Below, in pieces: positions 1-64,000 of a stretch of DNA of 64,000 bases (position 1 is the stretch's first letter; every line of letters starts with the position of its first letter). Location: contig CAIUGT010000051.1 of assembly GCA_903898755.1 (NCBI GenBank), positions 1 to 64,000 on the forward strand, read 5' to 3'. The DNA comes from an uncultured bacterium. GTDB taxonomy: Bacteria; Planctomycetota; Phycisphaerae; Phycisphaerales; SM1A02. The notes beneath the pieces were generated by a model that was not told where the DNA came from, ran no database searches, and saw only the letters and a program-made list of their open reading frames with translations. A program made the translations under genes and the position numbers.

Positions 1-1748
1 AGTCCTGGATAGCCTTTGCCATCCCAACGCTCATGGTGGTACATAGCCACATCAAAAGCGGCCTTCTCAAATTGACTTTCGCCATCAAAGTGTTTTGCGC
101 CAATGACCGTGTGCCACTGCATCAACCCATATTCAATGTCGGTCAACTTGCCAGGCTTTTTCAAAATTGCGTCAGGTATTCCAACCTTGCCAATGTCGTG
201 CGAAAATGCGGCAAGACGAAGCACGGAAATATTTTGATCGCGCTGGTCAGGCGGCATGCGCATGTTCTCGGCAAGTTTTTTATACAAGTGACAAGCAACA
301 CCCGACACGCGCTGCACATGGGCACCAGTCTCGTGCGGATCATGGACCTCGGCCATACGAACGAGGCGCAGGATCAAGTCCTTGGTGTTGCTGGCGCGTT
401 CCAAAACTTGACCAGCAAGAACCGCGAACCCAACAGCTCTATCCACCAACGGGGTGTTGGTCACGGATGCTTGATCGGGCGGGTTGATGAGTTGCATGAC
501 GCCCAACACCGCTCCATGAGTTCCAAGCAGGGGAATGGAGATCATGCAACGCGTGCGGAAACCAGTCTTTTTGTCCAAAGATGGATTAAATTCAAATGGC
601 GAACCAGCAGGCAAGTGATAGACATCGTCAAGCACGATTTGTTTTTTAGTCAACACGCAGTGTCCCGCGATGCTCTTGGATGAAATAGGAATTCGCGCGT
701 TCACAATACCGCCCTGTGTCTTGCGATCCCTCTTCTCGAGCACGGGGTTGCTCACATACCACAGCACAAGTTGGCCTTGATCCACGATCCAAATCGATCC
801 AGCCTCGCATTTTGAAAATTTGAACGCCGAATCCAAAATTGAATGCAGCAACACATCTACGTCCGTCACCTTGGACAATTGATCCTCAAGCACTTGAATC
901 AACAGATCGTGCTCCTCACGATTCTCCACCTCTTTGCGCAATTGCTCCTTTTGATTCAAGTCTTCCGCAAGTTGGTTCAAATTTTGGCTGACGATGACAA
1001 AATCTTTCGGATACGAAATCGAAAGTCGCTTACTAAAATCACCTTTGGAAATATTTTGAATCGCCCCGTTCAACAATTCCAGTGGGTTGAGCATTCGAAC
1101 CACAATGCCGTCCGCGACCACGCTGCCAAGAATGGTTAAGAACATCCCAAGTCCAAATGCCAGTAAAAATAAATTGAACAACCTGGCTTGCGTATTGGCC
1201 TGATTGAATTCAATCGCAGCCAATCCAATGCACACCCCGCTGTCATTATTGATTTGCGCGTAGCCGTTCATCCAGGAACCTTCCGCATCTTGCCATGAAT
1301 TGACTCCAGATGCGGGTTCTTTCATTTCAAAACGAAATGCTGAATCAGCACTGTGAAAGGGCACGCGCGCCAACGGCGATTGATTGGCAACATCGCGGCT
1401 GGTGACAAGAAAATCAAAGCCACTCGAGGCTGAATTTTCCGTAGGAATCAAAATGCCAGCGCGCGAAATTGGGTTTTGAAACGTCGCGGTGTTCTTGACA
1501 ATTTCCTGGACCATGAGATGCAGTTTTTGATAATCGGCATTGCTTGTGGACGGATTTTTTTCCTGCATCAACCGCTCGATCTGAACAGGATCAATGCTTT
1601 CAGCGAAAACCAGCGCCACGGCTTGAACTTGTTCTTTCTCCCTTTGCAAGACTGCGTTTCTGGCAATGAAATACACCGCTAATGCCACGATGGCGGCTAT
1701 GGCAAAGGCGGTACTCAGCACCACAATTCTAATTCGGGTTCGAAACAC
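1..1748 (-). CDS. HD-GYP domain phosphodiesterase with HAMP and GAF domains (3' part beyond left edge)
   Basis: I translated this by hand; the frame is open from a GTG at 1748 to the window edge, about 582 residues. In order it shows an N-terminal membrane helix, an extracytoplasmic sensor region, a second helix near residue 190, a HAMP-like linker (LNPLELLNGAIQNISKGDF), a GAF domain, and an HD-GYP domain with both hallmark motifs, FSHDIGKVG and HHERWDGKGYPG. HD-GYP proteins hydrolyse cyclic di-GMP or related dinucleotides, so this is probably a membrane-bound receptor that lowers c-di-GMP on an external signal or a small ligand bound by GAF. An in-frame TGA three codons upstream rules out a longer N-terminus; no clear ribosome binding site is seen. 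The signal is unknown. Confidence 0.9.
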   Translation of the reverse strand, partial: MFRTRIRIVVLSTAFAIAAIVALAVYFIARNAVLQREKEQVQAVALVFAESIDPVQIERLMQEKNPSTSNADYQKLHLMVQEIVKNTATFQNPISRAGILIPTENSASSGFDFLVTSRDVANQSPLARVPFHSADSAFRFEMKEPASGVNSWQDAEGSWMNGYAQINNDSGVCIGLAAIEFNQANTQARLFNLFLLAFGLGMFLTILGSVVADGIVVRMLNPLELLNGAIQNISKGDFSKRLSISYPKDFVIVSQNLNQLAEDLNQKEQLRKEVENREEHDLLIQVLEDQLSKVTDVDVLLHSILDSAFKFSKCEAGSIWIVDQGQLVLWYVSNPVLEKRDRKTQGGIVNARIPISSKSIAGHCVLTKKQIVLDDVYHLPAGSPFEFNPSLDKKTGFRTRCMISIPLLGTHGAVLGVMQLINPPDQASVTNTPLVDRAVGFAVLAGQVLERASNTKDLILRLVRMAEVHDPHETGAHVQRVSGVACHLYKKLAENMRMPPDQRDQNISVLRLAAFSHDIGKVGIPDAILKKPGKLTDIEYGLMQWHTVIGAKHFDGESQFEKAAFDVAMYHHERWDGKGYPG

Positions 1749-1899
1749 GCCTGTTCAGTTTATGGTGCTGCACAAATATCACAAGTTCGCATGCCTTTGC
1801 CATACCGGGGCGCAACTTTCAAATGTTGGCAACTCAATTCTGCAAAGTGCGATTTCAGTTCTCACTATTACAATGAGATAAGCAATGCCTTGCGCGTGA
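1749..1899. promoter_or_regulatory. Intergenic region with a possible tRNA-Arg promoter
   Basis: This 151-nt gap separates the leftward HD-GYP gene from the rightward tRNA-Arg gene, so it should hold divergent promoters. A TACAAT hexamer at 1869-1874 lies 26 nt before the tRNA and is a plausible -10 element. No convincing -35 element is seen at the usual distance, so the call is tentative. Confidence 0.3.
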
Positions 1900-1973
1900 G
1901 TCCCGATAGCTCAGCTGGATAGAGCAGCAGCCTTCTAAGCTGCAGGTCGGTGGTTCGAATCCACCTCGGGACG
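1900..1973 (+). tRNA. tRNA-Arg (anticodon TCT)
   Basis: The cloverleaf can be drawn by hand. The acceptor stem GTCCCGA pairs with TCGGGAC, the D stem is GCTC/GAGC, the anticodon stem GCAGC/GCTGC encloses the loop CTTCTAA with anticodon TCT, and the T arm has the TTCGAAT loop on a GGTGG/CCACC stem. The discriminator is G. CCA is not encoded. It reads AGA and AGG arginine codons. Confidence 0.97.
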
Positions 1974-2097
1974 CTTCTTTGGTAAGCCGAATTCAAGTAC
2001 GTCACGCGATTGACGACCTCGCCCACACTTGGACTGAGATTGCAAATTCAAATGAAAGTGAATCCGTCTTAAATTCCAAACACTAAACTTTGCCCGC

Positions 2098-2832
2098 ATG
2101 CCAAACGACTTCATGCTTGTTCTATTCATTCTGCTTGTTGGCGTTATCGCGGCGCTGTACGCCAGTGTTGGCCACGGCGGCGCTTCAGGCTATTTAGCCA
2201 TCATGGCGCTGTTCGGCGTGAGCGCCATGTTCATGCGACCTAGCGCCCTGATTCTCAATATTGCGGTATCCGCGCTGGCCACAATCGCATTTGTCAAAGC
2301 CGGACATTTTCGCTGGCGATTGCTGTGGCCGTTTATTGTCACTTCTATTCCATTCGCTTATTGGGGTGGAACGCTTGCCATTGATGAGACCGCGTTCAAA
2401 ATTTTGGTGGCTACAACGTTGTTGCTTGCGGCGGTGCGACTGTTCATGCCACAAAAATCATTCGCGATCAAACCTCTTGTGACCGTGGACGCTCTGGCCT
2501 GCGGCGCTGCGATTGGATTTCTTTCTGGCCTCGTTGGAGTGGGTGGAGGAATTTTCCTAACCCCCCTGCTTATTTTGTGCGCATGGGCAACACCGCGTGA
2601 AGCCGCGGCGGTATCCGCGCCATTTATATTTTTAAATTCAATCGCAGGTCTTGTCGGATTGATGAGTCAAAGTGTGAGCTTTCCAGATTGGTTGTGGTGG
2701 ACGTGCGCGGCGGCGATTGTTGGTGGTTGGTTCGGCGCCAAATGGAGCGCGGACACGGCATCTCAAACAGGATTGCGCGTCATGCTTGGATTTGTTTTGC
2801 TCATTGCGGCCGTGAAGTTTGTCGCGGTCTAA
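2098..2832 (+). CDS. TSUP (TauE/SafE) family membrane transporter
   Basis: This 244-residue protein is almost entirely hydrophobic, with about eight predicted helices in two repeated halves. It carries the glycine-rich signatures of the TSUP family: ASVGHGGASGYLAI in the first half and SGLVGVGGGIFLTPLLI in the second. TSUP proteins export or import small sulfur-containing or organic anions such as sulfite, sulfoacetate or thiosulfate across the inner membrane. Nothing nearby tells the substrate. It stands alone behind tRNA-Arg and converges on the next gene with an 18-nt gap. The ATG at 2098 has no Shine-Dalgarno sequence. Confidence 0.88.
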   Translation: MPNDFMLVLFILLVGVIAALYASVGHGGASGYLAIMALFGVSAMFMRPSALILNIAVSALATIAFVKAGHFRWRLLWPFIVTSIPFAYWGGTLAIDETAFKILVATTLLLAAVRLFMPQKSFAIKPLVTVDALACGAAIGFLSGLVGVGGGIFLTPLLILCAWATPREAAAVSAPFIFLNSIAGLVGLMSQSVSFPDWLWWTCAAAIVGGWFGAKWSADTASQTGLRVMLGFVLLIAAVKFVAV

Positions 2833-2850
2833 CGCCAAAATGCGCGCCGA

Positions 2851-3984
2851 TTATGGATTCACAACTTTGGCGCCCTGCTGAATCCAAGCTTCAATCAATG
2901 CGATTTGCTCCGCGGTAAGCCGCGCTCCTTTTGGAGGCATGTGTCCCTTGGCGGTCATGGGTTTCTGGATTGCTTTCATGATTGCGCTTGAGGCTGGTTT
3001 GCCCACAAGAATAATTGGGATTTGTTTGCTTTTGACAAGCGGCTCTTTCACGATGAGTTCGGCCACGTGATCAAAAGCCACTCCGCCTTTGGCAACACCT
3101 TTACCGTGGCATTCCCAACAACGCGCTTCAAGAATTGGAAGAATATTTTTGTTGTACTCAAGATCTTTTGGAATTGCGGATGGCGCGGTTGCGGCCGGCG
3201 GCACGGTTGATTTGGATGAATCCGCGGGAGGTGATGGTGGTGGCGACGCGGGCGGCGTGGCTGGTGGGGTTGTCTGAGGCACAGACATTGCAAACGCAAA
3301 ACTCATTCGCAACACATCATGGATAGAAGTATTTGCAATTGGCTTTGGCGCATCTGTTGTGGGTGGCGATGTTGGTGCTGTTGGTGTTACTGGGGTTGTT
3401 TGCGTTGCTGGTGTTGTTGGCGTTGCTGGTGTTGTTGGTGTTGTTGGTAGTTCTGGTGCAATTTCAGCATTTTTCCCGCGGATTGATGCCCAACTGACTG
3501 ACAAGGCTTGTGAGAGCGGGGTCGAGACTTGGCTTTCGCCCCACACCATTTCCCCACCAAAATGAGCGGTAATTCCAATGCCTGCCGCGACAAGAAGCGA
3601 TGCGAGTCTTGAAATTTTCAACAGACTCGGCCAAGAATCGCTGCGTACAAGTGAAGTCATGAACGCCAGCGCAATCAATCCAGCCGAGCTTCCAATTCCA
3701 AACCAGCGGTGCAAAAATAATTCATTGCTTTCGCTGCCGTTACTTTCAGCAAAGAACCAACCGCTTGCGGACACAAACACACTGGCCAACGCCGCAATCC
3801 ATGTGCAATGAAAAGCAAAATCGCCAAAGCCGTCATGCTGCCAAATCCAATTCCACAACATGGCCAATGCCGCAACGATGGCAAGAGCAATTGGAAAATG
3901 CACTATGAGCGGATGAATAGCTCCAAGAACGTGAAGCCATGCATCAAGAAGCGAAGGAGAAACCACTGCATCTGAATCGATCAT
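2851..3984 (-). CDS. DUF2231-like membrane domain fused to Planctomycete-type cytochrome c
   Basis: The protein has 377 residues. The N-terminal half has about four membrane helices and begins with a DUF2231-like motif (HPLIVHFPIALAIVAAL). A linker of about 110 residues is rich in Pro, Thr and Ala, with many TTPATP-like repeats. The last 110 residues form a c-type haem domain: NILPILEARCWECHGKG gives the CxxCH site, and a Met in GHMPPKGARL may be the sixth ligand. This resembles PSCyt1, common in Planctomycetes. It probably acts in electron transfer outside the cytoplasmic membrane. The partner is unknown. The linker DNA is a degenerate short repeat (3360-3460). The gene is alone on its strand. 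Confidence 0.85.
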   Translation of the reverse strand: MIDSDAVVSPSLLDAWLHVLGAIHPLIVHFPIALAIVAALAMLWNWIWQHDGFGDFAFHCTWIAALASVFVSASGWFFAESNGSESNELFLHRWFGIGSSAGLIALAFMTSLVRSDSWPSLLKISRLASLLVAAGIGITAHFGGEMVWGESQVSTPLSQALSVSWASIRGKNAEIAPELPTTPTTPATPTTPATQTTPVTPTAPTSPPTTDAPKPIANTSIHDVLRMSFAFAMSVPQTTPPATPPASPPPSPPADSSKSTVPPAATAPSAIPKDLEYNKNILPILEARCWECHGKGVAKGGVAFDHVAELIVKEPLVKSKQIPIILVGKPASSAIMKAIQKPMTAKGHMPPKGARLTAEQIALIEAWIQQGAKVVNP

Positions 3985-4338
3985 GCATTGATGTTATGAA
4001 GAAATTGATATTTTGAATTTCACGCAATTTAAGCCTGTAGAAAAATCAAATAAGCTCAAATTGAAGTGACGAATTCGCAAAAAAAGAAAAGGCGTGAGTC
4101 GCTTAAGTTTTCTTAAGCGCCCACGCCCTTTTTTGCGATTTAAACCCCAACAAAAAACCTTGGGGGTCTTTTCACCCATCCAACGCACTCGACCCGGATT
4201 AACAGCGCACACGCCGCTTTAACATTCAATAATTCGTTAAGAAAGTTTGGGAACACTCTTACATCCGTATTGTGAATGAATTTGATGCATTGTCAATCAA
4301 ATTATTAAATATAAATGAGTTAAACTCTGCGTTCATTC
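3985..4338. promoter_or_regulatory. Divergent intergenic region with hairpins, possible leader or small RNA
   Basis: This 354-nt gap lies between the starts of two divergent genes. It contains two hairpins (4091-4127 and about 4144-4166), each followed by a T-run on the plus strand; the first also has a T-run on the minus strand. The 110 nt before dinB are AT-rich. A TTGACA is found on the minus strand at about 4290-4295, and its plus-strand complement TTGTCA could serve dinB. The only minus-strand reading frame here (72 codons) crosses the hairpin and looks like no protein, so I do not call it. Confidence 0.4.
4091..4133. terminator. Strong bidirectional rho-independent terminator-like hairpin
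   Basis: GGCGTG at 4091 pairs with CACGCC ending at 4127, and the inner arms CGCTTAAG and CTTAAGCG also pair, around a short T-rich loop. On the plus strand the stem is followed by CTTTTTTG; on the minus strand it is followed by TTTTCTTTTTTT. This is an excellent intrinsic terminator in both directions, but no annotated gene ends here. Confidence 0.75.
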
Positions 4339-5589
4339 ATGCCAAAGTCCGAGAATATAGAACCTATGTGGCACAAATGCGTCCTACACGCCGATATGGA
4401 CGCTTTTTTTGCCAGCGTGGAGCAACTTGATAATCCAACTTTGAAAGGCGTACCTGTTTTAGTGGGTGGTGATGGCGGTCGCGGAGTGGTTGCCGCAGCA
4501 AGCTATGAGGCGCGCAAGTTTGGCTGTCACAGCGCAATGCCCATGGCTGTGGCGTTGGCCAAATGCCCGCATGCCGCAGTTCGTGCGCCGCGTTTTGATC
4601 GGTACAGCGAAATCAGCCAGCAATTTATAAATATTTTACGCGACCAATCACCACTTGTTGAACCCATCAGTGTGGATGAGGCATTTGTGGATGTCTCTGG
4701 TTCGCAATTGCTTTTAGGCAGCGGTCCAACAATTGCAAGAGCCCTACGCGCGCGCGTGTATGAAGAATTAAAATTAACCGTGAGCGTTGGCGTGGCCACA
4801 TCAAAATTTGTGGCCAAGATTGCCAGCGACTTACGCAAGCCAAATGGCTTTACCATTATTTCATCCGAGCAAACACGAGATACGTTGGCGCCGCTCGCAA
4901 TTTCTAAAATGTGGGGCGTCGGTCCAAAGACGCTCCCAAAGTTCACTAACGCAGGCATTCACACATTTGGTGATTTGCAAAAATTAAGCGAGGAGCAGGC
5001 GCGGGCGCAACTTGGTGAATCTGGCGCGCAGTGGCGGCAGCTTGCGCTGGGCATTGATGAGCGCGAAGTGATCAATGAACACGACGCCAAAAGCGTTGGA
5101 CAAGAGGAGACTTTCGAAAGCAATGTTGGCGACATGGCCGTTCTACGCGCCGTTCTGCAAGAGCAATGCGATCGTGTTTCGCTGCGATTGCGAGCCTACG
5201 ATGGGCTTGCGAAATGCGTCACTCTGAAAGTGCGATTGGCCAATTTTGACACATTTTCACGGCAAAAAAAGCTGAATCCATTCACCGATTCAACCAAGAC
5301 CATTTGGCAAACGGCGGATGCGTTGCTTGCCGCGTGGCGTCGTGAAAGCGCCCTCCCACTGCGTTTAATTGGCGTCAGCGTGGAGCGCATAGATCGAGCG
5401 CTTGCCGAAGTGCAGCCTGAACTATTTCCAGACCCGGCAGCGGAAGTTCAACGCAAACTTGATTCCATCACCGACGCGGTGGCGCGCAAGTACGGCCCCG
5501 AAGCCCTGCATCGTGGAGCATCGCGCGCAGGCAGCCGCCGCAATAAGCGCGATGCAACCAATGATGGACCTCGCCCCGAAGCAGGCTGA
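4339..5589 (+). CDS. dinB: DNA polymerase IV (Y-family translesion polymerase)
   Basis: The 416-residue protein shows the Y-family palm motifs LHADMDAFFASVEQ near the N-terminus and SVDEAFVDVSG near residue 115, giving the metal-binding carboxylates. A helix-hairpin-helix region follows (MWGVGPKTLPKFTNAGI), then the little finger. Near the C-terminus QPELF fits the consensus of a sliding-clamp binding peptide. DinB copies damaged templates with low fidelity. A second ATG (residue 10, MWHKCVLHADMD) is an equally good start. The gene stands alone, preceded by an AT-rich region. No LexA box was recognised. Confidence 0.95.
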   Translation: MPKSENIEPMWHKCVLHADMDAFFASVEQLDNPTLKGVPVLVGGDGGRGVVAAASYEARKFGCHSAMPMAVALAKCPHAAVRAPRFDRYSEISQQFINILRDQSPLVEPISVDEAFVDVSGSQLLLGSGPTIARALRARVYEELKLTVSVGVATSKFVAKIASDLRKPNGFTIISSEQTRDTLAPLAISKMWGVGPKTLPKFTNAGIHTFGDLQKLSEEQARAQLGESGAQWRQLALGIDEREVINEHDAKSVGQEETFESNVGDMAVLRAVLQEQCDRVSLRLRAYDGLAKCVTLKVRLANFDTFSRQKKLNPFTDSTKTIWQTADALLAAWRRESALPLRLIGVSVERIDRALAEVQPELFPDPAAEVQRKLDSITDAVARKYGPEALHRGASRAGSRRNKRDATNDGPRPEAG

Positions 5590-5649
5590 ACGTTTCAATC
5601 TGCAAGTTGTGTCGCACACGGTTGCGCGACTCAAAGCGAATTGAATATT

Positions 5650-6390
5650 TCAATCTGGAAGCGGCGAATAGCACAAATCGCCCCAATCATCCGTGTACCC
5701 ATGCTCCATGAGAATTTGCATGAAGCAAGCGACCAAATGTTCAAGAAGCGAACTGGCGCGGCGCACTGCTACTCGATTTAAACGGCTGTTGTAGGTGCTT
5801 CCACCATGCACAAGTTGATTGCGCACAAACAGGACTCGCTCAAGAACCGCCTCAAGCCAGGGCTCAAATTGCGCGTGCTCCAAAATATCCTCCATTGTGG
5901 ACTTGGTTGAAAAAGTCTTGCCACTTCCATCACGTGATTTGGAATTTTTAGATTGCTCGCGCGATTTGAACTGTTTGGCCAAATACGCGTCTTCAAACAA
6001 CGAGCGCGCCGCGCGATCATTTGTTTCCAACACCATTTGCATCAGGCCATCTTGGTCATGATCCAGAATTTGTCGTATGAACAAGCGCATCGCAGCGGCG
6101 TCCGATTCCGGCGCGTTCGTTTTTTTGTTCCACTGGCTTGTGAGCGCGGTGAACGCAATCCACTGCGCGATCAATTTCGCGTCCAGGTCCTCGCGAACAT
6201 CGCAACGTTCTGAAAATTCCAGCCACGTCAACGCGCGATGAATACGAACGCGCACCTCTTCGTACAGATGCGCCTTGGAATACGCGTCTCGGCGCGGCTT
6301 CCATAACTTGCGCAATGTGGTCATATTCAGCGGCGCGCCACCCCACGCGTCCACGGGTTTTGGTCTACCTGATTTGTTGCTTGTTGGCAT
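5650..6390 (-). CDS. HEPN domain protein (Apea-like)
   Basis: This 246-residue soluble protein ends in a helical region with VRNQLVHGGSTYNSRLNR, which fits the HEPN Rx4H motif (R-N-Q-L-V-H) as seen in Apea-like HEPN proteins. Many HEPN domains with this motif are metal-independent RNases used in toxin-antitoxin or defence systems; others are only binding modules. No nucleotidyltransferase or antitoxin partner is adjacent. A basic, Ser/Lys-rich segment lies just before the HEPN part. The first possible start is a TTG at 6396; the ATG at 6390 is preferred. The gene converges on dinB. Confidence 0.65.
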   Translation of the reverse strand: MPTSNKSGRPKPVDAWGGAPLNMTTLRKLWKPRRDAYSKAHLYEEVRVRIHRALTWLEFSERCDVREDLDAKLIAQWIAFTALTSQWNKKTNAPESDAAAMRLFIRQILDHDQDGLMQMVLETNDRAARSLFEDAYLAKQFKSREQSKNSKSRDGSGKTFSTKSTMEDILEHAQFEPWLEAVLERVLFVRNQLVHGGSTYNSRLNRVAVRRASSLLEHLVACFMQILMEHGYTDDWGDLCYSPLPD

Positions 6391-6407
6391 GCACAAAGCC
6401 TATCGGA

Positions 6408-6854
6408 TCATCTTGTGGCTTGACCCAGCCTTAAACCGAGCGCTCCCATAATCATTCCAAGAATGAGCGAAAGCCCCAGATTCAGAGCGAATTGACGGAA
6501 GTCCCCGCGCGCGAACTGCTCGCACAATTCTTGCGCCAATGAACTGAATGTGCTTAAGCCGCCCATGCACCCAGAGACAAAAAATAAATTGAACAACGGA
6601 TTTTTTTTGAGAAACGGATCAACCACATCCACAAAGCGTTCACGGGAAAGGATTAAATATTTGCGACCAACCCATGCGGCGAAAAAGGTGGCGATCAGGT
6701 TCACGACAAGAACAGCGACCCAGGGATCGGCCCGAATGATTGGACACACTTGCCCTGCGCCATAGCGAAGCATTGTTCCCATGGTGCCGCCGCCAAAAAC
6801 CACCGCAAGCATGAGCCAGATCGAAGGCAGCGCGGGTGGTGATTTGGACTTCAT
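6408..6854 (-). CDS. crcB: CrcB/Fluc fluoride channel subunit (second of a pair)
   Basis: The 148-residue protein has four predicted membrane helices and the CrcB motifs GGTMGTMLRYGAG and GCMGGLSTFSSLAQE, the latter holding the conserved Gly and Phe region of the pore. Fluc proteins form dual-topology dimers that export F-. Its ATG at 6854 overlaps the stop of the upstream crcB as ATGA, so the two are translationally coupled. Paired genes often encode the two halves of an antiparallel heterodimer. A longer start at 6878 exists but the overlap favours 6854. Confidence 0.9.
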   Translation of the reverse strand: MKSKSPPALPSIWLMLAVVFGGGTMGTMLRYGAGQVCPIIRADPWVAVLVVNLIATFFAAWVGRKYLILSRERFVDVVDPFLKKNPLFNLFFVSGCMGGLSTFSSLAQELCEQFARGDFRQFALNLGLSLILGMIMGALGLRLGQATR

Positions 6855-7234
6855 GAGCTCAACCTCTGACCAAGCCATGCCAACGCCATGCCACCAATAA
6901 TGCTGACACCAATGAAGAACGCGACGCCGCGCGCGCGCTTATTGAGCAAACCTTCCGTTGATTCAATCATGAATGCGCTGAAGGTGGTGAAGCCACCAAG
7001 AAATCCAGTCAGCATCACATCGGCGATGAGTTGGGAATACGTTCCATGCATTTTCAGCATAAAACCGCTGAGATATCCAATTGCAAGCGAGCCGAGCAAA
7101 TTAATGCACAGCAATATTTTCCACTGGGGCCAAAGACGTCCGCGATCCAGTAAAAAATAAATGAAGAAGCGTGTCGCTGCGCCCAATCCTCCGCCAAATC
7201 CAATGATCAAGCTGGTGATAAACGGCGATAGCAT
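6851..7234 (-). CDS. crcB: CrcB/Fluc fluoride channel subunit (first of a pair)
   Basis: The 127-residue protein has four membrane helices with GFGGGLGAATRFFIYF and GFLGGFTTFSAFMIE, matching the CrcB family. It probably pairs with the following crcB product as a fluoride-export heterodimer. The frame extends to a TTG at 7255, but the ATG at 7234 gives the usual family length. Only 25 nt separate this ATG from the divergent chrA start, so at least one promoter must lie inside the neighbouring gene. I saw no fluoride riboswitch consensus upstream. Confidence 0.9.
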   Translation of the reverse strand: MLSPFITSLIIGFGGGLGAATRFFIYFLLDRGRLWPQWKILLCINLLGSLAIGYLSGFMLKMHGTYSQLIADVMLTGFLGGFTTFSAFMIESTEGLLNKRARGVAFFIGVSIIGGMALAWLGQRLSS

Positions 7235-7259
7235 TTGAAGCGGCGAGTCTACCAATCAC

Positions 7260-8444
7260 ATGAATCTCAAACGAATTGTTGAAATATTTTTAGTCTTTCT
7301 GCGACTTGGATGTTTTTCGTTTGGCGGACCAGTGGCGCACCTTGGATATTTCCAAGAGGCTTTTGTCACGCGTCGCAAATGGATCACGCAATCTCGATTC
7401 GCGGATCTTGTTGCTCTTTCACATTTTTTACCTGGCCCTTCAAGCAGCCAGGTTGGATATGCAATTGGAGTTGAGCGCGCGGGAATTGTGGGCGGACTCT
7501 TGGCATGGTTTGGATTCACCTTGCCCAGTGCATTGATGATGTACGCGGCAGCCATAACCGTGCTGTATCCCGGCGAGCTTTCCAACGCAGGGTGGTTGCA
7601 AGGACTCAAGGCGGCCGCGGTGGCCGTGGTGGCATTGGCGGCAATACAAATGTTTGTCGCACTTGCGCCTGATCGACGGCGAAAAATACTGGTATTGGCC
7701 ACAGGATTGCTCAGCTATGTATTGCGCGACACCATGGGGCAAACGTGGTCATTCATGCTGGGCGCAGTGTTTGGCTTGTTCGGATTGCGGAGTAATGAAA
7801 CAGTGGAAGCCTCGCCACCACAAACCTCTCGCATCATTTCAAAGCGCATAGCGATCGTTGCGCTCGCGCTATTCGCCGCGAATTTACTAGTGACATGGAC
7901 TCCATGGAAACTCTTTGCGCAAACCGGTTCACTGGTTTTTGGAGGCGGGCATGTGGTGCTGCCACTTTTAGAAAAACGCTTTGTGTCAGGCGGCCTCATT
8001 GATGAAAATACTTTTCTGGCTGGCTACGGAGTGGCGCAAGCCATTCCAGGGCCGCTGTTTACTTTCGCCGCATTTCTTGGCGCCACATGCGACATGCATG
8101 TCTCGCCAGCTTTGGGGGCGCTTGTGGCAACGGCGGCAATTTTTATTCCGGGCTTGCTGCTCATGACCGCGGCGATTCCATTTTGGGACATGCTGAAACA
8201 CCGTGCATGGGCGCGCGGCATGTTGTCGGGCGTGAACGCCGCTGTGGTTGGCTTGTTGTTCGCCGCGTTGATTGGTTCCATCGCGCCCGCGTTGGTGATT
8301 CGAGCCTATGGCTCCATTTTAATCGCGCCAACAACAGTCATGATCTTGATCTATCTCGTGGCGTTCTCTATGTTGCGCCGCAAAACCATTCCCGTTCCTG
8401 CCATCGTGTTTTTATGCGCGCTGACTGGCTGGATATTGCTGTAA
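7260..8444 (+). CDS. chrA: ChrA-family chromate/anion transporter (two-domain)
   Basis: The 394-residue protein carries two homologous halves of about 190 residues, each with around six helices. The N-terminal half has the ChrA signature FSFGGPVAHLGYFQ and ALSHFLPGPSSSQVGYAIG; the second half repeats it as VFGGGHVVLPLLEKRF and GVAQAIPGPLFTFAAFLG. ChrA proteins export chromate by proton antiport, though many homologues may handle other anions. It diverges from the crcB pair; fluoride and chromate genes together suggest an ion-toxicity block with the CDF gene that follows. The ATG at 7260 has no clear ribosome binding site. Confidence 0.92.
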   Translation: MNLKRIVEIFLVFLRLGCFSFGGPVAHLGYFQEAFVTRRKWITQSRFADLVALSHFLPGPSSSQVGYAIGVERAGIVGGLLAWFGFTLPSALMMYAAAITVLYPGELSNAGWLQGLKAAAVAVVALAAIQMFVALAPDRRRKILVLATGLLSYVLRDTMGQTWSFMLGAVFGLFGLRSNETVEASPPQTSRIISKRIAIVALALFAANLLVTWTPWKLFAQTGSLVFGGGHVVLPLLEKRFVSGGLIDENTFLAGYGVAQAIPGPLFTFAAFLGATCDMHVSPALGALVATAAIFIPGLLLMTAAIPFWDMLKHRAWARGMLSGVNAAVVGLLFAALIGSIAPALVIRAYGSILIAPTTVMILIYLVAFSMLRRKTIPVPAIVFLCALTGWILL

Positions 8445-8466
8445 AAAGGCTTCAAACAGTTGATTT

Positions 8467-9348
8467 TCAGTGGCCGGGTTCTATATGCGCCGTGGCAGTT
8501 CCACCCAACGCGGCCTCGATCTTATTTTCAATTTCACTGGCAACATCGTGAGCGGATTTCAAATCCATGTCCCCTGGAAGTTGCACATGAAAATCCACCC
8601 AGTGGTCGCGCCCGCTGTGGCGCGTACGAACTTTGTGAAATGAAATAATGCGCGGCAGCGGACCATCCACACGCATGTGATCGTTTAAAATTGTTTGAAC
8701 CTTGGCAAGGTCCGCAAGATCCTGCTCATCAAGCAAATCCCCCAGCGCGCGGCGAATGAGACGATAGCCAACAAAGCCCACCCATAGCGCCATGATCAAG
8801 GCAATGATTGGATCAATAAAGGCAAGGCCGGTCCACCGCACAAGCAACAGTGCAACCACCGCGGCGCCACTGGTCCACGCATCTGAGATCAAGTGAATTC
8901 CGTCCGCGTGAAGCGCGCTGCTTTTTGTTTTTCGGCCAACTTGAATCAACCACATTCCAACTCCGCCGTTGGCCATGATGGTGAACGCAAGAAGCAGCAA
9001 ACCAAAATCAATTTTTTCAATGGACGCGCTGCGATCAAATAGTTCCAGCGCGCTGCGCACCATGACCACCAACATGGCCACGCTGATCATGCCGCCTTCA
9101 ATGGCGGAACTTAAAAATTCAGCCTTTCCATGACCATACGGGTGCGTTTCGTCAGCGGGCCGATTGGCCATCCACACGCTCCAAATCACCAACGCGCTGG
9201 CAGCCACATTCACAACACTTTCCATGGCGTCGCCAAACACAGCGGTGCTTCCGGTAAGACGCCATGCCGCAAGTTTTGTCAACAACAGCACCACGGAAGT
9301 GACCAGCGCAATTCGTGCGGCGCGGTGTTCTAACTGTGCGGTGCTCAT
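8467..9348 (-). CDS. Cation diffusion facilitator family metal efflux protein
   Basis: This 293-residue protein has the CDF layout: about five to six N-terminal membrane helices, then a C-terminal cytoplasmic domain ending in Thr-Ala-His-Ile-Glu-Pro-Gly-His. The metal-site helices are visible as FGDAMESVVNVAAS, DETHPYGHGKAEF and HADGIHLISDAWTSG, the last with the conserved His and Asp. CDF proteins exchange cytoplasmic Zn2+, Fe2+ or other divalent metals for protons. The metal cannot be told from sequence alone. The frame could start at a GTG at 9375; the ATG at 9348 gives the normal N-terminus. It diverges from the universal stress protein gene with 65 nt between. Confidence 0.92.
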   Translation of the reverse strand: MSTAQLEHRAARIALVTSVVLLLTKLAAWRLTGSTAVFGDAMESVVNVAASALVIWSVWMANRPADETHPYGHGKAEFLSSAIEGGMISVAMLVVMVRSALELFDRSASIEKIDFGLLLLAFTIMANGGVGMWLIQVGRKTKSSALHADGIHLISDAWTSGAAVVALLLVRWTGLAFIDPIIALIMALWVGFVGYRLIRRALGDLLDEQDLADLAKVQTILNDHMRVDGPLPRIISFHKVRTRHSGRDHWVDFHVQLPGDMDLKSAHDVASEIENKIEAALGGTATAHIEPGH

Positions 9349-9413
9349 GTGTGAAATGCTACTACTGCAAGACACAAATTGGGCGTACTATCTTCAATGG
9401 AGATCGCATCAAT

Positions 9414-10259
9414 ATGAATCCACTTCGCCTTATTACTGTTGGAACGGACTTCTCGCCCCCCGCCGCGACCGCACTGGGTTGGGCGGCGGAGTTGGCGCTT
9501 GCGCATAAAGCGTCGCTTTTGTTGGTGCATGCGTACACCAAAGACGACCACGGATTGAGCGAAGAGGAAGTGCGAGTGTGCTTGGCTGGGTTGGCCGCGT
9601 GCGAAATTGAGCGCGGAATTTCCACACAAGTCCAATTGCTCAAAGGCGCCACAGCCGAAGTGGTGGCAAAGATCGCGCGCGAATCTGGCTCTGATTTGTT
9701 GGTCATTGGAAGCCGCGGGAAAAACATGCTCAGCCGAATCTTCATGGGTTCAGTGGCGGATTCAACATTGAAATTGGCAACCACTCCAACGTTGGTCGTG
9801 CATCCATCAGACGCCGTGCGACCCGTGTCTTTCAAAAACTTGCTGGTTGGCGCCGATTTTTCAGCGGAAGCCGACCGCGCCGCGGAATTTGCGGTGCGCG
9901 TTGCGGCGCCATTTGAGAACGCCGAAGTGAGCTTGATGCATTCCACGCAAGTGGCTGGGCCATTTGTGGGAGTCGAAGTTCCCGCCGTTCCACTTGTGGA
10001 AGCTGGTGAAAGCGACGCCGTTGCGCGGGCTGGTTTATCCGAGCGCACGAAAAAACTTTCAGTCCCTGGCGTGCGCGTGCAAGGACTCACTTGTCCAGGC
10101 TCCGCGGTTGAGGTGCTGCTTGATGTCGCGGAAGATCGCAACTCGGATGTGATTGTGGTTGGAACAAGCGCAGCAACTGGCATGAGCAAACTCTTACTTG
10201 GCAGTGTTGCGACCGACTTGGTTCATCGCAGCACACGGCCAATTCTCATTGTGCGCTAA
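9414..10259 (+). CDS. Tandem-domain universal stress protein
   Basis: The 281-residue protein has two UspA domains in tandem. Each begins with a beta strand ending in an Asp of the nucleotide-binding fold (ITVGTDFS; LLVGADFSAEAD) and ends with the ATP-binding loop G-x2-G-x9-G-S (GSRGKNMLSRIFMGS; GTSAATGMSKLLLGS). Tandem Usp proteins bind ATP and act in stress survival; the exact task is unknown. The open frame reaches back to 9315, but the ATG at 9414 begins a standard UspA domain and leaves room for promoters between the divergent genes. Confidence 0.92.
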   Translation: MNPLRLITVGTDFSPPAATALGWAAELALAHKASLLLVHAYTKDDHGLSEEEVRVCLAGLAACEIERGISTQVQLLKGATAEVVAKIARESGSDLLVIGSRGKNMLSRIFMGSVADSTLKLATTPTLVVHPSDAVRPVSFKNLLVGADFSAEADRAAEFAVRVAAPFENAEVSLMHSTQVAGPFVGVEVPAVPLVEAGESDAVARAGLSERTKKLSVPGVRVQGLTCPGSAVEVLLDVAEDRNSDVIVVGTSAATGMSKLLLGSVATDLVHRSTRPILIVR

Positions 10260-10278
10260 CGCTTGCTGGCGAATTTTT

Positions 10279-11412
10279 TTAAGATGGCTTTCCTAGCTCG
10301 ATGGGCTTCGCTGGCTCAATAACTTGCGCGGGAACGCTCTTTGGAGTCGCGGGCGTAATCAAACCGCTGTCAATGTACACATCCAATAATTGACCAGGCA
10401 AAACTTGCGGATTGTCCTGCGTGAAGCGGTAAATAATTTCCATCACACGCGTGTCAATGCGCTCTGAATTTTCGCCCGTCAACGTGCGCTTCGGAATGAC
10501 CACTGGAACAGTTCGCACATATTCAATTGGAAATTCCACTACTTTTCCGCCGCGCAACATGGCCACGGCTTTGCCCTTGGGGTCAAAGCGCCACGCATCA
10601 AGCTCATCCACATCCACGCGAATGTGCAGTGGCGTGAGCTGCCCCATCACCACCAAGCCTTCGCGCAAAGTGCCCGTCGCCGCAAATTCACCCGCGCGCG
10701 CGTTCACGCGCAGCACGGTGCCATCAATGGGGGCCCTCACTTCGCTTTGCGCAAGGTCGGTTTGCAACATGGCAACATCCGCATCTGCCACCCTTGCTTC
10801 CGCCGTAGCCACTGCCAAGTCTTCTGGGTAGGTGCCCTTCATCATGCGCGCCAATTCCGACTTCGCCTCATCAAGACGCGACTTGGTCAAACTCATTTCA
10901 AACATGCGCGTTGGTCTTTCGTTGGCGCTGATGGCAGATTGATCCTCCACGGCGTTCAATCTTTCAAGTCGAAGAGTTGCGTCGTTCACCGCCGATTGCC
11001 GCTGCGCCACAATCGCCGTCGCGCGATCCACATCCTCCGCGTGCGGCATGGATTTCAACTGCTCCAATTTGCGAGTCGCCACCTCTAATTTTGCTTTGGC
11101 CGCTCCCAATTGCGCAACCGTATCGCGCTGATCAATCGTGAATAAAATGTCGCCCTTTTTCACCAATTGTCCCTCTTTCACAGCAACGCTTTGCACGGTG
11201 CCTGGGATTGAAGTTCCAATATTCACAATTTCGGTGGCGGGCTCAACCAAGCCACTTCCAGCCACGCGATTTGAAAACGGACTCTTGGTTGGCTGGCCGC
11301 TTGGCGGCGCGTTGGGCGCTGGACGACTTTGCTTGTAGACCGTGTACACGGCAAGACCAATTCCAACAATTGCAATGATGGGCAGAATGACAAATCGAAT
11401 TTTCATTTTCAT
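10279..11412 (-). CDS. devB: HlyD/DevB-type periplasmic adaptor of an ABC exporter
   Basis: This 377-residue protein has an N-terminal membrane anchor (IRFVILPIIAIVGIGLAVYT), a split lipoyl/barrel-sandwich domain (VKEGQLVKKGDILFTIDQRD), a coiled-coil hairpin of about 100 residues, and a return strand (VRAPIDGTVLRVNARAGEF). That is the membrane-fusion-protein fold linking an inner-membrane ABC pump to the outer membrane. Its start overlaps the stop of the ATPase gene by 4 nt, and it ends the run permease-ATPase-adaptor that resembles cyanobacterial DevBCA. The cargo is unknown; glycolipid is the DevBCA precedent. Confidence 0.9.
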   Translation of the reverse strand: MKMKIRFVILPIIAIVGIGLAVYTVYKQSRPAPNAPPSGQPTKSPFSNRVAGSGLVEPATEIVNIGTSIPGTVQSVAVKEGQLVKKGDILFTIDQRDTVAQLGAAKAKLEVATRKLEQLKSMPHAEDVDRATAIVAQRQSAVNDATLRLERLNAVEDQSAISANERPTRMFEMSLTKSRLDEAKSELARMMKGTYPEDLAVATAEARVADADVAMLQTDLAQSEVRAPIDGTVLRVNARAGEFAATGTLREGLVVMGQLTPLHIRVDVDELDAWRFDPKGKAVAMLRGGKVVEFPIEYVRTVPVVIPKRTLTGENSERIDTRVMEIIYRFTQDNPQVLPGQLLDVYIDSGLITPATPKSVPAQVIEPAKPIELGKPS

Positions 11413-12155
11413 TTTATTTTTCCTTTTTCAAATGCGGCCGCTTGAAGCGCGGCAAGTTCCACATCGCTTGTCACAATGCGCGTGATCAATCCATCGTCGA
11501 CGTGCGCAATGCGATCAGCGAAATGATAAATGCGCTCGTCGTGCGTCACAAGAACAACAAGCCTATCGGGTCGACGGCCTTGCTCACGAATAAGCTCCAT
11601 CACGCGCTGGCCCGTGGCGCCGTCAAGCGCGCTCGTAGGTTCATCGCACACCAAAATACTTGGCTCGTGAATTAAACTGCGCGCAATCGCCACGCGTTGT
11701 TGTTGGCCGCCAGAAAGTTTGGCTGGCCGACTCTGCGCGCGATTGTGCAGACCGACCTCAATCAACAATTTCTCCGCGCGGTCCAAGGACTCGGTTCTAT
11801 TTTCGCCGCGCAAAAGTAGCGGAATTGCCACATTTTCAACTACGCTAATTTGTGGAACCAAATTGAACTGTTGAAAAATAAACCCAACTTTTTCCCTGCG
11901 AAACAGGGTTCGCTCCTGATTGGTCATGGCGTCTGGATCCGCGCCAGCAAGTCGAAGAGCCCCGCTACTGCGAGACAAGATTGCCGCAAAGATAGAAATG
12001 AGCGTGGTCTTTCCACAACCACTTGGTCCAACCAGCGCAACAATCTCGCCAAATTCGGCCGTGAAATCTATCCCACGCAACGCCTTCACCGCGGCTTCGC
12101 CTTCGCCGTAGGTCTTGGTAATGCCCTCGCAAAAAATTGCTTGCTCGCCACTCAT
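11409..12155 (-). CDS. devA: ABC exporter ATPase (DevA/LolD/MacB type)
   Basis: The 248-residue protein has all ABC motifs in order: Walker A GPSGCGKTTL, Q-loop FIFQQFNLVP, signature LSGGQQQRVAIARSL, Walker B ILVCDEPTSALD and the H-loop VLVTHDERI. It belongs to the small ATPases that work with FtsX-type permeases in lipid or macrolide export. Start and stop overlap by 4 nt with the permease before it and the adaptor after it, so the three are made as a unit. Confidence 0.95.
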   Translation of the reverse strand: MSGEQAIFCEGITKTYGEGEAAVKALRGIDFTAEFGEIVALVGPSGCGKTTLISIFAAILSRSSGALRLAGADPDAMTNQERTLFRREKVGFIFQQFNLVPQISVVENVAIPLLLRGENRTESLDRAEKLLIEVGLHNRAQSRPAKLSGGQQQRVAIARSLIHEPSILVCDEPTSALDGATGQRVMELIREQGRRPDRLVVLVTHDERIYHFADRIAHVDDGLITRIVTSDVELAALQAAAFEKGKIK

Positions 12156-13315
12156 CCGCTGAACACTTCCTTGGGATCAAGACGAATCACTTTCCAAATG
12201 GAAAGACTGCTGGCGCCAAGCACAATAATAATCACTGCGATCGTTGAAATAATTGGAAGGTGCCAAGTCAGTTTGAACGCCAAGCGATCGCCCGGAATCA
12301 TTAAACCAAAGAGCGCCGTCGCGCCCAGGCCTAAACCTAAACCAAGCACTCCCGCGGCCAGACCTTGCACCGCGACCATTTGCAAAAGTTGGCGGCTCGT
12401 TGCGCCCATGGCTTTCATGGCACCGAAGTAACGCAAGTTGTCCAACGTGAAGTTGTAAAACATTTGCCCGGCAATAGCCACGCCCACCAAAAATCCAAGC
12501 GCTATGGCCATGCCAAAATTAATTGGAATGCCCGTCTGCGTCATCCAATAATCAAGTGTTTTCCAGCTGAATTCAGCTGGCGTATACGCGGTCAGACCAG
12601 TCTGGGCTTGAATACGCGTCTGCAATTCAAGCAAGTTCTGTCCTGGCAGCGCCTTCACAAGAATAAGACTGAGCGTGCGGCGATTCGCTGGCGCAAAACC
12701 TACCGCGCGCAAATAGGTTGTGTAAATGGTTGGAACATTTTGAAACGACGGCCGCGTCTCCGCGATGCCGGCAATAATGGCGCGACGTTCGTTCAACTCC
12801 AACTCGTCACCAACTTGCATCGGACGCTTTGGTCCGTTCTTATCCGCCGTGAGCGGTTGCAACAGTTGCTTGGCCGCACCGCGGCTTTCAATAAAAACCG
12901 CATCGGTCTTGCGCAAATCCTCAACCTTGCCTTGCAACATAATGGCGGGCACGCCAATCAGTGTGGCGTCGTCCACACCAATGACATCGCAAATTTGCCG
13001 ACCACCATTTGGCAACTTGGCCACAAGCAATCCCTTGAACAGCGGACTTGCCCACTCAATTCCACTGACGCTGCGAACGCGGTCAAGCGCCGTCACCTGC
13101 ATGGGCTTGGTGTCATCCACAAATTGCATCGTTGGATCGGTCACCCACAAATCGGCTTGCGGCGTTTCCTCAATCAATGCGTACGTTCTGCTCATTAAGC
13201 CCACAAAAATGGCTGCTTGCTGCGTAATGAGCAGGGTGGCGAATGTCAGTCCCAGCAAAATGCCGTAGAACTTTGCGCTGTCACCAAACAACATTTTTAA
13301 TGCGATTCGGAGCAC
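12152..13315 (-). CDS. devC: FtsX-like permease of the DevCAB-type exporter
   Basis: The 387-residue protein has an N-terminal helix (FYGILLGLTFATLLITQQAAIF), a large extracytoplasmic domain of about 220 residues, and three C-terminal helices of the FtsX/MacB permease type. It should pair with the following ATPase and adaptor genes to export a lipid, glycolipid or small molecule across the envelope. I keep the GTG at 13315 as start because it preserves the usual DevC N-terminus; it lies 3 nt after the kup stop, so the exporter is probably cotranscribed with kup. Confidence 0.88.
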   Translation of the reverse strand: MLRIALKMLFGDSAKFYGILLGLTFATLLITQQAAIFVGLMSRTYALIEETPQADLWVTDPTMQFVDDTKPMQVTALDRVRSVSGIEWASPLFKGLLVAKLPNGGRQICDVIGVDDATLIGVPAIMLQGKVEDLRKTDAVFIESRGAAKQLLQPLTADKNGPKRPMQVGDELELNERRAIIAGIAETRPSFQNVPTIYTTYLRAVGFAPANRRTLSLILVKALPGQNLLELQTRIQAQTGLTAYTPAEFSWKTLDYWMTQTGIPINFGMAIALGFLVGVAIAGQMFYNFTLDNLRYFGAMKAMGATSRQLLQMVAVQGLAAGVLGLGLGLGATALFGLMIPGDRLAFKLTWHLPIISTIAVIIIVLGASSLSIWKVIRLDPKEVFSG

Positions 13316-13318
13316 GAT

Positions 13319-15280
13319 TTACAACTCCATTTGAACGCCGAACTCAACCACGCGGCTTGGCGGCAAATTAAAAGTTCGAACACTGTCGGTGGCAACGGTG
13401 GTTAATGAGGCGAACAATCGCTTGCGCCACAACGCCATGGGTGAATTGCCGGTGGTCAATACCACCACGCGCCTGGCAAAGTAGGTGGTGCTTTCAGGAT
13501 CCCATGCAAGACCGTGCTCGCGCGCCTTCTCCAATAATTTTGGAATGTCAGGACTCTCCATAAATCCGCACTGCGCCGAAACTTTATAGAAACCGTCCGG
13601 CATCCATGTCAAACGAATTTGCCTTTGCGGTGGCGCCACTGGCAAATTAATGGGTGTCACGCTGACCAGCAACACTTGCTGATGCAAGACATGACTGTGC
13701 TCCACAAAGGAAGACAAGGAAAATGGCGTGGCATTGTTGGTCGTGAGAAACACCGCGGTGCCCGGCACGCGTGGAACTTCTTTCACCCATAAAGCTGCAA
13801 GAAACTCATGAATATTGCTGGATGTCTCCGCGAATTTCTTGCCCAACAAATAGGATCCCTGCTGCCATGTCAGCATGATCAACGTGGCGCCAAGCGCGAT
13901 CGCGATGGCGAACCAACCGCCCGTGAGCACCTTGAGCATGTTGGCGCCAAAAAATAATCCATCAATGCTTAGGAAAAACGATCCGACAACAAGGACTTGC
14001 CAACGCTTCCAACGCCACAGTCGCCGCGCCATGACGCCGAATAAAATCGTGGTGATGATCATGTTGCCCGTCACCGCAATGCCGTATGCGCTGCCCAGTT
14101 TTTCGCTGCTAGGAAACAGGATCACCGTCATCACGCAACCCACCAGCATGAGCAAATTGACCGCGGGTAAATAAATTTGACCTTCGGTGTCGCTACTGGT
14201 GTGTACCACGCGAAGGCGAGGTAAATATCCAAGTCGCACCGCCTGTCGGGCAATACTGAACACGCCGCTGATCATGGCTTGACTGGCAATAATGGCGGCG
14301 ATGGTGGCAATGATGACCAACGGAACAATGCTCCAATCGGGGGCCATTCCGTAAAACGGCCTCAAAGAATGGATGGCCTCCGCGTTTGGGGATCCTTGGC
14401 GCAGAAAATCAAGCACATACGCGCCCTGTCCAAAGTAATTCAACAAAAGCGCAGGCAACACAAATGTGTACCACGCAATCTGAATGGGAAACTTTCCAAA
14501 GTGGCCGACATCGGCGTACAGCGCCTCCGCACCTGTGACCACCAGCACAACTGAGCCCAACACGGTGAATGCTTGCATTGGATCGCTTTGAATAAATATC
14601 CAGACATAGTGCGGATTCAGCGCCTTGATAATTTCTGGATTCAGTTGAATTTGGTGAAGCCCCATTGCAGCAAGAAGCAGGAACCACGCGATCATGATGG
14701 GGCCAAAAAATTTACCAATGCTGCCAGTTCCAAATTGTTGCATGGCAAAGAGAAGCAACAAAATAAGAAGCGTGATTGGAAGAATGGCTTCTTCAATCCA
14801 AGTCGGGGCGTTGGGCAACTCTTTCAATCCTTCCACCGCGCTTAAAACTGAAATGCTTGGAGTGATCAAGCCGTCGCCAAATAAAAGTCCAGCGCCCAAC
14901 ATGGCCAACAGCACAAGTGTGCGGGTTCGTAGACCGCGTCCTTTGTTGAGAGACCGTGGGATCAGTGAGAGCAGCGAAAATATTCCGCCTTCGCCGCGGT
15001 TTGTCGCACGCAAAATCACCAACAAATATTTCAGATTCACGGTCAACAAAAGCGCCCATGTCATCATGGACAGAATTCCAAAAATGTAGCCCTCATCAAT
15101 TGGGCTTGCGTGACTGCGATGTTCTATGCAGGCTTTCAGCGCGTAAAGCGGACTCGTTCCAATGTCGCCAAAGACAACGCCAATTGCCGCCAACGAAAGC
15201 GCTGCGGTTTGCTTGTGGGTTAATCGAATCGCGTGGTGTGCATGGTGCGATGCGGAAGTTGGTGCGTCGTTGTCATGCAT
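13319..15280 (-). CDS. kup: KUP family potassium uptake transporter
   Basis: The 653-residue protein shows the KUP N-terminus (ALSLAAIGVVFGDIGTSPLYA) followed by about 12 membrane helices and a C-terminal cytoplasmic domain of about 170 residues. Further family motifs include RGEGGIFSLLSLIPR and ALYADVGHFGKFPI. KUP imports K+ with protons. The open frame runs 70 residues further upstream into holA, but that part does not resemble the family; the ATG at 15280 gives the normal N-terminus 61 nt after the holA stop. It is followed at 3 nt by the exporter genes. Confidence 0.94.
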   Translation of the reverse strand: MHDNDAPTSASHHAHHAIRLTHKQTAALSLAAIGVVFGDIGTSPLYALKACIEHRSHASPIDEGYIFGILSMMTWALLLTVNLKYLLVILRATNRGEGGIFSLLSLIPRSLNKGRGLRTRTLVLLAMLGAGLLFGDGLITPSISVLSAVEGLKELPNAPTWIEEAILPITLLILLLLFAMQQFGTGSIGKFFGPIMIAWFLLLAAMGLHQIQLNPEIIKALNPHYVWIFIQSDPMQAFTVLGSVVLVVTGAEALYADVGHFGKFPIQIAWYTFVLPALLLNYFGQGAYVLDFLRQGSPNAEAIHSLRPFYGMAPDWSIVPLVIIATIAAIIASQAMISGVFSIARQAVRLGYLPRLRVVHTSSDTEGQIYLPAVNLLMLVGCVMTVILFPSSEKLGSAYGIAVTGNMIITTILFGVMARRLWRWKRWQVLVVGSFFLSIDGLFFGANMLKVLTGGWFAIAIALGATLIMLTWQQGSYLLGKKFAETSSNIHEFLAALWVKEVPRVPGTAVFLTTNNATPFSLSSFVEHSHVLHQQVLLVSVTPINLPVAPPQRQIRLTWMPDGFYKVSAQCGFMESPDIPKLLEKAREHGLAWDPESTTYFARRVVVLTTGNSPMALWRKRLFASLTTVATDSVRTFNLPPSRVVEFGVQMEL

Positions 15281-15341
15281 GGGCGGGTGCCCCGAAGGGT
15301 GAACGATTCTACCCTGAATTGCGTTGCGATTTCTGAGGAGA

Positions 15342-16367
15342 TCAAACTGCGATTTGACGCGCCACTTGCACCGCGAACATTTCAAATGTGCGGGCGGAAT
15401 CAAGCGATGTGCCGTTCTTTGTGGACTGATCGGCGGCGATCGCTGCAGCGAACATTTTCGCGGCCACGCGCGGGTGCACGCGCCGGGCAATGCGTGAAAT
15501 ACTGCCCGCGCTTGGTCCCCACAACTTCAGAGCCTTGGCCACATCGCCTTCATTTTTTCCGCTGGCAAGCATTCGACTGGCGTCGTGAATTTTGCGCGTC
15601 AGATCCACCAAGCTCCAGCCAATCATGACTTCAGGCACGCGACTGACCGTGAGTAACTCGTGCAGCAGTTGCAATGTCGCCGCAGCGTCGCCGGCAAGAA
15701 CTGGTTGTTGGATTTCCCACGCTTGCTCCTCGCGGCTCAGTCCAGTGAATTCCTGCACAAGCTTGCGCGTGATGACCACGCTGGGATCGCCTGGTTGCGC
15801 CGCTGCGGAGGCAAGCTTGCATAACTCCGTGTCAAGGCGCGCCAAGTCGCAGCCAATTTTTTCGATCAACAAATCCGCGGCGCTGGATTCCAGTGTGGCT
15901 GTGTAGGTTTTTTTGGCGCGTTGCACGCACCAATCGCGCGCCTCTTCATCGCCGGGCGAATCGCATTTCAACACCACGCCAACTTTGGCAACCATTTTGT
16001 CAAAGTTTCCTGGGCGCCAACCAGATGCACTTCGCATCAGAAGCGTGGACTCGGCTTGTGGATTTTCCGCGTACCGCTCCATGGCGCGGCGGCGATCCTC
16101 GCTTCCCATGAAAGCCTCCGCGTTGTCCACTATGACCAACTTGTGCGTGGCAAGAAGACCAAACATGCGCAACTCATCCAACACCGTGGCCAGCGAAGTG
16201 GTGGTTCCATCAAAATCAAATCGATCCACGCTGCCAAATTGTTTTTTTAAATCAACCTCTAAGGCATGCGAGCGTTCCAAACGCAACAGCGAATCTTTTC
16301 CAGTGAGAACCACAACGCGCATGTCGGCGTTGACTTGTGTGGTGCTGGAGTTTTCGCGCTTAGCCAT
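15342..16367 (-). CDS. holA: DNA polymerase III delta subunit (clamp loader)
   Basis: This 341-residue protein fits HolA in length and layout: an N-terminal P-loop-like domain without a real Walker motif (RVVVLTGKDSLLRLERSHAL), a middle lid (LLMRSASGWRPGNFDKMVAK, then EEARDWCVQRAKK), and a helical collar (SRVPEVMIGWSLVDLTRKIHDA). HolA opens the sliding clamp during loading. Divergence is high, as usual for HolA, so the call rests on the overall pattern. A GTG at 16418 would add 17 residues; the ATG at 16367 is preferred. It heads the leftward run with kup and the exporter and diverges from astB. Confidence 0.82.
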   Translation of the reverse strand: MAKRENSSTTQVNADMRVVVLTGKDSLLRLERSHALEVDLKKQFGSVDRFDFDGTTTSLATVLDELRMFGLLATHKLVIVDNAEAFMGSEDRRRAMERYAENPQAESTLLMRSASGWRPGNFDKMVAKVGVVLKCDSPGDEEARDWCVQRAKKTYTATLESSAADLLIEKIGCDLARLDTELCKLASAAAQPGDPSVVITRKLVQEFTGLSREEQAWEIQQPVLAGDAAATLQLLHELLTVSRVPEVMIGWSLVDLTRKIHDASRMLASGKNEGDVAKALKLWGPSAGSISRIARRVHPRVAAKMFAAAIAADQSTKNGTSLDSARTFEMFAVQVARQIAV

Positions 16368-16439
16368 TGGTGCAAGAGTATCTTTGAGCACGCTGGGCGC
16401 GGCAAGAAAAATCGACACGGCATCGCTTACCTTCTACTT

Positions 16440-17861
16440 GTGAATATTGACGCCACTCAATCTTTGAACTCCGCCACGGAAGCCAACTTTGATGGCTTGG
16501 TTGGCATGACGCACAATTACGCCGGGCTTGCCGCGGGAAATATGGCCAGCCAGAACAACGCGGGTCGCGTTTCAAAACCAAAGGCGGCCGCGTTGCAAGG
16601 CGTTGCAAAAATGCAGGCCGTTGCGGCTCTTGGAGTGACTCAATGTTTTTTTCCGCCGCAAGAACGTCCCGCACTGTGGGCATTGCGTGCGCATGGTTTC
16701 ACGGGCTCCGACGAAAGCGTGCTTGCGCAAGCGCACGCGAACAAGCCACATCTTCTGGCGCAGTGTTGTAGTTCCAGTTTCATGTGGAGCGCAAACGCGG
16801 CAACCGTTGCGCCGGCGCAAGACACGCGCGATCAACGAACGCATGTGGTGGTGGCCAATTTAAAATCAATGGCGCACCGATCCATTGAACCGCCATGCAC
16901 GCACACCATGCTCAACGCCGTGTTCACCGACCGCGCGCGTTTTGAAATTCACCCCGCTCTTTCCGCCAATGCCAACATGGGCGATGAAGGCGCCGCCAAT
17001 CACACTCGCTTGTTTGACGCGGCCAACTCCAACCAACCCGCCACGCATTTTTTTGTGTACGGAATGGACGCTCGCAATCCGCAACTTCAACCAAAGATTC
17101 ATCCGGCGCGCCAAACACTGCAAGCCAGCCAGCGCTTGGCCGAAGTGTTGCAACTCAACCCCGCGCATTGCGTGTTCGCGCAACAAAATCCAGCCGCCAT
17201 TGACCAGGGCGTTTTTCACAACGATGTTGTGGCCGTTGGCAACGCTTCGACACTGCTTTACCACCAAGACGCATGGCTTGATCACGATCGCCTCATGGAT
17301 TCACTTGCTCAACGCGTGGGAAATTCATTTTGTCCAATTGTTGTCAGTTCCGATGAACTCACCATTGCGGAGGCGGTGACGACTTATTTGTTCAACTCTC
17401 AATTGGTCACGACACCAGACGGCGCAATGACGCTGGTGTGCCCAAGCGAAGTCGAAAACCACGCGCGGGCCAGCGCCGTGGCGCGGCGCATTCAACAAGA
17501 TCCACGCAATTCAATTTCGCGCATCCTTTATATGGATGTGCGCGAGAGCATGCGCAACGGCGGCGGTCCCGCGTGCTTGCGCTTGCGTGTGCCACTTGCG
17601 CCAACTTCGAGTCAAGCTTCAAGCCAAACTTCGAGCGCGAATATTTTGGCGGGCATTCATGCGGGCTGCGTATTCAACACCGCTCGCGCGGAGCAACTCC
17701 GCGCTTGGATTGAGCGTTGGTATCCCGACCAACTCACACCCGAAGATCTTGCCGATCCACAACTTCTTATACGCAACCGCGACGCGCTCGACGCGCTCAC
17801 GCAACAACTTGGCCTTGCGCCCATCTATCCATTTCAAGGCGTTTCGCCCTTGGAATCGTAA
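16440..17861 (+). CDS. astB: N-succinylarginine dihydrolase-like protein
   Basis: The 473-residue protein matches AstB along its length: EANFDGLVGMTHNYAGLAAGN near the start, SANANMGDEGAANHTRLF, and the C-terminal NGGGPACLRLRV with the catalytic Cys. AstB hydrolyses N2-succinylarginine to succinylornithine, CO2 and ammonia in the AST pathway. The GTG at 16440 is the best start: the family motif begins about 16 residues later, and the frame upstream overlaps holA. None of the other ast genes is in the window. It is about 25 residues longer than the E. coli enzyme (447), so a related guanidine substrate is possible. Confidence 0.9.
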   Translation: MNIDATQSLNSATEANFDGLVGMTHNYAGLAAGNMASQNNAGRVSKPKAAALQGVAKMQAVAALGVTQCFFPPQERPALWALRAHGFTGSDESVLAQAHANKPHLLAQCCSSSFMWSANAATVAPAQDTRDQRTHVVVANLKSMAHRSIEPPCTHTMLNAVFTDRARFEIHPALSANANMGDEGAANHTRLFDAANSNQPATHFFVYGMDARNPQLQPKIHPARQTLQASQRLAEVLQLNPAHCVFAQQNPAAIDQGVFHNDVVAVGNASTLLYHQDAWLDHDRLMDSLAQRVGNSFCPIVVSSDELTIAEAVTTYLFNSQLVTTPDGAMTLVCPSEVENHARASAVARRIQQDPRNSISRILYMDVRESMRNGGGPACLRLRVPLAPTSSQASSQTSSANILAGIHAGCVFNTARAEQLRAWIERWYPDQLTPEDLADPQLLIRNRDALDALTQQLGLAPIYPFQGVSPLES

Positions 17862-17921
17862 AATAAAAAGTTCTTCAACACCGCGTCACAAGATCCGTGT
17901 CGTCGCTATGATTCCACCTCC

Positions 17922-18560
17922 ATGTCGACGCAATCGATTCAATTACCGCACGAAGTTCTATCTTCGATCATTCGTTCCAACACCAATTCCACGAGTTACC
18001 AACGAACTCGCGAGATGACCATTGACGAGCTGCTGCTCGAAAATCGCGTCGTCTTCTTGATTGGAGAGATTGGTCCATCAAGCGCCGCACGTGTCATGAT
18101 GCAAATGTTGTATCTCGACAGCCAAAAGCGCGGTCAAGACATCAACTTCTACATCAACACTCCAGGTGGCGATGTGGATGAGACGCTGGCCATTTACGAC
18201 ACCATGCAATTTATCTCCAGCGAAGTTTCCACCTACTGCATTGGACGCGCGTACTCAGGCGGCGCGTTGTTGCTGGCCGCTGGCCAAGCCAAGAAGCGAC
18301 ACATTTTGCCCAACGCCAAGGTCATGATCCATCAACCTTCAGGCGGAGTTGGTGGCCAAACATCCGACATTCAAATTCAAGCGGAGCAAATCATCAAGGA
18401 CAAGCGCGCGCTGAACGAAATTTTGGCGCGCCACACTGGAAACCCTGTTGAACGAATCGCCAAAGATGGCGAGCGCGACAAGTTCTTCACGGCCACGGAA
18501 GCCTTGGCGTACGGTCTTGTGGACGAGATCGCCTCGTTCCCTGACAAATCGAAAAAGTGA
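17922..18560 (+). CDS. clpP: ATP-dependent Clp protease proteolytic subunit, first copy
   Basis: The 212-residue protein is a ClpP with a complete Ser-His-Asp triad by motif: Ser112 in GRAYSGGALLL, His137 in MIHQPSGG and Asp186 in GERDKFFTA. The usual GQAASMG around the nucleophile is changed to GRAYSGG, which marks it as a divergent paralogue. ClpP forms tetradecamers that degrade proteins fed by ClpX or ClpA/C. A second clpP follows after 77 nt, so the two may form a mixed complex. No clpX is in the window. Confidence 0.94.
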   Translation: MSTQSIQLPHEVLSSIIRSNTNSTSYQRTREMTIDELLLENRVVFLIGEIGPSSAARVMMQMLYLDSQKRGQDINFYINTPGGDVDETLAIYDTMQFISSEVSTYCIGRAYSGGALLLAAGQAKKRHILPNAKVMIHQPSGGVGGQTSDIQIQAEQIIKDKRALNEILARHTGNPVERIAKDGERDKFFTATEALAYGLVDEIASFPDKSKK

Positions 18561-18637
18561 TTGAAGCCGTGATTGCAGATGTGATTGCCAAACTGATCTG
18601 ATTTCAAAACTCAAACAAACAACGAGATCTACCGACC

Positions 18638-19246
18638 ATGACACTTGTTCCAATCGTGATTGAAAAAACCGGACGCGGCGAACGCGCGTATGACATTTAC
18701 AGCCGCCTGCTCAACGACCGAATTATTTTCGTGGGCGGACAAGTCAGCGACATGATGGCCAACTTGGTCGTGGCGCAATTGCTTTTCCTAGCCAACGAGG
18801 ATCAGAAGTCCGACATTCACTTGTATGTCAACAGTCCAGGCGGCAGCGTCACCGCGGGCTTGGGCATTGTGGACACCATGAATTTTATTCCGTGCAACAT
18901 TTGCACCTACATCATTGGTCAAGCCGCCAGCATGGGCTCGGTCATTGCGTGCAGTGGAACAAAGGGCAAGCGTTTCGCGCTGCCAAACGCTGAAAATTTA
19001 ATGCATCAGCCGCTCATTGCGGGCGTGCTTGAAGGCCAAGCCACCGATCTTGAGATTGAGGCGCGCCACATTCTTCGCATGCGCAGCCAACTCTACGCAA
19101 TTTACTCCAAGGCCACGGGTCGCAGCGAGGCTCAAATCGCTGAAGACTGTGAGCGCAACAATTGGCTCACTTCAGCAGAAATGTTGAAGTACGGCTTGAT
19201 TGATAGCGTGCTGGATAAATTGCAAATCCGCCCACCCACGACCTGA
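18638..19246 (+). CDS. clpP: Clp protease subunit, second copy, catalytic Asp replaced by Asn
   Basis: The 202-residue protein is otherwise the more canonical ClpP (IINGQAASMG-type site seen as [14 protein letters not shown], with Ser98; His123 in LMHQPL). At the position of the catalytic Asp in E. coli ClpP (ERDRF) it has ERNNW, giving Asn174. Listeria ClpP1 also has an Asn in this place and works best in a mixed barrel with ClpP2, so a heteromeric protease with the preceding gene is likely. The C-terminus keeps YGLIDSVL of the handle region. Cotranscription with the first clpP is likely. Confidence 0.94.
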
Positions 19247-19302
19247 TTGCGATTCATCTGATTAGTTCAACGTGTGAATCCATTCGCCTTGACGACGAAG
19301 AG

Positions 19303-19983
19303 TTATCTCATGTCCGCGAATGTGCTTGGCTGATATTTCCACCAACACCACTGCACCACCAGCGCGCTGGTCATTCCCAAAGCAACACCAACAATCACGT
19401 CAGTGATGTGGTGATTCTGCGACATGATGCGATTGAGTCCGACAAGCACAACACCCGCCAAGGCCAGGGGGAGTAATTTCGGCCAGCGCAATACGCACAC
19501 AATGGCTACGGCGCCAATGGTGGCGGCATGCCCTGATGGAAATGAAAAACTCGATCCCTCTGGAATCGCACCTTGCCAATTTGGGCGGGCGCGCATGAAA
19601 ATAAATTTCACAAGATTGACCACCGCGCCGCCGGTGGCAATCGAAATGCAAAGAAATACGGCCCATGTGGCAATGTCCCGGCGCTTGCCGAAAATTCCAA
19701 TCAACAAAATAACCGCCGACAGACAAATCCATGGCAGCGCATCACCCAAAAGACCAAGCGAGCGCAGAAAAACCCACTGCTCCAACTCCTCCTTGCTGAA
19801 TTGATTGATGAATTGCTTGTCGAAAAAAAACCAGGTCACGGTCACCAACGGAATCATGCCCACAAAAATTCCCGCAATGAGCGCCCTGCCCCATGGCGTT
19901 GCAAGCAGCGGTTTCAAACGCAATGACTGACCAGCAAACTCTGGTCGTGATTCGTTTTGTACATATGTTTCTATGGAAGACAT
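19303..19983 (-). CDS. PAP2-family membrane phosphatase
   Basis: The 226-residue protein has about six membrane helices and the three PAP2 motifs: KFIFMRARP, FPSGHAATIGA and NRIMSQNHHITDV with the catalytic His and Asp. Such enzymes remove phosphate from lipids, for example undecaprenyl diphosphate, phosphatidylglycerol phosphate or lipid A. The substrate cannot be told. The frame begins at a TTG at 20004; the ATG at 19983 is preferred. It diverges from moxR with 90 nt between starts. Confidence 0.9.
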   Translation of the reverse strand: MSSIETYVQNESRPEFAGQSLRLKPLLATPWGRALIAGIFVGMIPLVTVTWFFFDKQFINQFSKEELEQWVFLRSLGLLGDALPWICLSAVILLIGIFGKRRDIATWAVFLCISIATGGAVVNLVKFIFMRARPNWQGAIPEGSSFSFPSGHAATIGAVAIVCVLRWPKLLPLALAGVVLVGLNRIMSQNHHITDVIVGVALGMTSALVVQWCWWKYQPSTFADMR

Positions 19984-20073
19984 GGTTGTGAGGTCGTAGC
20001 GCAAGCCAAGTCAACGCTTGGGCTTGCAAGTGATCATACAAAATCTACATTTATTCTCCCCTATGATGCGCCC

Positions 20074-21102
20074 ATGAGCGATACAAAAGATGCGGAGCGC
20101 ACAGTCGAAATGTTTCGCACTGATTTTGCGCGGGTGAAATCCGAAGTACTCAAAGTGATTGTTGGCCAAACCAATGTGGTGGATGGCGTGCTCATTGCCT
20201 TGTTTGCCGGCGGACATGTCCTGCTTGAAGGCGTTCCAGGACTTGGAAAAACGCTTCTCATTCGCACACTCAGCCAAGCGCTTCAACTGAAATTTGGCCG
20301 CATTCAATTCACGCCAGACCTCATGCCCGCCGATGTCACTGGCACCACCATTGTGGTTGAAGGCGAGCACGGCCGCGACTTTCAATTTCGCAAAGGCCCC
20401 ATCTTTGCGCAAATTCTTTTGGCTGACGAAATAAATCGCGCGACACCCAAGACGCAAAGCTCACTGCTGGAAGCAATGCAGGAACGCAGCGTGACTGTTG
20501 GCGGAGTGACGCACCCTCTTGAGCCGCCGTTCTTGGTCATGGCCACGCAAAATCCAATTGAGCAAGAGGGAACATATCCCTTGCCAGAAGCGCAACTGGA
20601 TCGATTCTTTTTCAAGTTGCTTGTGGGCTACAGCACGCGCGCGGAACTCACCACCATTCTGGAGCGAACCACCAGCGGCGCTGAAGCGAAAGTGGAAGCG
20701 GTGCTTGGCGCGGAACAAATTATTGCGTATCAAAAGTTGGTGCGCAAAGTGCGGGTGGATGCGGCCGTGCAGGATTACGCGGTGCGCCTGACATTGGCCA
20801 CGCATCCAAAGAGTGAGTTTGCAACGCCTATGGTCAATCAATTCGTCCGCTTTGGCGCCAGTCCACGCGCAGCGCAGGCGCTTATTGTTGCGGGGAAAGT
20901 GAATGCGTTGCTCGCGGGTCGCAATCATGTCGCCTTTGAAGATGTGCGCCCCGCGTTGTTGCCCGCGATGCGCCATCGCATGTTGCTGAACTTTGAGGCA
21001 GAGGCCGAGGGCCGAACCGCCGATGGTATTTTAGAGAATCTTCTTGAGACCACTCCCGCCGACATTCGTTCTGAAACGCAAACCGTAGGAAGCAAAAAAT
21101 AA
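20074..21102 (+). CDS. MoxR-family AAA+ ATPase
   Basis: This 342-residue AAA+ protein has Walker A GVPGLGKTLLIRTL, Walker B ILLADEINRATPKTQSSLLE, sensor 1 FLVMATQNPIEQEGTYPLPE and the arginine-rich LDRFFFK, all typical of MoxR. MoxR proteins act as chaperones that mature metal- or VWA-domain proteins. The usual DUF58 and VWA genes do not follow; instead the stop overlaps the start of an outer-membrane-barrel-like gene. The open frame extends to 19957, but the ATG at 20074 gives the standard N-terminus and avoids the divergent PAP2 gene. Confidence 0.93.
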   Translation: MSDTKDAERTVEMFRTDFARVKSEVLKVIVGQTNVVDGVLIALFAGGHVLLEGVPGLGKTLLIRTLSQALQLKFGRIQFTPDLMPADVTGTTIVVEGEHGRDFQFRKGPIFAQILLADEINRATPKTQSSLLEAMQERSVTVGGVTHPLEPPFLVMATQNPIEQEGTYPLPEAQLDRFFFKLLVGYSTRAELTTILERTTSGAEAKVEAVLGAEQIIAYQKLVRKVRVDAAVQDYAVRLTLATHPKSEFATPMVNQFVRFGASPRAAQALIVAGKVNALLAGRNHVAFEDVRPALLPAMRHRMLLNFEAEAEGRTADGILENLLETTPADIRSETQTVGSKK

Positions 21103-22166
21103 TGCGCAATTGTATTTACCTCACAACCTTGACCTTGCTGACCGGCTCCGCCCTTGCTCAAAATATTGGTGGCGACAACAAGCCCGCGCCAAAAACGCCA
21201 GCCAAAGTCGCGCCAGTGACCACAACAACGCAACCACCCGCCACTTCCACAACGCCTGCCGCTGCAAATGCGGAGACGGCGACAACGCCAGCCACAACAT
21301 CAAATACTTCCACTACGCCACCGGCGCCACCAGAACAAAAGCCGGACATCAATTTAAAAATTTCTGGTGGCTACAGCCATCAATTCAGTACCTCCATTGA
21401 AGGCAGTGGCTCCTATACCGCCGACCGCGCGTACTTTGGAATTTCAAGTCGCTACACGCTTACTGAAACCGTCACGCTTTCCGTAGGTGTTGCCTATGAA
21501 TACGACTACTACAACTTCACGGGCAACAGCGTGTTTGCCACCGCTGCTTGGAACAATGTGGAAACGCTTGGCATTCTTCCGCGCTTTGACATAAAACTCA
21601 ATGATCACTGGTCCGTCGGCGCTGCGCCCGTGCTGCAAATGTCAGGCGAATCCAACGCCAGCGCTGGCAAGACCATCACCGGCGGTGCGTTGGTGAATTT
21701 CCGCTACGCCTTTGACGAGACGCATGTTCTTGGACTTGGCTTGTTGGCCAAGGGGCAATTGAATAATTCCGCGCTTGTGGTTCCAGTTCCAATTGTTGAT
21801 TGGGAAATTAAAAAAGGTTTACGAATTTCCAATGTGCGCGGTCCTGAAGCGAATCCATTTGTTGGCTTGGAATTGGTGCAAGAACTTTCAACGCAGTTCA
21901 ACGCGGCGCTTGGCGGCGCATGGGAATATCGAATGTTTCGCCTTGACGACAGCGCTCCACTTGCCAATGGCGCTGGACTTGAGCAACAAATCACTTTGTA
22001 TGGACGACTTGAGTGGAAACCTGTTCCACAATTTCGCGTTGATTTTCTAGCGGGCGCGGCCGTTATGAATCAATTGAAATTGTATGACAGTTCCAACAAT
22101 TTCATCGGCAGCGAGGATGGCGGAACATCGCTGGTGCTTGGCGTGTTTGCTAGTTACAAATTTTAA
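21102..22166 (+). CDS. Probable outer-membrane beta-barrel protein with Pro/Thr linker
   Basis: The 354-residue product has a signal peptide (TTLTLLTGSALAQ), a linker of about 60 residues of Thr, Ala and Pro, and a region of alternating hydrophobic strands (LKISGGYSHQFSTS, VTLSVGVAYEYDYY) that ends with the aromatic residue typical of barrel proteins (VLGVFASYKF). It resembles the DUF6268-type barrels of Planctomycetes, though I cannot confirm that. The ATG shares its A with the moxR stop codon, so the ATPase and this protein are translationally coupled. Function unknown. Confidence 0.7.
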   Translation: MRNCIYLTTLTLLTGSALAQNIGGDNKPAPKTPAKVAPVTTTTQPPATSTTPAAANAETATTPATTSNTSTTPPAPPEQKPDINLKISGGYSHQFSTSIEGSGSYTADRAYFGISSRYTLTETVTLSVGVAYEYDYYNFTGNSVFATAAWNNVETLGILPRFDIKLNDHWSVGAAPVLQMSGESNASAGKTITGGALVNFRYAFDETHVLGLGLLAKGQLNNSALVVPVPIVDWEIKKGLRISNVRGPEANPFVGLELVQELSTQFNAALGGAWEYRMFRLDDSAPLANGAGLEQQITLYGRLEWKPVPQFRVDFLAGAAVMNQLKLYDSSNNFIGSEDGGTSLVLGVFASYKF

Positions 22167-22277
22167 TGCTTCAGTTCTTGGAGTTTCAACGCGTGAACTT
22201 TTGATTCGTGTTGATTTCATTTGACGCGCAAATTCGATGATTTTGCGTGAGCACGGCGGAACGCCTTGCATGAAAAA
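22167..22277. other. Convergent intergenic region
   Basis: This 111-nt gap lies between the ends of two convergent genes. A weak inverted repeat (ACGCGCAAA with TTTTGCGTG, around 22220-22250) could act as a terminator, but there is no T-run. Nothing else is seen. Confidence 0.3.
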
Positions 22278-23528
22278 CTACCGCTTTGACGGTGCCGCGC
22301 TTAACAAAGCCAAGCGCCTTCCAGCCTCTTCCACATTTGCCCGCGAATTAAAAGCGCTCACGCGCAAAAAACCTTCGCCACAATTTCCAAAGCCAGCGCC
22401 CGGAGTTGTGACCAACTGCGCCTCGCGAAGCAGCACATCAAACGCGTCCCAACTTGTCAGACCCGCCGGACATTTCAGCCAGACATACGGCGCGTTCTCG
22501 CCGCCCCACACCTGAAGTCCTTGCGCCGCGATGGCTTTGCGAAGAATGGCGGCATTGGCCAAATAGAAATCACACAACGCCTTCATTTGCTTTTGCCCCT
22601 GGGGCGTGCACAACGCGGCCACGGCTTTTTGCACCGGCCAACTCACGCCATTACTACATGTGCTCCACCATCGCGACCACAATCCGTGAAATGGAATTCG
22701 CTTGCCGTCACGCGTGCGCCCGGTCAATTCTTTTGGGACCACAGTAAAACCACATCGAAGCCCTGTAAATCCGCCATTTTTAGAGAAACTGCGAAATTCC
22801 ACCGCGCATTTTTTAGCGCCTGGAATTTCAAAAATACTCCGAGGTATGTCGTTGTCGCGAATGTAAGCCTCGTACGCGGCGTCAAACAGAATCAACGTGT
22901 CGTTACTCAATGCCCAATTCACCCACCGCGTGAGCGCCGCCCGGTTCATGGCCGAACCCGTTGGATTATTGGGCGAACACAAATACGCCACATCCACTGG
23001 CTGCGAAGGTGGTTCTGGAACAAATCCATTTTCTGGAGTCGCCTCCATGTACACCAAGCCTTGGTAACGACCGTCCTTCATAACGCCGGTGTTACCCGCC
23101 ATGACATTGGTGTCCACATACACCGGATACACCGGATCAGGAACCCCTATCACATTTCCACTTCCAAATAATTCTAAAAAGTGGCTGGCGTCCGGCTTAC
23201 TTCCATCGGAAAGAAAAATCTCGTCGTCGGCAATGTCTACTCCACAGTCACGGAACATGCTTTGGGCGATCGCCCCGCGCACAAAATCATGTCCCGCTGA
23301 CGGTCCATAGCCTTGAAAGCGTTCGCGAATTGCCAAATCATCAACGCCTTCGCGCAGCGCGGTCACGGCAACTTCTGGAAGCGGTTCGGTGACATCGCCA
23401 ATGCCGCAGCGAATCACCTTCAACGCAAGCTCTGGATTCGCGTCGCAAAAAACCTTCACACGACGCGCAATTTCCGGAAACAAATAGCCCGCGCTTAATT
23501 TCAAAAAGTTTTCATTGATCCATGCCAT
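22278..23528 (-). CDS. dapL: LL-diaminopimelate aminotransferase
   Basis: The 416-residue PLP enzyme starts with the DapL hallmark NFLKLSAGYLFPEIARRV and has IRCGIGDVTEPLP, YLCSPNNPTGSAM, LFDAAYEAYI and the PLP-lysine region FRSFSKNGGFTGLRCG. DapL converts tetrahydrodipicolinate directly to LL-diaminopimelate with glutamate, bypassing the succinylase steps of lysine and cell-wall synthesis. It is known from plants, Chlamydiae, Planctomycetes and some other bacteria. It probably forms a leftward run with the methyltransferase and peptidase genes before it (gaps of 9 and 30 nt). Confidence 0.95.
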   Translation of the reverse strand: MAWINENFLKLSAGYLFPEIARRVKVFCDANPELALKVIRCGIGDVTEPLPEVAVTALREGVDDLAIRERFQGYGPSAGHDFVRGAIAQSMFRDCGVDIADDEIFLSDGSKPDASHFLELFGSGNVIGVPDPVYPVYVDTNVMAGNTGVMKDGRYQGLVYMEATPENGFVPEPPSQPVDVAYLCSPNNPTGSAMNRAALTRWVNWALSNDTLILFDAAYEAYIRDNDIPRSIFEIPGAKKCAVEFRSFSKNGGFTGLRCGFTVVPKELTGRTRDGKRIPFHGLWSRWWSTCSNGVSWPVQKAVAALCTPQGQKQMKALCDFYLANAAILRKAIAAQGLQVWGGENAPYVWLKCPAGLTSWDAFDVLLREAQLVTTPGAGFGNCGEGFLRVSAFNSRANVEEAGRRLALLSAAPSKR

Positions 23529-23537
23529 TTCAGCACA

Positions 23538-24194
23538 TTACCTTGTGAATGTGCGACCAGCACCAACCGATGCAACAGCCTTGCGCAAACGAACCGTCAG
23601 CGCGGGCGGAAGATTCGCCATGACCAGTTGCTGACGACCCTCATGCGCCTTGAACAACTCACGGCGAATTCCACGAATTTCTTTCAACTGCTTCTTTCCT
23701 TTGGAGCCGACCAACGAGCCTTTGATCACCCGCACCCCGGCGTATTCAAAGTAAACCAGCTCGCCGCCATCAACCAATAAGTCCATGAGGTCCTTGAAAA
23801 TCGCACGCACCAACGCTGGCGGAAAATTATTGAATGGCAAACCGCACACGATTAAGTCGTAGTTGCCCTCCAGTTGCGCGTCTTCAATTCTTCCTTGGTG
23901 CAACTCCACATGGATTTTTGAATGCGACCTGCGAAAGGGCGCCAGAATTTTTTTCTCAAGGGTGTCGCAAAAAAGTTCGTTCATTTCCACAACATCAAGA
24001 TGATCACCGGCGCGCAAATCCTTGAGCAATTTCTTGGTGAATGGACCAGTGCCTGGACCAACCTCAAGCACGCGCCTCTTGCCCGTGCGCGCGGCAAGTC
24101 CCTTGGTCATGGCGTTGGCAAGCGCGGGACTGCTAGGCCACACACTCCCTGTGTTTTTCATATCTCGAAAGGCTGCGCGGACAAATTTCAACAT
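23538..24194 (-). CDS. Class I SAM-dependent methyltransferase (phospholipid or rRNA-type)
   Basis: The 218-residue protein has the SAM-binding loop VLEVGPGTGPFTKKLL, the acidic strand end DVVEMNE, and GLPFNNFPPALV in the place of the catalytic motif. The pattern resembles PmtA phosphatidylethanolamine N-methyltransferases and KsgA-like dimethylases; the N-terminal FVRAAFRDMKNTGSVWPSSP favours the phospholipid type. Its lipid substrate is inferred. It sits between the M42 peptidase and dapL genes on the same strand, with short gaps. Confidence 0.78.
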   Translation of the reverse strand: MLKFVRAAFRDMKNTGSVWPSSPALANAMTKGLAARTGKRRVLEVGPGTGPFTKKLLKDLRAGDHLDVVEMNELFCDTLEKKILAPFRRSHSKIHVELHQGRIEDAQLEGNYDLIVCGLPFNNFPPALVRAIFKDLMDLLVDGGELVYFEYAGVRVIKGSLVGSKGKKQLKEIRGIRRELFKAHEGRQQLVMANLPPALTVRLRKAVASVGAGRTFTR

Positions 24195-24224
24195 GACAAA
24201 ATGAGTCTACCTAAAGCACTGTCT

Positions 24225-25319
24225 TCACAATTGAGGAGCGAACACTTCATTTCCCTTGAGACTCAAGGCAAAGCCCGCGAAAATTTCGGCGATCTGCTCC
24301 AAATCTTTCAACGCCGTCATTTCAACGGTGGTGTGCATGTAACGAATGGGCAAACTCACCAATCCGCTTGCAATTCCCCCACCTTTCACAAAGATCGCAT
24401 CGGTGTCTGTGCCTGTGCGCCCCGCCGCACCACCCCGTTGGACGACAATATTTTTAGCTTTGGCCACCTCAAATATGCGCGCTGCCACTTCTGGTTGCGA
24501 CGCGCCTCCCACGGAAACTTTTGGTCCACCGCCCAATTTAAAATGTCCATGCTGCGGATGATTAATGCCAGGACTATCCGTGGCGTGACCAACGTCCGTC
24601 ACCAGCGCAACATTTGGATTGAGCGAACCCGCGATCATGCTGGCGCCATGCAAACCAACTTCTTCTTGCACGGTGCTCACCGCCACCACGCGCACATTGA
24701 GTTCCGATCGCTTCTCGGCGATCAAACGCAAGCCCTCTGCGGCGGCAAATGTTCCAATGCGATTGTCCAAACCGCGCGCCACGATCAGCCCGTCGCCCAT
24801 CAACATGCTTTGATCCATGAACACGCCAGGGTCGCCAATATTCAACAACGCTTGCGCGGCGGCGAAATCCTTGGCGCCAATATCCACATACAACTCATGC
24901 AACTTGCGCATTTTGCCTTCGTTACTTTTGTCTTGCAAATGAATCGCGGTCGCGCCAATGAGTCCGACCACGGGCTTGGTGACTCCATCCACTGAACTCA
25001 TAAATTGAACGCGCTTGCCAACAATGCTGCCCGCGTCAATGCCGCCAATGGATTTGCAATAAATAAAACCGTTCGGATCAATGAAGTTGACCATCAATCC
25101 AATTTCATCGGCGTGACCGCAGAGCGCCAAGGTGATGACCTCTTTGCCACTTTTGGCGGGCTCAATGCTTGCAAAACAATTTCCGTACGCATCATTCCAA
25201 CATCGATCAGCGAATGGCCTGACATACGAAAGCCAGACTTGTTGACCAGCCCTTTCGTAACCAGAAGGGCTTGGAGTATCAAGTAAAGTTCGAAGAAAGG
25301 TCAAGGAGTCTGGGCGCAT
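24225..25319 (-). CDS. M42-family metallo-aminopeptidase
   Basis: The 364-residue enzyme shows the M42 metal ligands: LCGHADEIGLM, ARGLDNRIG, the catalytic Glu pair VQEEVGLHGA, VTDVGHATD and RYMHTTVEM. Members form large tetrahedral aminopeptidases that trim peptides after the proteasome or similar proteases; some are glucanases. A GTG at 25337 would add six residues; the ATG at 25319 is preferred. It appears to head a short run with the methyltransferase and dapL. Confidence 0.93.
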   Translation of the reverse strand: MRPDSLTFLRTLLDTPSPSGYERAGQQVWLSYVRPFADRCWNDAYGNCFASIEPAKSGKEVITLALCGHADEIGLMVNFIDPNGFIYCKSIGGIDAGSIVGKRVQFMSSVDGVTKPVVGLIGATAIHLQDKSNEGKMRKLHELYVDIGAKDFAAAQALLNIGDPGVFMDQSMLMGDGLIVARGLDNRIGTFAAAEGLRLIAEKRSELNVRVVAVSTVQEEVGLHGASMIAGSLNPNVALVTDVGHATDSPGINHPQHGHFKLGGGPKVSVGGASQPEVAARIFEVAKAKNIVVQRGGAAGRTGTDTDAIFVKGGGIASGLVSLPIRYMHTTVEMTALKDLEQIAEIFAGFALSLKGNEVFAPQL

Positions 25320-25393
25320 GGGAAGCGGAATGTACACGCTTGGACCTATGCCGTTACTCCATGACCCCCTTCGAACTAACCTTGAATGCTTGG

Positions 25394-25678
25394 TTAACTC
25401 GCTTGCCTACTCGTGAGGCGGGCGAATGCGGCTTCAAAGTCGCTCAATGACTTTGGTGTTGCGCGAGGTTTGCCACTGGTTGAAGTGGTTGAAATTGGCT
25501 TTGGAAACGCAATGTTCTGCGTCACTTGCGGTGTCGGCGTGCGACCCATTCGCTCATCGCGACGCGCCTCCATTGTTTGCTGAAGCTTGGACAAGATGCC
25601 GCGCAAGTGCTCCAATTTTGAACTTGCTGCTCCAGCAGGAATTTCGACTTTTTGAACTTGACCGTTGCTGTTTTCCAT
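25394..25678 (-). CDS. Small hypothetical protein with a coiled-coil segment
   Basis: I do not recognise this 94-residue protein. Its middle (SSKLEHLRGILSKLQQTMEA) looks like a short coiled coil; the C-terminus is Ser/Thr/Pro-rich, ending in DFEAAFARLTSRQAS. The ATG at 25678 follows AAAGGAAAGGGAG, a good ribosome binding site in a genome where these are rare, and this decides the start over the longer frame to 25702. It lies alone between the M42 gene and the divergent protease gene. Confidence 0.5.
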   Translation of the reverse strand: MENSNGQVQKVEIPAGAASSKLEHLRGILSKLQQTMEARRDERMGRTPTPQVTQNIAFPKPISTTSTSGKPRATPKSLSDFEAAFARLTSRQAS

Positions 25679-25702
25679 GACTCCCTTTCCTTTCATTGGC
25701 AC

Positions 25703-25855
25703 TGCGAATTGCAGTCACCATGCCTACGGAATTCACTGTCAAATATGAACTGATGAAAAGCAATAAATTCATGCAGATTTTTCATAAATTTTCATAACCC
25801 CCGACACACGGAGGGGGTAAATTGGATTTTCAACCATTTCCAAAGGCTTCCACCC
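25703..25855. promoter_or_regulatory. Divergent intergenic region with small hairpin
   Basis: The 153-nt gap is AT-rich and carries TTTTCATAAA/TTTTCATAAC as a near-direct repeat at about 25777-25797. Right after it, CCCCC and GGGGG (about 25799-25817) can pair as a 5-bp stem about 38 nt before the protease ATG. It probably holds promoters for both neighbours; no hexamers stand out. Confidence 0.3.
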
Positions 25856-28800
25856 ATGAAAAACCACCTTCTTTATGCCACGTTCCTGCTTTACATGTTG
25901 GCGCACTCTTTGGCGGCGGCGGCGAATGTTGACCTGCCACGCTGGCCTTCATTGAGTCCCAACGGGCAAAGCATTGTGTTTTCTTGGCAGGGCGATTTGT
26001 GGTTGGCGCCAAGCAGTGGCGGGAACGCTGTTCGCATGACCAATCATCCTGCGGAAGAAGCTCGTTCTATTTGGAGTCCGGATGGCTCGACGATTGCGTT
26101 TGAAAGTTCGCGCGATGGCTACAGAAATATTTGGACCATGCCAGCGACGGGTGGCGATGCGACGCAAATCACCTATGGCGAATCAGCTTGTTTGCTGTCT
26201 GATTTTCAAATGAATGAAGCGGGCGTTCCCACTATTTATTTCTATTCATTGCGCGACTCGGACTTTTATCGTGTGCCCCGTTGTTACAGCGTGCCTGCGA
26301 CGGGCGGAAGAATCGATCGAATCAATCAATCATTGGGCGCCAGTGCGTCGTCCAATGGGCACGGTCAATATTTAATCGAGCGTGGAGGAAGTTCGTGGGC
26401 GCGCCGCGGGTATCGCGGTTCAGATCAGCGCGATGTGTGGCTCTATGACGCGCACAAACCACTTGATCAATCATTTACAAAGCTCACTGATTTTGCGGGA
26501 AACGATGGACAAGCGAAATGGTGCGGGCCAAATCAATATCTCATGCTTTCAGAACGCGATGGCGTCACCAATCTCTATCGACGCAATTTGAATGACGCCC
26601 CGAATGCGGCTGGCGAAAAGTTGACCAACTTTACGGACGATATTGCGTCCTTTGATATTTCAGCCGATGGAAAGACTGCGGTGATCGCAGCATGGGACAA
26701 GTTGTACCGCCTTGATCTTGCGACGCCGCACGCTCTTGCGCAGGAGATCCAACTTTCCGCCGCCGCGGAAACCGCCAGTCCAGTCGGAATTCGAAAAGTT
26801 GGAAAAGATATTTCGGAAGCCGCGTTGAGTCCAGATGGAAAGACCATGGCGTTCGTTGCCTATGGTGATGTTTTTGTGCGAAGCATGGATGACAAGTCAC
26901 CCGTGGCGCGCGTCACTTCTCCACCCTCGCGTGAGCGAGATATTGCATGGAGCGCGGACGGAAGTCGTTTGTATTTTGTGACGGACGCCGACGGAAATGA
27001 AAATATTGTTGAAGCCATTGTGTCGCGTACCCGCGGCGAAGTGCGCAAAGAAGCCAAGGCTGCGACTGCCCCGCCGAAGCCAGCAGCAAGTACGGCCGAA
27101 ACGCCGGCAAATGAAAGCGAAACCAAAGAAACGAACGCAACCGCGTCCAAAATGGATGCGTCAACACCGAAAGTGAATGAGAAGTCTTTGGAAATGAGTG
27201 GCGCAACGAGCGCAAGCACGGCGGAGAAAAATCCATCCGAGACAAAGGCCGCCGTGGATCATCGACTCGATCCTGATCGCTGGACTGAAGCAGTCGCTTT
27301 TGAAATTCGTCCCGTGGTGCATTCTCAATTGCCAGCGCGCGAACCAACTCCAAGTCCAGATGGAAAAATGCTGGCCTATCGCAAGGGCAATGACTTGATG
27401 ATTTTAAATTTGGCCACAAATGAAAGCGCCACATTGCGTGAAGGCTGGGATTCTGAACTTGAGTTCCAATGGAGCCCGGATGCGAAATGGATTGCGTTTG
27501 CGCAAGACGACCGCGATTTTAATCGTGACATTTGGCTTGTGCCCGTGGATGGATCCAAAGCGCCTGTCAATATCACGCGCCACCCCGACAATGATCATGC
27601 TCCAAGGTTCAGCGCTGACGGAAAGCTGTTGGCGTTCCTTTCGGACCGCGTGAACAACGAGGCGGATGTCTTTGTTGTTGCTCTGGATAAATCCGTTGAT
27701 GGATTTTCCGCCGCGGAACAAGAGACGTATTTCAAGGATGCAAACGAAGCAGTGAAAAAGCGCAAGCCTCCCGCCGCGCCAGGAGCCAAGAAAAAACCGA
27801 AGAAGGCTGAGGATAAAAAAGAAAGCGCAGCCATCGATGATGCGCCCAAAGATGGTGAAGCGAAGGCGGGCGATGACAAAGATGGCGACGAGAAAAAAAA
27901 TGGCGAGAAGCCCGTGGTCGCATCCAATGACAAAGACAACGCCGCCAAGAAAAATACGACCGAGTCACCCAACGCTGACGAATCAAAAGAAACCTACACA
28001 TATGATTTGGATGACGCCTATTTGCGTGTTCGAAGATTGACACGCATTGCGGGCGAAGAGACTGGTCTGGTGATCACTCCAAGCGGCGATCGCCTTCTTT
28101 TCACAGGAAATGACGGCGGACCGGGCGTATTTAGCGTGAAGTGGGATGGCACCGATCAGAAAAAACTTGCGCCAGCGGGCAAGGTGATTCAAATCAATTT
28201 AGTGGGCGACAAAATTGTTTTGACCAACGCAGGGAAAATCAGCACCACCGGCTTGTCTGGCGGCGAAGCCAAGTCTGTTGACTTTGAGGCGGACACCGCG
28301 ATTGATCCCGTTGCATGGAATGATCATCGGTTTGAGGAAGCCGCGCGCGTGGTGGGCGAAATCTTTTACGACCCAACCATGAAAGGCTTGGACTGGGACG
28401 CTTTGACCGAGCGTTATAAAAAACTTGCCCACTCCGCTCGCACCGACGGTGAATTTGAATGGGTCATGGCGCGACTCCTTGGGGAACTCAACGCGAGCCA
28501 TCTTGGAGTTTCGCTTGCCGCAGACACCTCCAACACAAGCCGCCAGCCCATTGGCCGCTTGGGTATTCGCACGCGCATGGTTGCGGACGGATTTGAAGTG
28601 ACCGAAGTGTTCGCCAAAAGTCCCTCCGCCTTGAGTCAAACGCCACTGCTTGCTGGCGATGTGATTGTGGCCGTTGGCGGAGAACCGCTGGCCGCAAACG
28701 AAGTTCTTGAACAACGCCTTCGTGGCAAAGCCGGTCTTGAAACACTTGTATCCGTTCGTCGAAATAAAAAAGACGGCGCGCCTGTCAACATTGATTGCTT

Positions 28801-29521
28801 GATCACGCCCTGCACGGGCGCGCAAGAATCGGATTTGGCATATCAACATGAAGTGCTTCAAAACGCGGCGCTGGTGAATGATTGGAGCCATGGACGAATT
28901 GGCTACTTGCACATTCAAAGCATGAGTCAAGCCAGCTTGGATGAATTTGAGCGCGACCTTTGCGCTGCGGCGCAAGGCAAGGATGGCTTGCTTGTTGATG
29001 TTCGCAACAATGGTGGTGGAAGCACCGCGGACCGTGTGCTGGCAAGTTTGATGTCACCCGTGCATGCGTACACCGTCCCGCGCGGCGCGGATCGTGCATA
29101 TACAAACGGATATCCGCAAGATCGCTTGTTCATTCAGCGTTGGACTTTGCCGGCAAACATGCTGTGCAACGAAAAGAGTTTTTCCAACGCGGAAATTGTC
29201 AGCCATGCGTTTAAAAATTTAAAGCGTGGATCTTTAGTGGGCGAGCAAACATACGGCGGAGTGATTTCTACTGGCAGCACGTCACTCACGGATGGGACAA
29301 CCATTCGCACGCCGTTTCGCGGTTGGTACACGCTTGACGGCGCCGACATGGAAAATAATGGGGCTATGCCCACTGTCCGCGTTCCAGCGAATCCAATTGA
29401 TGAGCACAACAAGTTCGACGCGCAATTACGCGCCGCGGTAGATGATTTAATGAAACGGTTACCAGAAACGCAAGCGCAACCAACCGCGGATGCGCCCAAG
29501 GCGAACATGAATCCATCTTAA
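25856..29521 (+). CDS. Secreted tricorn-like S41 protease
   Basis: The 1221-residue protein has a signal peptide, a beta-propeller with TolB/WD40-like repeats (WSPDGSTIAFESSRDG), a second propeller (about 470-810), a PDZ domain (about 900-970) and an S41 protease core. Catalytic candidates are His in NASHLGV (about 881), Ser1110 in SFSNAEI and Glu about 1166 in MENNGAMP, matching the tricorn arrangement; tricorn has SD where this has SN. Two Lys/Glu/Ala-rich insertions break the second propeller region (about 395-468 and 626-710). Tricorn proteases cut peptides into di- to tetrapeptides; this one should act in the periplasm. It stands alone. Confidence 0.9.
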   Translation: MKNHLLYATFLLYMLAHSLAAAANVDLPRWPSLSPNGQSIVFSWQGDLWLAPSSGGNAVRMTNHPAEEARSIWSPDGSTIAFESSRDGYRNIWTMPATGGDATQITYGESACLLSDFQMNEAGVPTIYFYSLRDSDFYRVPRCYSVPATGGRIDRINQSLGASASSNGHGQYLIERGGSSWARRGYRGSDQRDVWLYDAHKPLDQSFTKLTDFAGNDGQAKWCGPNQYLMLSERDGVTNLYRRNLNDAPNAAGEKLTNFTDDIASFDISADGKTAVIAAWDKLYRLDLATPHALAQEIQLSAAAETASPVGIRKVGKDISEAALSPDGKTMAFVAYGDVFVRSMDDKSPVARVTSPPSRERDIAWSADGSRLYFVTDADGNENIVEAIVSRTRGEVRKEAKAATAPPKPAASTAETPANESETKETNATASKMDASTPKVNEKSLEMSGATSASTAEKNPSETKAAVDHRLDPDRWTEAVAFEIRPVVHSQLPAREPTPSPDGKMLAYRKGNDLMILNLATNESATLREGWDSELEFQWSPDAKWIAFAQDDRDFNRDIWLVPVDGSKAPVNITRHPDNDHAPRFSADGKLLAFLSDRVNNEADVFVVALDKSVDGFSAAEQETYFKDANEAVKKRKPPAAPGAKKKPKKAEDKKESAAIDDAPKDGEAKAGDDKDGDEKKNGEKPVVASNDKDNAAKKNTTESPNADESKETYTYDLDDAYLRVRRLTRIAGEETGLVITPSGDRLLFTGNDGGPGVFSVKWDGTDQKKLAPAGKVIQINLVGDKIVLTNAGKISTTGLSGGEAKSVDFEADTAIDPVAWNDHRFEEAARVVGEIFYDPTMKGLDWDALTERYKKLAHSARTDGEFEWVMARLLGELNASHLGVSLAADTSNTSRQPIGRLGIRTRMVADGFEVTEVFAKSPSALSQTPLLAGDVIVAVGGEPLAANEVLEQRLRGKAGLETLVSVRRNKKDGAPVNIDCLITPCTGAQESDLAYQHEVLQNAALVNDWSHGRIGYLHIQSMSQASLDEFERDLCAAAQGKDGLLVDVRNNGGGSTADRVLASLMSPVHAYTVPRGADRAYTNGYPQDRLFIQRWTLPANMLCNEKSFSNAEIVSHAFKNLKRGSLVGEQTYGGVISTGSTSLTDGTTIRTPFRGWYTLDGADMENNGAMPTVRVPANPIDEHNKFDAQLRAAVDDLMKRLPETQAQPTADAPKANMNPS

Positions 29522-29562
29522 AAACATTCGCAATACAAACAGCGTCGCTTGAATAAAATTGA

Positions 29563-30168
29563 TTAGGCAGGAAACGCTTCGCGATAATCGGCCATTGAAG
29601 CTTCCACAACCGTGCGCGCGCGCTCAACTCCGTAGATTATTTTTACTTGCACGGTGGACTGTTCGCCTGGACGCATTTTGTAGGTGAGAAAATAATGTTG
29701 CATGCGCTCCACAAGTCGCGGCGGCAGATCACTAATATCACGCGCTTCGGACCAAATGGCGTCGTCCTTCAGCACGGCCACAATCTTGTCGTCCGCTTGA
29801 CCGTTGTCCTCCATTAAAAGCCCGCCAAGAACGCGTGTTTCAAGAATCACCTCCACGCGATCAATGGGCCGCTCCGAAAGCACGCAAATATCCAGCGGAT
29901 CATTGTCGCCGCTTTGAATACCACCAACTTTGGCTACCCGCGGACCGCAAAGCGTTTTTGGAATAAATCCGTACAGCGTTGGCGGCGTGCTACTTGTGCG
30001 CTGCGGACGATCCACACGTAAAAACCCACTGCGCTTATCCACTTCATATTTCACCAGATCAAACGGCGTGATCTCTATATATGCGTTCATTAAATCAGGC
30101 GGTGAGGTGCCCGCGTCCAGTCCATGCCAAGGATGCGGTCGATAGTGGTAATACGGCGGCTGAATCAC
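29563..30168 (-). CDS. ppa: Inorganic pyrophosphatase
   Basis: The 201-residue protein fits family I soluble pyrophosphatases: [31 protein letters not shown] and the metal-binding [15 protein letters not shown]. It hydrolyses PPi to drive biosynthetic reactions. It begins with a GTG that overlaps the stop of the SWIM-protein gene, so its translation is coupled to a helicase-SWIM operon, an unusual place for ppa. The N-terminal [14 protein letters not shown] is an extension. Confidence 0.92.
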
Positions 30169-31058
30169 GGAGTGCTTTCGTCAATGCGTTGGCGCAATTC
30201 GATCACTTTGGCGCGCAGACTGTCCTGCACGCTGGCAAGCAAACCAACCAGTGGAAATTTTCCTCCTAGCGGACTTGCGCCAAGGCGACGAAGCACCGCA
30301 TGCGGAATATGTTCTTGAGCGGGCAACGCTTGAAAGTCATTTAACTTCCGTCCTGGTCGCCAAAATTCATTCAAGCAATTTTCAAGCGGTGGCAACTTGG
30401 CTTTTTGCGAAGGCAATTGAACGCTCTGATGGCTTTGACTCACACCCGCGGAGTGAACATTGCGGGCTTCTTGCAAACGCTCAAGCAACTTTGTTCCAGG
30501 TAAACCACGCAACGCGAAAATGACAAGCGGGTCAACTTCAATGCGCTCCGCAAGTAAATACGTCACAGCCACAATGTGCTTGCAAGGAATTTTTTCCCCG
30601 CAGTCGCACGCAAGAGTGACATCTTTCCAACTATGCGGCAGCAATTGCACTTGGCATTCTTGGAAGACCTCTTCAATGTCAACGGGCATTTCGCCTACAA
30701 GTAATTTGGCGGAAAACACGGCTTCTTTGGCCATGAGTTGCACCACCTCGGACCACTTTTCCGGCGTGAGATGCTCCAATGAAATGCGCACGCTGTAAGG
30801 CTTAAAGGCGCGCCCCTGAACTTGGGCTTCCACCGAACCCGCGTCGACAGAAAAGCTGGCGAGCTGGCCACTGAGGGCGTATTCCATGCCCAACACTTGC
30901 GCGCCAAATGATGTTTTCTCTTGAATGGATTGCACAAATGCCATCGCTGTCCACGGCAATTCTTCCAGGCCGTTTTTGCGGCGAAATTTAATTCCGTGTC
31001 GCACACGTCGTGGCGCGTCTGGTTTTTTTGGTTGGCCAGCGGCCGAATTAAAATTCAT
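30165..31058 (-). CDS. SWIM zinc-finger protein
   Basis: The 297-residue protein has a SWIM finger at about residues 150-170 ([19 protein letters not shown], pattern CxCx..CxH), preceded by a small conserved region and followed by a variable C-terminus. SWIM fingers bind DNA or proteins and are regularly encoded next to SNF2-type helicases in bacteria. Here the ATG overlaps the stop of the SNF2 gene by 4 nt and its own stop overlaps the ppa start. It probably works with the helicase in chromatin or DNA remodelling. Confidence 0.88.
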
Positions 31059-34000
31059 ACATCCTCCAACGCTGTGGTGCGAAGAGAAAGAATCTCTCGC
31101 AATTGTCCGGTGCTGAGTTCAGTAAGCCACGCTTCGCCGCTGGAAATAATCTGCGTCGCCAACTCCATCTTTTGTTGAATCATTTGATCGATGCGCTCTT
31201 CAAGCGTTCCATCCGAGATCATTTTGTGCACATTCACCGTACGCAATTGACCGATGCGGAATGCGCGATCGGTCGCTTGGTTTTCAACCGCGGGATTCCA
31301 CCAACGGTCGTAATGAAACACATGATTGGCGGCCGTTAAATTCAAACCAACTCCACCGGCCTTCAAACTCAGAACAAAAATCGGCGCCGTTCCTTGCGGA
31401 TCTTGGAAGCGATCCACAAATTGATCGCGCTTGGCTTGCGGCGTTCCACCGTGCAAGAACAATGATTCGGTGTCCAACTCGCGGCGAATCATGGTCACAA
31501 GAAGATGGCCCATCTGTCGATACTGCGTGAAGATGAGCGCGCGATCGCCCGCCGCAACCACTTCCTCCAACATTTCAATCAGGCGCGTGCTCTTGCCGCT
31601 TCGACTTGAAAGCGAGCGGTCGCCGCGGCTTTCAGGAATGGCGAGCGCAGTGTCGAGCGAATCGTCGGACTCGCCAATGTTCTTCAGCGCGTCCTCCGTG
31701 GCGATATCTGGCAATTGCGTCTGGCGTAAGAAATGCAGCGGATGATTGCAAATTTGTTTCAACTTCACCAACGCGCTCAGCACCAATCCACGTCGACGCA
31801 AACCTTCGGCGCGGTCAACCTTGGAAAGCATCTCCTCCACCACTTGGTCGTACAAGGTGATTTGCTCGTTGGTCAACGGAACATGTTCGCGCGACTCAAT
31901 GAGCGGCGGCAAATCGCTAATGACATTCAAGTCCGTCTTCAGGCGGCGCAACACAAATGGTCGCACCAAATTGCGCAACTTCTCCGCGCGATTGCGATCG
32001 CGATGGCGCTCGATTGGAACGGCGAAGCGGCGCTTAAAATCCGCAAGCGTTCCAAGGTAGCCAGGCGTGCAGAATTCCATGATCGACCACAACTCGGTCA
32101 AACGATTTTCAACCGGCGTACCCGTCAACGCAATGCGATGGTCCGATTGAATAGCGCGAATGGCCGCGGTTTGCTTGGTGGGAGGATTCTTAATGTGTTG
32201 CGCTTCGTCAAGAGCAACGCGGCGCCAAGAGATCTTCTCCAAGTCTTCCTGATCACGGGCAACCAAGGCGTACGTGGTAATGACCACATCGGATTTCTCC
32301 GCCACTTCCTTCAGCTTTTCGCCTTGTGGACGATCAAGTCCGTGATGAATATGAACGGTTAATTCTGGCGCGAAACGAGTGAGTTCGCGGTTCCAATTTC
32401 CAAGCACGCTCATTGGCGCCACCAACAATGTTGGACCAACGCGCTCGCCTTCGGGACAGTCTTGTCGCTCGATCTGAAGCAGCGCGATCAACTGAATTGT
32501 TTTTCCAAGACCCATGTCATCCGCAAGACACGCGCCAAGACCGTAACGACCCAGGAACGCAAGCCATCGAAGACCCGACAATTGATAAGGCCGCAGCGAA
32601 CCTTGGAATAATTTTGGTTGCTCCAATTGCGGCATGCGATCAACCGCTTCGATTGGTCCAAACACTTCCGCGACCCAACCTTTGGCGTCCATGCCCACTA
32701 CTGGAATTCCACTTGCGTCATCGGCCGCGCCGTGCGCCAAACGCAACGCCTCCAGCAAGGACATTTGTCCACCTGGATGTTGCTTCAAGAATTTCAAACC
32801 TGCTTCAAGATCTTCCTTGCGCATTTCAACCCAACGGTTGTTGATGCGCACCAACGGCGAACCTTTGCGCGCCAACGCTTCAAAGGCCTCCATGGTGAGG
32901 GGTTGATCACCCAGCGCAATTTGCCAGGAATAATTCACAACACTGTGCAAGCCAAATCCGCCTTTTCGCCCTGCAACAAGCGAGTTTGTCAACATTTCTG
33001 GACTTGGTCCATCGCCCTCAATAAACAACTTCGCGCCAATGCGCGTGCTTGAAGCGCCCCACCATTCGGGAACCGTGCACTGCACACCGCTCTCTTCAAG
33101 CAGCGGCTTAATGTCGCGCAAGAACATATAGGCTTCCGCGGTTGTGAGATCGATTCCGGTTGGAGACGTTTCTTCAAGCGCGTCTTCAAACTTTGGCCAC
33201 AAACGAGAAACACGCGCGAGCTCACTTAAGAGCAACTCCGCAGTTTTTTCCGCCGCTTGATTTGCGCCGCCACGACCGGATGCCTGACCCCAAATTGTTT
33301 CCGCTTCGATAATCGCTGGCGGATCTTCTGTCGTGATCAGTTGAAAAGAAAGCCGCCACGGATGCTTGTCCTCTTCACCCTCTTGCTTGGTGAAGAGCGC
33401 GCTTGAAGGTTCATCCAGTTGCAACAGAAGATGCATGGGACGACCTTCGCCAATGTCCTCCAGTATGGCCAACCATTGACGCACACCACGGACCAAACTG
33501 ACATCGCCCACCGCGAGATTTTTCACCTCGATGTTGTTGCCAAGAAGTCCGCCGAGCCACGCCACATGCGGATCAGTTGTGGGGTCGCGATCTTCAATTG
33601 CTTCAACGTAATTTTCCGCCAACATCACTTGACGCAAGAATGAATCCACGCATGCGTTGAGAAAAGACTCCAACACAAGCCAGCCGTCGCCGGCATGCGC
33701 GTCGGTCACAGCCCTACAAATAGGCGGCATTCCCGCTAAAAGCGTGGCCGCGCGCTCGGCGATGGCCGCATCGTGCAACCATGGCCGCCAATGCGCCTTC
33801 ACCATGCCGCTGCGATCTTGCTGCACGGTTGGAACAACGCGCTGGTCCTCCATGAGCTCCAGACCAAAGCGCGCGGCGGCGCACCAAAATTGAAATTCAT
33901 GACCGGTGTGTTCGTGATCAAGTCCGCCGGCATTTTCAAACGCGAGAAGTTTTTCTTGAACTTCATTCACCGCAACAATGATGGTTGGAACTTGCACGGT

Positions 34001-34339
34001 GTCCAAATGCAAATCCGCTCCGTTGTCGACATCCGTGTCCATGGCCACGGCTAGACGATCGCTTGGCGCAGGATTCTTGTGATCAAATGGCAGCACGAGC
34101 TGCATTGAACTACTCGATGCATTTTCAGCGACACCAAATCCCACGCTCGCCACCAGTTGACGCAACTCCGCTTCACCACACGCGAACGGATGATTCAGAA
34201 TCACTTCTGATTTTGAATCATCAACAGCTTCAACATTTTTCTTGCCGTTATTGGCTTGCGCCAACTTCAGAAAGAGAGCGCTTGACTCTGCCCAAAGGTG
34301 GAGTTGATCACTGTGCCAATTTGCGTGCAGTACAAACAT
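31055..34339 (-). CDS. SNF2-family DNA helicase/translocase
   Basis: The 1094-residue protein has a long N-terminal region of about 580 residues typical of bacterial SNF2 proteins, then the seven SF2 motifs: LADDMGLGKTIQLIALL (I), ALDEAQHIKNP (II), LTGTPVENRLTELWS (III), and SLKAGGVGLNLTAANHVFHY and ATDRAFRIGQ (V-VI). It should move on double-stranded DNA using ATP. The open frame runs into tRNA-Lys; the ATG at 34339 avoids that and begins MFVLHANWHSDQLHLW. It leads the operon with the SWIM and pyrophosphatase genes. Confidence 0.94.
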   Translation of the reverse strand: MFVLHANWHSDQLHLWAESSALFLKLAQANNGKKNVEAVDDSKSEVILNHPFACGEAELRQLVASVGFGVAENASSSSMQLVLPFDHKNPAPSDRLAVAMDTDVDNGADLHLDTVQVPTIIVAVNEVQEKLLAFENAGGLDHEHTGHEFQFWCAAARFGLELMEDQRVVPTVQQDRSGMVKAHWRPWLHDAAIAERAATLLAGMPPICRAVTDAHAGDGWLVLESFLNACVDSFLRQVMLAENYVEAIEDRDPTTDPHVAWLGGLLGNNIEVKNLAVGDVSLVRGVRQWLAILEDIGEGRPMHLLLQLDEPSSALFTKQEGEEDKHPWRLSFQLITTEDPPAIIEAETIWGQASGRGGANQAAEKTAELLLSELARVSRLWPKFEDALEETSPTGIDLTTAEAYMFLRDIKPLLEESGVQCTVPEWWGASSTRIGAKLFIEGDGPSPEMLTNSLVAGRKGGFGLHSVVNYSWQIALGDQPLTMEAFEALARKGSPLVRINNRWVEMRKEDLEAGLKFLKQHPGGQMSLLEALRLAHGAADDASGIPVVGMDAKGWVAEVFGPIEAVDRMPQLEQPKLFQGSLRPYQLSGLRWLAFLGRYGLGACLADDMGLGKTIQLIALLQIERQDCPEGERVGPTLLVAPMSVLGNWNRELTRFAPELTVHIHHGLDRPQGEKLKEVAEKSDVVITTYALVARDQEDLEKISWRRVALDEAQHIKNPPTKQTAAIRAIQSDHRIALTGTPVENRLTELWSIMEFCTPGYLGTLADFKRRFAVPIERHRDRNRAEKLRNLVRPFVLRRLKTDLNVISDLPPLIESREHVPLTNEQITLYDQVVEEMLSKVDRAEGLRRRGLVLSALVKLKQICNHPLHFLRQTQLPDIATEDALKNIGESDDSLDTALAIPESRGDRSLSSRSGKSTRLIEMLEEVVAAGDRALIFTQYRQMGHLLVTMIRRELDTESLFLHGGTPQAKRDQFVDRFQDPQGTAPIFVLSLKAGGVGLNLTAANHVFHYDRWWNPAVENQATDRAFRIGQLRTVNVHKMISDGTLEERIDQMIQQKMELATQIISSGEAWLTELSTGQLREILSLRTTALEDV

Positions 34340-34380
34340 CAGGGATACGGATTCTTTTTTGAAAGTGAGCCGAACAAGAA

Positions 34381-34453
34381 TGATTGCGCTGGGACTCGAA
34401 CCCAGAACATGCTGGTTAAAAGCCGGCTGCTCTACCAATTGAGCTACGCAATC
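34381..34453 (-). tRNA. tRNA-Lys (anticodon TTT)
   Basis: On the minus strand the acceptor arms GATTGCG and CGCAATC pair; the D stem is GCTC/GAGC, the anticodon loop CTTTTAA gives anticodon TTT, and the T arm is CTGGG-TTCGAGT-CCCAG. The anticodon stem has one mismatch (C-A). The discriminator is A and CCA is not encoded. The SNF2 gene starts 41 nt downstream on the same strand. Confidence 0.96.
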
Positions 34454-34719
34454 TCGAACGAAGAATGGTACAGAGATCTGCCTTTTGGTTTTTTAGGTTT
34501 TTTTTGGAAATATTCTAGGACTTTCCTAAAGTCCGAGAATAGACTCCTCCGATTATTAGTTATAGATCTTTTGGAATTCCGACAAAGAAGGTCCAAAAAC
34601 TTCTGTATTTGGGTTTGCAGAACCTACGTTTGTATCGGACTGTGTTTCAAGACCAGTTTCATGAGCCGGAAGACGTTTCTGAAGGCGATTGAAATTTAAT
34701 TTCATAAGGAGTGACTGAC
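34454..34719. promoter_or_regulatory. Divergent AT-rich region between tRNA-Lys and the Xer gene
   Basis: This 266-nt region is richer in A and T than its surroundings and has two T-runs (about 34488-34505). It holds a 29-bp imperfect palindrome, listed separately, and the ribosome binding site AAGGAG at 34706-34711. Promoters for the leftward tRNA-SNF2 unit and the rightward recombinase are expected here; I could not name hexamers with confidence. Confidence 0.4.
34512..34540. repeat. 29-bp imperfect palindrome upstream of the Xer gene
   Basis: ATTCT-A-GGACTTT (34512-34524) pairs with AAAGTCC-G-AGAAT (34528-34540) around CCT: twelve base pairs and one mismatch. No T-run follows on either strand, so it is a poor terminator. 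It could be an operator or a recombinase site, but it does not resemble the known dif consensus. Confidence 0.5.
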
Positions 34720-35712
34720 ATGCATGTAAATATTCCAATCGTTGATCGTTTCGTTGCGTACCTCGCGGATGAAAGGCACTTCAGCCCGTACACCGGTCGC
34801 TGTTATGCGATGGATTTAAGTCAGTACACCGATTTCTTGGCCGCTCATGCTAAATTTTCTGTGGATATGGGCGCGGAGAAAACCGCGCTTGAATCCCGCA
34901 AAGCAGATGCGAAAGGTCGCAACGCGACAAGCCGCATGTTGGCGTGCGACGTGGAAACCTTGCGTGCATTCCTGGCGGACTTGAGTGAAAAGAAATATTC
35001 GCTGGCCACCATGGCGCGCAAAATTGCCACGTTGCGCTCGTTCCATAAGTGGATGGAGAAAACTGGTTTGACTGCCAGCAATCCCATGACCATGATTCGT
35101 TCGCCGAAGCAACCCAAGCGTTTGCCCAAGGCGATCACTGTTGATCAAATTGAGCGGTTGCTTGCTGCGCCCGATGCGGAGGATCTTCTTGGTTCGCGCG
35201 ACCGCGCCATTCTTGAATCCCTCTATGCAACAGGCATGCGCGTCAGCGAAGTTGTTGGCTTGAATCGCGGAGACGTGGTGTTTGATGCGGGATCGGAAAG
35301 CGTAAGTTTGCGCGGAAAAGGAAAGCGTGAACGCATTGTGCCGCTGAATCCAAAAGCTGTTGAATCCGTGCAGAATTACCTTGCAAAACTTGATTCAGAG
35401 CGCACTGTTGGTCGCACTCCAACTTCCCCGCTGTTCGTGAATAAAAATGGAACGCGCTTGAGCACGCGCTCGGTGCGTCGCAAGGTTGCAAAATATCTGG
35501 TGCAAGCTGGTCTTGATCCAGACATCAGTCCGCACACCATTCGACATTCATTTGCCACGCATCTCTTAATGAGCGACGGCGTGAATTTGCGCGAGGTGCA
35601 GGAATTGCTTGGACATCAAAGTTTAAGCAGCACTCAAATTTATACGCATCTCACATCGTCACGCACCCGCGAGGTCTATGACAAGGCTCACCCGCGAGCC
35701 GAAGCAAGTTGA
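34720..35712 (+). CDS. xerD: Tyrosine recombinase of the XerC/XerD type
   Basis: The 330-residue protein has an N-terminal core-binding domain and a catalytic domain with all tyrosine-recombinase residues: Arg in ATGMRVSEVVGL, Lys in GKGKRERIVPL, His-x-x-Arg in SPHTIRHSFATHLL, His in LGHQSLSSTQ and the Tyr in QIYTHL. Xer proteins resolve chromosome dimers at dif. The core-binding domain carries an insertion of about 25 residues (near 50-75, rich in Lys and Ala). The ATG at 34720 lies 8 nt after AAGGAG. No integrase-like cargo or att repeat surrounds it, so a housekeeping role is likely. XerC versus XerD is not decided. Confidence 0.9.
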   Translation: MHVNIPIVDRFVAYLADERHFSPYTGRCYAMDLSQYTDFLAAHAKFSVDMGAEKTALESRKADAKGRNATSRMLACDVETLRAFLADLSEKKYSLATMARKIATLRSFHKWMEKTGLTASNPMTMIRSPKQPKRLPKAITVDQIERLLAAPDAEDLLGSRDRAILESLYATGMRVSEVVGLNRGDVVFDAGSESVSLRGKGKRERIVPLNPKAVESVQNYLAKLDSERTVGRTPTSPLFVNKNGTRLSTRSVRRKVAKYLVQAGLDPDISPHTIRHSFATHLLMSDGVNLREVQELLGHQSLSSTQIYTHLTSSRTREVYDKAHPRAEAS

Positions 35713-35724
35713 ACTGAAGCGCGT

Positions 35725-36858
35725 TCATTCACCACCATTGAAGGCTCTATCTGCAAGGCGTTGCGCGTTGTCGCCAACAGCGGTGATGTGTCCCAGCTTG
35801 CGGCCAGCTCGCGGCGACTTGCCGTAGATGTGCACGGAGACATTTTGAATGTGCTTTGACCTGTCTTCGTTCAAACTTTGACAAGCGTTCAGCGCGGGAG
35901 GAATGACACCCACAAGATTGATCATGACGGACTTGTCGCGCAATGCTGTTGAACCAAGTTGTTGCCGCGTGATGGCCTTGATGTGATTTGTAAATTGACT
36001 TGTTTCAGCGCCTTCAATGGACCAATGCCCGCTATTGTGAACCCGGGGCGCCATTTCATTGGCAATCAATTGCTGACCGACAGGCGTGTTGAGCACAAAA
36101 AACTCGACGCATAAAACACCTTCGTAATCCATGGTTTCAAGCATTTTTTCCAATGCCACCTGGGTCTGTTGCAAAACAATTGGCGAAACGCCTTCGGCTG
36201 GAACCGTGGTTTGGTGCAGAATGCCATTGATGTGCTTGTTGTGACACGGCGGGTAGAAAAGTGTTGCAGCCATTGGCGCGGCGATTTCTTTCGCCCGCAC
36301 GGCGATCAAACTGATTTCAAATTCAAATGGGACAAACGCCTCAAGAATGCAAGGAACATTTCCAAGTTGCGCATAGGCATGCGCCGCCATGGAGAGTTCG
36401 TTGATGCGTTGCTGCCCTTTCCCGTCATAACCTTGCCCGCGCGTTTTTAACATCGCAGGCACGCCGACATGTTCGAGCGCCGCAGCAAGATCAGCCTGAC
36501 AAGAAACCGCTGCAAATTTTTGCACATTCAATCCGGCAGCTTCAAAAAACTTTTTTTCTTGAATGCGATCTTTCGCAACTTCCGCGCAACTGGGCGACGG
36601 ACGCATGGGCGCAAAATGTGAAAGCGCTTCAAGCGTGGCAAGCGGAACATTCTCCCATTCAAATGTGAAGACATCCACGCCGCGCGCGAATTCCGCCAAA
36701 GCATCTTGATCAAGGAAGTCGCTGCGAATCACTTCGCCGAGGGATTCCACGCAACACTCCCCTGGCGGCACAAGAAACTTGAATGAATGTCCTAGTTTTT
36801 GCCCAGCTTGAGCCAACATTTGACCAAGCTGGCCGCCGCCAACAATTCCAATATTCAC
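35725..36858 (-). CDS. purK: N5-carboxyaminoimidazole ribonucleotide synthase
   Basis: The 377-residue ATP-grasp protein begins with [18 protein letters not shown] and has [17 protein letters not shown], the ATP-grasp lysine region [14 protein letters not shown], and [18 protein letters not shown], all typical of PurK. It carboxylates AIR with ATP and bicarbonate in purine synthesis. Its ATG overlaps the stop of purE by 4 nt, giving a purE-purK operon. It converges with the Xer gene 12 nt away. Confidence 0.95.
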
Positions 36859-37385
36859 CGAGTGGAATCCTTCAAAGCGTGCTTGGATGGATCTGGGTGA
36901 CTCAACACAATGTCTGCGCGGGCGGCGCGATCCGCGGCAAGAGCGGCGCGAATATGTGGATGATCGTGCGCGATAATGGATGCCGCCAACAAGCCCGCGT
37001 TCTCCGCGCCAGCGCGGCCAATTGCAAGCGTGCCCACAGGAATTCCCGCGGGCATTTGAATGATGGATAAAAGGGAATCAACTCCGTTCAATGCTGACGT
37101 ATTCACGGGAACGCCAAGCACGGGCAAAATTGTTTTGCTAGCACACATGCCAGGCAAGTGCGCGGCCCCACCAGCGCCAGCAATGATGACGCGCAAACCA
37201 CGCGCGGCGGCAGTGGACGCATATTCAAAAAGCAAATCGGGCGTGCGGTGCGCGCTTACCACTCGGCATTCATGCGGGACACCAAGTTTGCTCAACATGG
37301 CGGACGCGTGTTGCATGGTTTCCCAATCGCTTTGACTTCCCATGATCACGCCAACAATTGGATTTGGTTGCGAAGTCATGTCCAT
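36855..37385 (-). CDS. purE: N5-CAIR mutase
   Basis: The 176-residue protein has the PurE motifs [29 protein letters not shown] with the catalytic His, and [14 protein letters not shown]. It converts N5-CAIR to CAIR in purine synthesis, acting directly on the PurK product. A second ATG two codons later is possible. The gene follows the esterase gene on the same strand in the order purE-purK. Confidence 0.95.
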
Positions 37386-37409
37386 GAGAAGTATGCTACG
37401 AAACGAAAA

Positions 37410-38990
37410 TCACTCACTGAAACCGTGGTTTTTTAAGTATTCACACATGGACAGCGCGAAACGTCCGCGCGCAATCACTGCGGCGGTGTCATGGGTTGCG
37501 CCTGGAAGAATCTCTATGAAGCCATCGCCCTTGGGTGGCGCAATGCCCGCGTGCAGATCGGCTTCCTGCAACTCCACTATTTTCTTTTGTAGATTTGCAA
37601 CGGCGCGCTCCAAATAAAATGAGTCGCGCGCTCCCACAAGCAAATGAACTTTGGCCGCGAACACGGGCGCCAAGACTTTCCAGTTTTTTGCTACAAGCCG
37701 AACAATATCGTACTGGCTCCAATATTTTTCAATCACGTTGTGATTTATTTTTCCAGTGAGTGGATCAAAGGCGCGCAGCGGAACATCTTGACGAATTCCT
37801 GGCGGACCAAAACATGCCGCCCAAGAATCCCATTGCTCGCCGGAACCTCCATCGGGATCAAGCGCGCGTTCCATGCCAACTTCTTGTTGAACCGTCATCA
37901 GAATTTTTTCATCAACATCGCCAAGAGGCATGCGATATGAACCTTGCGCTTTGCCTTGCGCATCCGTAAACATGCTTTCGTCTTGATAGAGATTATTTTT
38001 TTGAAACGCGGTGAAATCCACGGGATCAGGCGAGCTTGACCAACAACCACCAAAGTCATTTGGATGGGTTAGTTGAAGCCACAAAGTGCTCCATCCGCCG
38101 CTGGAATGCCCTGTTAACAAGCGCGCCGCAGGTTCGCGAATGAGCCGAAATCGCTCCTCAAGCAGCGGAATAAATTCTTTCACCAACGCGCTGGCGCGCG
38201 GACCATTCAGTTGCGAGTCCGCAAATGCGTGATGACCAAGCGGAGATTCGGGATCAAGAATAACCCACACAGCTTGTGGCACCGCGCCGGTGATTGGAGT
38301 TCGCAACATGCGAACATAGCCTTCGATATCGGTGAAACGTCCACCAAATCCTGGAACGACATAAATCGTTGGCCATACTCGCCTGGGAAATCTGACATCG
38401 TTGTATCCATTTGGCAACAGCATCGCGGCGCGCTGCTTGGTTGGACGGCCAAGAGCTTTCGTCAACATTGGACTGATTTCATTTATCCAAATTACATTTT
38501 CAATCACAGGTAGTTCCATTTCAGGAACGCTCTGGGTGAGCTCAATCACTTTTGTCTCGCGCGAGTTGCGATCAAATTGAATGGTCACAGGTTTGGAAAA
38601 TAAATTTCCTGGACTGTGATGTCCCCGCTCGGTGTGATGATTTTCAAACACGGCCTGGACTTCAAATTCGCCGGACAGTTGATCCAGTGGAGACGGCCAT
38701 CCAACCGCCTTGGCATCAATCGCAATGGCCTGACCCGCTTTGAGAGATTGAACAACAACGCTGTAAATTGGCTGTGGATCCTCGAAAAATGGACCATCAG
38801 CTGGATCACCACGGTTTTTTGATGAAGTGCTGTTGAGAAACAATTTCAACCGACCAGATGATGGACCTGTGGAAAGAAGTTCCTGAAATTCAACAGGCAC
38901 TACAACTTCTATGCGGTCAGATTCCTTACCGGGAGCAACGGGAGTCTGAGGAATTGCAAGCGCTATAAAAAATAGAATTGAAGCAAGCAT
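37410..38990 (-). CDS. Secreted alpha/beta-hydrolase esterase
   Basis: The 526-residue protein has a signal peptide (LASILFFIALAIPQT), about 190 N-terminal residues of Ig- or sandwich-like character, then an alpha/beta-hydrolase with the nucleophile elbow LTGHSSGGWSTLW, candidate acid in LVGARDSFYLE and a His in LPGATHDTAAV. It resembles the esterase D/feruloyl esterase-like PF00756 group. Substrate unknown; cell-surface carbohydrate esters are one option. It precedes purE by 24 nt on the same strand, possibly sharing a transcript. Confidence 0.78.
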   Translation of the reverse strand: MLASILFFIALAIPQTPVAPGKESDRIEVVVPVEFQELLSTGPSSGRLKLFLNSTSSKNRGDPADGPFFEDPQPIYSVVVQSLKAGQAIAIDAKAVGWPSPLDQLSGEFEVQAVFENHHTERGHHSPGNLFSKPVTIQFDRNSRETKVIELTQSVPEMELPVIENVIWINEISPMLTKALGRPTKQRAAMLLPNGYNDVRFPRRVWPTIYVVPGFGGRFTDIEGYVRMLRTPITGAVPQAVWVILDPESPLGHHAFADSQLNGPRASALVKEFIPLLEERFRLIREPAARLLTGHSSGGWSTLWLQLTHPNDFGGCWSSSPDPVDFTAFQKNNLYQDESMFTDAQGKAQGSYRMPLGDVDEKILMTVQQEVGMERALDPDGGSGEQWDSWAACFGPPGIRQDVPLRAFDPLTGKINHNVIEKYWSQYDIVRLVAKNWKVLAPVFAAKVHLLVGARDSFYLERAVANLQKKIVELQEADLHAGIAPPKGDGFIEILPGATHDTAAVIARGRFALSMCEYLKNHGFSE

Positions 38991-39020
38991 TCATTGTCAT
39001 GCTATCTGTAGACTCTGCTT

Positions 39021-39857
39021 GTGCGCATTCAAGTAAAAACAATTTTTATGTTGATCACCTTCGCCGCTCTTGCTTCCTGTAACGGCTCAAGCAGTACGGA
39101 ACGCCTTGCCAACCGCGTGCTCAACGGAACAAGTGACGGCATTGCGGGAGCGGTCGACAAGCCCATCGATCTGACATTTCCAGATCCAGCTGATGTGCTT
39201 GATGTGCATATAAAAAATGTGTCAGGAGATGTGGTTGTTCGGGGTAAAGCCAAAGAGGAAACTGGTGACACCACGGTTCGCATTGAGCCACGAATTGAAA
39301 TTCGAGCTGGCATAGATACAAAAATGAAATTGGAGCAAATCAAATGGGTGGCGCGCATTGACCCAAATGACCACGGAGGCCACACGTTAGTGATTGAAGT
39401 TGGCAGCACGGACCCCGACGCGTGGTTCGTGGGCTCGGACATTGAAGTGGACACGGCGCGACTGGGTGCCGTGACGGTGGACACCAAGCGCGGAAAAATT
39501 ATTGTGGATGACAACCGAGGCGCGGTTGATTTAAGCACAATTCGTGGCGAAATTCGCGTCCGCACGCCATGGCCTATGACGCAACCTTGTGCCATGGTGA
39601 CCAAGGACGCAGACATCAGTTGGATCACGCGCGGCGAAAGCGCTGGCGAATTTGATTGCGAAACTGTTGGCGGAAACATTGTTTCCTACTGTCGCTACGG
39701 TCGATGGATTATGGTGGACAAGCGCAACGACATCAATTCGTTGCACGCGACATTGAATGGCGGGAAGAATCCCATTGTGATGCGCAATGTGGATGGGGAT
39801 ATTCGAATTACAATTGTTGAAGACCCGCACAGCACTGGCACATTTCATTGGCCGTGA
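39021..39857 (+). CDS. Putative lipoprotein with DUF4097-like repeats
   Basis: The 278-residue protein begins with a GTG and a lipoprotein signal ending in the lipobox LAALASC, so the mature N-terminus is likely lipid-anchored. The rest is a run of short beta strands (VHIKNVSGDVVVRGKA, VTVDTKRGKIIVDD, VDLSTIRGEIRVRT), which resembles the right-handed beta structure of DUF4097-type proteins. I do not recognise a specific function. It precedes rlmE by 30 nt and may share its transcript. Confidence 0.6.
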   Translation: MRIQVKTIFMLITFAALASCNGSSSTERLANRVLNGTSDGIAGAVDKPIDLTFPDPADVLDVHIKNVSGDVVVRGKAKEETGDTTVRIEPRIEIRAGIDTKMKLEQIKWVARIDPNDHGGHTLVIEVGSTDPDAWFVGSDIEVDTARLGAVTVDTKRGKIIVDDNRGAVDLSTIRGEIRVRTPWPMTQPCAMVTKDADISWITRGESAGEFDCETVGGNIVSYCRYGRWIMVDKRNDINSLHATLNGGKNPIVMRNVDGDIRITIVEDPHSTGTFHWP

Positions 39858-39887
39858 TGCGCGAATATGAATGCGAGTTGAAATACA

Positions 39888-40538
39888 ATGAAAGAAGTCC
39901 AAGACCATTGGTTTCGAAAAGCCAAAGAAGATGGCTATCGCGCGCGCAGTGCCTACAAGTTGTTGGCTATTGACGAGCGCTTTCGAATTTTAAAGCGCGG
40001 CATGCGCGTGCTTGACGCTGGCGCGGCGCCTGGATCATGGACGCAAGTGGCTTCTAAAATAGTGGGCGAACGTGGCGAAATTGTGAGCGTTGATTTAAAA
40101 AAGATCGACCCACGCGGTCTGCCGAAAAATGTGCGTCTTATGTGCGGTGACTTGCGTCAGATTTCATTGGCCGATTTTGGCGGCTATTTCAATGTGATTC
40201 TTTCCGACATGGCGCCTGACACAACGGGCGTGCCCATGGCCGACGCCGCTATGAGCGTGCGCCTATGCCACGCCCTGCTTGATTTATCCAAAGAAGTGCT
40301 CAAAGTTGGCGGCGATTTGGTGATGAAAGTATTTGAAGGCGGTGAATATCTGGAATTACTCGCGCGCGCCAAAAATATATTTTGTGAGGCGCAGGGATAT
40401 AAGCCCACTTCAAGCCGCGCCGAGAGCGTGGAAATGTTCATTGTGTGCAGCCAATACAAAGGACGAAAATTTGATCAGCCAACCATGACCACGCGCGTGA
40501 AGCCGCCGCCTGGTGCTGGTTGGAAAAGCGGCGGATGA
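39888..40538 (+). CDS. rlmE: 23S rRNA (uridine 2'-O) methyltransferase
   Basis: The 216-residue protein is a FtsJ/RrmJ enzyme. The SAM site DAGAAPGSWTQVASKIVG and the K-D-K-E catalytic tetrad are visible: Lys in RSAYKLLAID, Asp in LSDMAPDTTG, Lys in LVMKVFEGGEY and Glu in SRAESVEMFIV. It methylates U2552 of 23S rRNA (E. coli numbering) late in ribosome assembly. The gene lies between the lipoprotein and pdxA genes on the same strand with short gaps (30 and 32 nt). Confidence 0.95.
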   Translation: MKEVQDHWFRKAKEDGYRARSAYKLLAIDERFRILKRGMRVLDAGAAPGSWTQVASKIVGERGEIVSVDLKKIDPRGLPKNVRLMCGDLRQISLADFGGYFNVILSDMAPDTTGVPMADAAMSVRLCHALLDLSKEVLKVGGDLVMKVFEGGEYLELLARAKNIFCEAQGYKPTSSRAESVEMFIVCSQYKGRKFDQPTMTTRVKPPPGAGWKSGG

Positions 40539-40570
40539 ATATTGAATAGGTCATCTATCATTCAAACGAC

Positions 40571-41701
40571 ATGACCACGCACGAAACATCCCAACAACCC
40601 AACGCTCGCTTTGAGCCAGTGATTGCGATCACCATGGGCGACCCCATGGGCATTGGTCCAGAAGTTGTGGCCAAGGCGTTGTGTGATCCAGCGATTTTGC
40701 GGCTGGGAAAATTTGTGGTGTATGGACAAAATCAACCGCTGGTGGATGCCGCGGATCGCGCGGGAATGCGGCCGTTTTGGTTTCGTATTGCCAAGGAAAA
40801 TATTCCAGCAAACCGTGGTGTTGCCGCCGAACCGGTGGTGCTGGATTACGGCCACGAAGATTCTTTGCCGCACGCGCACGCGCCAAGTCGCGCTGGTGGA
40901 TTGTTGTCCAAAGCATTTGTGGAGGACGCAATCGCCGACGCGCTTCGACCTGTTGGAGACGCGCGACGAGTTGACGCGGTTGTGACTGGACCGATTTCAA
41001 AGGAGAGTTGGTCGGTGGCGGGTTTCAAGTGGCCGGGCCACACGGAATTATTCGCTGCTCGTTGCAAAGCCACGCGTCACACCATGCTGTTTGAAAGTCC
41101 GCGTCTTCGCGTGGCGCTTGCCACCGCGCATGTTCCGCTGATGGATATCCGCAATATGCTCACCATTGGCCGCGTGTTTGATCCGATTGATCTTGGCTAC
41201 AACTATTGTCGTCAATTGGGAATTGAGAAACCAAAGATCGCGGTGTGTGGCTTGAATCCGCACGCGGGCGAAAATGGTTTGTTTGGCGATGAAGAAGAGC
41301 GCGTGATTTCGCCCGCCATTGAAATTGCGCGCCGCAATGGCATTGATGTGCGCGGTCCATTTCCAGGCGACACTATTTTTATTGATGCCGCCGCCGGAAA
41401 ATGGGATTTAGTGGTGGCCATGTACCACGACCAAGGGTTGATACCAGTGAAACTTCTGGGCTTTGATCGCGCAGTCAATATCACCATTGGCTTGTCCATT
41501 GTTCGCACCAGTCCAGATCACGGAACTGCGTTTGACATTGCCAAGAAAAACTTAGCAAGTCCCAACAGCATGAAGGCGGCGATTGAACTGGCCGTGAAAT
41601 TGGCGCACGCTAAATTTATTCAGGCGACCCATGCCAAAGAACATGGCGTGAAAGACGCGGCACTTGACGCGCTCAGCTTTGAAGACACGGACGCGGAATA
41701 A
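40571..41701 (+). CDS. pdxA: 4-hydroxythreonine-4-phosphate dehydrogenase
   Basis: The 376-residue enzyme has ITMGDPMGIGPEVVAKAL, TGPISKESWSVAGFKWPGH, VCGLNPHAGENGLFGDEE and MYHDQGLIPVKLLGFDRAV, the classic PdxA motifs including the metal-binding His residues. It oxidises 4-phosphohydroxy-L-threonine in the DXP-dependent vitamin B6 pathway. No other pdx gene is near. It converges with the MFS gene at 6 nt. Confidence 0.95.
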   Translation: MTTHETSQQPNARFEPVIAITMGDPMGIGPEVVAKALCDPAILRLGKFVVYGQNQPLVDAADRAGMRPFWFRIAKENIPANRGVAAEPVVLDYGHEDSLPHAHAPSRAGGLLSKAFVEDAIADALRPVGDARRVDAVVTGPISKESWSVAGFKWPGHTELFAARCKATRHTMLFESPRLRVALATAHVPLMDIRNMLTIGRVFDPIDLGYNYCRQLGIEKPKIAVCGLNPHAGENGLFGDEEERVISPAIEIARRNGIDVRGPFPGDTIFIDAAAGKWDLVVAMYHDQGLIPVKLLGFDRAVNITIGLSIVRTSPDHGTAFDIAKKNLASPNSMKAAIELAVKLAHAKFIQATHAKEHGVKDAALDALSFEDTDAE

Positions 41702-41707
41702 AATACA

Positions 41708-43171
41708 TCAGCCGGTAATGCCCACTTCGCTAGGCTCGATGTCTTCAAGTGATCGACCGCGTGTTTCTTGCGCGAAGATGCTCGTGACCGCCAAGCCAAG
41801 CATGCACACAAACGCCATAAGCAACATGGTCAAGCTGGTTCCGCATTGCTCTTGAACAATTGGCAACAAGAACAACCCCAGCAAAGCCCCCAGTTTGCCC
41901 ACGGCTGAGCAGAGTCCATGCGCCGATGCGCGGATTTTTGTTGGGAACAATTCCGCGGGTAGCACAAACGTTGTTGCATTGGGTCCCATGTTCATGAGCA
42001 AATTAAAAATCATGAAGCCAATGAATGCGCCAGCGACATTGGGACTATTTGTTCCCGTCATTGCGCTCCAGGCAAGAATTCCCAAGCCAACAACCATGCC
42101 GACAAAGCCAACGATTTGCAAGCGCATTCTTCCAACACGATCCACAAGCAACATATTGGCGATGAAACCCAGCACAAGAAAAACACCAAGGCCCGCGGCT
42201 CCGGTGGTTGAAAGAAAATCTTTTCGGATGGGATCGTTCACGTCGTCAAAGGCGAGCGAGGAAAGCAACACTGGCGTGAACACTCCAACGGCATAGGTGG
42301 CAATGTCCATTAGAAACCACGGTACTGAAGCCAAAATAGTTCGCGGCAGAAATTTCTTGGAAAAGAGATCGGCATAGCCCAACTTCTTGGGGGCTTGAAC
42401 GGAAATCCGCAAGGCAAAGCCGGCAATGACGTGATCCAATTCCTTGATTTTTTTTGCTGGAACAAATTGTTCGACAACATGCTGCGCTTCATCAAGTCGC
42501 CCATGCTCCATGAGCCAGCGCGGACTTTCTGGAACTTTGGTTCGAAAAATAAGAACGATGATGGCGGGAAGCGCGCCGAAACCAATCAAAATACGCCAAT
42601 CAGAAATTGCGGGAGTTACGCCAAGTAAAATAATCCCAACCAACGCCGCCAAAATAATGCCGACGGCTTGAAATGAAAATGCGCCAATGAGCATTCTGCC
42701 ACGAAGCCGCGAAGGCATGAACTCCGAAACATAACTTGCGCAAATGGGATAGTCGGCGCCCACTCCAATGCCAAGAAAAAACCGGAACAGAATCAACGAC
42801 CACGGGCCACTTGCGAACGCGCACAGCAAACTGCCAACAATAAACACAATCAAGTCCAACAAGTAAATGGCCTTGCGTCCAAATCGATCAGTGAGCACGC
42901 CGCCAAACACGGCGCCAAACATGGAGCCAAACACTGCGGCGCACGCGATGGCTCCAACTTGGAGCGCGCTTAAGTTCCATTGCAACTTGATCAGCGGCAA
43001 CGCGATACCAATGACGAACAAATCAAATCCATCAAGCATGACGCCCGTGGCGCTGAGCCCCCACACCTTCCAGTGCGCGGTGTTCAGCGTTGATTCATCA
43101 AGCGCTCGCTTGAGCGCTGTCGGATGCGCCGAGGCCTTGCGTATCTGGTTGGAATGCGACTTTGAAGCCAT
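41708..43171 (-). CDS. MFS transporter, metabolite:H+ symporter type
   Basis: The 487-residue protein has 12 predicted helices, the MFS loop GVLTDRFGRKAIYLLD between helices 2 and 3, and PESPRWLMEHGRLDEAQ after helix 6, a motif of the sugar-porter and NiaP-like groups. The closest style is an aromatic-acid or niacin-type proton symporter. A long loop with Lys and Asp-rich tracts separates the two halves. The substrate is unknown. It stands alone on its strand. Confidence 0.85.
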   Translation of the reverse strand: MASKSHSNQIRKASAHPTALKRALDESTLNTAHWKVWGLSATGVMLDGFDLFVIGIALPLIKLQWNLSALQVGAIACAAVFGSMFGAVFGGVLTDRFGRKAIYLLDLIVFIVGSLLCAFASGPWSLILFRFFLGIGVGADYPICASYVSEFMPSRLRGRMLIGAFSFQAVGIILAALVGIILLGVTPAISDWRILIGFGALPAIIVLIFRTKVPESPRWLMEHGRLDEAQHVVEQFVPAKKIKELDHVIAGFALRISVQAPKKLGYADLFSKKFLPRTILASVPWFLMDIATYAVGVFTPVLLSSLAFDDVNDPIRKDFLSTTGAAGLGVFLVLGFIANMLLVDRVGRMRLQIVGFVGMVVGLGILAWSAMTGTNSPNVAGAFIGFMIFNLLMNMGPNATTFVLPAELFPTKIRASAHGLCSAVGKLGALLGLFLLPIVQEQCGTSLTMLLMAFVCMLGLAVTSIFAQETRGRSLEDIEPSEVGITG

Positions 43172-43334
43172 GTTTGCAGGCTATAAAGTCCTCGGCGCAT
43201 CTGTGTTGAAATTATGTTTGAGTTTGATGACTTCCGTTGATTTTCACCACGTGCCCCCATGCTTTGTCGAAACACGAAAGACTTCCAAGTTGTTGCGATT
43301 CAACATGGCAACGGGCGACACGTGGTTATTGCAA

Positions 43335-44081
43335 TCACTTTGGTTTTCGCGTGATCTTTTGAGCGCGGATTTTTGCGGGCGCAGTTTCCAAGACTGGCTT
43401 CACAATTGGATGTGCCATAACAGGTTTCGTAGCGTCGGCTTCAGGTGTCCGCGCGCCACGACGCGCACCCGCGGCCGCAGCCACACCGGCCGCGGCAATG
43501 GCTCCTGGAGTTGGGACCAAACTCCCGTCGACGCGAAGATTATCTATGCGCGCATTTCCGCTTGAGCTAGTCGCACCAGAAAACTGAATTCGAAGTCGAA
43601 GCGCGCCGTTCTCCACGAATGTGAAAGACGACAAATCCATGGAATACAGTTGCCACTGGGTGGTGTTGGCGGAAATATTTCCGACATCTTTCCAAATTTG
43701 ACCGTCCCATACTTGCACCAGCATTCCCGCGAAGCCGCTTGAACTGCGCCGCGCCGCCATGCTGAACTGCAATTGCTTCATGCCCAATGTGTTCACATCA
43801 ATGACAAGCGATTTTGAATTTTGCGTTGTACCGGTGACAGTGAGTGATTGGCCAGCAATGTCGCCGTTGTAAGCGTTGAGATCCGTTCCAACTAAGCCGC
43901 TGAGACCGCCCGTGAAGTCGACAAGTGATAGCCCGCCTTGACCAGCATCAGCTGCGAAAGACGTTGGCACCGCGCCAGTCAATGAATTGAAATTCCACGC
44001 CGCAACCACATCCGCGAACGCGCTTTGAGCGCAGAACAACACCGTCGCCATGGAGGCGAACCATTTTTTGCTTACTGACAT
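43335..44081 (-). CDS. Secreted protein with PEP-CTERM-like tail and C-terminal extension
   Basis: The 248-residue protein has a signal peptide (WFASMATVLFCAQSAFA), a beta-sandwich region beginning VVAAWNFNSLTG as in many Planctomycete PEP-CTERM proteins, and VPTPGAIAAAGVAAAAGARR near the C-terminus, resembling the PEP-CTERM/exosortase sorting signal of this group. Normally the Arg cluster ends the protein; here about 37 more residues follow, rich in Pro, Ala and Lys. The ATG at 44081 follows AAGGAG by 7 nt, which decides the start over the frame to 44153. It lies downstream of the membrane-complex genes on the same strand, but 212 nt away. Confidence 0.7.
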   Translation of the reverse strand: MSVSKKWFASMATVLFCAQSAFADVVAAWNFNSLTGAVPTSFAADAGQGGLSLVDFTGGLSGLVGTDLNAYNGDIAGQSLTVTGTTQNSKSLVIDVNTLGMKQLQFSMAARRSSSGFAGMLVQVWDGQIWKDVGNISANTTQWQLYSMDLSSFTFVENGALRLRIQFSGATSSSGNARIDNLRVDGSLVPTPGAIAAAGVAAAAGARRGARTPEADATKPVMAHPIVKPVLETAPAKIRAQKITRKPK

Positions 44082-44293
44082 TTCCCTACTCCTTATGAAT
44101 TGTTTGACAAACCGTTTTTGAAATTGATCCCAGAAACTATTTCCAGAACGCAATCACGGATTTATTTCCGCGTGGTTCCCTTGTACGACATCGCCAAGAC
44201 CCATTTGAATTTCGCCGCCTTTTTTCCAGAAGATTTTTGGGATTTATTTGTTAGCAGCGGGTTGTCAAGAAACTCTTGTCAAGCCAACTGAAC
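44082..44293. promoter_or_regulatory. Intergenic region before the PEP-CTERM-like gene
   Basis: The 212-nt gap separates two leftward genes. It contains the AAGGAG ribosome binding site at 44089-44094 and the paired 8-mer repeat listed separately. The length and the repeat suggest an own promoter for the secreted protein rather than read-through alone. Confidence 0.35.
44262..44283. repeat. Paired TTGTCAAG direct repeat, possible operator
   Basis: TTGTCAAG occurs at 44262-44269 and again at 44276-44283, 14 nt apart. Read leftward each copy is CTTGACAA, so each also contains a TTGACA -35-like hexamer for the gene at 43335-44081. No matching -10 element was found at normal spacing, so this could be an operator instead. 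Confidence 0.3.
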
Positions 44294-45379
44294 TTACAAA
44301 CCGCGGAAGTGGTTTGGATCGATCAGCCAGAGCCAATCATCGAACAAGAATTCCACACGCGCCGCCAACAACGCAATGCGGCCCATGACCGTGAAGCCAA
44401 ATGACGCGCCGAAGGTGATCATGAGATACCAAATGCCCACGCGCGCCGCGCCGCCGACCACGCCCTTGTGCTCCACGCTGAAGAAGAAATAGGCAAGGCA
44501 ACAAATCACGCCAGCCACCAGCAGCACGTTGGCGACACTGGCCCACCAACTGTCCCACATGTTTGTTGCGCCGGACGCGTCCGTGACGGAAACAAACAGC
44601 GGCTTCATGGTGGCCGCGGCTTGCGCCATTAAATCACTTTCAACATGGCTGACAATTTTCAGCCCCGCCGTAACGCCAACAATAAACGCAAGCGGCCACG
44701 CGCTAATCCAACCGCCGCGCGGCAGCAATCGCCACAACATCATCACGCCAAGAATGAGCGCGAAGATCATGCTGATTTGCTGCAGCTTTTCAGGGGCAAC
44801 CAATGATGGTTGCACCAAACTTTTCACAAGCCCCGGCGTGAGCGCGCCGAACATTTTTGGAACCAGCGTGTCCCAGAAACCAATCACGCCCCAGTACGCC
44901 GCGCTGACTCCAACAACAAGTGATTCCGCAATTTTGTAGAAGGGATTGTCGGCGTACAAGAAACTAAATATGGCCAGCGTGAAGAACGCGGCAAGCCACA
45001 AGCCAATGGTGCGCGGCCACGACAGCGTGATTTCTGTTTGCGCAGGATTTGCTTTTTGCGCGGCGTTGAATTCCAGTGGCGTGACTTGCTTCCACTCTTG
45101 CCATGAAATTGTGGTGGCGCTTGATGAAGCAGTTGACGCGGCGGCTGGAGTCTCCATTGCTTGCGTTGCTGCGGTAGTTGTTGACGCATTGGTTGACCCA
45201 CTCGCCAACGCACTTGGCGCCCCCGCCGCATTATTCACAGCGGCCTCTGGCAATTTCACGGTGACATCTGTGCGCTTCACATACACGCGCCCAAGTCCTT
45301 GACCGATCATTCCACGCGCGACAAGTAGCGCCACAAAGACCGCGCCAAGAACCAACCATGTTTTGCTTTGGCGCGTCAT
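44294..45379 (-). CDS. Seven-helix membrane protein of the GlmL-DUF6754 cluster
   Basis: I do not recognise a family. The 361-residue protein has a first helix (TWLVLGAVFVALLVARGMI), a loop of about 90 residues rich in Ala, Ser and Thr, and then six helices, ending in DDWLWLIDPNHFRGL. The N-terminal KRTDVTVKLPEA suggests a periplasmic stretch. Its ATG overlaps the stop of the previous gene by 4 nt, so it is made together with it. It is probably the last of four consecutive membrane-protein genes of this cluster. Confidence 0.6.
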   Translation of the reverse strand: MTRQSKTWLVLGAVFVALLVARGMIGQGLGRVYVKRTDVTVKLPEAAVNNAAGAPSALASGSTNASTTTAATQAMETPAAASTASSSATTISWQEWKQVTPLEFNAAQKANPAQTEITLSWPRTIGLWLAAFFTLAIFSFLYADNPFYKIAESLVVGVSAAYWGVIGFWDTLVPKMFGALTPGLVKSLVQPSLVAPEKLQQISMIFALILGVMMLWRLLPRGGWISAWPLAFIVGVTAGLKIVSHVESDLMAQAAATMKPLFVSVTDASGATNMWDSWWASVANVLLVAGVICCLAYFFFSVEHKGVVGGAARVGIWYLMITFGASFGFTVMGRIALLAARVEFLFDDWLWLIDPNHFRGL

Positions 45380-46299
45380 GCGGCACCTCTGCGCTTGCGC
45401 GCGAAGAAAATCATGTTGCCAACAATGATTAATCCCACCATGAGCAAATGCGCCACCAACTGCGGACCCATGCGCCGCTGCGCCTGCAAATATTTTGGCG
45501 GCGTCGCCACGCCATCAACCGCAAGCGACGCGTTGACCATGGATTCATATTCCGCCGCGCCTTTAATAGCGCCCAACAATCCAGCGATTTGCTGTGGGAA
45601 ATATGGATACAACTGCGGCGCGCTCACGCCAGTGCAACCCGTGACAAAATTCATTTTCTCGTTGTAGGCGCTGATGACATATTGCACCCACTCTTTGCTC
45701 CCGGGATAGCCCGCGCTAATGCTGATGAGCAGCGGAAAATCTGAAACCATTTTCACGTCCTTCAACATTGGAATATTGCTGGTGGCCTCGCCGCGCGAAT
45801 CTTTTGGAAACGCTTTTGCAAAATCCGTCAGCAGCAATTTCATCACGGCCTCATTGCCAGCTTGATAGCCCATGTTCACAAAGTCATCGCCCTCTTTCAG
45901 CGCGGGATAATCATCGCGAATGACATCTTGAATAGTTTGCTGCGCAACTTGATTGCCCAGCGGCCACAGAGCGATGAACACCATGCGAAGATTTTTGGCG
46001 GCGCACTGGCGCACCAAACTAGTCGCCATGGGTTGCAACTCGCCAGCGCTGGCGGGGTCGTAATCAAAGGAAATCAGCACCAAAGTGCGCGCCGGCAAAT
46101 GATCGATCTCTTCAAAGACCGCGCGCGCGGCCAAGGTTGGCGCCTCGGGCAACGTTTTTCCAGTCACGCCAATCCACAAGATGGGACCAGCCACGGCAAG
46201 AAACATAAGTAGGAAAATCCAGCGGCGATCAATGCGATCGAGCCGCTCAAACCATGGACGCACGGACGCGTTTGTGTTGTTGAAATTGCCGGAACTCAC
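45376..46299 (-). CDS. Membrane-anchored protein of the GlmL-DUF6754 cluster
   Basis: The 307-residue protein has one helix near residues 28-48 (RWIFLLMFLAVAGPILWIGV), a soluble domain of about 210 residues and a C-terminal helix followed by the positive tail FFARKRRGAA. The soluble part, with alternating strands and helices (RTLVLISFDYDPASAG, NLRMVFIALWPLG), looks like an alpha/beta fold. By the positive-inside rule it lies outside the cytoplasm. The GTG start overlaps the stop of the upstream gene, and its own stop overlaps the next ATG. No function is known to me. Confidence 0.6.
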   Translation of the reverse strand: MSSGNFNNTNASVRPWFERLDRIDRRWIFLLMFLAVAGPILWIGVTGKTLPEAPTLAARAVFEEIDHLPARTLVLISFDYDPASAGELQPMATSLVRQCAAKNLRMVFIALWPLGNQVAQQTIQDVIRDDYPALKEGDDFVNMGYQAGNEAVMKLLLTDFAKAFPKDSRGEATSNIPMLKDVKMVSDFPLLISISAGYPGSKEWVQYVISAYNEKMNFVTGCTGVSAPQLYPYFPQQIAGLLGAIKGAAEYESMVNASLAVDGVATPPKYLQAQRRMGPQLVAHLLMVGLIIVGNMIFFARKRRGAA

Positions 46300-46994
46300 G
46301 CGTCACCTCCACCAAGCCAACTGCGATCAATGCCGAAAAGAATTCGCAAGCCCGTGGCCGCAACGCCAAGCGCAATGCCAATCATGATGGCGCGATTGCC
46401 CGCGGTGTTGAACACTTGCATGACATAGATGCTGAGATTTTCCAAACGCAAACCCGACGCCCAGTCAGGGAACCAACCCGTCAGCACTACGCCAGCGAAT
46501 GTGCGGCCAAGCAACACAATAAATGCCGTAACTAAAAGCAAGATGGCTTCTGTGTTCTTGGCGCGAAACGCGCGGAAAGCGGCGCTGGCCACAAAGAACG
46601 CCAGCAACGCAAACATGGTGCTGGTGAGCGGCGTGATCATGTATTCATAAATCCATCCAAAGGCCGAGCCTTCCATTTCATTGCTGCCGCTGTAAGGCGC
46701 CTGTGGAAATTGCTCGTTGGGATGAATGCCAATTTTTCCAAGACCAATGAACAGCGTGATTAAAAAACTTCCAAGCGTGATGATGCTGTAGCCCCAACCC
46801 GCGTCGCGCCTGCTGAGTTTTTCCAAATGTTGTTTGGCCAAACTTCCGGCGCCAAGCACAAACGCGATCGCGGCGACCACGTTGAAAACATCGGCGAACA
46901 TTTCGCCCGCGCTTTCAGCCAGCGGAACAAATGAACTCAGCATCATGGCGAAGCCGCCAATAATTGCGATCCACATTGGAATGATGCGCTTCAT
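46296..46994 (-). CDS. Six-helix membrane protein of the GlmL-DUF6754 cluster
   Basis: The 232-residue protein has six predicted helices, from WIAIIGGFAMMLSSFVP to IGIALGVAATGLRILFG, with a short extracytoplasmic loop around HPNEQFPQAPYSGSNEMEG. I know no family name for it. It starts 3 nt after the stop of the DUF6754 gene and overlaps the next start by 4 nt, so these genes are translated as one unit. Together with the two following proteins it would supply the membrane part of the supposed complex. Confidence 0.6.
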   Translation of the reverse strand: MKRIIPMWIAIIGGFAMMLSSFVPLAESAGEMFADVFNVVAAIAFVLGAGSLAKQHLEKLSRRDAGWGYSIITLGSFLITLFIGLGKIGIHPNEQFPQAPYSGSNEMEGSAFGWIYEYMITPLTSTMFALLAFFVASAAFRAFRAKNTEAILLLVTAFIVLLGRTFAGVVLTGWFPDWASGLRLENLSIYVMQVFNTAGNRAIMIGIALGVAATGLRILFGIDRSWLGGGDA

Positions 46995-46997
46995 GTG

Positions 46998-48101
46998 TTA
47001 GCCACCCAACACTTTCTGCAAGCCGCCCAGGAACCAGCCGACGACCGCGGCATTGGGCGCCATGACAAGAATGGTTGACGCAAGCACGCCCAACGCGATC
47101 AACACCACCACGGCGAATTTGCCAACGTCTTGCCCACGCAAAGTTCCAAGTTGCGCCGGTTCGCCGCTTAAATACGCGCTGGCCGCGAAAAATTCCTCGC
47201 CGATCAATGTGTAATCACAGGCCGCGACAAAGAACGGAAGCTGGCTGCTTTCCGCAGTGCCGGCAATCTGAATTGCCCCGATGGCGTTGCCAGTTTCGGC
47301 AAAAATTAAACTCTCCGCGAAGAAACAGCCCATGTAAAAACAAGTCGCGGGCTTCTCGCGCACCATGGAGCCAACCACGTGAGCCACATATCCAAATTGA
47401 TCGTCGGTGATGTACGTGATGCGGTCGACGGAGAAACCGTCGGCGCGACCAGCCGAAAGATAACTGGCGCGCACCGTGTCGCGGGCAGCTTCCATGACAA
47501 GCGACCGGCACGTTGGCACTTCAATGGTCGCGTCGTATTCGGCGGCGGTCTTTGCAACGCGGCCAAGCATGGTTAAGCCGGCGACTGTTTGAATGTTGTC
47601 CATGTCTTGAATGCCGGGCACGAACAAAATAGATCGACCCATTTCCGTGGCGCGGCCCACCGCGTTGTCCACGGCCTCAAGCGCGGCGATGCGGCGAATG
47701 CGAATTGGCCGACCACTTTTGGCCAACCAAACGGATACTGTGACGGCTCCGCCAATGAACACAATCCAAAGCAAAAGCCAGAGCTTTTCGATGTTAAACC
47801 AAGGGCGCTCGGGCATTGCATTTGGTGTGGCCGCCGAATTGAAATTGGTCGCCGCGTTGACGGGCTCCACCAGCGGCGCGTTTGCGTCTTGCTCTGGCGC
47901 GTTATGAGCCAAAACATTTTCCGCAAATATATCTTGCGCGGCAACAGTTTGCGTGACAGGCGCAACTGACTCACTCATCTCGCTAGAAATTTCAAATGCA
48001 AACACGCGCGCGCAACACATCGCCATGCATAGAAAGGTGGCAACGCATTTCCACGAATGATTCGTGAAGATCCTGCGTGGGACCTTGTGCGTAATGCGCA
48101 T
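46998..48101 (-). CDS. DUF6754-type membrane protein
   Basis: The 367-residue protein has a cleavable or anchoring N-terminal helix (WKCVATFLCMAMCCARVFA), an acidic stretch, a second helix (LWLLLWIVFIGGAVTVSVWLA), a soluble domain of about 190 residues and two C-terminal helices. The soluble domain (MGRSILFVPGIQDMDNIQTV, ATCFYMGCFFAESLIFAETG, DYTLIGEEFFAASAYLSGEP) matches what I remember of DUF6754 proteins; the family name is from memory. Topology suggests it faces the cytoplasm, where the ATPase and the KOW-like protein are. Function unknown. It begins 21 nt after the preceding gene. Confidence 0.65.
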   Translation of the reverse strand: MRITHKVPRRIFTNHSWKCVATFLCMAMCCARVFAFEISSEMSESVAPVTQTVAAQDIFAENVLAHNAPEQDANAPLVEPVNAATNFNSAATPNAMPERPWFNIEKLWLLLWIVFIGGAVTVSVWLAKSGRPIRIRRIAALEAVDNAVGRATEMGRSILFVPGIQDMDNIQTVAGLTMLGRVAKTAAEYDATIEVPTCRSLVMEAARDTVRASYLSAGRADGFSVDRITYITDDQFGYVAHVVGSMVREKPATCFYMGCFFAESLIFAETGNAIGAIQIAGTAESSQLPFFVAACDYTLIGEEFFAASAYLSGEPAQLGTLRGQDVGKFAVVVLIALGVLASTILVMAPNAAVVGWFLGGLQKVLGG

Positions 48102-48122
48102 GCTGCCAATGTAGCCAAATTT

Positions 48123-49250
48123 TTATATCGCGATGCGCTCGACATTGGCGCGAGGCACGGTCACGGTGCCGCCGCGCTCAAGCGCAACTTCTAGCACGCG
48201 CGCCTTGCCGCCAGAGTCAAGCATGGCGGGCATTTCGGGTAGCGCCGAAACTGTTCCCAGCAAACCAAAATGCGGATCACGAATAATTCGCACGGCAACA
48301 CCGGGGGCCAATTCACCGCCGGAATCGTGCGTGATTTCACTTGTGGAGCTAGGCACCTCATCAAGTGGAACAACAATTTCAGGCCGCATCACGCCCGCGC
48401 GAATTTGCGTTGCGCCGTTCACGCTGCATTCGCGCCCTTGATGGCTCGCAAGTAAATCAAATGTGCGACGCGCCATTGCGATCTCGCCGAAACCCTCGGT
48501 CAAAATAAGTGTGAGCCCGCACTTTTCGCTGCCCGTAATAGCCACGCCCAAGTCATAACCAAGAAAATCGCGAAGGTCGGCATCGTCCATGCCGCCAGAA
48601 ACAATCGCCGCCACGCCAAGTGATTTCGCCTTGGCAATTGCCGCGGCCGTCATGCGCGCGCCGCCAATCACAACGCAGCCTTTCATCTCGGGGCGAATTA
48701 AATCTTCGTGCAATTCTTCTTCCGCCGCGCGACACGCAAGCGCAATGGGTCCGCGCGCCTCGCCGCCAACGCCAAAAATTCCTTGCACAAGCGCGGCGCT
48801 GGTTTCGATCACTGCGCCTTCGCCGGCCAACACTTCAACAACGCGCCCGGGCACGTGCGCCATAATTTCAATGGGCTGCGGCGCGCCGCGCAAAAAAACC
48901 ATGCCGCTGGAATCGCTCACGCTTTCAATGGTGCCGGTGGCGGCGGCCTTCACGTCGGTCTTCATCATTCCAAACATTCCCTTGCTGCGCGCCATCACTT
49001 CGCCAGCGGTCACGGCCTCGCCAACTTTCTTCAACATCAAGGAAGGCAAATCTTTTGGAGGACACGCAAGCAGGCTGGCCACTTTCATGGGCGTGACGTC
49101 GCCTTCCAAATGGGTGAACGCGATCACGGTTGCGCCCTGCACGCGGTCGCCCAGCGCCACTTGCACCTTGCCAGCGGTGGGCAAAGCGCGGCGAGTGCGA
49201 TATATGCAACTGGCGCTGACGCGAAGACCTGGTGTGTATGCCTTAGCCAT
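48123..49250 (-). CDS. Barrel-sandwich/KOW-like protein of the GlmL-DUF6754 cluster
   Basis: The 375-residue soluble protein seems to have three parts. The N-terminal third has glycine-rich repeats like biotinyl-lipoyl or RnfC-type barrel sandwiches (PTAGKVQVALGDRV, VGEAVTAGEVMARS, VKAAATGTIESVSDSSG). The middle is a Rossmann-like region (MKGCVVIGGARMTAAAIAKA, GVAAIVSGGMDDADL). The C-terminus resembles a KOW motif (GVAVRIIRDPHFGLLGTVSA). I know no described function. It lies 47 nt after the ATPase gene and 21 nt before DUF6754, and recurring adjacency would make it the cytoplasmic adaptor of the complex. Confidence 0.6.
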   Translation of the reverse strand: MAKAYTPGLRVSASCIYRTRRALPTAGKVQVALGDRVQGATVIAFTHLEGDVTPMKVASLLACPPKDLPSLMLKKVGEAVTAGEVMARSKGMFGMMKTDVKAAATGTIESVSDSSGMVFLRGAPQPIEIMAHVPGRVVEVLAGEGAVIETSAALVQGIFGVGGEARGPIALACRAAEEELHEDLIRPEMKGCVVIGGARMTAAAIAKAKSLGVAAIVSGGMDDADLRDFLGYDLGVAITGSEKCGLTLILTEGFGEIAMARRTFDLLASHQGRECSVNGATQIRAGVMRPEIVVPLDEVPSSTSEITHDSGGELAPGVAVRIIRDPHFGLLGTVSALPEMPAMLDSGGKARVLEVALERGGTVTVPRANVERIAI

Positions 49251-49297
49251 GGGGTGATGAACTTGCTTTGTTATAGATATTCATATTGATTCTTTTT

Positions 49298-51190
49298 TTA
49301 CCCATACACGCGCAACGCCTTAATCCATTTGTTCAAGCACGCGCGGCGCTCAGACAAATCGGTGGGCAAAGCAAGTGGCCTGCCACGCGCGTCAAAGATC
49401 ACGCCAAGGGGACCACCGCGAACTTTGCGCGTGACAGGTTTGCCAGGACCGGCGCCAAAATCAAATCCGCGCTCGGGGCGAACTTCTATGTCCGCCTCCG
49501 CGCCTGGCGAAAGCGCAACTTGCGCAATGTCGCCGCACAGAAGCGCGCCACTGGCGTCGGAATCTTTGTGTTGCGTGCCGACCGAATTGTTTGAAACAGT
49601 CCCCTGCTGCGCATCGCCAGCTTGGGTGATCTTCATGGTCCACGCAAAACACGGCTTGGACATTTTCCCCTGGCCCTTGGCGCTGACCGCGCTGCCCAAC
49701 ACGATCAAGCAATCCTTCTCCACGACTTCAAGCGCGGCCTGCGCATGCACACTTGCGAACACGCCCAAGTGCGGCATCATGAAAATGCTGTCCTTGGCTA
49801 GCTCAGTAAAACCTTCGGGCTCGAAACTATCAAGCAACATTGCGGCGGTTTGCTCAAGACGCGGCGCGTGACTGAGCACGCCGCCGGAAGCCACCAGCAA
49901 ATCCATGCGCATGCGGTCAACAAGGCTTGCACCCGCATCTTGCTGCGCAAAGACATCGCCCACAGTGCGCTGCTGCTGCACCCCTTTCAGATTTGTGGCA
50001 AACGAGCGATGCTGCACAAACGCAAGTCGCAAGGCTTCGCGCGCCACGGCTTGCTCAAAGATGAGCGCCTCCAACGTTTGCGGAATGGTGGTTGGCCGCA
50101 CCATTTTATTTTTCACGCGGTTGCGAAGTTCGCGCTCATCCATGTCCACGTGCACCCATCGCAATACATTGTCCATGCCGGCCTCGGCGCACACATTTGA
50201 AATGGAATAACTCATTCCCAAATTCGCGCTGACCGTTCTATTAAATACGCCGTCGTACACGCTGAACACATCCGTGGTTGCGCCACCAATATCCACACAC
50301 ACCGCGTTAATGCCGCGGCGCTTTGCAATGTCCTGCAGAATGTCGCCCACGGCGCCAGGCGTTGGCATGATGGGCGCGTCGGACCAACTGATAAGTCGGT
50401 CGTATCCCGGCGCGTGCGCCATGACATGCTCAAGAAATACATCGTGAATTTTCTCGCGCGCGGGTCCTAAATTTTCACGCTCAAGCGTTGGGCGCAAATT
50501 GTCCACCACGGATAAGTCAAAGCCAGGCGCGTCAAACACTTTGCGAATGGCGGCCACGGCTTCGCGATTTCCAGCATAAATAAGCGGCAATTGATACTCG
50601 CCGCCAAAACGCGGTCGCGGCTTGGCGGGCGCGATCAGTTCCGCAATTTCAACAACTTTGCGCTGGTCGCCGCCGTCGGTGCCACCAGAAATCAACACCA
50701 TGTCGGGGCGCAGTTCGCGAATGCGTTGAATCTGCTCATGCGGCTTGCGGCGATCATTGCCCGCGATGGTGTCCATGACAATCGCACCCGCGCCCAAGGC
50801 CGCGCGCTTGGCGCTTTCGGCGGTCATTTCTTTCACCACGCCAGCCACCATCATTTGCAAACCACCACCCGCGCTTGATGTGCTGACATACGCGTCGCAA
50901 CCAATTGGGTCGCTGCGCGAAGTGCGGCGAATTATTTTTCCATCATCATCGATCAGGCGGCGGCCAGAAAGTTCTTGCAATTCCATAACGGCGTTGGTCA
51001 CGCCCATGGTTACGTCGGCAAGTGGTTCTTCAACGGTGGTCGGAGCCTCACCGCGAAAAGTTTGGCGCCAGTGCCCATCTTTTTTCTCCAACATGATGGC
51101 TTTGGTGGTGGTGCTGCCGCAATCCGTGGCCACAACAATTTCAAGAGTGTCTTTGTTCAAGCTGCTCTGATTTTTTGCGGCGTCGCTCAT
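49298..51190 (-). CDS. GlmL/MutL-type ASKHA ATPase
   Basis: The 630-residue protein has the ASKHA nucleotide-binding motifs: phosphate-1 VVATDCGSTTTKAIML, phosphate-2 VCVDIGGATTDVFSVY, and a later adenosine region (MDLLVASGGVLSHAP). It matches the GlmL/MutL family named after a gene next to B12-dependent glutamate mutase in Clostridium, where a reactivase role is supposed. No glutamate mutase subunit, other B12 mutase or cobalamin riboswitch lies in this window. Instead it sits in front of DUF6754 and membrane genes. The frame could start at a TTG at 51202; the ATG at 51190 is preferred. Likely an ATP-dependent conformational switch for this complex. Confidence 0.85.
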   Translation of the reverse strand: MSDAAKNQSSLNKDTLEIVVATDCGSTTTKAIMLEKKDGHWRQTFRGEAPTTVEEPLADVTMGVTNAVMELQELSGRRLIDDDGKIIRRTSRSDPIGCDAYVSTSSAGGGLQMMVAGVVKEMTAESAKRAALGAGAIVMDTIAGNDRRKPHEQIQRIRELRPDMVLISGGTDGGDQRKVVEIAELIAPAKPRPRFGGEYQLPLIYAGNREAVAAIRKVFDAPGFDLSVVDNLRPTLERENLGPAREKIHDVFLEHVMAHAPGYDRLISWSDAPIMPTPGAVGDILQDIAKRRGINAVCVDIGGATTDVFSVYDGVFNRTVSANLGMSYSISNVCAEAGMDNVLRWVHVDMDERELRNRVKNKMVRPTTIPQTLEALIFEQAVAREALRLAFVQHRSFATNLKGVQQQRTVGDVFAQQDAGASLVDRMRMDLLVASGGVLSHAPRLEQTAAMLLDSFEPEGFTELAKDSIFMMPHLGVFASVHAQAALEVVEKDCLIVLGSAVSAKGQGKMSKPCFAWTMKITQAGDAQQGTVSNNSVGTQHKDSDASGALLCGDIAQVALSPGAEADIEVRPERGFDFGAGPGKPVTRKVRGGPLGVIFDARGRPLALPTDLSERRACLNKWIKALRVYG

Positions 51191-51364
51191 GTTGATTGGC
51201 AAGCCTACACGCAGCGCGGTGGAATTTGATCAATTCCGTTTCATGTTTCAGATGGGACAGATTTTGAAAATGCCAAGGAAAATTGCGGAGGCTAGGGTTG
51301 TCTGAGCAAAAACCATGGCGTTTAGGCTTTGATTCAGATGGTGGCCATTGGCGATGAATTGTTT

Positions 51365-51778
51365 TCACACTGACGGCTGTGATGGCGGCGCTGACGGCGG
51401 ATTGTTTTTGCTGGCGTGCATTTTTCCCTCGCGCTGAGTTTCCATTTCGTCCATGCGCTGCAACATCCATGCAATTGCTCCGCGTTTATCCAAATAATCC
51501 GCAACTTCTTTCCACGCGTTTTGATCAAGAAGAATTCCGGCGAAGGGCGAAAGCGCTTGCATGCCTTGACCCGTCAACACGCCAAGCGGGCGCCAACTTT
51601 CCAGAAAAATTCCCGCTGGTTGCGCCATGCCGCGCTCCACAATTTTAGAAAGCAATTTTTCTACCACCACGCGCTGCGTGTCGGTGGGTTCGGCTGGACC
51701 AGGCGCGTCCACCGCAAAAGCGTGGCGAATTTTTTCACGCCACGACGCGGACGCCTTTGTATTGAACTTGTCACTCAT
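51365..51778 (-). CDS. Small soluble protein upstream of the GlmL-type ATPase
   Basis: I do not recognise this 137-residue protein. It is mostly helical, with a hydrophobic middle (QPAGIFLESWRPLGVLTGQG, QALSPFAGILLD) that could be an amphipathic or membrane-touching segment, and a Pro/Ser-rich tail. Its ATG at 51778 overlaps the stop of the upstream gene as ATGA, which decides the start over the longer frame to 51823. The ATPase gene begins 174 nt later, so it may belong to the same transcript. Confidence 0.6.
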   Translation of the reverse strand: MSDKFNTKASASWREKIRHAFAVDAPGPAEPTDTQRVVVEKLLSKIVERGMAQPAGIFLESWRPLGVLTGQGMQALSPFAGILLDQNAWKEVADYLDKRGAIAWMLQRMDEMETQREGKMHASKNNPPSAPPSQPSV

Positions 51779-52242
51779 GATGAAACTGTATCCGTGGCCA
51801 CGACTTGCTTGCATTGCATGCACAACTGCTCAATGGCGTGCTTGCGTACTTGCGTGAACTGACCACGGCCAAGTGGCACGACCAAGCGCATTTGCCGCGA
51901 CCGTCGCGAGCCGTGCTGAATCAACAACAACGCGTCGCCGCCATCCTTACACGCCTGAATTGAATCCCATTGCATGCCGCGCACGCGCAGCGGTTCACGC
52001 ACAATTATTTTTGTATCGCTCAGCGCAACATCGGTTGGCAAAAAGAAGCCGATCAGAGCCAAAAACATGCCCATGAGAGCCAGGCTGCCCCACATCCAAT
52101 CGCCCGTGGCAAGCAATACCGCTCCAGCGAGCAGCATGATGATCACGCACGCCACCAAGCCTGTGAATGGCCGATCACGCGCAGGCCAACAGCGCCACTG
52201 CTGAGACAAGGATTTTGTAGATGAGTCCAGAATGTCGCTCAT
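51775..52242 (-). CDS. Two-helix membrane protein with PH-like tail
   Basis: The 155-residue protein has two membrane helices (TGLVACVIIMLLAGAVLLATG, LALMGMFLALIGFFLP) followed by a region of about 75 residues of beta character (VALSDTKIIVREPLRVRGMQ, MRLVVPLGRGQF) that resembles a bacterial PH-type domain. The open frame extends to 52323; the ATG at 52242 leaves out a stretch that looks untranslated. It is the first gene of the supposed cluster and is coupled to the next by ATGA overlap. Function unknown. Confidence 0.6.
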   Translation of the reverse strand: MSDILDSSTKSLSQQWRCWPARDRPFTGLVACVIIMLLAGAVLLATGDWMWGSLALMGMFLALIGFFLPTDVALSDTKIIVREPLRVRGMQWDSIQACKDGGDALLLIQHGSRRSRQMRLVVPLGRGQFTQVRKHAIEQLCMQCKQVVATDTVSS

Positions 52243-52514
52243 TGCGCCTCGCAATGAAATTGAACCACAAAAACTATTTGTATTTCGTGGAGTCGCTTCT
52301 GCATAAACAAATGCTAATGCCATGCCAGAAAAAAGTATTTTTAGAAATTCAACCAGAAAAAGAGTCGCGAAAAAAAAATTTAAAAATATTCAAGTACTCC
52401 GTATCAAATTTTTAAAAATTGCTGAGAAATAAAAAATAAAAATATTCCAAAAAATCCGACATTGCCTCTTGAAATTGCTTTCATTCAACAAGGGCATCTG
52501 TTTACGATGAACTC
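52243..52514. promoter_or_regulatory. AT-rich divergent promoter region
   Basis: This 272-nt gap separates two divergent genes. From about 52320 to 52460 it is strikingly A/T-rich, with runs of A and an AATTTTTAAAAATT palindrome near 52408-52421. This is the likely promoter zone for the GlmL-DUF6754 cluster (leftward) and for the transglutaminase-like gene (rightward). No hexamers with good spacing were found. Confidence 0.45.
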
Positions 52515-54125
52515 ATGCAAATCCACCTCCGACAGACATTCAAACTCTGTGTGATTGGGATGCTTGCTGGTTGCCAAAGCGCATGGAAGACCACCCTGCT
52601 TATGCCGCCGCCACCCGATGCGATCGCGGTGAGCAACGACAAATTGAACGCGGCGCTTTTGAAAGCCGGAAATAATGAATGGCAAATCGAGCGCTTTCTG
52701 AATGACGCTGCTCAAAGCCATGACGACGAAAAATTGGCCGCCGCGCGATGGCTTGTGGCGAACATGCCGGGCCAAGGATTTGCGCGCTATGAACTTGTGG
52801 ACAAGGACAAAAAGGTCATTCCATTTGATCCGATCGCGTGCGGAACATTGGCGCAGGCGCAAACCGTTCTCGAAGCGCTGGAAAAAGATCACGGCGAACT
52901 TGATTTCAAAGTGACGCAATTCACAGAGGATCTCAGCGTGGCGCAAGCGGATTTTCTCACCGCCAATCTGGATCAAAGCCTGCACGCATGGCGCACAAAT
53001 CCTTGGTGCAAAGGCATGTCGTTTCAAACTTTTTGTGAGCGCGTGCTCCCCTATCGCGGCACCAATGAACCGCTGGGTGCTTGGCGCGAAGATGTTCTTT
53101 CGCGCTTAGCGCCACTGCGTGAGCATTGGATCAGCGAGAACTCGCCGTCGCAATCCGTTGGCCAAAGTGCTATGGCGGCCGCAACCGCATGGGTTGCGTT
53201 TAAAGATATTTATTACATGCACCCGCAAGATCAAAGTTGGAGCGAGATGTGCCTGAGCAAGGCGGGTCGTTGCGAGGACATCAGCAATGTCACAAGTTTT
53301 GCGCTGCACGCGGCGGGCGTTGCGGCCGCGAGTGATTATGTTCCCGCGTGGGCCGACCGCGACAACAATCACACGTGGGATGTGTTGCTTGATGGAAATG
53401 GAAAAGGTTCAACTGGGCTTTTCAATCGCACGCTGAAGGTGTACCGCAAGAATTTTTCGCCGCAACCCGACGCGCTTGGTAGCACCCGCGCCAAGGACGA
53501 ACCCGCCGCGCCAGGTTGGCTGCGTGGCGACACATATTCGGATGTGACGGATCAATATGGCGCCACGGTTGAACTTGATCGCACGCTTGAGGCCGCCCCT
53601 GCGGGTCATCGCTTTGCGTATTTGTGCGTGTTCAACGGTGGCGATTGGACGCCGCTTGCATGGAGCCAGGTGAACACCGAAGGGAAGGCGCACTTTTCAA
53701 AATTACGCACAAATGTGCTGGCTTTACCAGCTTATTTCGTGGATGGCAAAGTGAAGCCCGCGGGTCCGCCGGTTCTTGTGCGTGAGAAGAATGAACATTC
53801 ATGGCTTGATGGCGCGCCCGAAAGCGAACCTGCGGAGAAAAAAGAAATTGAAATTGAAATTGCCGCGGTGAGACCAGACACGCCCGATCACGACACGCAG
53901 ATCACGCGTCCTCGCTTGCCCGTGAAAGCCGGCGCGGAGTACACGCTTCAATCATGGTGCAATGGCGCATGGAAAGAAGTTGGCAAGGCCGCCGCGCCAG
54001 CGGATGGCAGCGCGGTTGCGTTCGCGCATGTTCCGGCGAATCAATTGTTGTGGCTAACCACGCCCGACGGGAAAAAACTTGAGCGCCCGTTCACCGTTGA
54101 AAATGGCAAGCAAGTTTTTTGGTGA
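52515..54125 (+). CDS. Lipoprotein with transglutaminase-like core
   Basis: The 536-residue protein has a lipoprotein signal with lipobox MLAGC, a helical N-terminal part, and a transglutaminase-like core: Cys in AGRCEDISNVTSFALHAAG (about residue 255), His and Asp in NNHTWDVLLDGNG (about 280), giving the Cys-His-Asp triad of that superfamily. The last 200 residues look like beta domains. Bacterial proteins of this type are often cysteine proteases or cross-linkers; the activity here is inferred. It diverges from the GlmL-DUF6754 cluster. Confidence 0.7.
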   Translation: MQIHLRQTFKLCVIGMLAGCQSAWKTTLLMPPPPDAIAVSNDKLNAALLKAGNNEWQIERFLNDAAQSHDDEKLAAARWLVANMPGQGFARYELVDKDKKVIPFDPIACGTLAQAQTVLEALEKDHGELDFKVTQFTEDLSVAQADFLTANLDQSLHAWRTNPWCKGMSFQTFCERVLPYRGTNEPLGAWREDVLSRLAPLREHWISENSPSQSVGQSAMAAATAWVAFKDIYYMHPQDQSWSEMCLSKAGRCEDISNVTSFALHAAGVAAASDYVPAWADRDNNHTWDVLLDGNGKGSTGLFNRTLKVYRKNFSPQPDALGSTRAKDEPAAPGWLRGDTYSDVTDQYGATVELDRTLEAAPAGHRFAYLCVFNGGDWTPLAWSQVNTEGKAHFSKLRTNVLALPAYFVDGKVKPAGPPVLVREKNEHSWLDGAPESEPAEKKEIEIEIAAVRPDTPDHDTQITRPRLPVKAGAEYTLQSWCNGAWKEVGKAAAPADGSAVAFAHVPANQLLWLTTPDGKKLERPFTVENGKQVFW

Positions 54126-54151
54126 TGCATTGATTCACAATCTGCATTCGT

Positions 54152-54177
54152 GTCAATGAAGATCCATCTTCATTGAC
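54152..54177. terminator. Perfect inverted repeat between convergent genes
   Basis: GTCAATGAAGA at 54152-54162 pairs perfectly with TCTTCATTGAC at 54167-54177 around a 4-nt loop, TCCA. It sits 26 nt after the stop of the transglutaminase-like gene and 12 nt from the end of the converging cupredoxin gene, so it probably ends transcription from both sides. No T-run follows. Confidence 0.6.
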
Positions 54178-54189
54178 GGGCGGAAATTG

Positions 54190-55050
54190 TCATTGCACTT
54201 TGAGTTTGCCATTCATCATGCGCCAGTGACCTGGGTAGGTGCACACCAACGGATACGTGCCCGCCTTGGCGGGAGCAATGAACCACAACACGCCAGTTGT
54301 GTTTGGAGCAGTTAAACCCATGATTTCAAGCACTTTTGGTGAGTCGGGAACATATTGACGCTGCTTGCCGATGGCGCCTTCGCCAAGTTTGTCGGCGGCC
54401 ACGCCAATTTCACTGAGAGATCCTGGACTGCACACCAGCATGTTGTGCTGCATGGAATCTGGATTGACCATTTCAATGGCAACGATTGCGTTTGGGGCGA
54501 CAGCAAATTCCTTTGGGTCCCACGCCATCTTTCCTGGCACGCTTGTGGTCTTCAACATGACGGGCTTCCAAGCGGCAGCCGCCGCGGGGCGATCAGTTTC
54601 TGGCAAGGCAAAGATGGCGCGAATGCACGCGGCTTTCACAAATCGACTTGTTGATACATGCGGTGAATCTTTGTCCGCATCTTTGGCGGAGTCTTGGGTC
54701 TTGCTCACAAGAGTTGGCGCAAGCGATTTTAAATCCGCGGCAGGTTGAGCCGCAAGAATGGTGGCAAGATCATTGCGCGCAAGGCACGCGTCGCACGCTT
54801 CAATTTCCGACAAGGTTGCCGCGGCTATGGAAACAGAAGCGCTCTTGGCTTTGGCGGCCAGCGCCACCACACGATCAGCCTGCGCAACACCCGCGTCACG
54901 CAGTGGATTTGCCGACTGCGTATCTGTGACAGCACTAGTCATTGGCGCAGAATGCGCATGATTTCCCGCTTCTGGCGTGCTTTGAGCGCTTGCAAGATTT
55001 GGCGGAATCGCAAGAACGCAAAGGCACAATGCGCAATGAGAAAATTTCAT
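54190..55050 (-). CDS. Secreted azurin/plastocyanin-like cupredoxin protein
   Basis: The 286-residue protein has a signal peptide (HCALCLCVLAIPPNLASAQ), a helical middle with Ala-rich segments, and a C-terminal cupredoxin domain of about 130 residues. Type 1 copper ligands are visible: His in MQHNMLVCSPG, then Cys and His in LVCTYPGHWRMM with a Met after them. The domain resembles that at the end of large Planctomycete haem-binding proteins, but here it occurs without that part. It should carry electrons in the periplasm. The electron partner is unknown. Confidence 0.82.
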   Translation of the reverse strand: MKFSHCALCLCVLAIPPNLASAQSTPEAGNHAHSAPMTSAVTDTQSANPLRDAGVAQADRVVALAAKAKSASVSIAAATLSEIEACDACLARNDLATILAAQPAADLKSLAPTLVSKTQDSAKDADKDSPHVSTSRFVKAACIRAIFALPETDRPAAAAAWKPVMLKTTSVPGKMAWDPKEFAVAPNAIVAIEMVNPDSMQHNMLVCSPGSLSEIGVAADKLGEGAIGKQRQYVPDSPKVLEIMGLTAPNTTGVLWFIAPAKAGTYPLVCTYPGHWRMMNGKLKVQ

Positions 55051-55103
55051 ACGTTCACAATAGCGCAGGGAACACTTGTTTGCGAAGCGGCTATCGAATC
55101 GCC

Positions 55104-56819
55104 CTACAACGGCGCGGGCGTAACATCAATCTCATACAGCGTGACATTGCCGCTGCCTTCATTGCACACAACAAGAAGCGGCTTGCCATTGGGGCTTTGA
55201 TCTGGCGCGATATACAAAATTCCCTCAGGCGCAATGTCCCCCGCTTCCAAGGCGTGATCGGGCTTGCCATCTTTATCGGTGTCATTATCCAAGTCCACCG
55301 TTGGGTCGCGCGGATTCACGTACGCCAAAAAATTTGGATGTGACGGATCGGAAATATTCCACGACATAATTCCACCAGCGCGCTCAAGCACGCAAAATAA
55401 AATTCGAACTCCATTGATGGTGGCCACAATGGGCGTCTCGGGCTCGGGACCTTTGGAAGTGCTGCGTGCGTCGCGACTGGGGCTTTTCATACTGTCCATG
55501 TTGAAAGCCTTGGGCATTTGCTGCGAAATCACGCGCTCAATTTCATCACCGGAATCCCATGTTTGCTCGATAAAACCGTTCGGCGAAACTTTCCAAATGC
55601 TGACTGAACGACCTCCAAAACAGAAGACGCGGTCGAAATCGCCATCTCCATCGTCGTCACCACGCAAAGAACTTACTTTCAAGCGGCCCATATTTTCCGG
55701 CTTCGACAAATCCTGCACGCGCATTGTGTTGGCAGCGCCAAGTTGCTTGGCGAAAGATTCCTCATCAATGGCGGAGGCTTTTCCTTTGCCATTACTTTTG
55801 CCATTGCTTTGCGCGTTCTTTAATTTTCCAAATTGCACCGCCTCGGTAAAATCATCACGCTCGCGGTCTTCGCCTTCATTGGCGGTGACCAAGTAACGCG
55901 CGCCACCATTTTCAAAGCATGCGACACCATCTGGTTGGTACAAACCAAACACCGGAAGATTTTGAATGTGATTCGCGCCATCTTTATCGCTGGCGTCAAG
56001 GCCGCAGCCAGGCTTCATGAAATCTTTGAAGCCCAGCGGCTCTATGCGCTCCACCCGCTCATGTCCTGGTGCAAGATCAATAACCGCAATGGCGTTATTT
56101 TCCTGTAGAGTGGCGTAAGCCTTGGTGTCGTCGTTTGAAAGAGCCATGTATTCAGGCTCAATTTCCTGTGAAAACCCTGCGTTTGGCGTGACCATATGCA
56201 TGCCTCGCTTGACCAAATCCGTTTTCTGTTTTTCAAACGCATCAAATCCGCAATCGCGAACAATTGGCTTGTCGGCGCCGCTCGAAATATCCACAACACC
56301 AATCGAACCAACTGGATCACTGTGTCCGTCGGTTGGCGCTTCGCCTTCATTGGCAACAAGCAATCGCTTGCCATCGTGCGTGAATTTAATCATGTCGGGA
56401 TTGAAACCAACTTCAACTTTGGAAATTTTATTTCCGTCAAGATCAAAAAAGCTCACTGAGCCATGCACATCCTTGCTCTTGGGCTGGCTTGCAATCGCGA
56501 TCACATTGCCACCCACGGCTACGCTGTTCAGTCCGAATTGCCGAATGGTTTTAAATTGCTCGGGCTTTGTTGGATCGGCAATGCTGATGCATTCCAATCC
56601 TTCCGCGTTGTTGGTGAACCACAATCTTTTATTCACGGGGTCATACGCGGGAATTTCCGCGCCGGACATGTTCCACCAACTCGTTTGGAAACGGCTGAGC
56701 ACATGCAACTTCAAGGCGCATTCAATTGTTGCGCCAGAGGGAACACTTGCCGATGATGGCGGAGTTCCAAAATCAATTGCGCACACACATACGACGAGGA
56801 GATGAATCGCGTTCAGCAT
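55104..56819 (-). CDS. Secreted choice-of-anchor I family beta-propeller protein
   Basis: The 571-residue protein has a signal peptide (IHLLVVCVCAIDF) and beta-propeller repeats of the choice-of-anchor I type (FNPDMIKFTHDGKRLLVANE, LSNDDTKAYATLQENNAIAV, FENGGARYLVTANEGE). The closing ILYIAPDQSPNGKPLLVVCN is also typical. No C-terminal sorting signal is visible. Family members are surface proteins of unknown task; some are annotated as phosphatase- or esterase-like. The open frame extends to 56921, but the ATG at 56819 begins the signal peptide. It diverges from the ebo-like cluster. Confidence 0.82.
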   Translation of the reverse strand: MLNAIHLLVVCVCAIDFGTPPSSASVPSGATIECALKLHVLSRFQTSWWNMSGAEIPAYDPVNKRLWFTNNAEGLECISIADPTKPEQFKTIRQFGLNSVAVGGNVIAIASQPKSKDVHGSVSFFDLDGNKISKVEVGFNPDMIKFTHDGKRLLVANEGEAPTDGHSDPVGSIGVVDISSGADKPIVRDCGFDAFEKQKTDLVKRGMHMVTPNAGFSQEIEPEYMALSNDDTKAYATLQENNAIAVIDLAPGHERVERIEPLGFKDFMKPGCGLDASDKDGANHIQNLPVFGLYQPDGVACFENGGARYLVTANEGEDRERDDFTEAVQFGKLKNAQSNGKSNGKGKASAIDEESFAKQLGAANTMRVQDLSKPENMGRLKVSSLRGDDDGDGDFDRVFCFGGRSVSIWKVSPNGFIEQTWDSGDEIERVISQQMPKAFNMDSMKSPSRDARSTSKGPEPETPIVATINGVRILFCVLERAGGIMSWNISDPSHPNFLAYVNPRDPTVDLDNDTDKDGKPDHALEAGDIAPEGILYIAPDQSPNGKPLLVVCNEGSGNVTLYEIDVTPAPL

Positions 56820-56881
56820 TTCCACATTGTCCTTGGGTTTCAACAAATTATTCGCTTTGCGAATTGCCTTCATGAAATATT

Positions 56882-56887
56882 TATAAT
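56882..56887 (+). promoter_or_regulatory. Probable -10 element of the ebo-like operon
   Basis: A perfect TATAAT lies at 56882-56887, 52 nt before the ATG of the EboD-like gene. A -35 element is not clear; TTGCGA lies 19 nt upstream, which is longer than usual. The gap between the divergent starts (56820-56938) is otherwise unremarkable. Confidence 0.45.
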
Positions 56888-56938
56888 TCGTGGTTTCTGG
56901 GTGTTTCAATGCTAATTTCAAACCTACTCTTCCGATGT

Positions 56939-58207
56939 ATGAACCCGATCACGCCCACAAATAAAAGTCAATCTAGTGCGCAATTGAATGCGCTACACAC
57001 CGAGTGGGCCACAACGTGCTCCGCAAAGTTCCAGCACCGCGTGTGGTGGAGTGATCATGTGCTTGCGCCTGGAAACGCGGCGTTTGCAGCGACACTTGCT
57101 GGAGTGCACGGACATTGCGTGGCATTTATTGATTCCGGCGTTGCGCAAAGTTGGCCAAACTTGCAGCATGAACTTGCTGGCGCTATCGCGGGGTTGCAAA
57201 CCACACCGATGAAAATCGCGTCGATCACCGCGCATGCAGAAACAACTTCGAACCTACAACACAGCGTTGGTGCGCAAACTTTGCTTCCATCACTCGCGCA
57301 TGTTGAAATTATTCCGGGTGGTGAAGCATGCAAAGACGGATTGAAGTTTGCGGAGCGCGTTGCCAAAATTTGCTTTGATCACGGTGTGAATCGCCACGGA
57401 GCGGTCATTGCAATTGGTGGCGGCGCCGTTCTAGACGCGGTTGGTTTTGGCGCGGCCATAGCCCACCGCGGCGTGCGCATGATTCGCATTCCAACCACCA
57501 CGCTTGCGCAAGACGATTCCGCCATGGGCGTGAAATGTGGCGTGAACATGTACGGCCAGAAAAACGCGCTGGGTTGCTTCACTTCACCGTGGGCGATTTT
57601 GTGCGACGAACATTTTCTTACCACGCTTCCTGTTGAACATTGGTTGGGCGGCTTCAGCGAAGTGGTAAAGATTGCACTGCTGAAAGACGCGCCGCTGTTT
57701 GAGCAACTTGAAATGTGCGCCTCAAGCATTTGTTTGCGCGACATGAAAGTTGCCACGCCCATTTTACGGCGCAGCGCATGGCTGCATCGCGAACATATTT
57801 TAAATGGTGGCGATCCATTTGAAGTTGGCTCCGCGCGTCCGCTTGATCACGGACATTGGAGCGCGCACCGTTTGGAGGTGCTCAGTCAATTCGCCGTGCC
57901 ACATGGCCAAGCTGTCAGCATTGGCATTGCACTTGACGCATGCCTGGCTGTTGAAATGCGTTTGTTGGATGCGTCCGTAGCCAAGCGAATTCTTCGGCTT
58001 CTTCAGTCGCTGCAACTTCCAATTTGGCATCCAATTCTGGAAGCGGACAATCAACTCTTCGCGGGCCTTGAGCAATTTCGCCAGCATTTAGGCGGAAATT
58101 TCGCCATTCCGCTTCTCAACGCCATCGGCTCTTCCCGTGAAGTCACGCACATCAGCGCGGAAGATTTGCGAAAATCAATCATCACTCTTCGTACACTTGC
58201 CTCATGA
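56939..58207 (+). CDS. eboD: EboD-like 3-dehydroquinate synthase homologue
   Basis: The 422-residue protein has the fold of 3-dehydroquinate synthase with NAD-binding IAIGGGAVLDAVGFGAAI and metal-site residues (GGFSEVVKIALLKD; HREHILNGG; DHGHWSAHRLE). Motifs such as RIPTTTLAQDDSAMGVKCGVN and LGCFTSPWAILCDEHFLTTLP are the EboD style rather than AroB. EboD belongs to the ebo cluster, which in cyanobacteria is needed to move scytonemin precursors to the periplasm. The reaction of EboD is not known. The ATG at 56939 follows a TATAAT box; it heads the operon and overlaps the next gene by 4 nt. Confidence 0.85.
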   Translation: MNPITPTNKSQSSAQLNALHTEWATTCSAKFQHRVWWSDHVLAPGNAAFAATLAGVHGHCVAFIDSGVAQSWPNLQHELAGAIAGLQTTPMKIASITAHAETTSNLQHSVGAQTLLPSLAHVEIIPGGEACKDGLKFAERVAKICFDHGVNRHGAVIAIGGGAVLDAVGFGAAIAHRGVRMIRIPTTTLAQDDSAMGVKCGVNMYGQKNALGCFTSPWAILCDEHFLTTLPVEHWLGGFSEVVKIALLKDAPLFEQLEMCASSICLRDMKVATPILRRSAWLHREHILNGGDPFEVGSARPLDHGHWSAHRLEVLSQFAVPHGQAVSIGIALDACLAVEMRLLDASVAKRILRLLQSLQLPIWHPILEADNQLFAGLEQFRQHLGGNFAIPLLNAIGSSREVTHISAEDLRKSIITLRTLAS

Positions 58208-58509
58208 CCACGCCCGAAGGCAAGCCGCCTCTTGATCGCAAAACATTGATCGATCTTGGTTTCATTGATGCACGCGCGAAAGTTCTTGATATCGCCGCGT
58301 TTCTAGATCGACTTGATCGCGCGTCTGACGCCAATACGCCCACGGACTTTCGCGTAGACGCCATTCGATCAGCGCTTGAAATTGCTCGTGATAACTCGCC
58401 CGCTCGCGCCGAACGCATTTTGAAATGTTGGAGTGATCCAACCACGCAACCAGTCGCTCACGCAGACGGCAAGGCCGCGCGTGGGGCGCACCCGCCTCAC
58501 ACTTCCTAA
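58204..58509 (+). CDS. Small unknown protein in the ebo-like cluster
   Basis: The 101-residue protein overlaps the EboD-like gene as ATGA and lies 9 nt before the EboB-like gene, so it belongs to the operon. It is helical, with FIDARAKVLDIAAFLDRLDR, a middle DFRVDAIRSALEIARDN and a conserved-looking SDPTTQPVAHADGKAARG. I recall similar short proteins next to TatD-like genes but know no name. It is half the length of EboA, whose position in the cluster it roughly fills, and shows no clear similarity to it. Confidence 0.65.
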   Translation: MTTPEGKPPLDRKTLIDLGFIDARAKVLDIAAFLDRLDRASDANTPTDFRVDAIRSALEIARDNSPARAERILKCWSDPTTQPVAHADGKAARGAHPPHTS

Positions 58510-58518
58510 GACAACAGC

Positions 58519-59340
58519 ATGTATATCGATCCACACGTTCACATGGTCAGTCGCACAACGGACGACTACGCGCGCATGGCCACCGCGGGTTGTGTGGCCG
58601 TGACCGAGCCCGCATTTTGGGCGGGCTTTGATCGCAGCAGCGCCGCTGGATTTCATGATTATTTTCGCCAACTCACCGAAAGCGAGCCGCGCCGCGCCGC
58701 CGCATACGGCATTGCGCACCACGCGTGGATTTGCATCAATCCAAAAGAAGCGGAAGACCACGGCTTTGCGCGCGAAGTGATGAGCATGATTCCCGAGTTC
58801 TTGTCGCGGCCAAATGTGCTTGGTGTTGGCGAGATTGGTTTGAATCGCAACAGCAAAACGGAGCTGGCGGTTTTTGAGGAGCATTTGGAAATTGCCGCGC
58901 GACACAATTCATTGGTTCTCATTCATACGCCGCACTTGGAGGACAAACTGAAAGGCACACGCCTGATTTTGGACGCCATTGCCGCGCATGGAAAAATTAA
59001 TCCCGCGCGTATTTTGGTTGACCATGTTGAAGAGCACACCGTGCGCATGGTGCTTGATCGCGGAATGTGGGCGGGCATGACTTTGTATCCCGACACCAAG
59101 TGCACCGCGGCGCGCGCCGTTGACATTATGGAAATGCATGGAACCGAACGCATTTGGATTAATTCCGCCGGCGATTGGGGACACAGCGATCCGCTTGCGG
59201 TGCCCAAGGCGGTCGTCACCATGCGCGCGCGTGGCCACACGGCGGCGGACATTCAAAAGATCAGCTTTGACAATCCACGCTCATTTCTCTCGCAAAGCGG
59301 CAATTTCAGCGTGAATGCGCCAAGGCCAACCATCGCATGA
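58519..59340 (+). CDS. eboB: EboB-like TatD-family metal hydrolase
   Basis: The 273-residue protein is a TIM-barrel hydrolase with the TatD metal ligands: HxH in IDPHVHMVSR, Glu in GVGEIGLNRN, His in VLIHTPH, His in LVDHVEEH and Asp in INSAGDWGHSDP. Its sequence style fits EboB, the TatD-like member of ebo clusters, rather than the DNase TatD. The substrate is unknown. It follows the small protein at 9 nt; 76 nt after it comes an MFS gene not normally part of ebo loci. Confidence 0.85.
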   Translation: MYIDPHVHMVSRTTDDYARMATAGCVAVTEPAFWAGFDRSSAAGFHDYFRQLTESEPRRAAAYGIAHHAWICINPKEAEDHGFAREVMSMIPEFLSRPNVLGVGEIGLNRNSKTELAVFEEHLEIAARHNSLVLIHTPHLEDKLKGTRLILDAIAAHGKINPARILVDHVEEHTVRMVLDRGMWAGMTLYPDTKCTAARAVDIMEMHGTERIWINSAGDWGHSDPLAVPKAVVTMRARGHTAADIQKISFDNPRSFLSQSGNFSVNAPRPTIA

Positions 59341-59416
59341 AAAATAAATCCGCTGCAGCAATTCTTTTTGCACTCGGACACATTCAAGACGCCATGCAAG
59401 CGCGCGCAAAAATTTC

Positions 59417-60973
59417 ATGACCACGCACATCCACGCACATCCAATCAACCAACGCAAGTGGCTCACGCTGTTCGCCATGACTGGAAGTTTGTGCATGATT
59501 CTTCTTGACACCACGGTGGTTGGCGTTGCGTTACCCGCCATTCAAACCGACTTGGCCATCACGCCACTTCAGTTGCAGTGGGTCATTAACGCGTATGTGC
59601 TCATGCTTGCCAGTTTCGTTGCGGTGGGTGGCCGCGCCGCCGACGCGTTTGGACGTGTTCCAGTTTTTCTTGTGGGCGTCATTCTGTTCGCAATGTCAAG
59701 CGCGTGGTGTGGCTTCGCAAGCAGTGGCTTTCAACTTGTCGCGGCGCGCGTCTTGCAAGGTCTTGGCGCGGCCATTATGCAACCCGCCAGCGCCAGCCTT
59801 GTTGTGAACAGTTTCGCGCCCGGCGAGCGTGGCAAAGCAATGGCTGTTTATGCGGGAATTCCCATGCTTTTTCTTGCGGCAGGTCCGGTGATTGGCGGCG
59901 CCATAACGCAGTACGCCAACTGGCGCTGGAACTTCTGGCTGAATATTCCAATCGCGCTAGTGTCCATTGCGCTCACCTATGTTGCTCGACCAGTTGATGT
60001 GCGCGCGCCCAAACGCGGAAATGATTTTGTGGGAGCAATTCTTCTTTTGACAAGCCTTCCACTCTTTGTGTGGGGACTTATGGAGGGCAGCGAACGCGGC
60101 TGGAATAGTCCCTCGATCGTCACAGCCATTGTGACCGGCGTCATTCTTCTTCCAACATTTGTATGGTGGGAACATAAGCATCCATCGCCATTGTTGGCGG
60201 TGAACTTGTTCGCCGATCCCTCTATTGCAATGGACGCATTTATTTTATTCGCAACACAATTCGCCATGACGGGTCTGGTGATTTACGGAAGTATTTATGC
60301 GCAAAGTGTTTTGCTATTTGATCCGCTCAAAGCCGGCGCCAGTTTGCTACCCATGTTGGCTCCCATCATTGTTGTGATTCATTTCGCGGGCCGCTTGTAC
60401 GACCGCGTCGGAGTACGAAAACCAGCCCTTATTGGCACGTTTTTGTGTGTCATTGGCATGTCAGTGCAAGCCATTGCGGCGTCGCTTGCAAACTATCCAC
60501 TACTGGCCACGGGCATGCTCATTCTTGGAACCGGAATTGGTTTTGTCATGAGCCCTGTGAATACGGATTCCATGAGCCGTGTCGCGCCCGCGCAGCGCGG
60601 ACAAGTGAGCGGTCTGGTGCAAACGCTGCGGCAAATTGGTGGATCTCTTGGCGTCGCCATCGTGGGATCAGCAATTCTCTTGTCGCATAATTCCGAAATT
60701 GAACAACGCATGGAGCAAGTTCTGCCGCAAGAACAACGCGCGCCAGCGCGCGAACTTTTGCAACAAGCGTCCAAGGGAAATCACGCCGCTATTACCGAGC
60801 TTGCGGCGAACACTCAACTGCAAGTAATTGAACGCGAGGTATTGGCCAGCAGCGTCGCAAAAGGTTGGTGGATTTGCACCGCCACATTGGTTGGCGCATT
60901 TATTGCGGCAACAAGGCTGCGTTCCATGGCACATACACCGCACCTTTCCAACGCGCATACACCTTCCGTGTAA
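59417..60973 (+). CDS. MFS drug:H+ antiporter-type exporter (DHA2, 14 TM)
   Basis: The 518-residue protein has about 14 helices and the DHA2 (EmrB/QacA) motifs: LDTTVVGVALPAIQTDL in helix 1, RAADAFGRVPVFLVG in the first loop, and ARVLQGLGAAIMQPAS with the helix 5 antiporter region GIPMLFLAAGPVIGGAI. Such pumps expel drugs or metabolites. Placed between eboB-like and eboE-like genes, it might export the product of the ebo system. It starts 76 nt after the TatD-like gene. Confidence 0.92.
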   Translation: MTTHIHAHPINQRKWLTLFAMTGSLCMILLDTTVVGVALPAIQTDLAITPLQLQWVINAYVLMLASFVAVGGRAADAFGRVPVFLVGVILFAMSSAWCGFASSGFQLVAARVLQGLGAAIMQPASASLVVNSFAPGERGKAMAVYAGIPMLFLAAGPVIGGAITQYANWRWNFWLNIPIALVSIALTYVARPVDVRAPKRGNDFVGAILLLTSLPLFVWGLMEGSERGWNSPSIVTAIVTGVILLPTFVWWEHKHPSPLLAVNLFADPSIAMDAFILFATQFAMTGLVIYGSIYAQSVLLFDPLKAGASLLPMLAPIIVVIHFAGRLYDRVGVRKPALIGTFLCVIGMSVQAIAASLANYPLLATGMLILGTGIGFVMSPVNTDSMSRVAPAQRGQVSGLVQTLRQIGGSLGVAIVGSAILLSHNSEIEQRMEQVLPQEQRAPARELLQQASKGNHAAITELAANTQLQVIEREVLASSVAKGWWICTATLVGAFIAATRLRSMAHTPHLSNAHTPSV

Positions 60974-61037
60974 ACGCGCTTCAAGCCGCGCCCAATTTTT
61001 CAAGCACGCCCGCAAGCCAACTGCGTAAACTGCTTCA

Positions 61038-61697
61038 ATGAAGCGGCCAATCATTGGGATTTCATGCAATGTAAAAGAAGAAAACGGGAAAACTTTTTTC
61101 ATCTTGCATAACGCCTATGTCAACAGCGTCACGGAAGCCGGCGGCCTTCCTTTGTTAATTCCGCACAATCCAGAACTCGCGGCGCAAACACTCGAAGCGC
61201 TTGATGGCGTGTTACTCACTGGTGGCGACGACATTGATGTGCGCGATTTCGGTCAGGCGCTTCACGCCAAGGCGGACCTCATGCCATCTCTTCGTCAACG
61301 TAGCGAGTTTGCGCTTTTACGCGCGCTTGATGAACGTCCCTCTCTTCCCGTGCTTGGAATTTGTCTTGGCATGCAACTCATGGGTGTGCATCACGGCTGT
61401 CCCCTCATTCAACATTTGCACGATGTCATTGCCGACGGTGACCGACATGTTGGAAATAAAGTTCACGCCATCCATGGCGCCATCGGCTCAGGTCCGGTGA
61501 CCAGTAGCCATCACCAAGCGCTTGCAAGCGCGGGTCCATTTGAAACGCTCGCGCTCAGTGATGACGGAGTGCTGGAAGCCATTCGTCTTCCAACGCGCGC
61601 CTTCTATATGGGTGTGCAATGGCATCCAGAGCGGACGTCGGACGCGCATCTCGGTCTTGGCATAATCAAAAAACTCATTCTTGCCTCGCAAAAATAG
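61038..61697 (+). CDS. Class I glutamine amidotransferase-like gamma-glutamyl hydrolase
   Basis: The 219-residue protein belongs to peptidase family C26 (PuuD-like). The catalytic Cys lies in VLGICLGMQLMGVHHG and the His and Glu in GVQWHPERTSD; the loop LLTGGDDIDVRDFG is also typical. PuuD cleaves gamma-glutamyl-GABA in putrescine breakdown; no other puu gene is near, so it may act on another gamma-glutamyl amide. Its place inside the ebo-like cluster suggests a role in making or freeing the transported metabolite, which is inference. Confidence 0.87.
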   Translation: MKRPIIGISCNVKEENGKTFFILHNAYVNSVTEAGGLPLLIPHNPELAAQTLEALDGVLLTGGDDIDVRDFGQALHAKADLMPSLRQRSEFALLRALDERPSLPVLGICLGMQLMGVHHGCPLIQHLHDVIADGDRHVGNKVHAIHGAIGSGPVTSSHHQALASAGPFETLALSDDGVLEAIRLPTRAFYMGVQWHPERTSDAHLGLGIIKKLILASQK

Positions 61698-61769
61698 ACG
61701 ATTTCAAATTTCAACTCCAACTTTTATCCAAACGCCACCACTGCTACGATTTCAATCCAGGAGATACCC

Positions 61770-62489
61770 ATGTCAATCGCAACGCTCGCTTCAATTTTAA
61801 TTTCATTCAACGCACTTTCTCTGGATGATGCGAAACAAGCCCCCAATGTGGAAAAGACAATATTGATTGCCAACTCGCAGGCTCCCGCCTTGACCGCGGA
61901 TATATGGGTCAAGGGCGAGGAAGTGAAAGCCTTTGATCCAGACAAGGTCTATGTCATTGAATTTTGGGCGACATGGTGCGTGCCCTGTCTGAAGACAATT
62001 CCGAACCTCACTAAGTTACAAAAAGAAAATCCGCAGGACTTGGTTGTGATTGGTGTCGCAGCTTCTGAGAAGCCGCAGAAGAAAAAAGAGACATCGACTC
62101 CTTCCAACGACAAGCCTGCCGATAAACCCACCGACCCCACTGATACCAAAGCCGTAGAGGAAGCAATGCTGGCGAATGTGAAAACATTTGTGACTCAGCA
62201 AGGCGACAAAATGGATTACCGCGTGGTGTTTGACGGCGACGGTTCCATGAGCCGCGAATGGATGCAAGCGGCAAAACAACGAACAATTCCAACTGCTTTT
62301 ATTATCGGCAAAGGCGGGAAAATTGCATGGATTGGACCCGCCAATCAAATTGAAAAACCACTGGCAATTGCGCTGGGAAATAAAATTCCAGGATCAGAAA
62401 AGAAAAAATCCGCGAAAGTTCCTGGCGGCGTAAGAGGTGGAACCGCGGCTGGAGAAACCCCCGCGCCACCAAAGAAAGCGGTTGACTAA
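61770..62489 (+). CDS. TlpA-like thioredoxin-fold protein
   Basis: The 239-residue protein has a short N-terminal hydrophobic stretch (IATLASILISFNALS), probably a signal peptide, and a thioredoxin fold with the active site FWATWCVPCLKTIPNL (WCxxC as WCVPC). A Lys/Pro/Thr-rich insertion of about 35 residues (KPQKKKETSTPSNDKPADKP) interrupts the fold after strand 3, and a basic tail follows. TlpA-type proteins reduce disulfides or cytochrome c cysteines outside the membrane. AGGAGA lies 6 nt before the ATG, a good ribosome binding site here. Confidence 0.88.
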   Translation: MSIATLASILISFNALSLDDAKQAPNVEKTILIANSQAPALTADIWVKGEEVKAFDPDKVYVIEFWATWCVPCLKTIPNLTKLQKENPQDLVVIGVAASEKPQKKKETSTPSNDKPADKPTDPTDTKAVEEAMLANVKTFVTQQGDKMDYRVVFDGDGSMSREWMQAAKQRTIPTAFIIGKGGKIAWIGPANQIEKPLAIALGNKIPGSEKKKSAKVPGGVRGGTAAGETPAPPKKAVD

Positions 62490-62525
62490 ATTCCCCCTGT
62501 CTTCCATTGAGCGAATGAACATTCA

Positions 62526-63794
62526 ATGACATCAATTGGTTACTGCGCGAACGTGCACCCAGGCCGCAATGTTGCGCAACTGCGTGAATCACTTGCGGGA
62601 CCCATGGCGCGCGTGGCGCGAGGTTTGTCTCAACCAACACTTCCAGTTTCATTATGGCTTTCAGCCGAAACAATTCGTGAACTTTCCGATCAACCTTCTT
62701 TGGCGGAGCGCCTACGTGACGAAGCGCAAGACTTTGGAATTTCATTCGTAGCCATCAACGCGTTTCCCTACGGCAACTTCCATGCGCAGCGCGTGAAGAA
62801 CGCGGTGTATGAACCCAACTGGACCGATGGCCGCCGCGCGCACTACACACTGGCCGTGGCGGAACTGCTTCCACTCTTGGTTGCAGACGGTACCCAACAC
62901 ATCAGCATCAGCACATTGCCGCTCGGTTGGCGCGAAACTTTTTCCGCAAGTGGCAGCGGCGCGTCCGTTGGAATTGCGTCCGCGGCGCTTGAGCACATCG
63001 CCTCGCGCCTGCATGCAATTGAGCAAACCACCGGCTTGCACATCACGCTTGATATTGAGCCTGAGCCCGGTTGCGCCATTGAAACAAGCGAGGAACTTGT
63101 CGGATTTTTCTCGCATTGTCTTCCCACCACCACGCGTACGGCCGTCAACTTGCGCCGTTACATCGGCGCATGCGTTGATGTTTGTCACGGCGCCGTGATG
63201 GGGGAACCGCCCCATGAGTTTTTTGAGCGCTGCGCGAAAGCCGGCGTCGCCATCAATCGAGTGCAACTCTCTAGCGCCATCAAAGGCACCAACTCGGAGC
63301 ACGACCTTGCGGCACTGGCGCAATTCAACGAGCCGCGCTACTTGCATCAAGTGGTGACTGGCTTTGGCGCATCGCGGCGACTGTGGAACGACATTCCAAA
63401 TTTCCTTGCCGACACAAACATTGGTCACAACCCTGCGCACACGTCCACCACAAAAAGTATCGGCGAAACTTTTTCACCAACTCTGGCCAACACCGCGCTG
63501 CATCATCTCACCAACTCCGCGACACAAGAATGGCGCTGTCATTGGCACGTTCCCATTCATCACGCCATGATCAATGGACTTGAAACAACTTCAAGCGCCA
63601 TCACTGGCACGCTTGATGCCGTGTTGCGCCTGCCAAACGCGCCGCTGATTGAAGTGGAAACATACGCTTGGACGCAACTTCCACATCTGGACCACGTTTC
63701 GAGCGAAAGTGAAGTTGAGCAGGGAATTGTGCAGGAAATCCGCTACGCTCAAACGTGCGCGGCGGCCGCACAAGCCGCTAGCGATCTTGCATGA
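62526..63794 (+). CDS. eboE: EboE-like metabolite traffic protein
   Basis: The 422-residue protein resembles EboE, a TIM-barrel (xylose-isomerase-like) protein: SIGYCANVHPGRNVAQLRES at the start, NAFPYGNFHAQRVKNAVYEP, LDIEPEPGCAIETSEELVGF and VDVCHGAVMGE with likely metal ligands. EboE is part of all described ebo clusters, but its reaction is not known. The gene overlaps the next one by 4 nt (ATGA), and is separated from eboB by three non-ebo genes, an arrangement I have not seen described. Confidence 0.88.
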   Translation: MTSIGYCANVHPGRNVAQLRESLAGPMARVARGLSQPTLPVSLWLSAETIRELSDQPSLAERLRDEAQDFGISFVAINAFPYGNFHAQRVKNAVYEPNWTDGRRAHYTLAVAELLPLLVADGTQHISISTLPLGWRETFSASGSGASVGIASAALEHIASRLHAIEQTTGLHITLDIEPEPGCAIETSEELVGFFSHCLPTTTRTAVNLRRYIGACVDVCHGAVMGEPPHEFFERCAKAGVAINRVQLSSAIKGTNSEHDLAALAQFNEPRYLHQVVTGFGASRRLWNDIPNFLADTNIGHNPAHTSTTKSIGETFSPTLANTALHHLTNSATQEWRCHWHVPIHHAMINGLETTSSAITGTLDAVLRLPNAPLIEVETYAWTQLPHLDHVSSESEVEQGIVQEIRYAQTCAAAAQAASDLA

Positions 63795-64000
63795 GCAACG
63801 AATCAATGCCATCTCCCGCCGCTTCCGCCGCCATAAATGGTCGCAATAGTTTCGGCGCGTTCATGAAACTTTTTCGCATTTCAAACTCGCCCACCGTGGT
63901 GACAAACTCGCTTGTGGGCGCGGCGGTGGCAACAGCGGTCGCGCCAGGATCATTTGAAAACACCACACAGGTTGCAATTGTCACCGCGGGCGTTGTCATG
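63791..64000 (+). CDS. eboC: EboC-like UbiA-family prenyltransferase (5' part, cut by right edge)
   Basis: The 70 visible residues begin with MSNESMPSPAASAA and then show KLFRISNSPTVVTNSLVGAA, which fits the N-terminal helix of UbiA-type enzymes (the FRLP-like sequence before helix 1). EboC is the UbiA homologue of ebo clusters. The gene overlaps EboE by 4 nt and leaves the window. The catalytic NDxxD motif is not in view, so the family call relies on the start and the context. EboF would be expected further right. Confidence 0.7.
   Translation, partial: MSNESMPSPAASAAINGRNSFGAFMKLFRISNSPTVVTNSLVGAAVATAVAPGSFENTTQVAIVTAGVVM

Follow-up and report, generated by a model that had tools for sequence, protein, structure and literature searches.

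The window analyzed here, a 64,000-nucleotide stretch of DNA from an uncultured bacterium, contains a run of genes in which an ATPase of the GlmL/MutL family is encoded beside several membrane proteins, and the question that this locus raises is whether these genes form a system of their own and, if so, what the ATPase does in it. As shown in Table 1, all ORFs of the cluster were found at their expected place on the minus strand. The first-pass annotation had described eight consecutive leftward genes; the orientation held, but the range given covers nine ORFs. The ninth was excluded from the system because it begins 140 nt downstream of TM361 and its homologues are confined to the window's lineage and a few neighbors. 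By eye, its product has a PEP-CTERM-like tail, and the ORF trails the cluster only among the window's relatives and at loci L050-L056. The tight spacing of the genes was also borne out: 47 nt separate MutL from BSH, 21 nt BSH from DUF6754 and 3 nt DUF6754 from TM232, and TM232/TM307 and TM307/TM361 each overlap by 4 nt. B152 and MutL are 162 nt apart, and the 174 nt claimed previously is obtained only if MutL starts at the ATG at 51190; a further gap of 107 nt was not reproduced. For B152, initiation at the ATG at 51778 is more probable and gives a 4-nt overlap with A182, weak homologues of which occupy the same position in other loci and the soluble part of which is, by eye only, possibly PH-like. 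Scans for promoters and terminators gave a signal no better than that of shuffled sequence. On the opposite strand, at 52515-54125 (+), a divergently transcribed gene encodes a protein whose match to the transglutaminase core is weak (E 0.003).

Table 1. Genes of the cluster in the window and fused MutL-BSH genes in other loci
Feature	Position	Strand	Description
A182	51775..52323	-	small protein, 2 TM helices plus a soluble C-terminal portion (ORF, hydropathy); alternative start, ATG at 52242
B152	51365..51823	-	small soluble helical protein
MutL	49298..51202	-	MutL/GlmL-family ASKHA ATPase, 634 aa; PF13941, 427 bits
BSH	48123..49250	-	barrel-sandwich protein with C-terminal KOW-like part; candidate adaptor
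DUF6754	46998..48101	-	PF20539, 386 bits
TM232	46296..46994	-	polytopic membrane protein, no family match
TM307	45376..46299	-	two-TM protein with large alpha/beta domain
TM361	44294..45379	-	polytopic membrane protein, no family match
Ninth ORF	43335..44153	-	secreted protein; left out of cluster
MutL-BSH fusion	L151:7275-9749		membrane module not nearby
MutL-BSH fusion	L152:8810-11317		membrane module not nearby
MutL-BSH fusion	L150		membrane module not nearby

A scan of genome contigs yielded 49 DUF6754 loci, mostly in planctomycete-labelled MAGs but also in one labelled Latescibacterota (L073) and in another bacterium (L077). Most of them keep the order (A182)-B152-MutL-BSH-DUF6754-TM232-TM307-TM361, and the same gene set was present in 40 stretches from other genomes, so the neighbors do recur together, which the first-pass annotation had named as one of two points on which the idea of a separate system would stand or fall. 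MutL lies within the same locus in 35 of the 49 cases; some of the remaining loci are truncated where the contig stops, and L037 and L044 are among the few in which it is out of reach. Homologues of B152 are found immediately 5' of MutL in many loci, in all three groups. Within the window's genus, DUF6754 was detected in 9 of 13 genomes, and the window contig is therefore no stray. Conserved neighboring genes such as PdxA, zwf/pgl and a peptide ABC ATPase were rejected as members, being either lineage-limited or too common.

Further, in a sample of 199 genomes from the phylum to which the window belongs, DUF6754 was found in 50, MutL over its cut-off in 53 and both in 45 (Fisher p 1.4e-30, which is descriptive because the genomes are not independent); of the DUF6754 genomes that break the pattern, most are incomplete assemblies. 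The TM307 profile matched 51 of the 199 genomes, all 50 DUF6754 genomes among them. Given this co-occurrence and the recurring order, the cluster is real and reflects more than chance. Two additional samples gave similar results, with both proteins present in 47 of 60 genomes of G199's phylum and 72 of 80 of G200's phylum; the three samples share no genomes and are read as three phyla. In G200's phylum, DUF6754 occurs in 74 of 80 genomes, often in 2-6 copies, mostly with one canonical MutL (DUF6754:MutL 6:1 in G348 and 5:1 in both G350 and G352). In several genomes, G024, G105, G122 and G088 among them, the parts lie at distant loci and all are retained, which indicates more than operon hitch-hiking. 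In G024, DUF6754-BSH, MutL and TM307 are at ∼0.29, 0.79 and 3.5 Mb, respectively, and in G122 and G088, B152-MutL-BSH is found away from DUF6754-TM232-TM307-TM361. These split loci make two parts visible, an ATPase part and a membrane part.

The assignment of the ATPase to the GlmL/MutL type was confirmed by its score of 427 bits to PF13941 and by a complete set of nucleotide motifs. In an alignment of 36 sequences, the phosphate and adenosine ASKHA motifs are essentially invariant, as is a DxRGR motif that ends the C-terminal extension, and MutL is thus predicted to hydrolyze ATP. Although it shares the Pfam family and the nucleotide motifs with the methylaspartate mutase accessory protein GlmL and with OR-4, the window-type ATPase is longer (∼600 aa with the extension, compared with ∼460), sits on a long branch, and is partnered by BSH and membrane proteins in place of a mutase. 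It also falls below the NCBIfam cut-offs for GlmL (235 against 475), OR-4 (219 against 600) and glmL_fam (165 against 204), as do the ATPases of L110, L140 and L141. In a tree built with a quick method and midpoint root, in which some branches are long and details are provisional, the DUF6754-associated ATPases form a clade of their own (SH-aLRT 99), adjoining MutL-BSH pairs and fusions and far from mutase-associated GlmL. Among the window's closest relatives is the Phycisphaerales-labelled locus L032, the MutL of which is 96% identical to that of the window. The phosphate-2 region also matches the hydantoinase A/oxoprolinase ASKHA enzymes (PF01968) at the Pfam cut-off, but only ∼36 residues align and the protein as a whole fits MutL.

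The first-pass annotation called the next gene product a barrel-sandwich/KOW-like protein. From the window protein alone this is weak (13.9 bits to RnfC_N/NQRA_N against a Pfam cut-off of 25.6, and an SPT5 KOW match in the C-terminal part at E 0.017), but it gains support from relatives, 13 of 25 of which match Biotin_lipoyl (best 3e-5), with RnfC_N matched by 6 of 25 (1e-5) and NQRA_N by 2 of 25 (6e-4) at E<0.01. RnfC and NqrA are likewise soluble barrel-sandwich proteins encoded beside membrane proteins; however, Rnf/Nqr subunits are absent among the partners here. A role as biotin or lipoyl carrier was ruled out because the acceptor lysine is not invariant (K 47, R 6, Q 1 and T 1 among 55 sequences). 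In relatives of the window proteins, a single open frame encodes a MutL domain that runs on into a BSH region (scores against the BSH profile, 108 bits in L151 and 96 bits in L152), and these natural fusions support the pairing of ATPase and adaptor proposed earlier, with MutL and BSH predicted to act together. Several long ORFs that resembled fusions of DUF6754 or TM proteins were overlapping frames in GC-rich DNA, and only MutL-BSH held. Second MutL-BSH pairs, unlinked to the system, are encoded at L153:8891-11832 and L154:2001-5017 in genomes that also carry it.

As annotated, DUF6754 is a full-length match to PF20539 (386 bits, over the cut-off, profile positions 2-251 of 257). It has an N-terminal signal/TM segment, a TM helix at ∼107-127, an alpha/beta domain and a C-terminal TM segment, and the mean net charge around its TM helix (0.8 before and 4.2 after) suggests that the alpha/beta domain is cytoplasmic. 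In TM307, by comparison, the mean net charge is 1.4 before the first TM helix, 0.0 after it and 2.0 after the second, and its alpha/beta domain is probably extracytoplasmic. Structure models were confident for TM307 (pLDDT 92.8) and moderate for DUF6754 (77). TM232, TM307 and TM361 gave no Pfam match over cut-off, DUF6754 and TM307 matched no PDB sequence, and profile comparison revealed no homology between subunits. The best Foldseek matches for DUF6754 and TM307 (E 2.6e-3 and 3e-4, TM-scores ∼0.2-0.3, rmsd >12 Å) were rejected as generic Rossmann-like, and no structure-based name was adopted. Several loci carry the membrane module in tandem copies, and the tandem DUF6754 proteins within one operon belong to different clades. 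Many relatives of DUF6754, those of L049, L110, L133 and L140 among them, have an extracytoplasmic N-terminal region that looks FN3-like by eye and is not confirmed by Pfam; the window protein has only a short linker there.

We consider the main reading, with a probability of roughly 45%, to be a conserved two-part machine in which a soluble ATPase-adaptor acts on a single inner-membrane module or on several of them, probably in transport or envelope assembly. The soluble part would consist of MutL, the BSH adaptor and B152, and the membrane module of DUF6754, TM232, TM361 and TM307. Genomic data support the membership, the co-retention, the MutL-BSH partnership, the topology signals and the copy-number asymmetry; the docking site, the energy coupling and the substrate are what we infer. 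In the proposed mechanism, the docking site for ATPase and adaptor would be DUF6754's cytoplasmic domain. The nucleotide cycle would then perform conformational work on the membrane module, most likely so that an envelope component is transported or assembled; with several modules present, one ATPase part would be shared by all. The earlier proposal of a separate system came through with respect to both recurrence and the mutases examined (below), whereas that the MutL/BSH pair drives the membrane proteins is something we infer. Transport or envelope assembly is suggested by the topology, the shared engine and the extracytoplasmic domain, and transport is a guess from architecture, as neither DUF6754 nor TM307 has a convincing match among solved structures or PDB sequences. 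Against this machine, MutL-BSH is also found without an adjoining membrane module (L151-L154), so the pair has another use, and the 99% complete genome G153 (locus L148) has B152-MutL-BSH but no match to DUF6754 or TM307.

More tentatively, the motor could be an ASKHA ATPase (actin/Hsp70 fold), and not an ABC or AAA+ protein, with a barrel-sandwich adaptor through which several paralogous membrane modules are energized. This would constitute an undescribed class of ATP-powered inner-membrane machine, present in apparently three phyla: Planctomycetota, that of the Latescibacterota-labelled genome, and one more. We know of no ASKHA ATPase that serves as a transport motor, and if this one powers the membrane module, then a new energy-coupling principle is at work. 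About a quarter of the genomes sampled from the window's phylum retain the system, as do most of those from the two others, and its job is probably a basic envelope function. Of its four membrane subunits, only DUF6754 has a family match, and that is to a DUF; the other three fit no named family. DUF6754 was named in none of the open-access literature searched, a scope outside which most subscription papers fall, and a search of the same literature for GlmL returned only noise or unrelated work and nothing on this cluster. The ATPase family is already known; the system appears new in that its membrane subunits are common to no characterized system.

Two other roles are the main rivals to the ATPase-adaptor machine. 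As a chaperone or reactivase, a role proposed for GlmL, MutL might use ATP to assemble or reset the membrane module or another membrane-bound enzyme, and not to power transport. Family kinship to GlmL and the existence of MutL-BSH without a membrane module favor such a role, and one ATPase per several membrane modules fits it as well as it fits a motor. However, the four membrane subunits are dedicated, an extracytoplasmic domain is among their features and co-retention is near-perfect, which suggests a stoichiometric component, and Pfam recognized no catalytic family in the membrane module; on balance, we regard this role as unlikely, although it merits serious attention.

Somewhat less probable still is a scaffold or signaling complex, in which the ASKHA protein would connect a cytoplasmic structure and membrane proteins, the nucleotide serving as a switch. 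PilM, GspL and FtsA are actin-like ASKHA-fold proteins that work with inner-membrane partners, and the ASKHA fold, the extracytoplasmic domain of TM307 and weak FtsA and MreB-like matches in the fused MutL-BSH relatives are consistent with this analogy. Those matches, however, are generic to the superfamily, the window's membrane partners match no Pfam family but DUF6754, and a neighborhood survey found no division, pilus or secretion (T2SS) genes conserved beside the cluster.

That the ATPase is an accessory of a B12-dependent mutase encoded elsewhere, as the Pfam and NCBIfam names of its family and the one MM-CoA-type mutase of G000 (on a different contig) might imply, is highly improbable given its sub-threshold GlmL scores, its separate clade and the distribution of the glutamate and MM-CoA-type mutases. 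Glutamate mutase (PF06368 over cut-off) was present in only 3 of the 199 genomes (G010, G040 and G098), none of them with DUF6754, and was thus absent from all 50 DUF6754 genomes, as well as from G000; the pairing of MutL with DUF6754 noted in the first-pass annotation occurs without it. Similarly, the MM-CoA-type mutase (PF01642) was found in 31 of the 50 system genomes and in 114 of the 149 others and is therefore not enriched; with 19 of the 50 lacking it, neither mutase always accompanies the ATPase. These comparisons cover two mutase families, glutamate mutase and the MM-CoA type. Consistent with the original description, the cluster has no adjoining mutase gene, and within 40000-56000 there was no match to any Rfam family, the cobalamin riboswitch among them. 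If the reading of a separate system is true, it corrects the automatic labelling of these ATPases as glutamate-mutase proteins. One genome, G197, in which glutamate mutase E had no match over cut-off, carries three GlmL-like genes (L149, L159 and L160).
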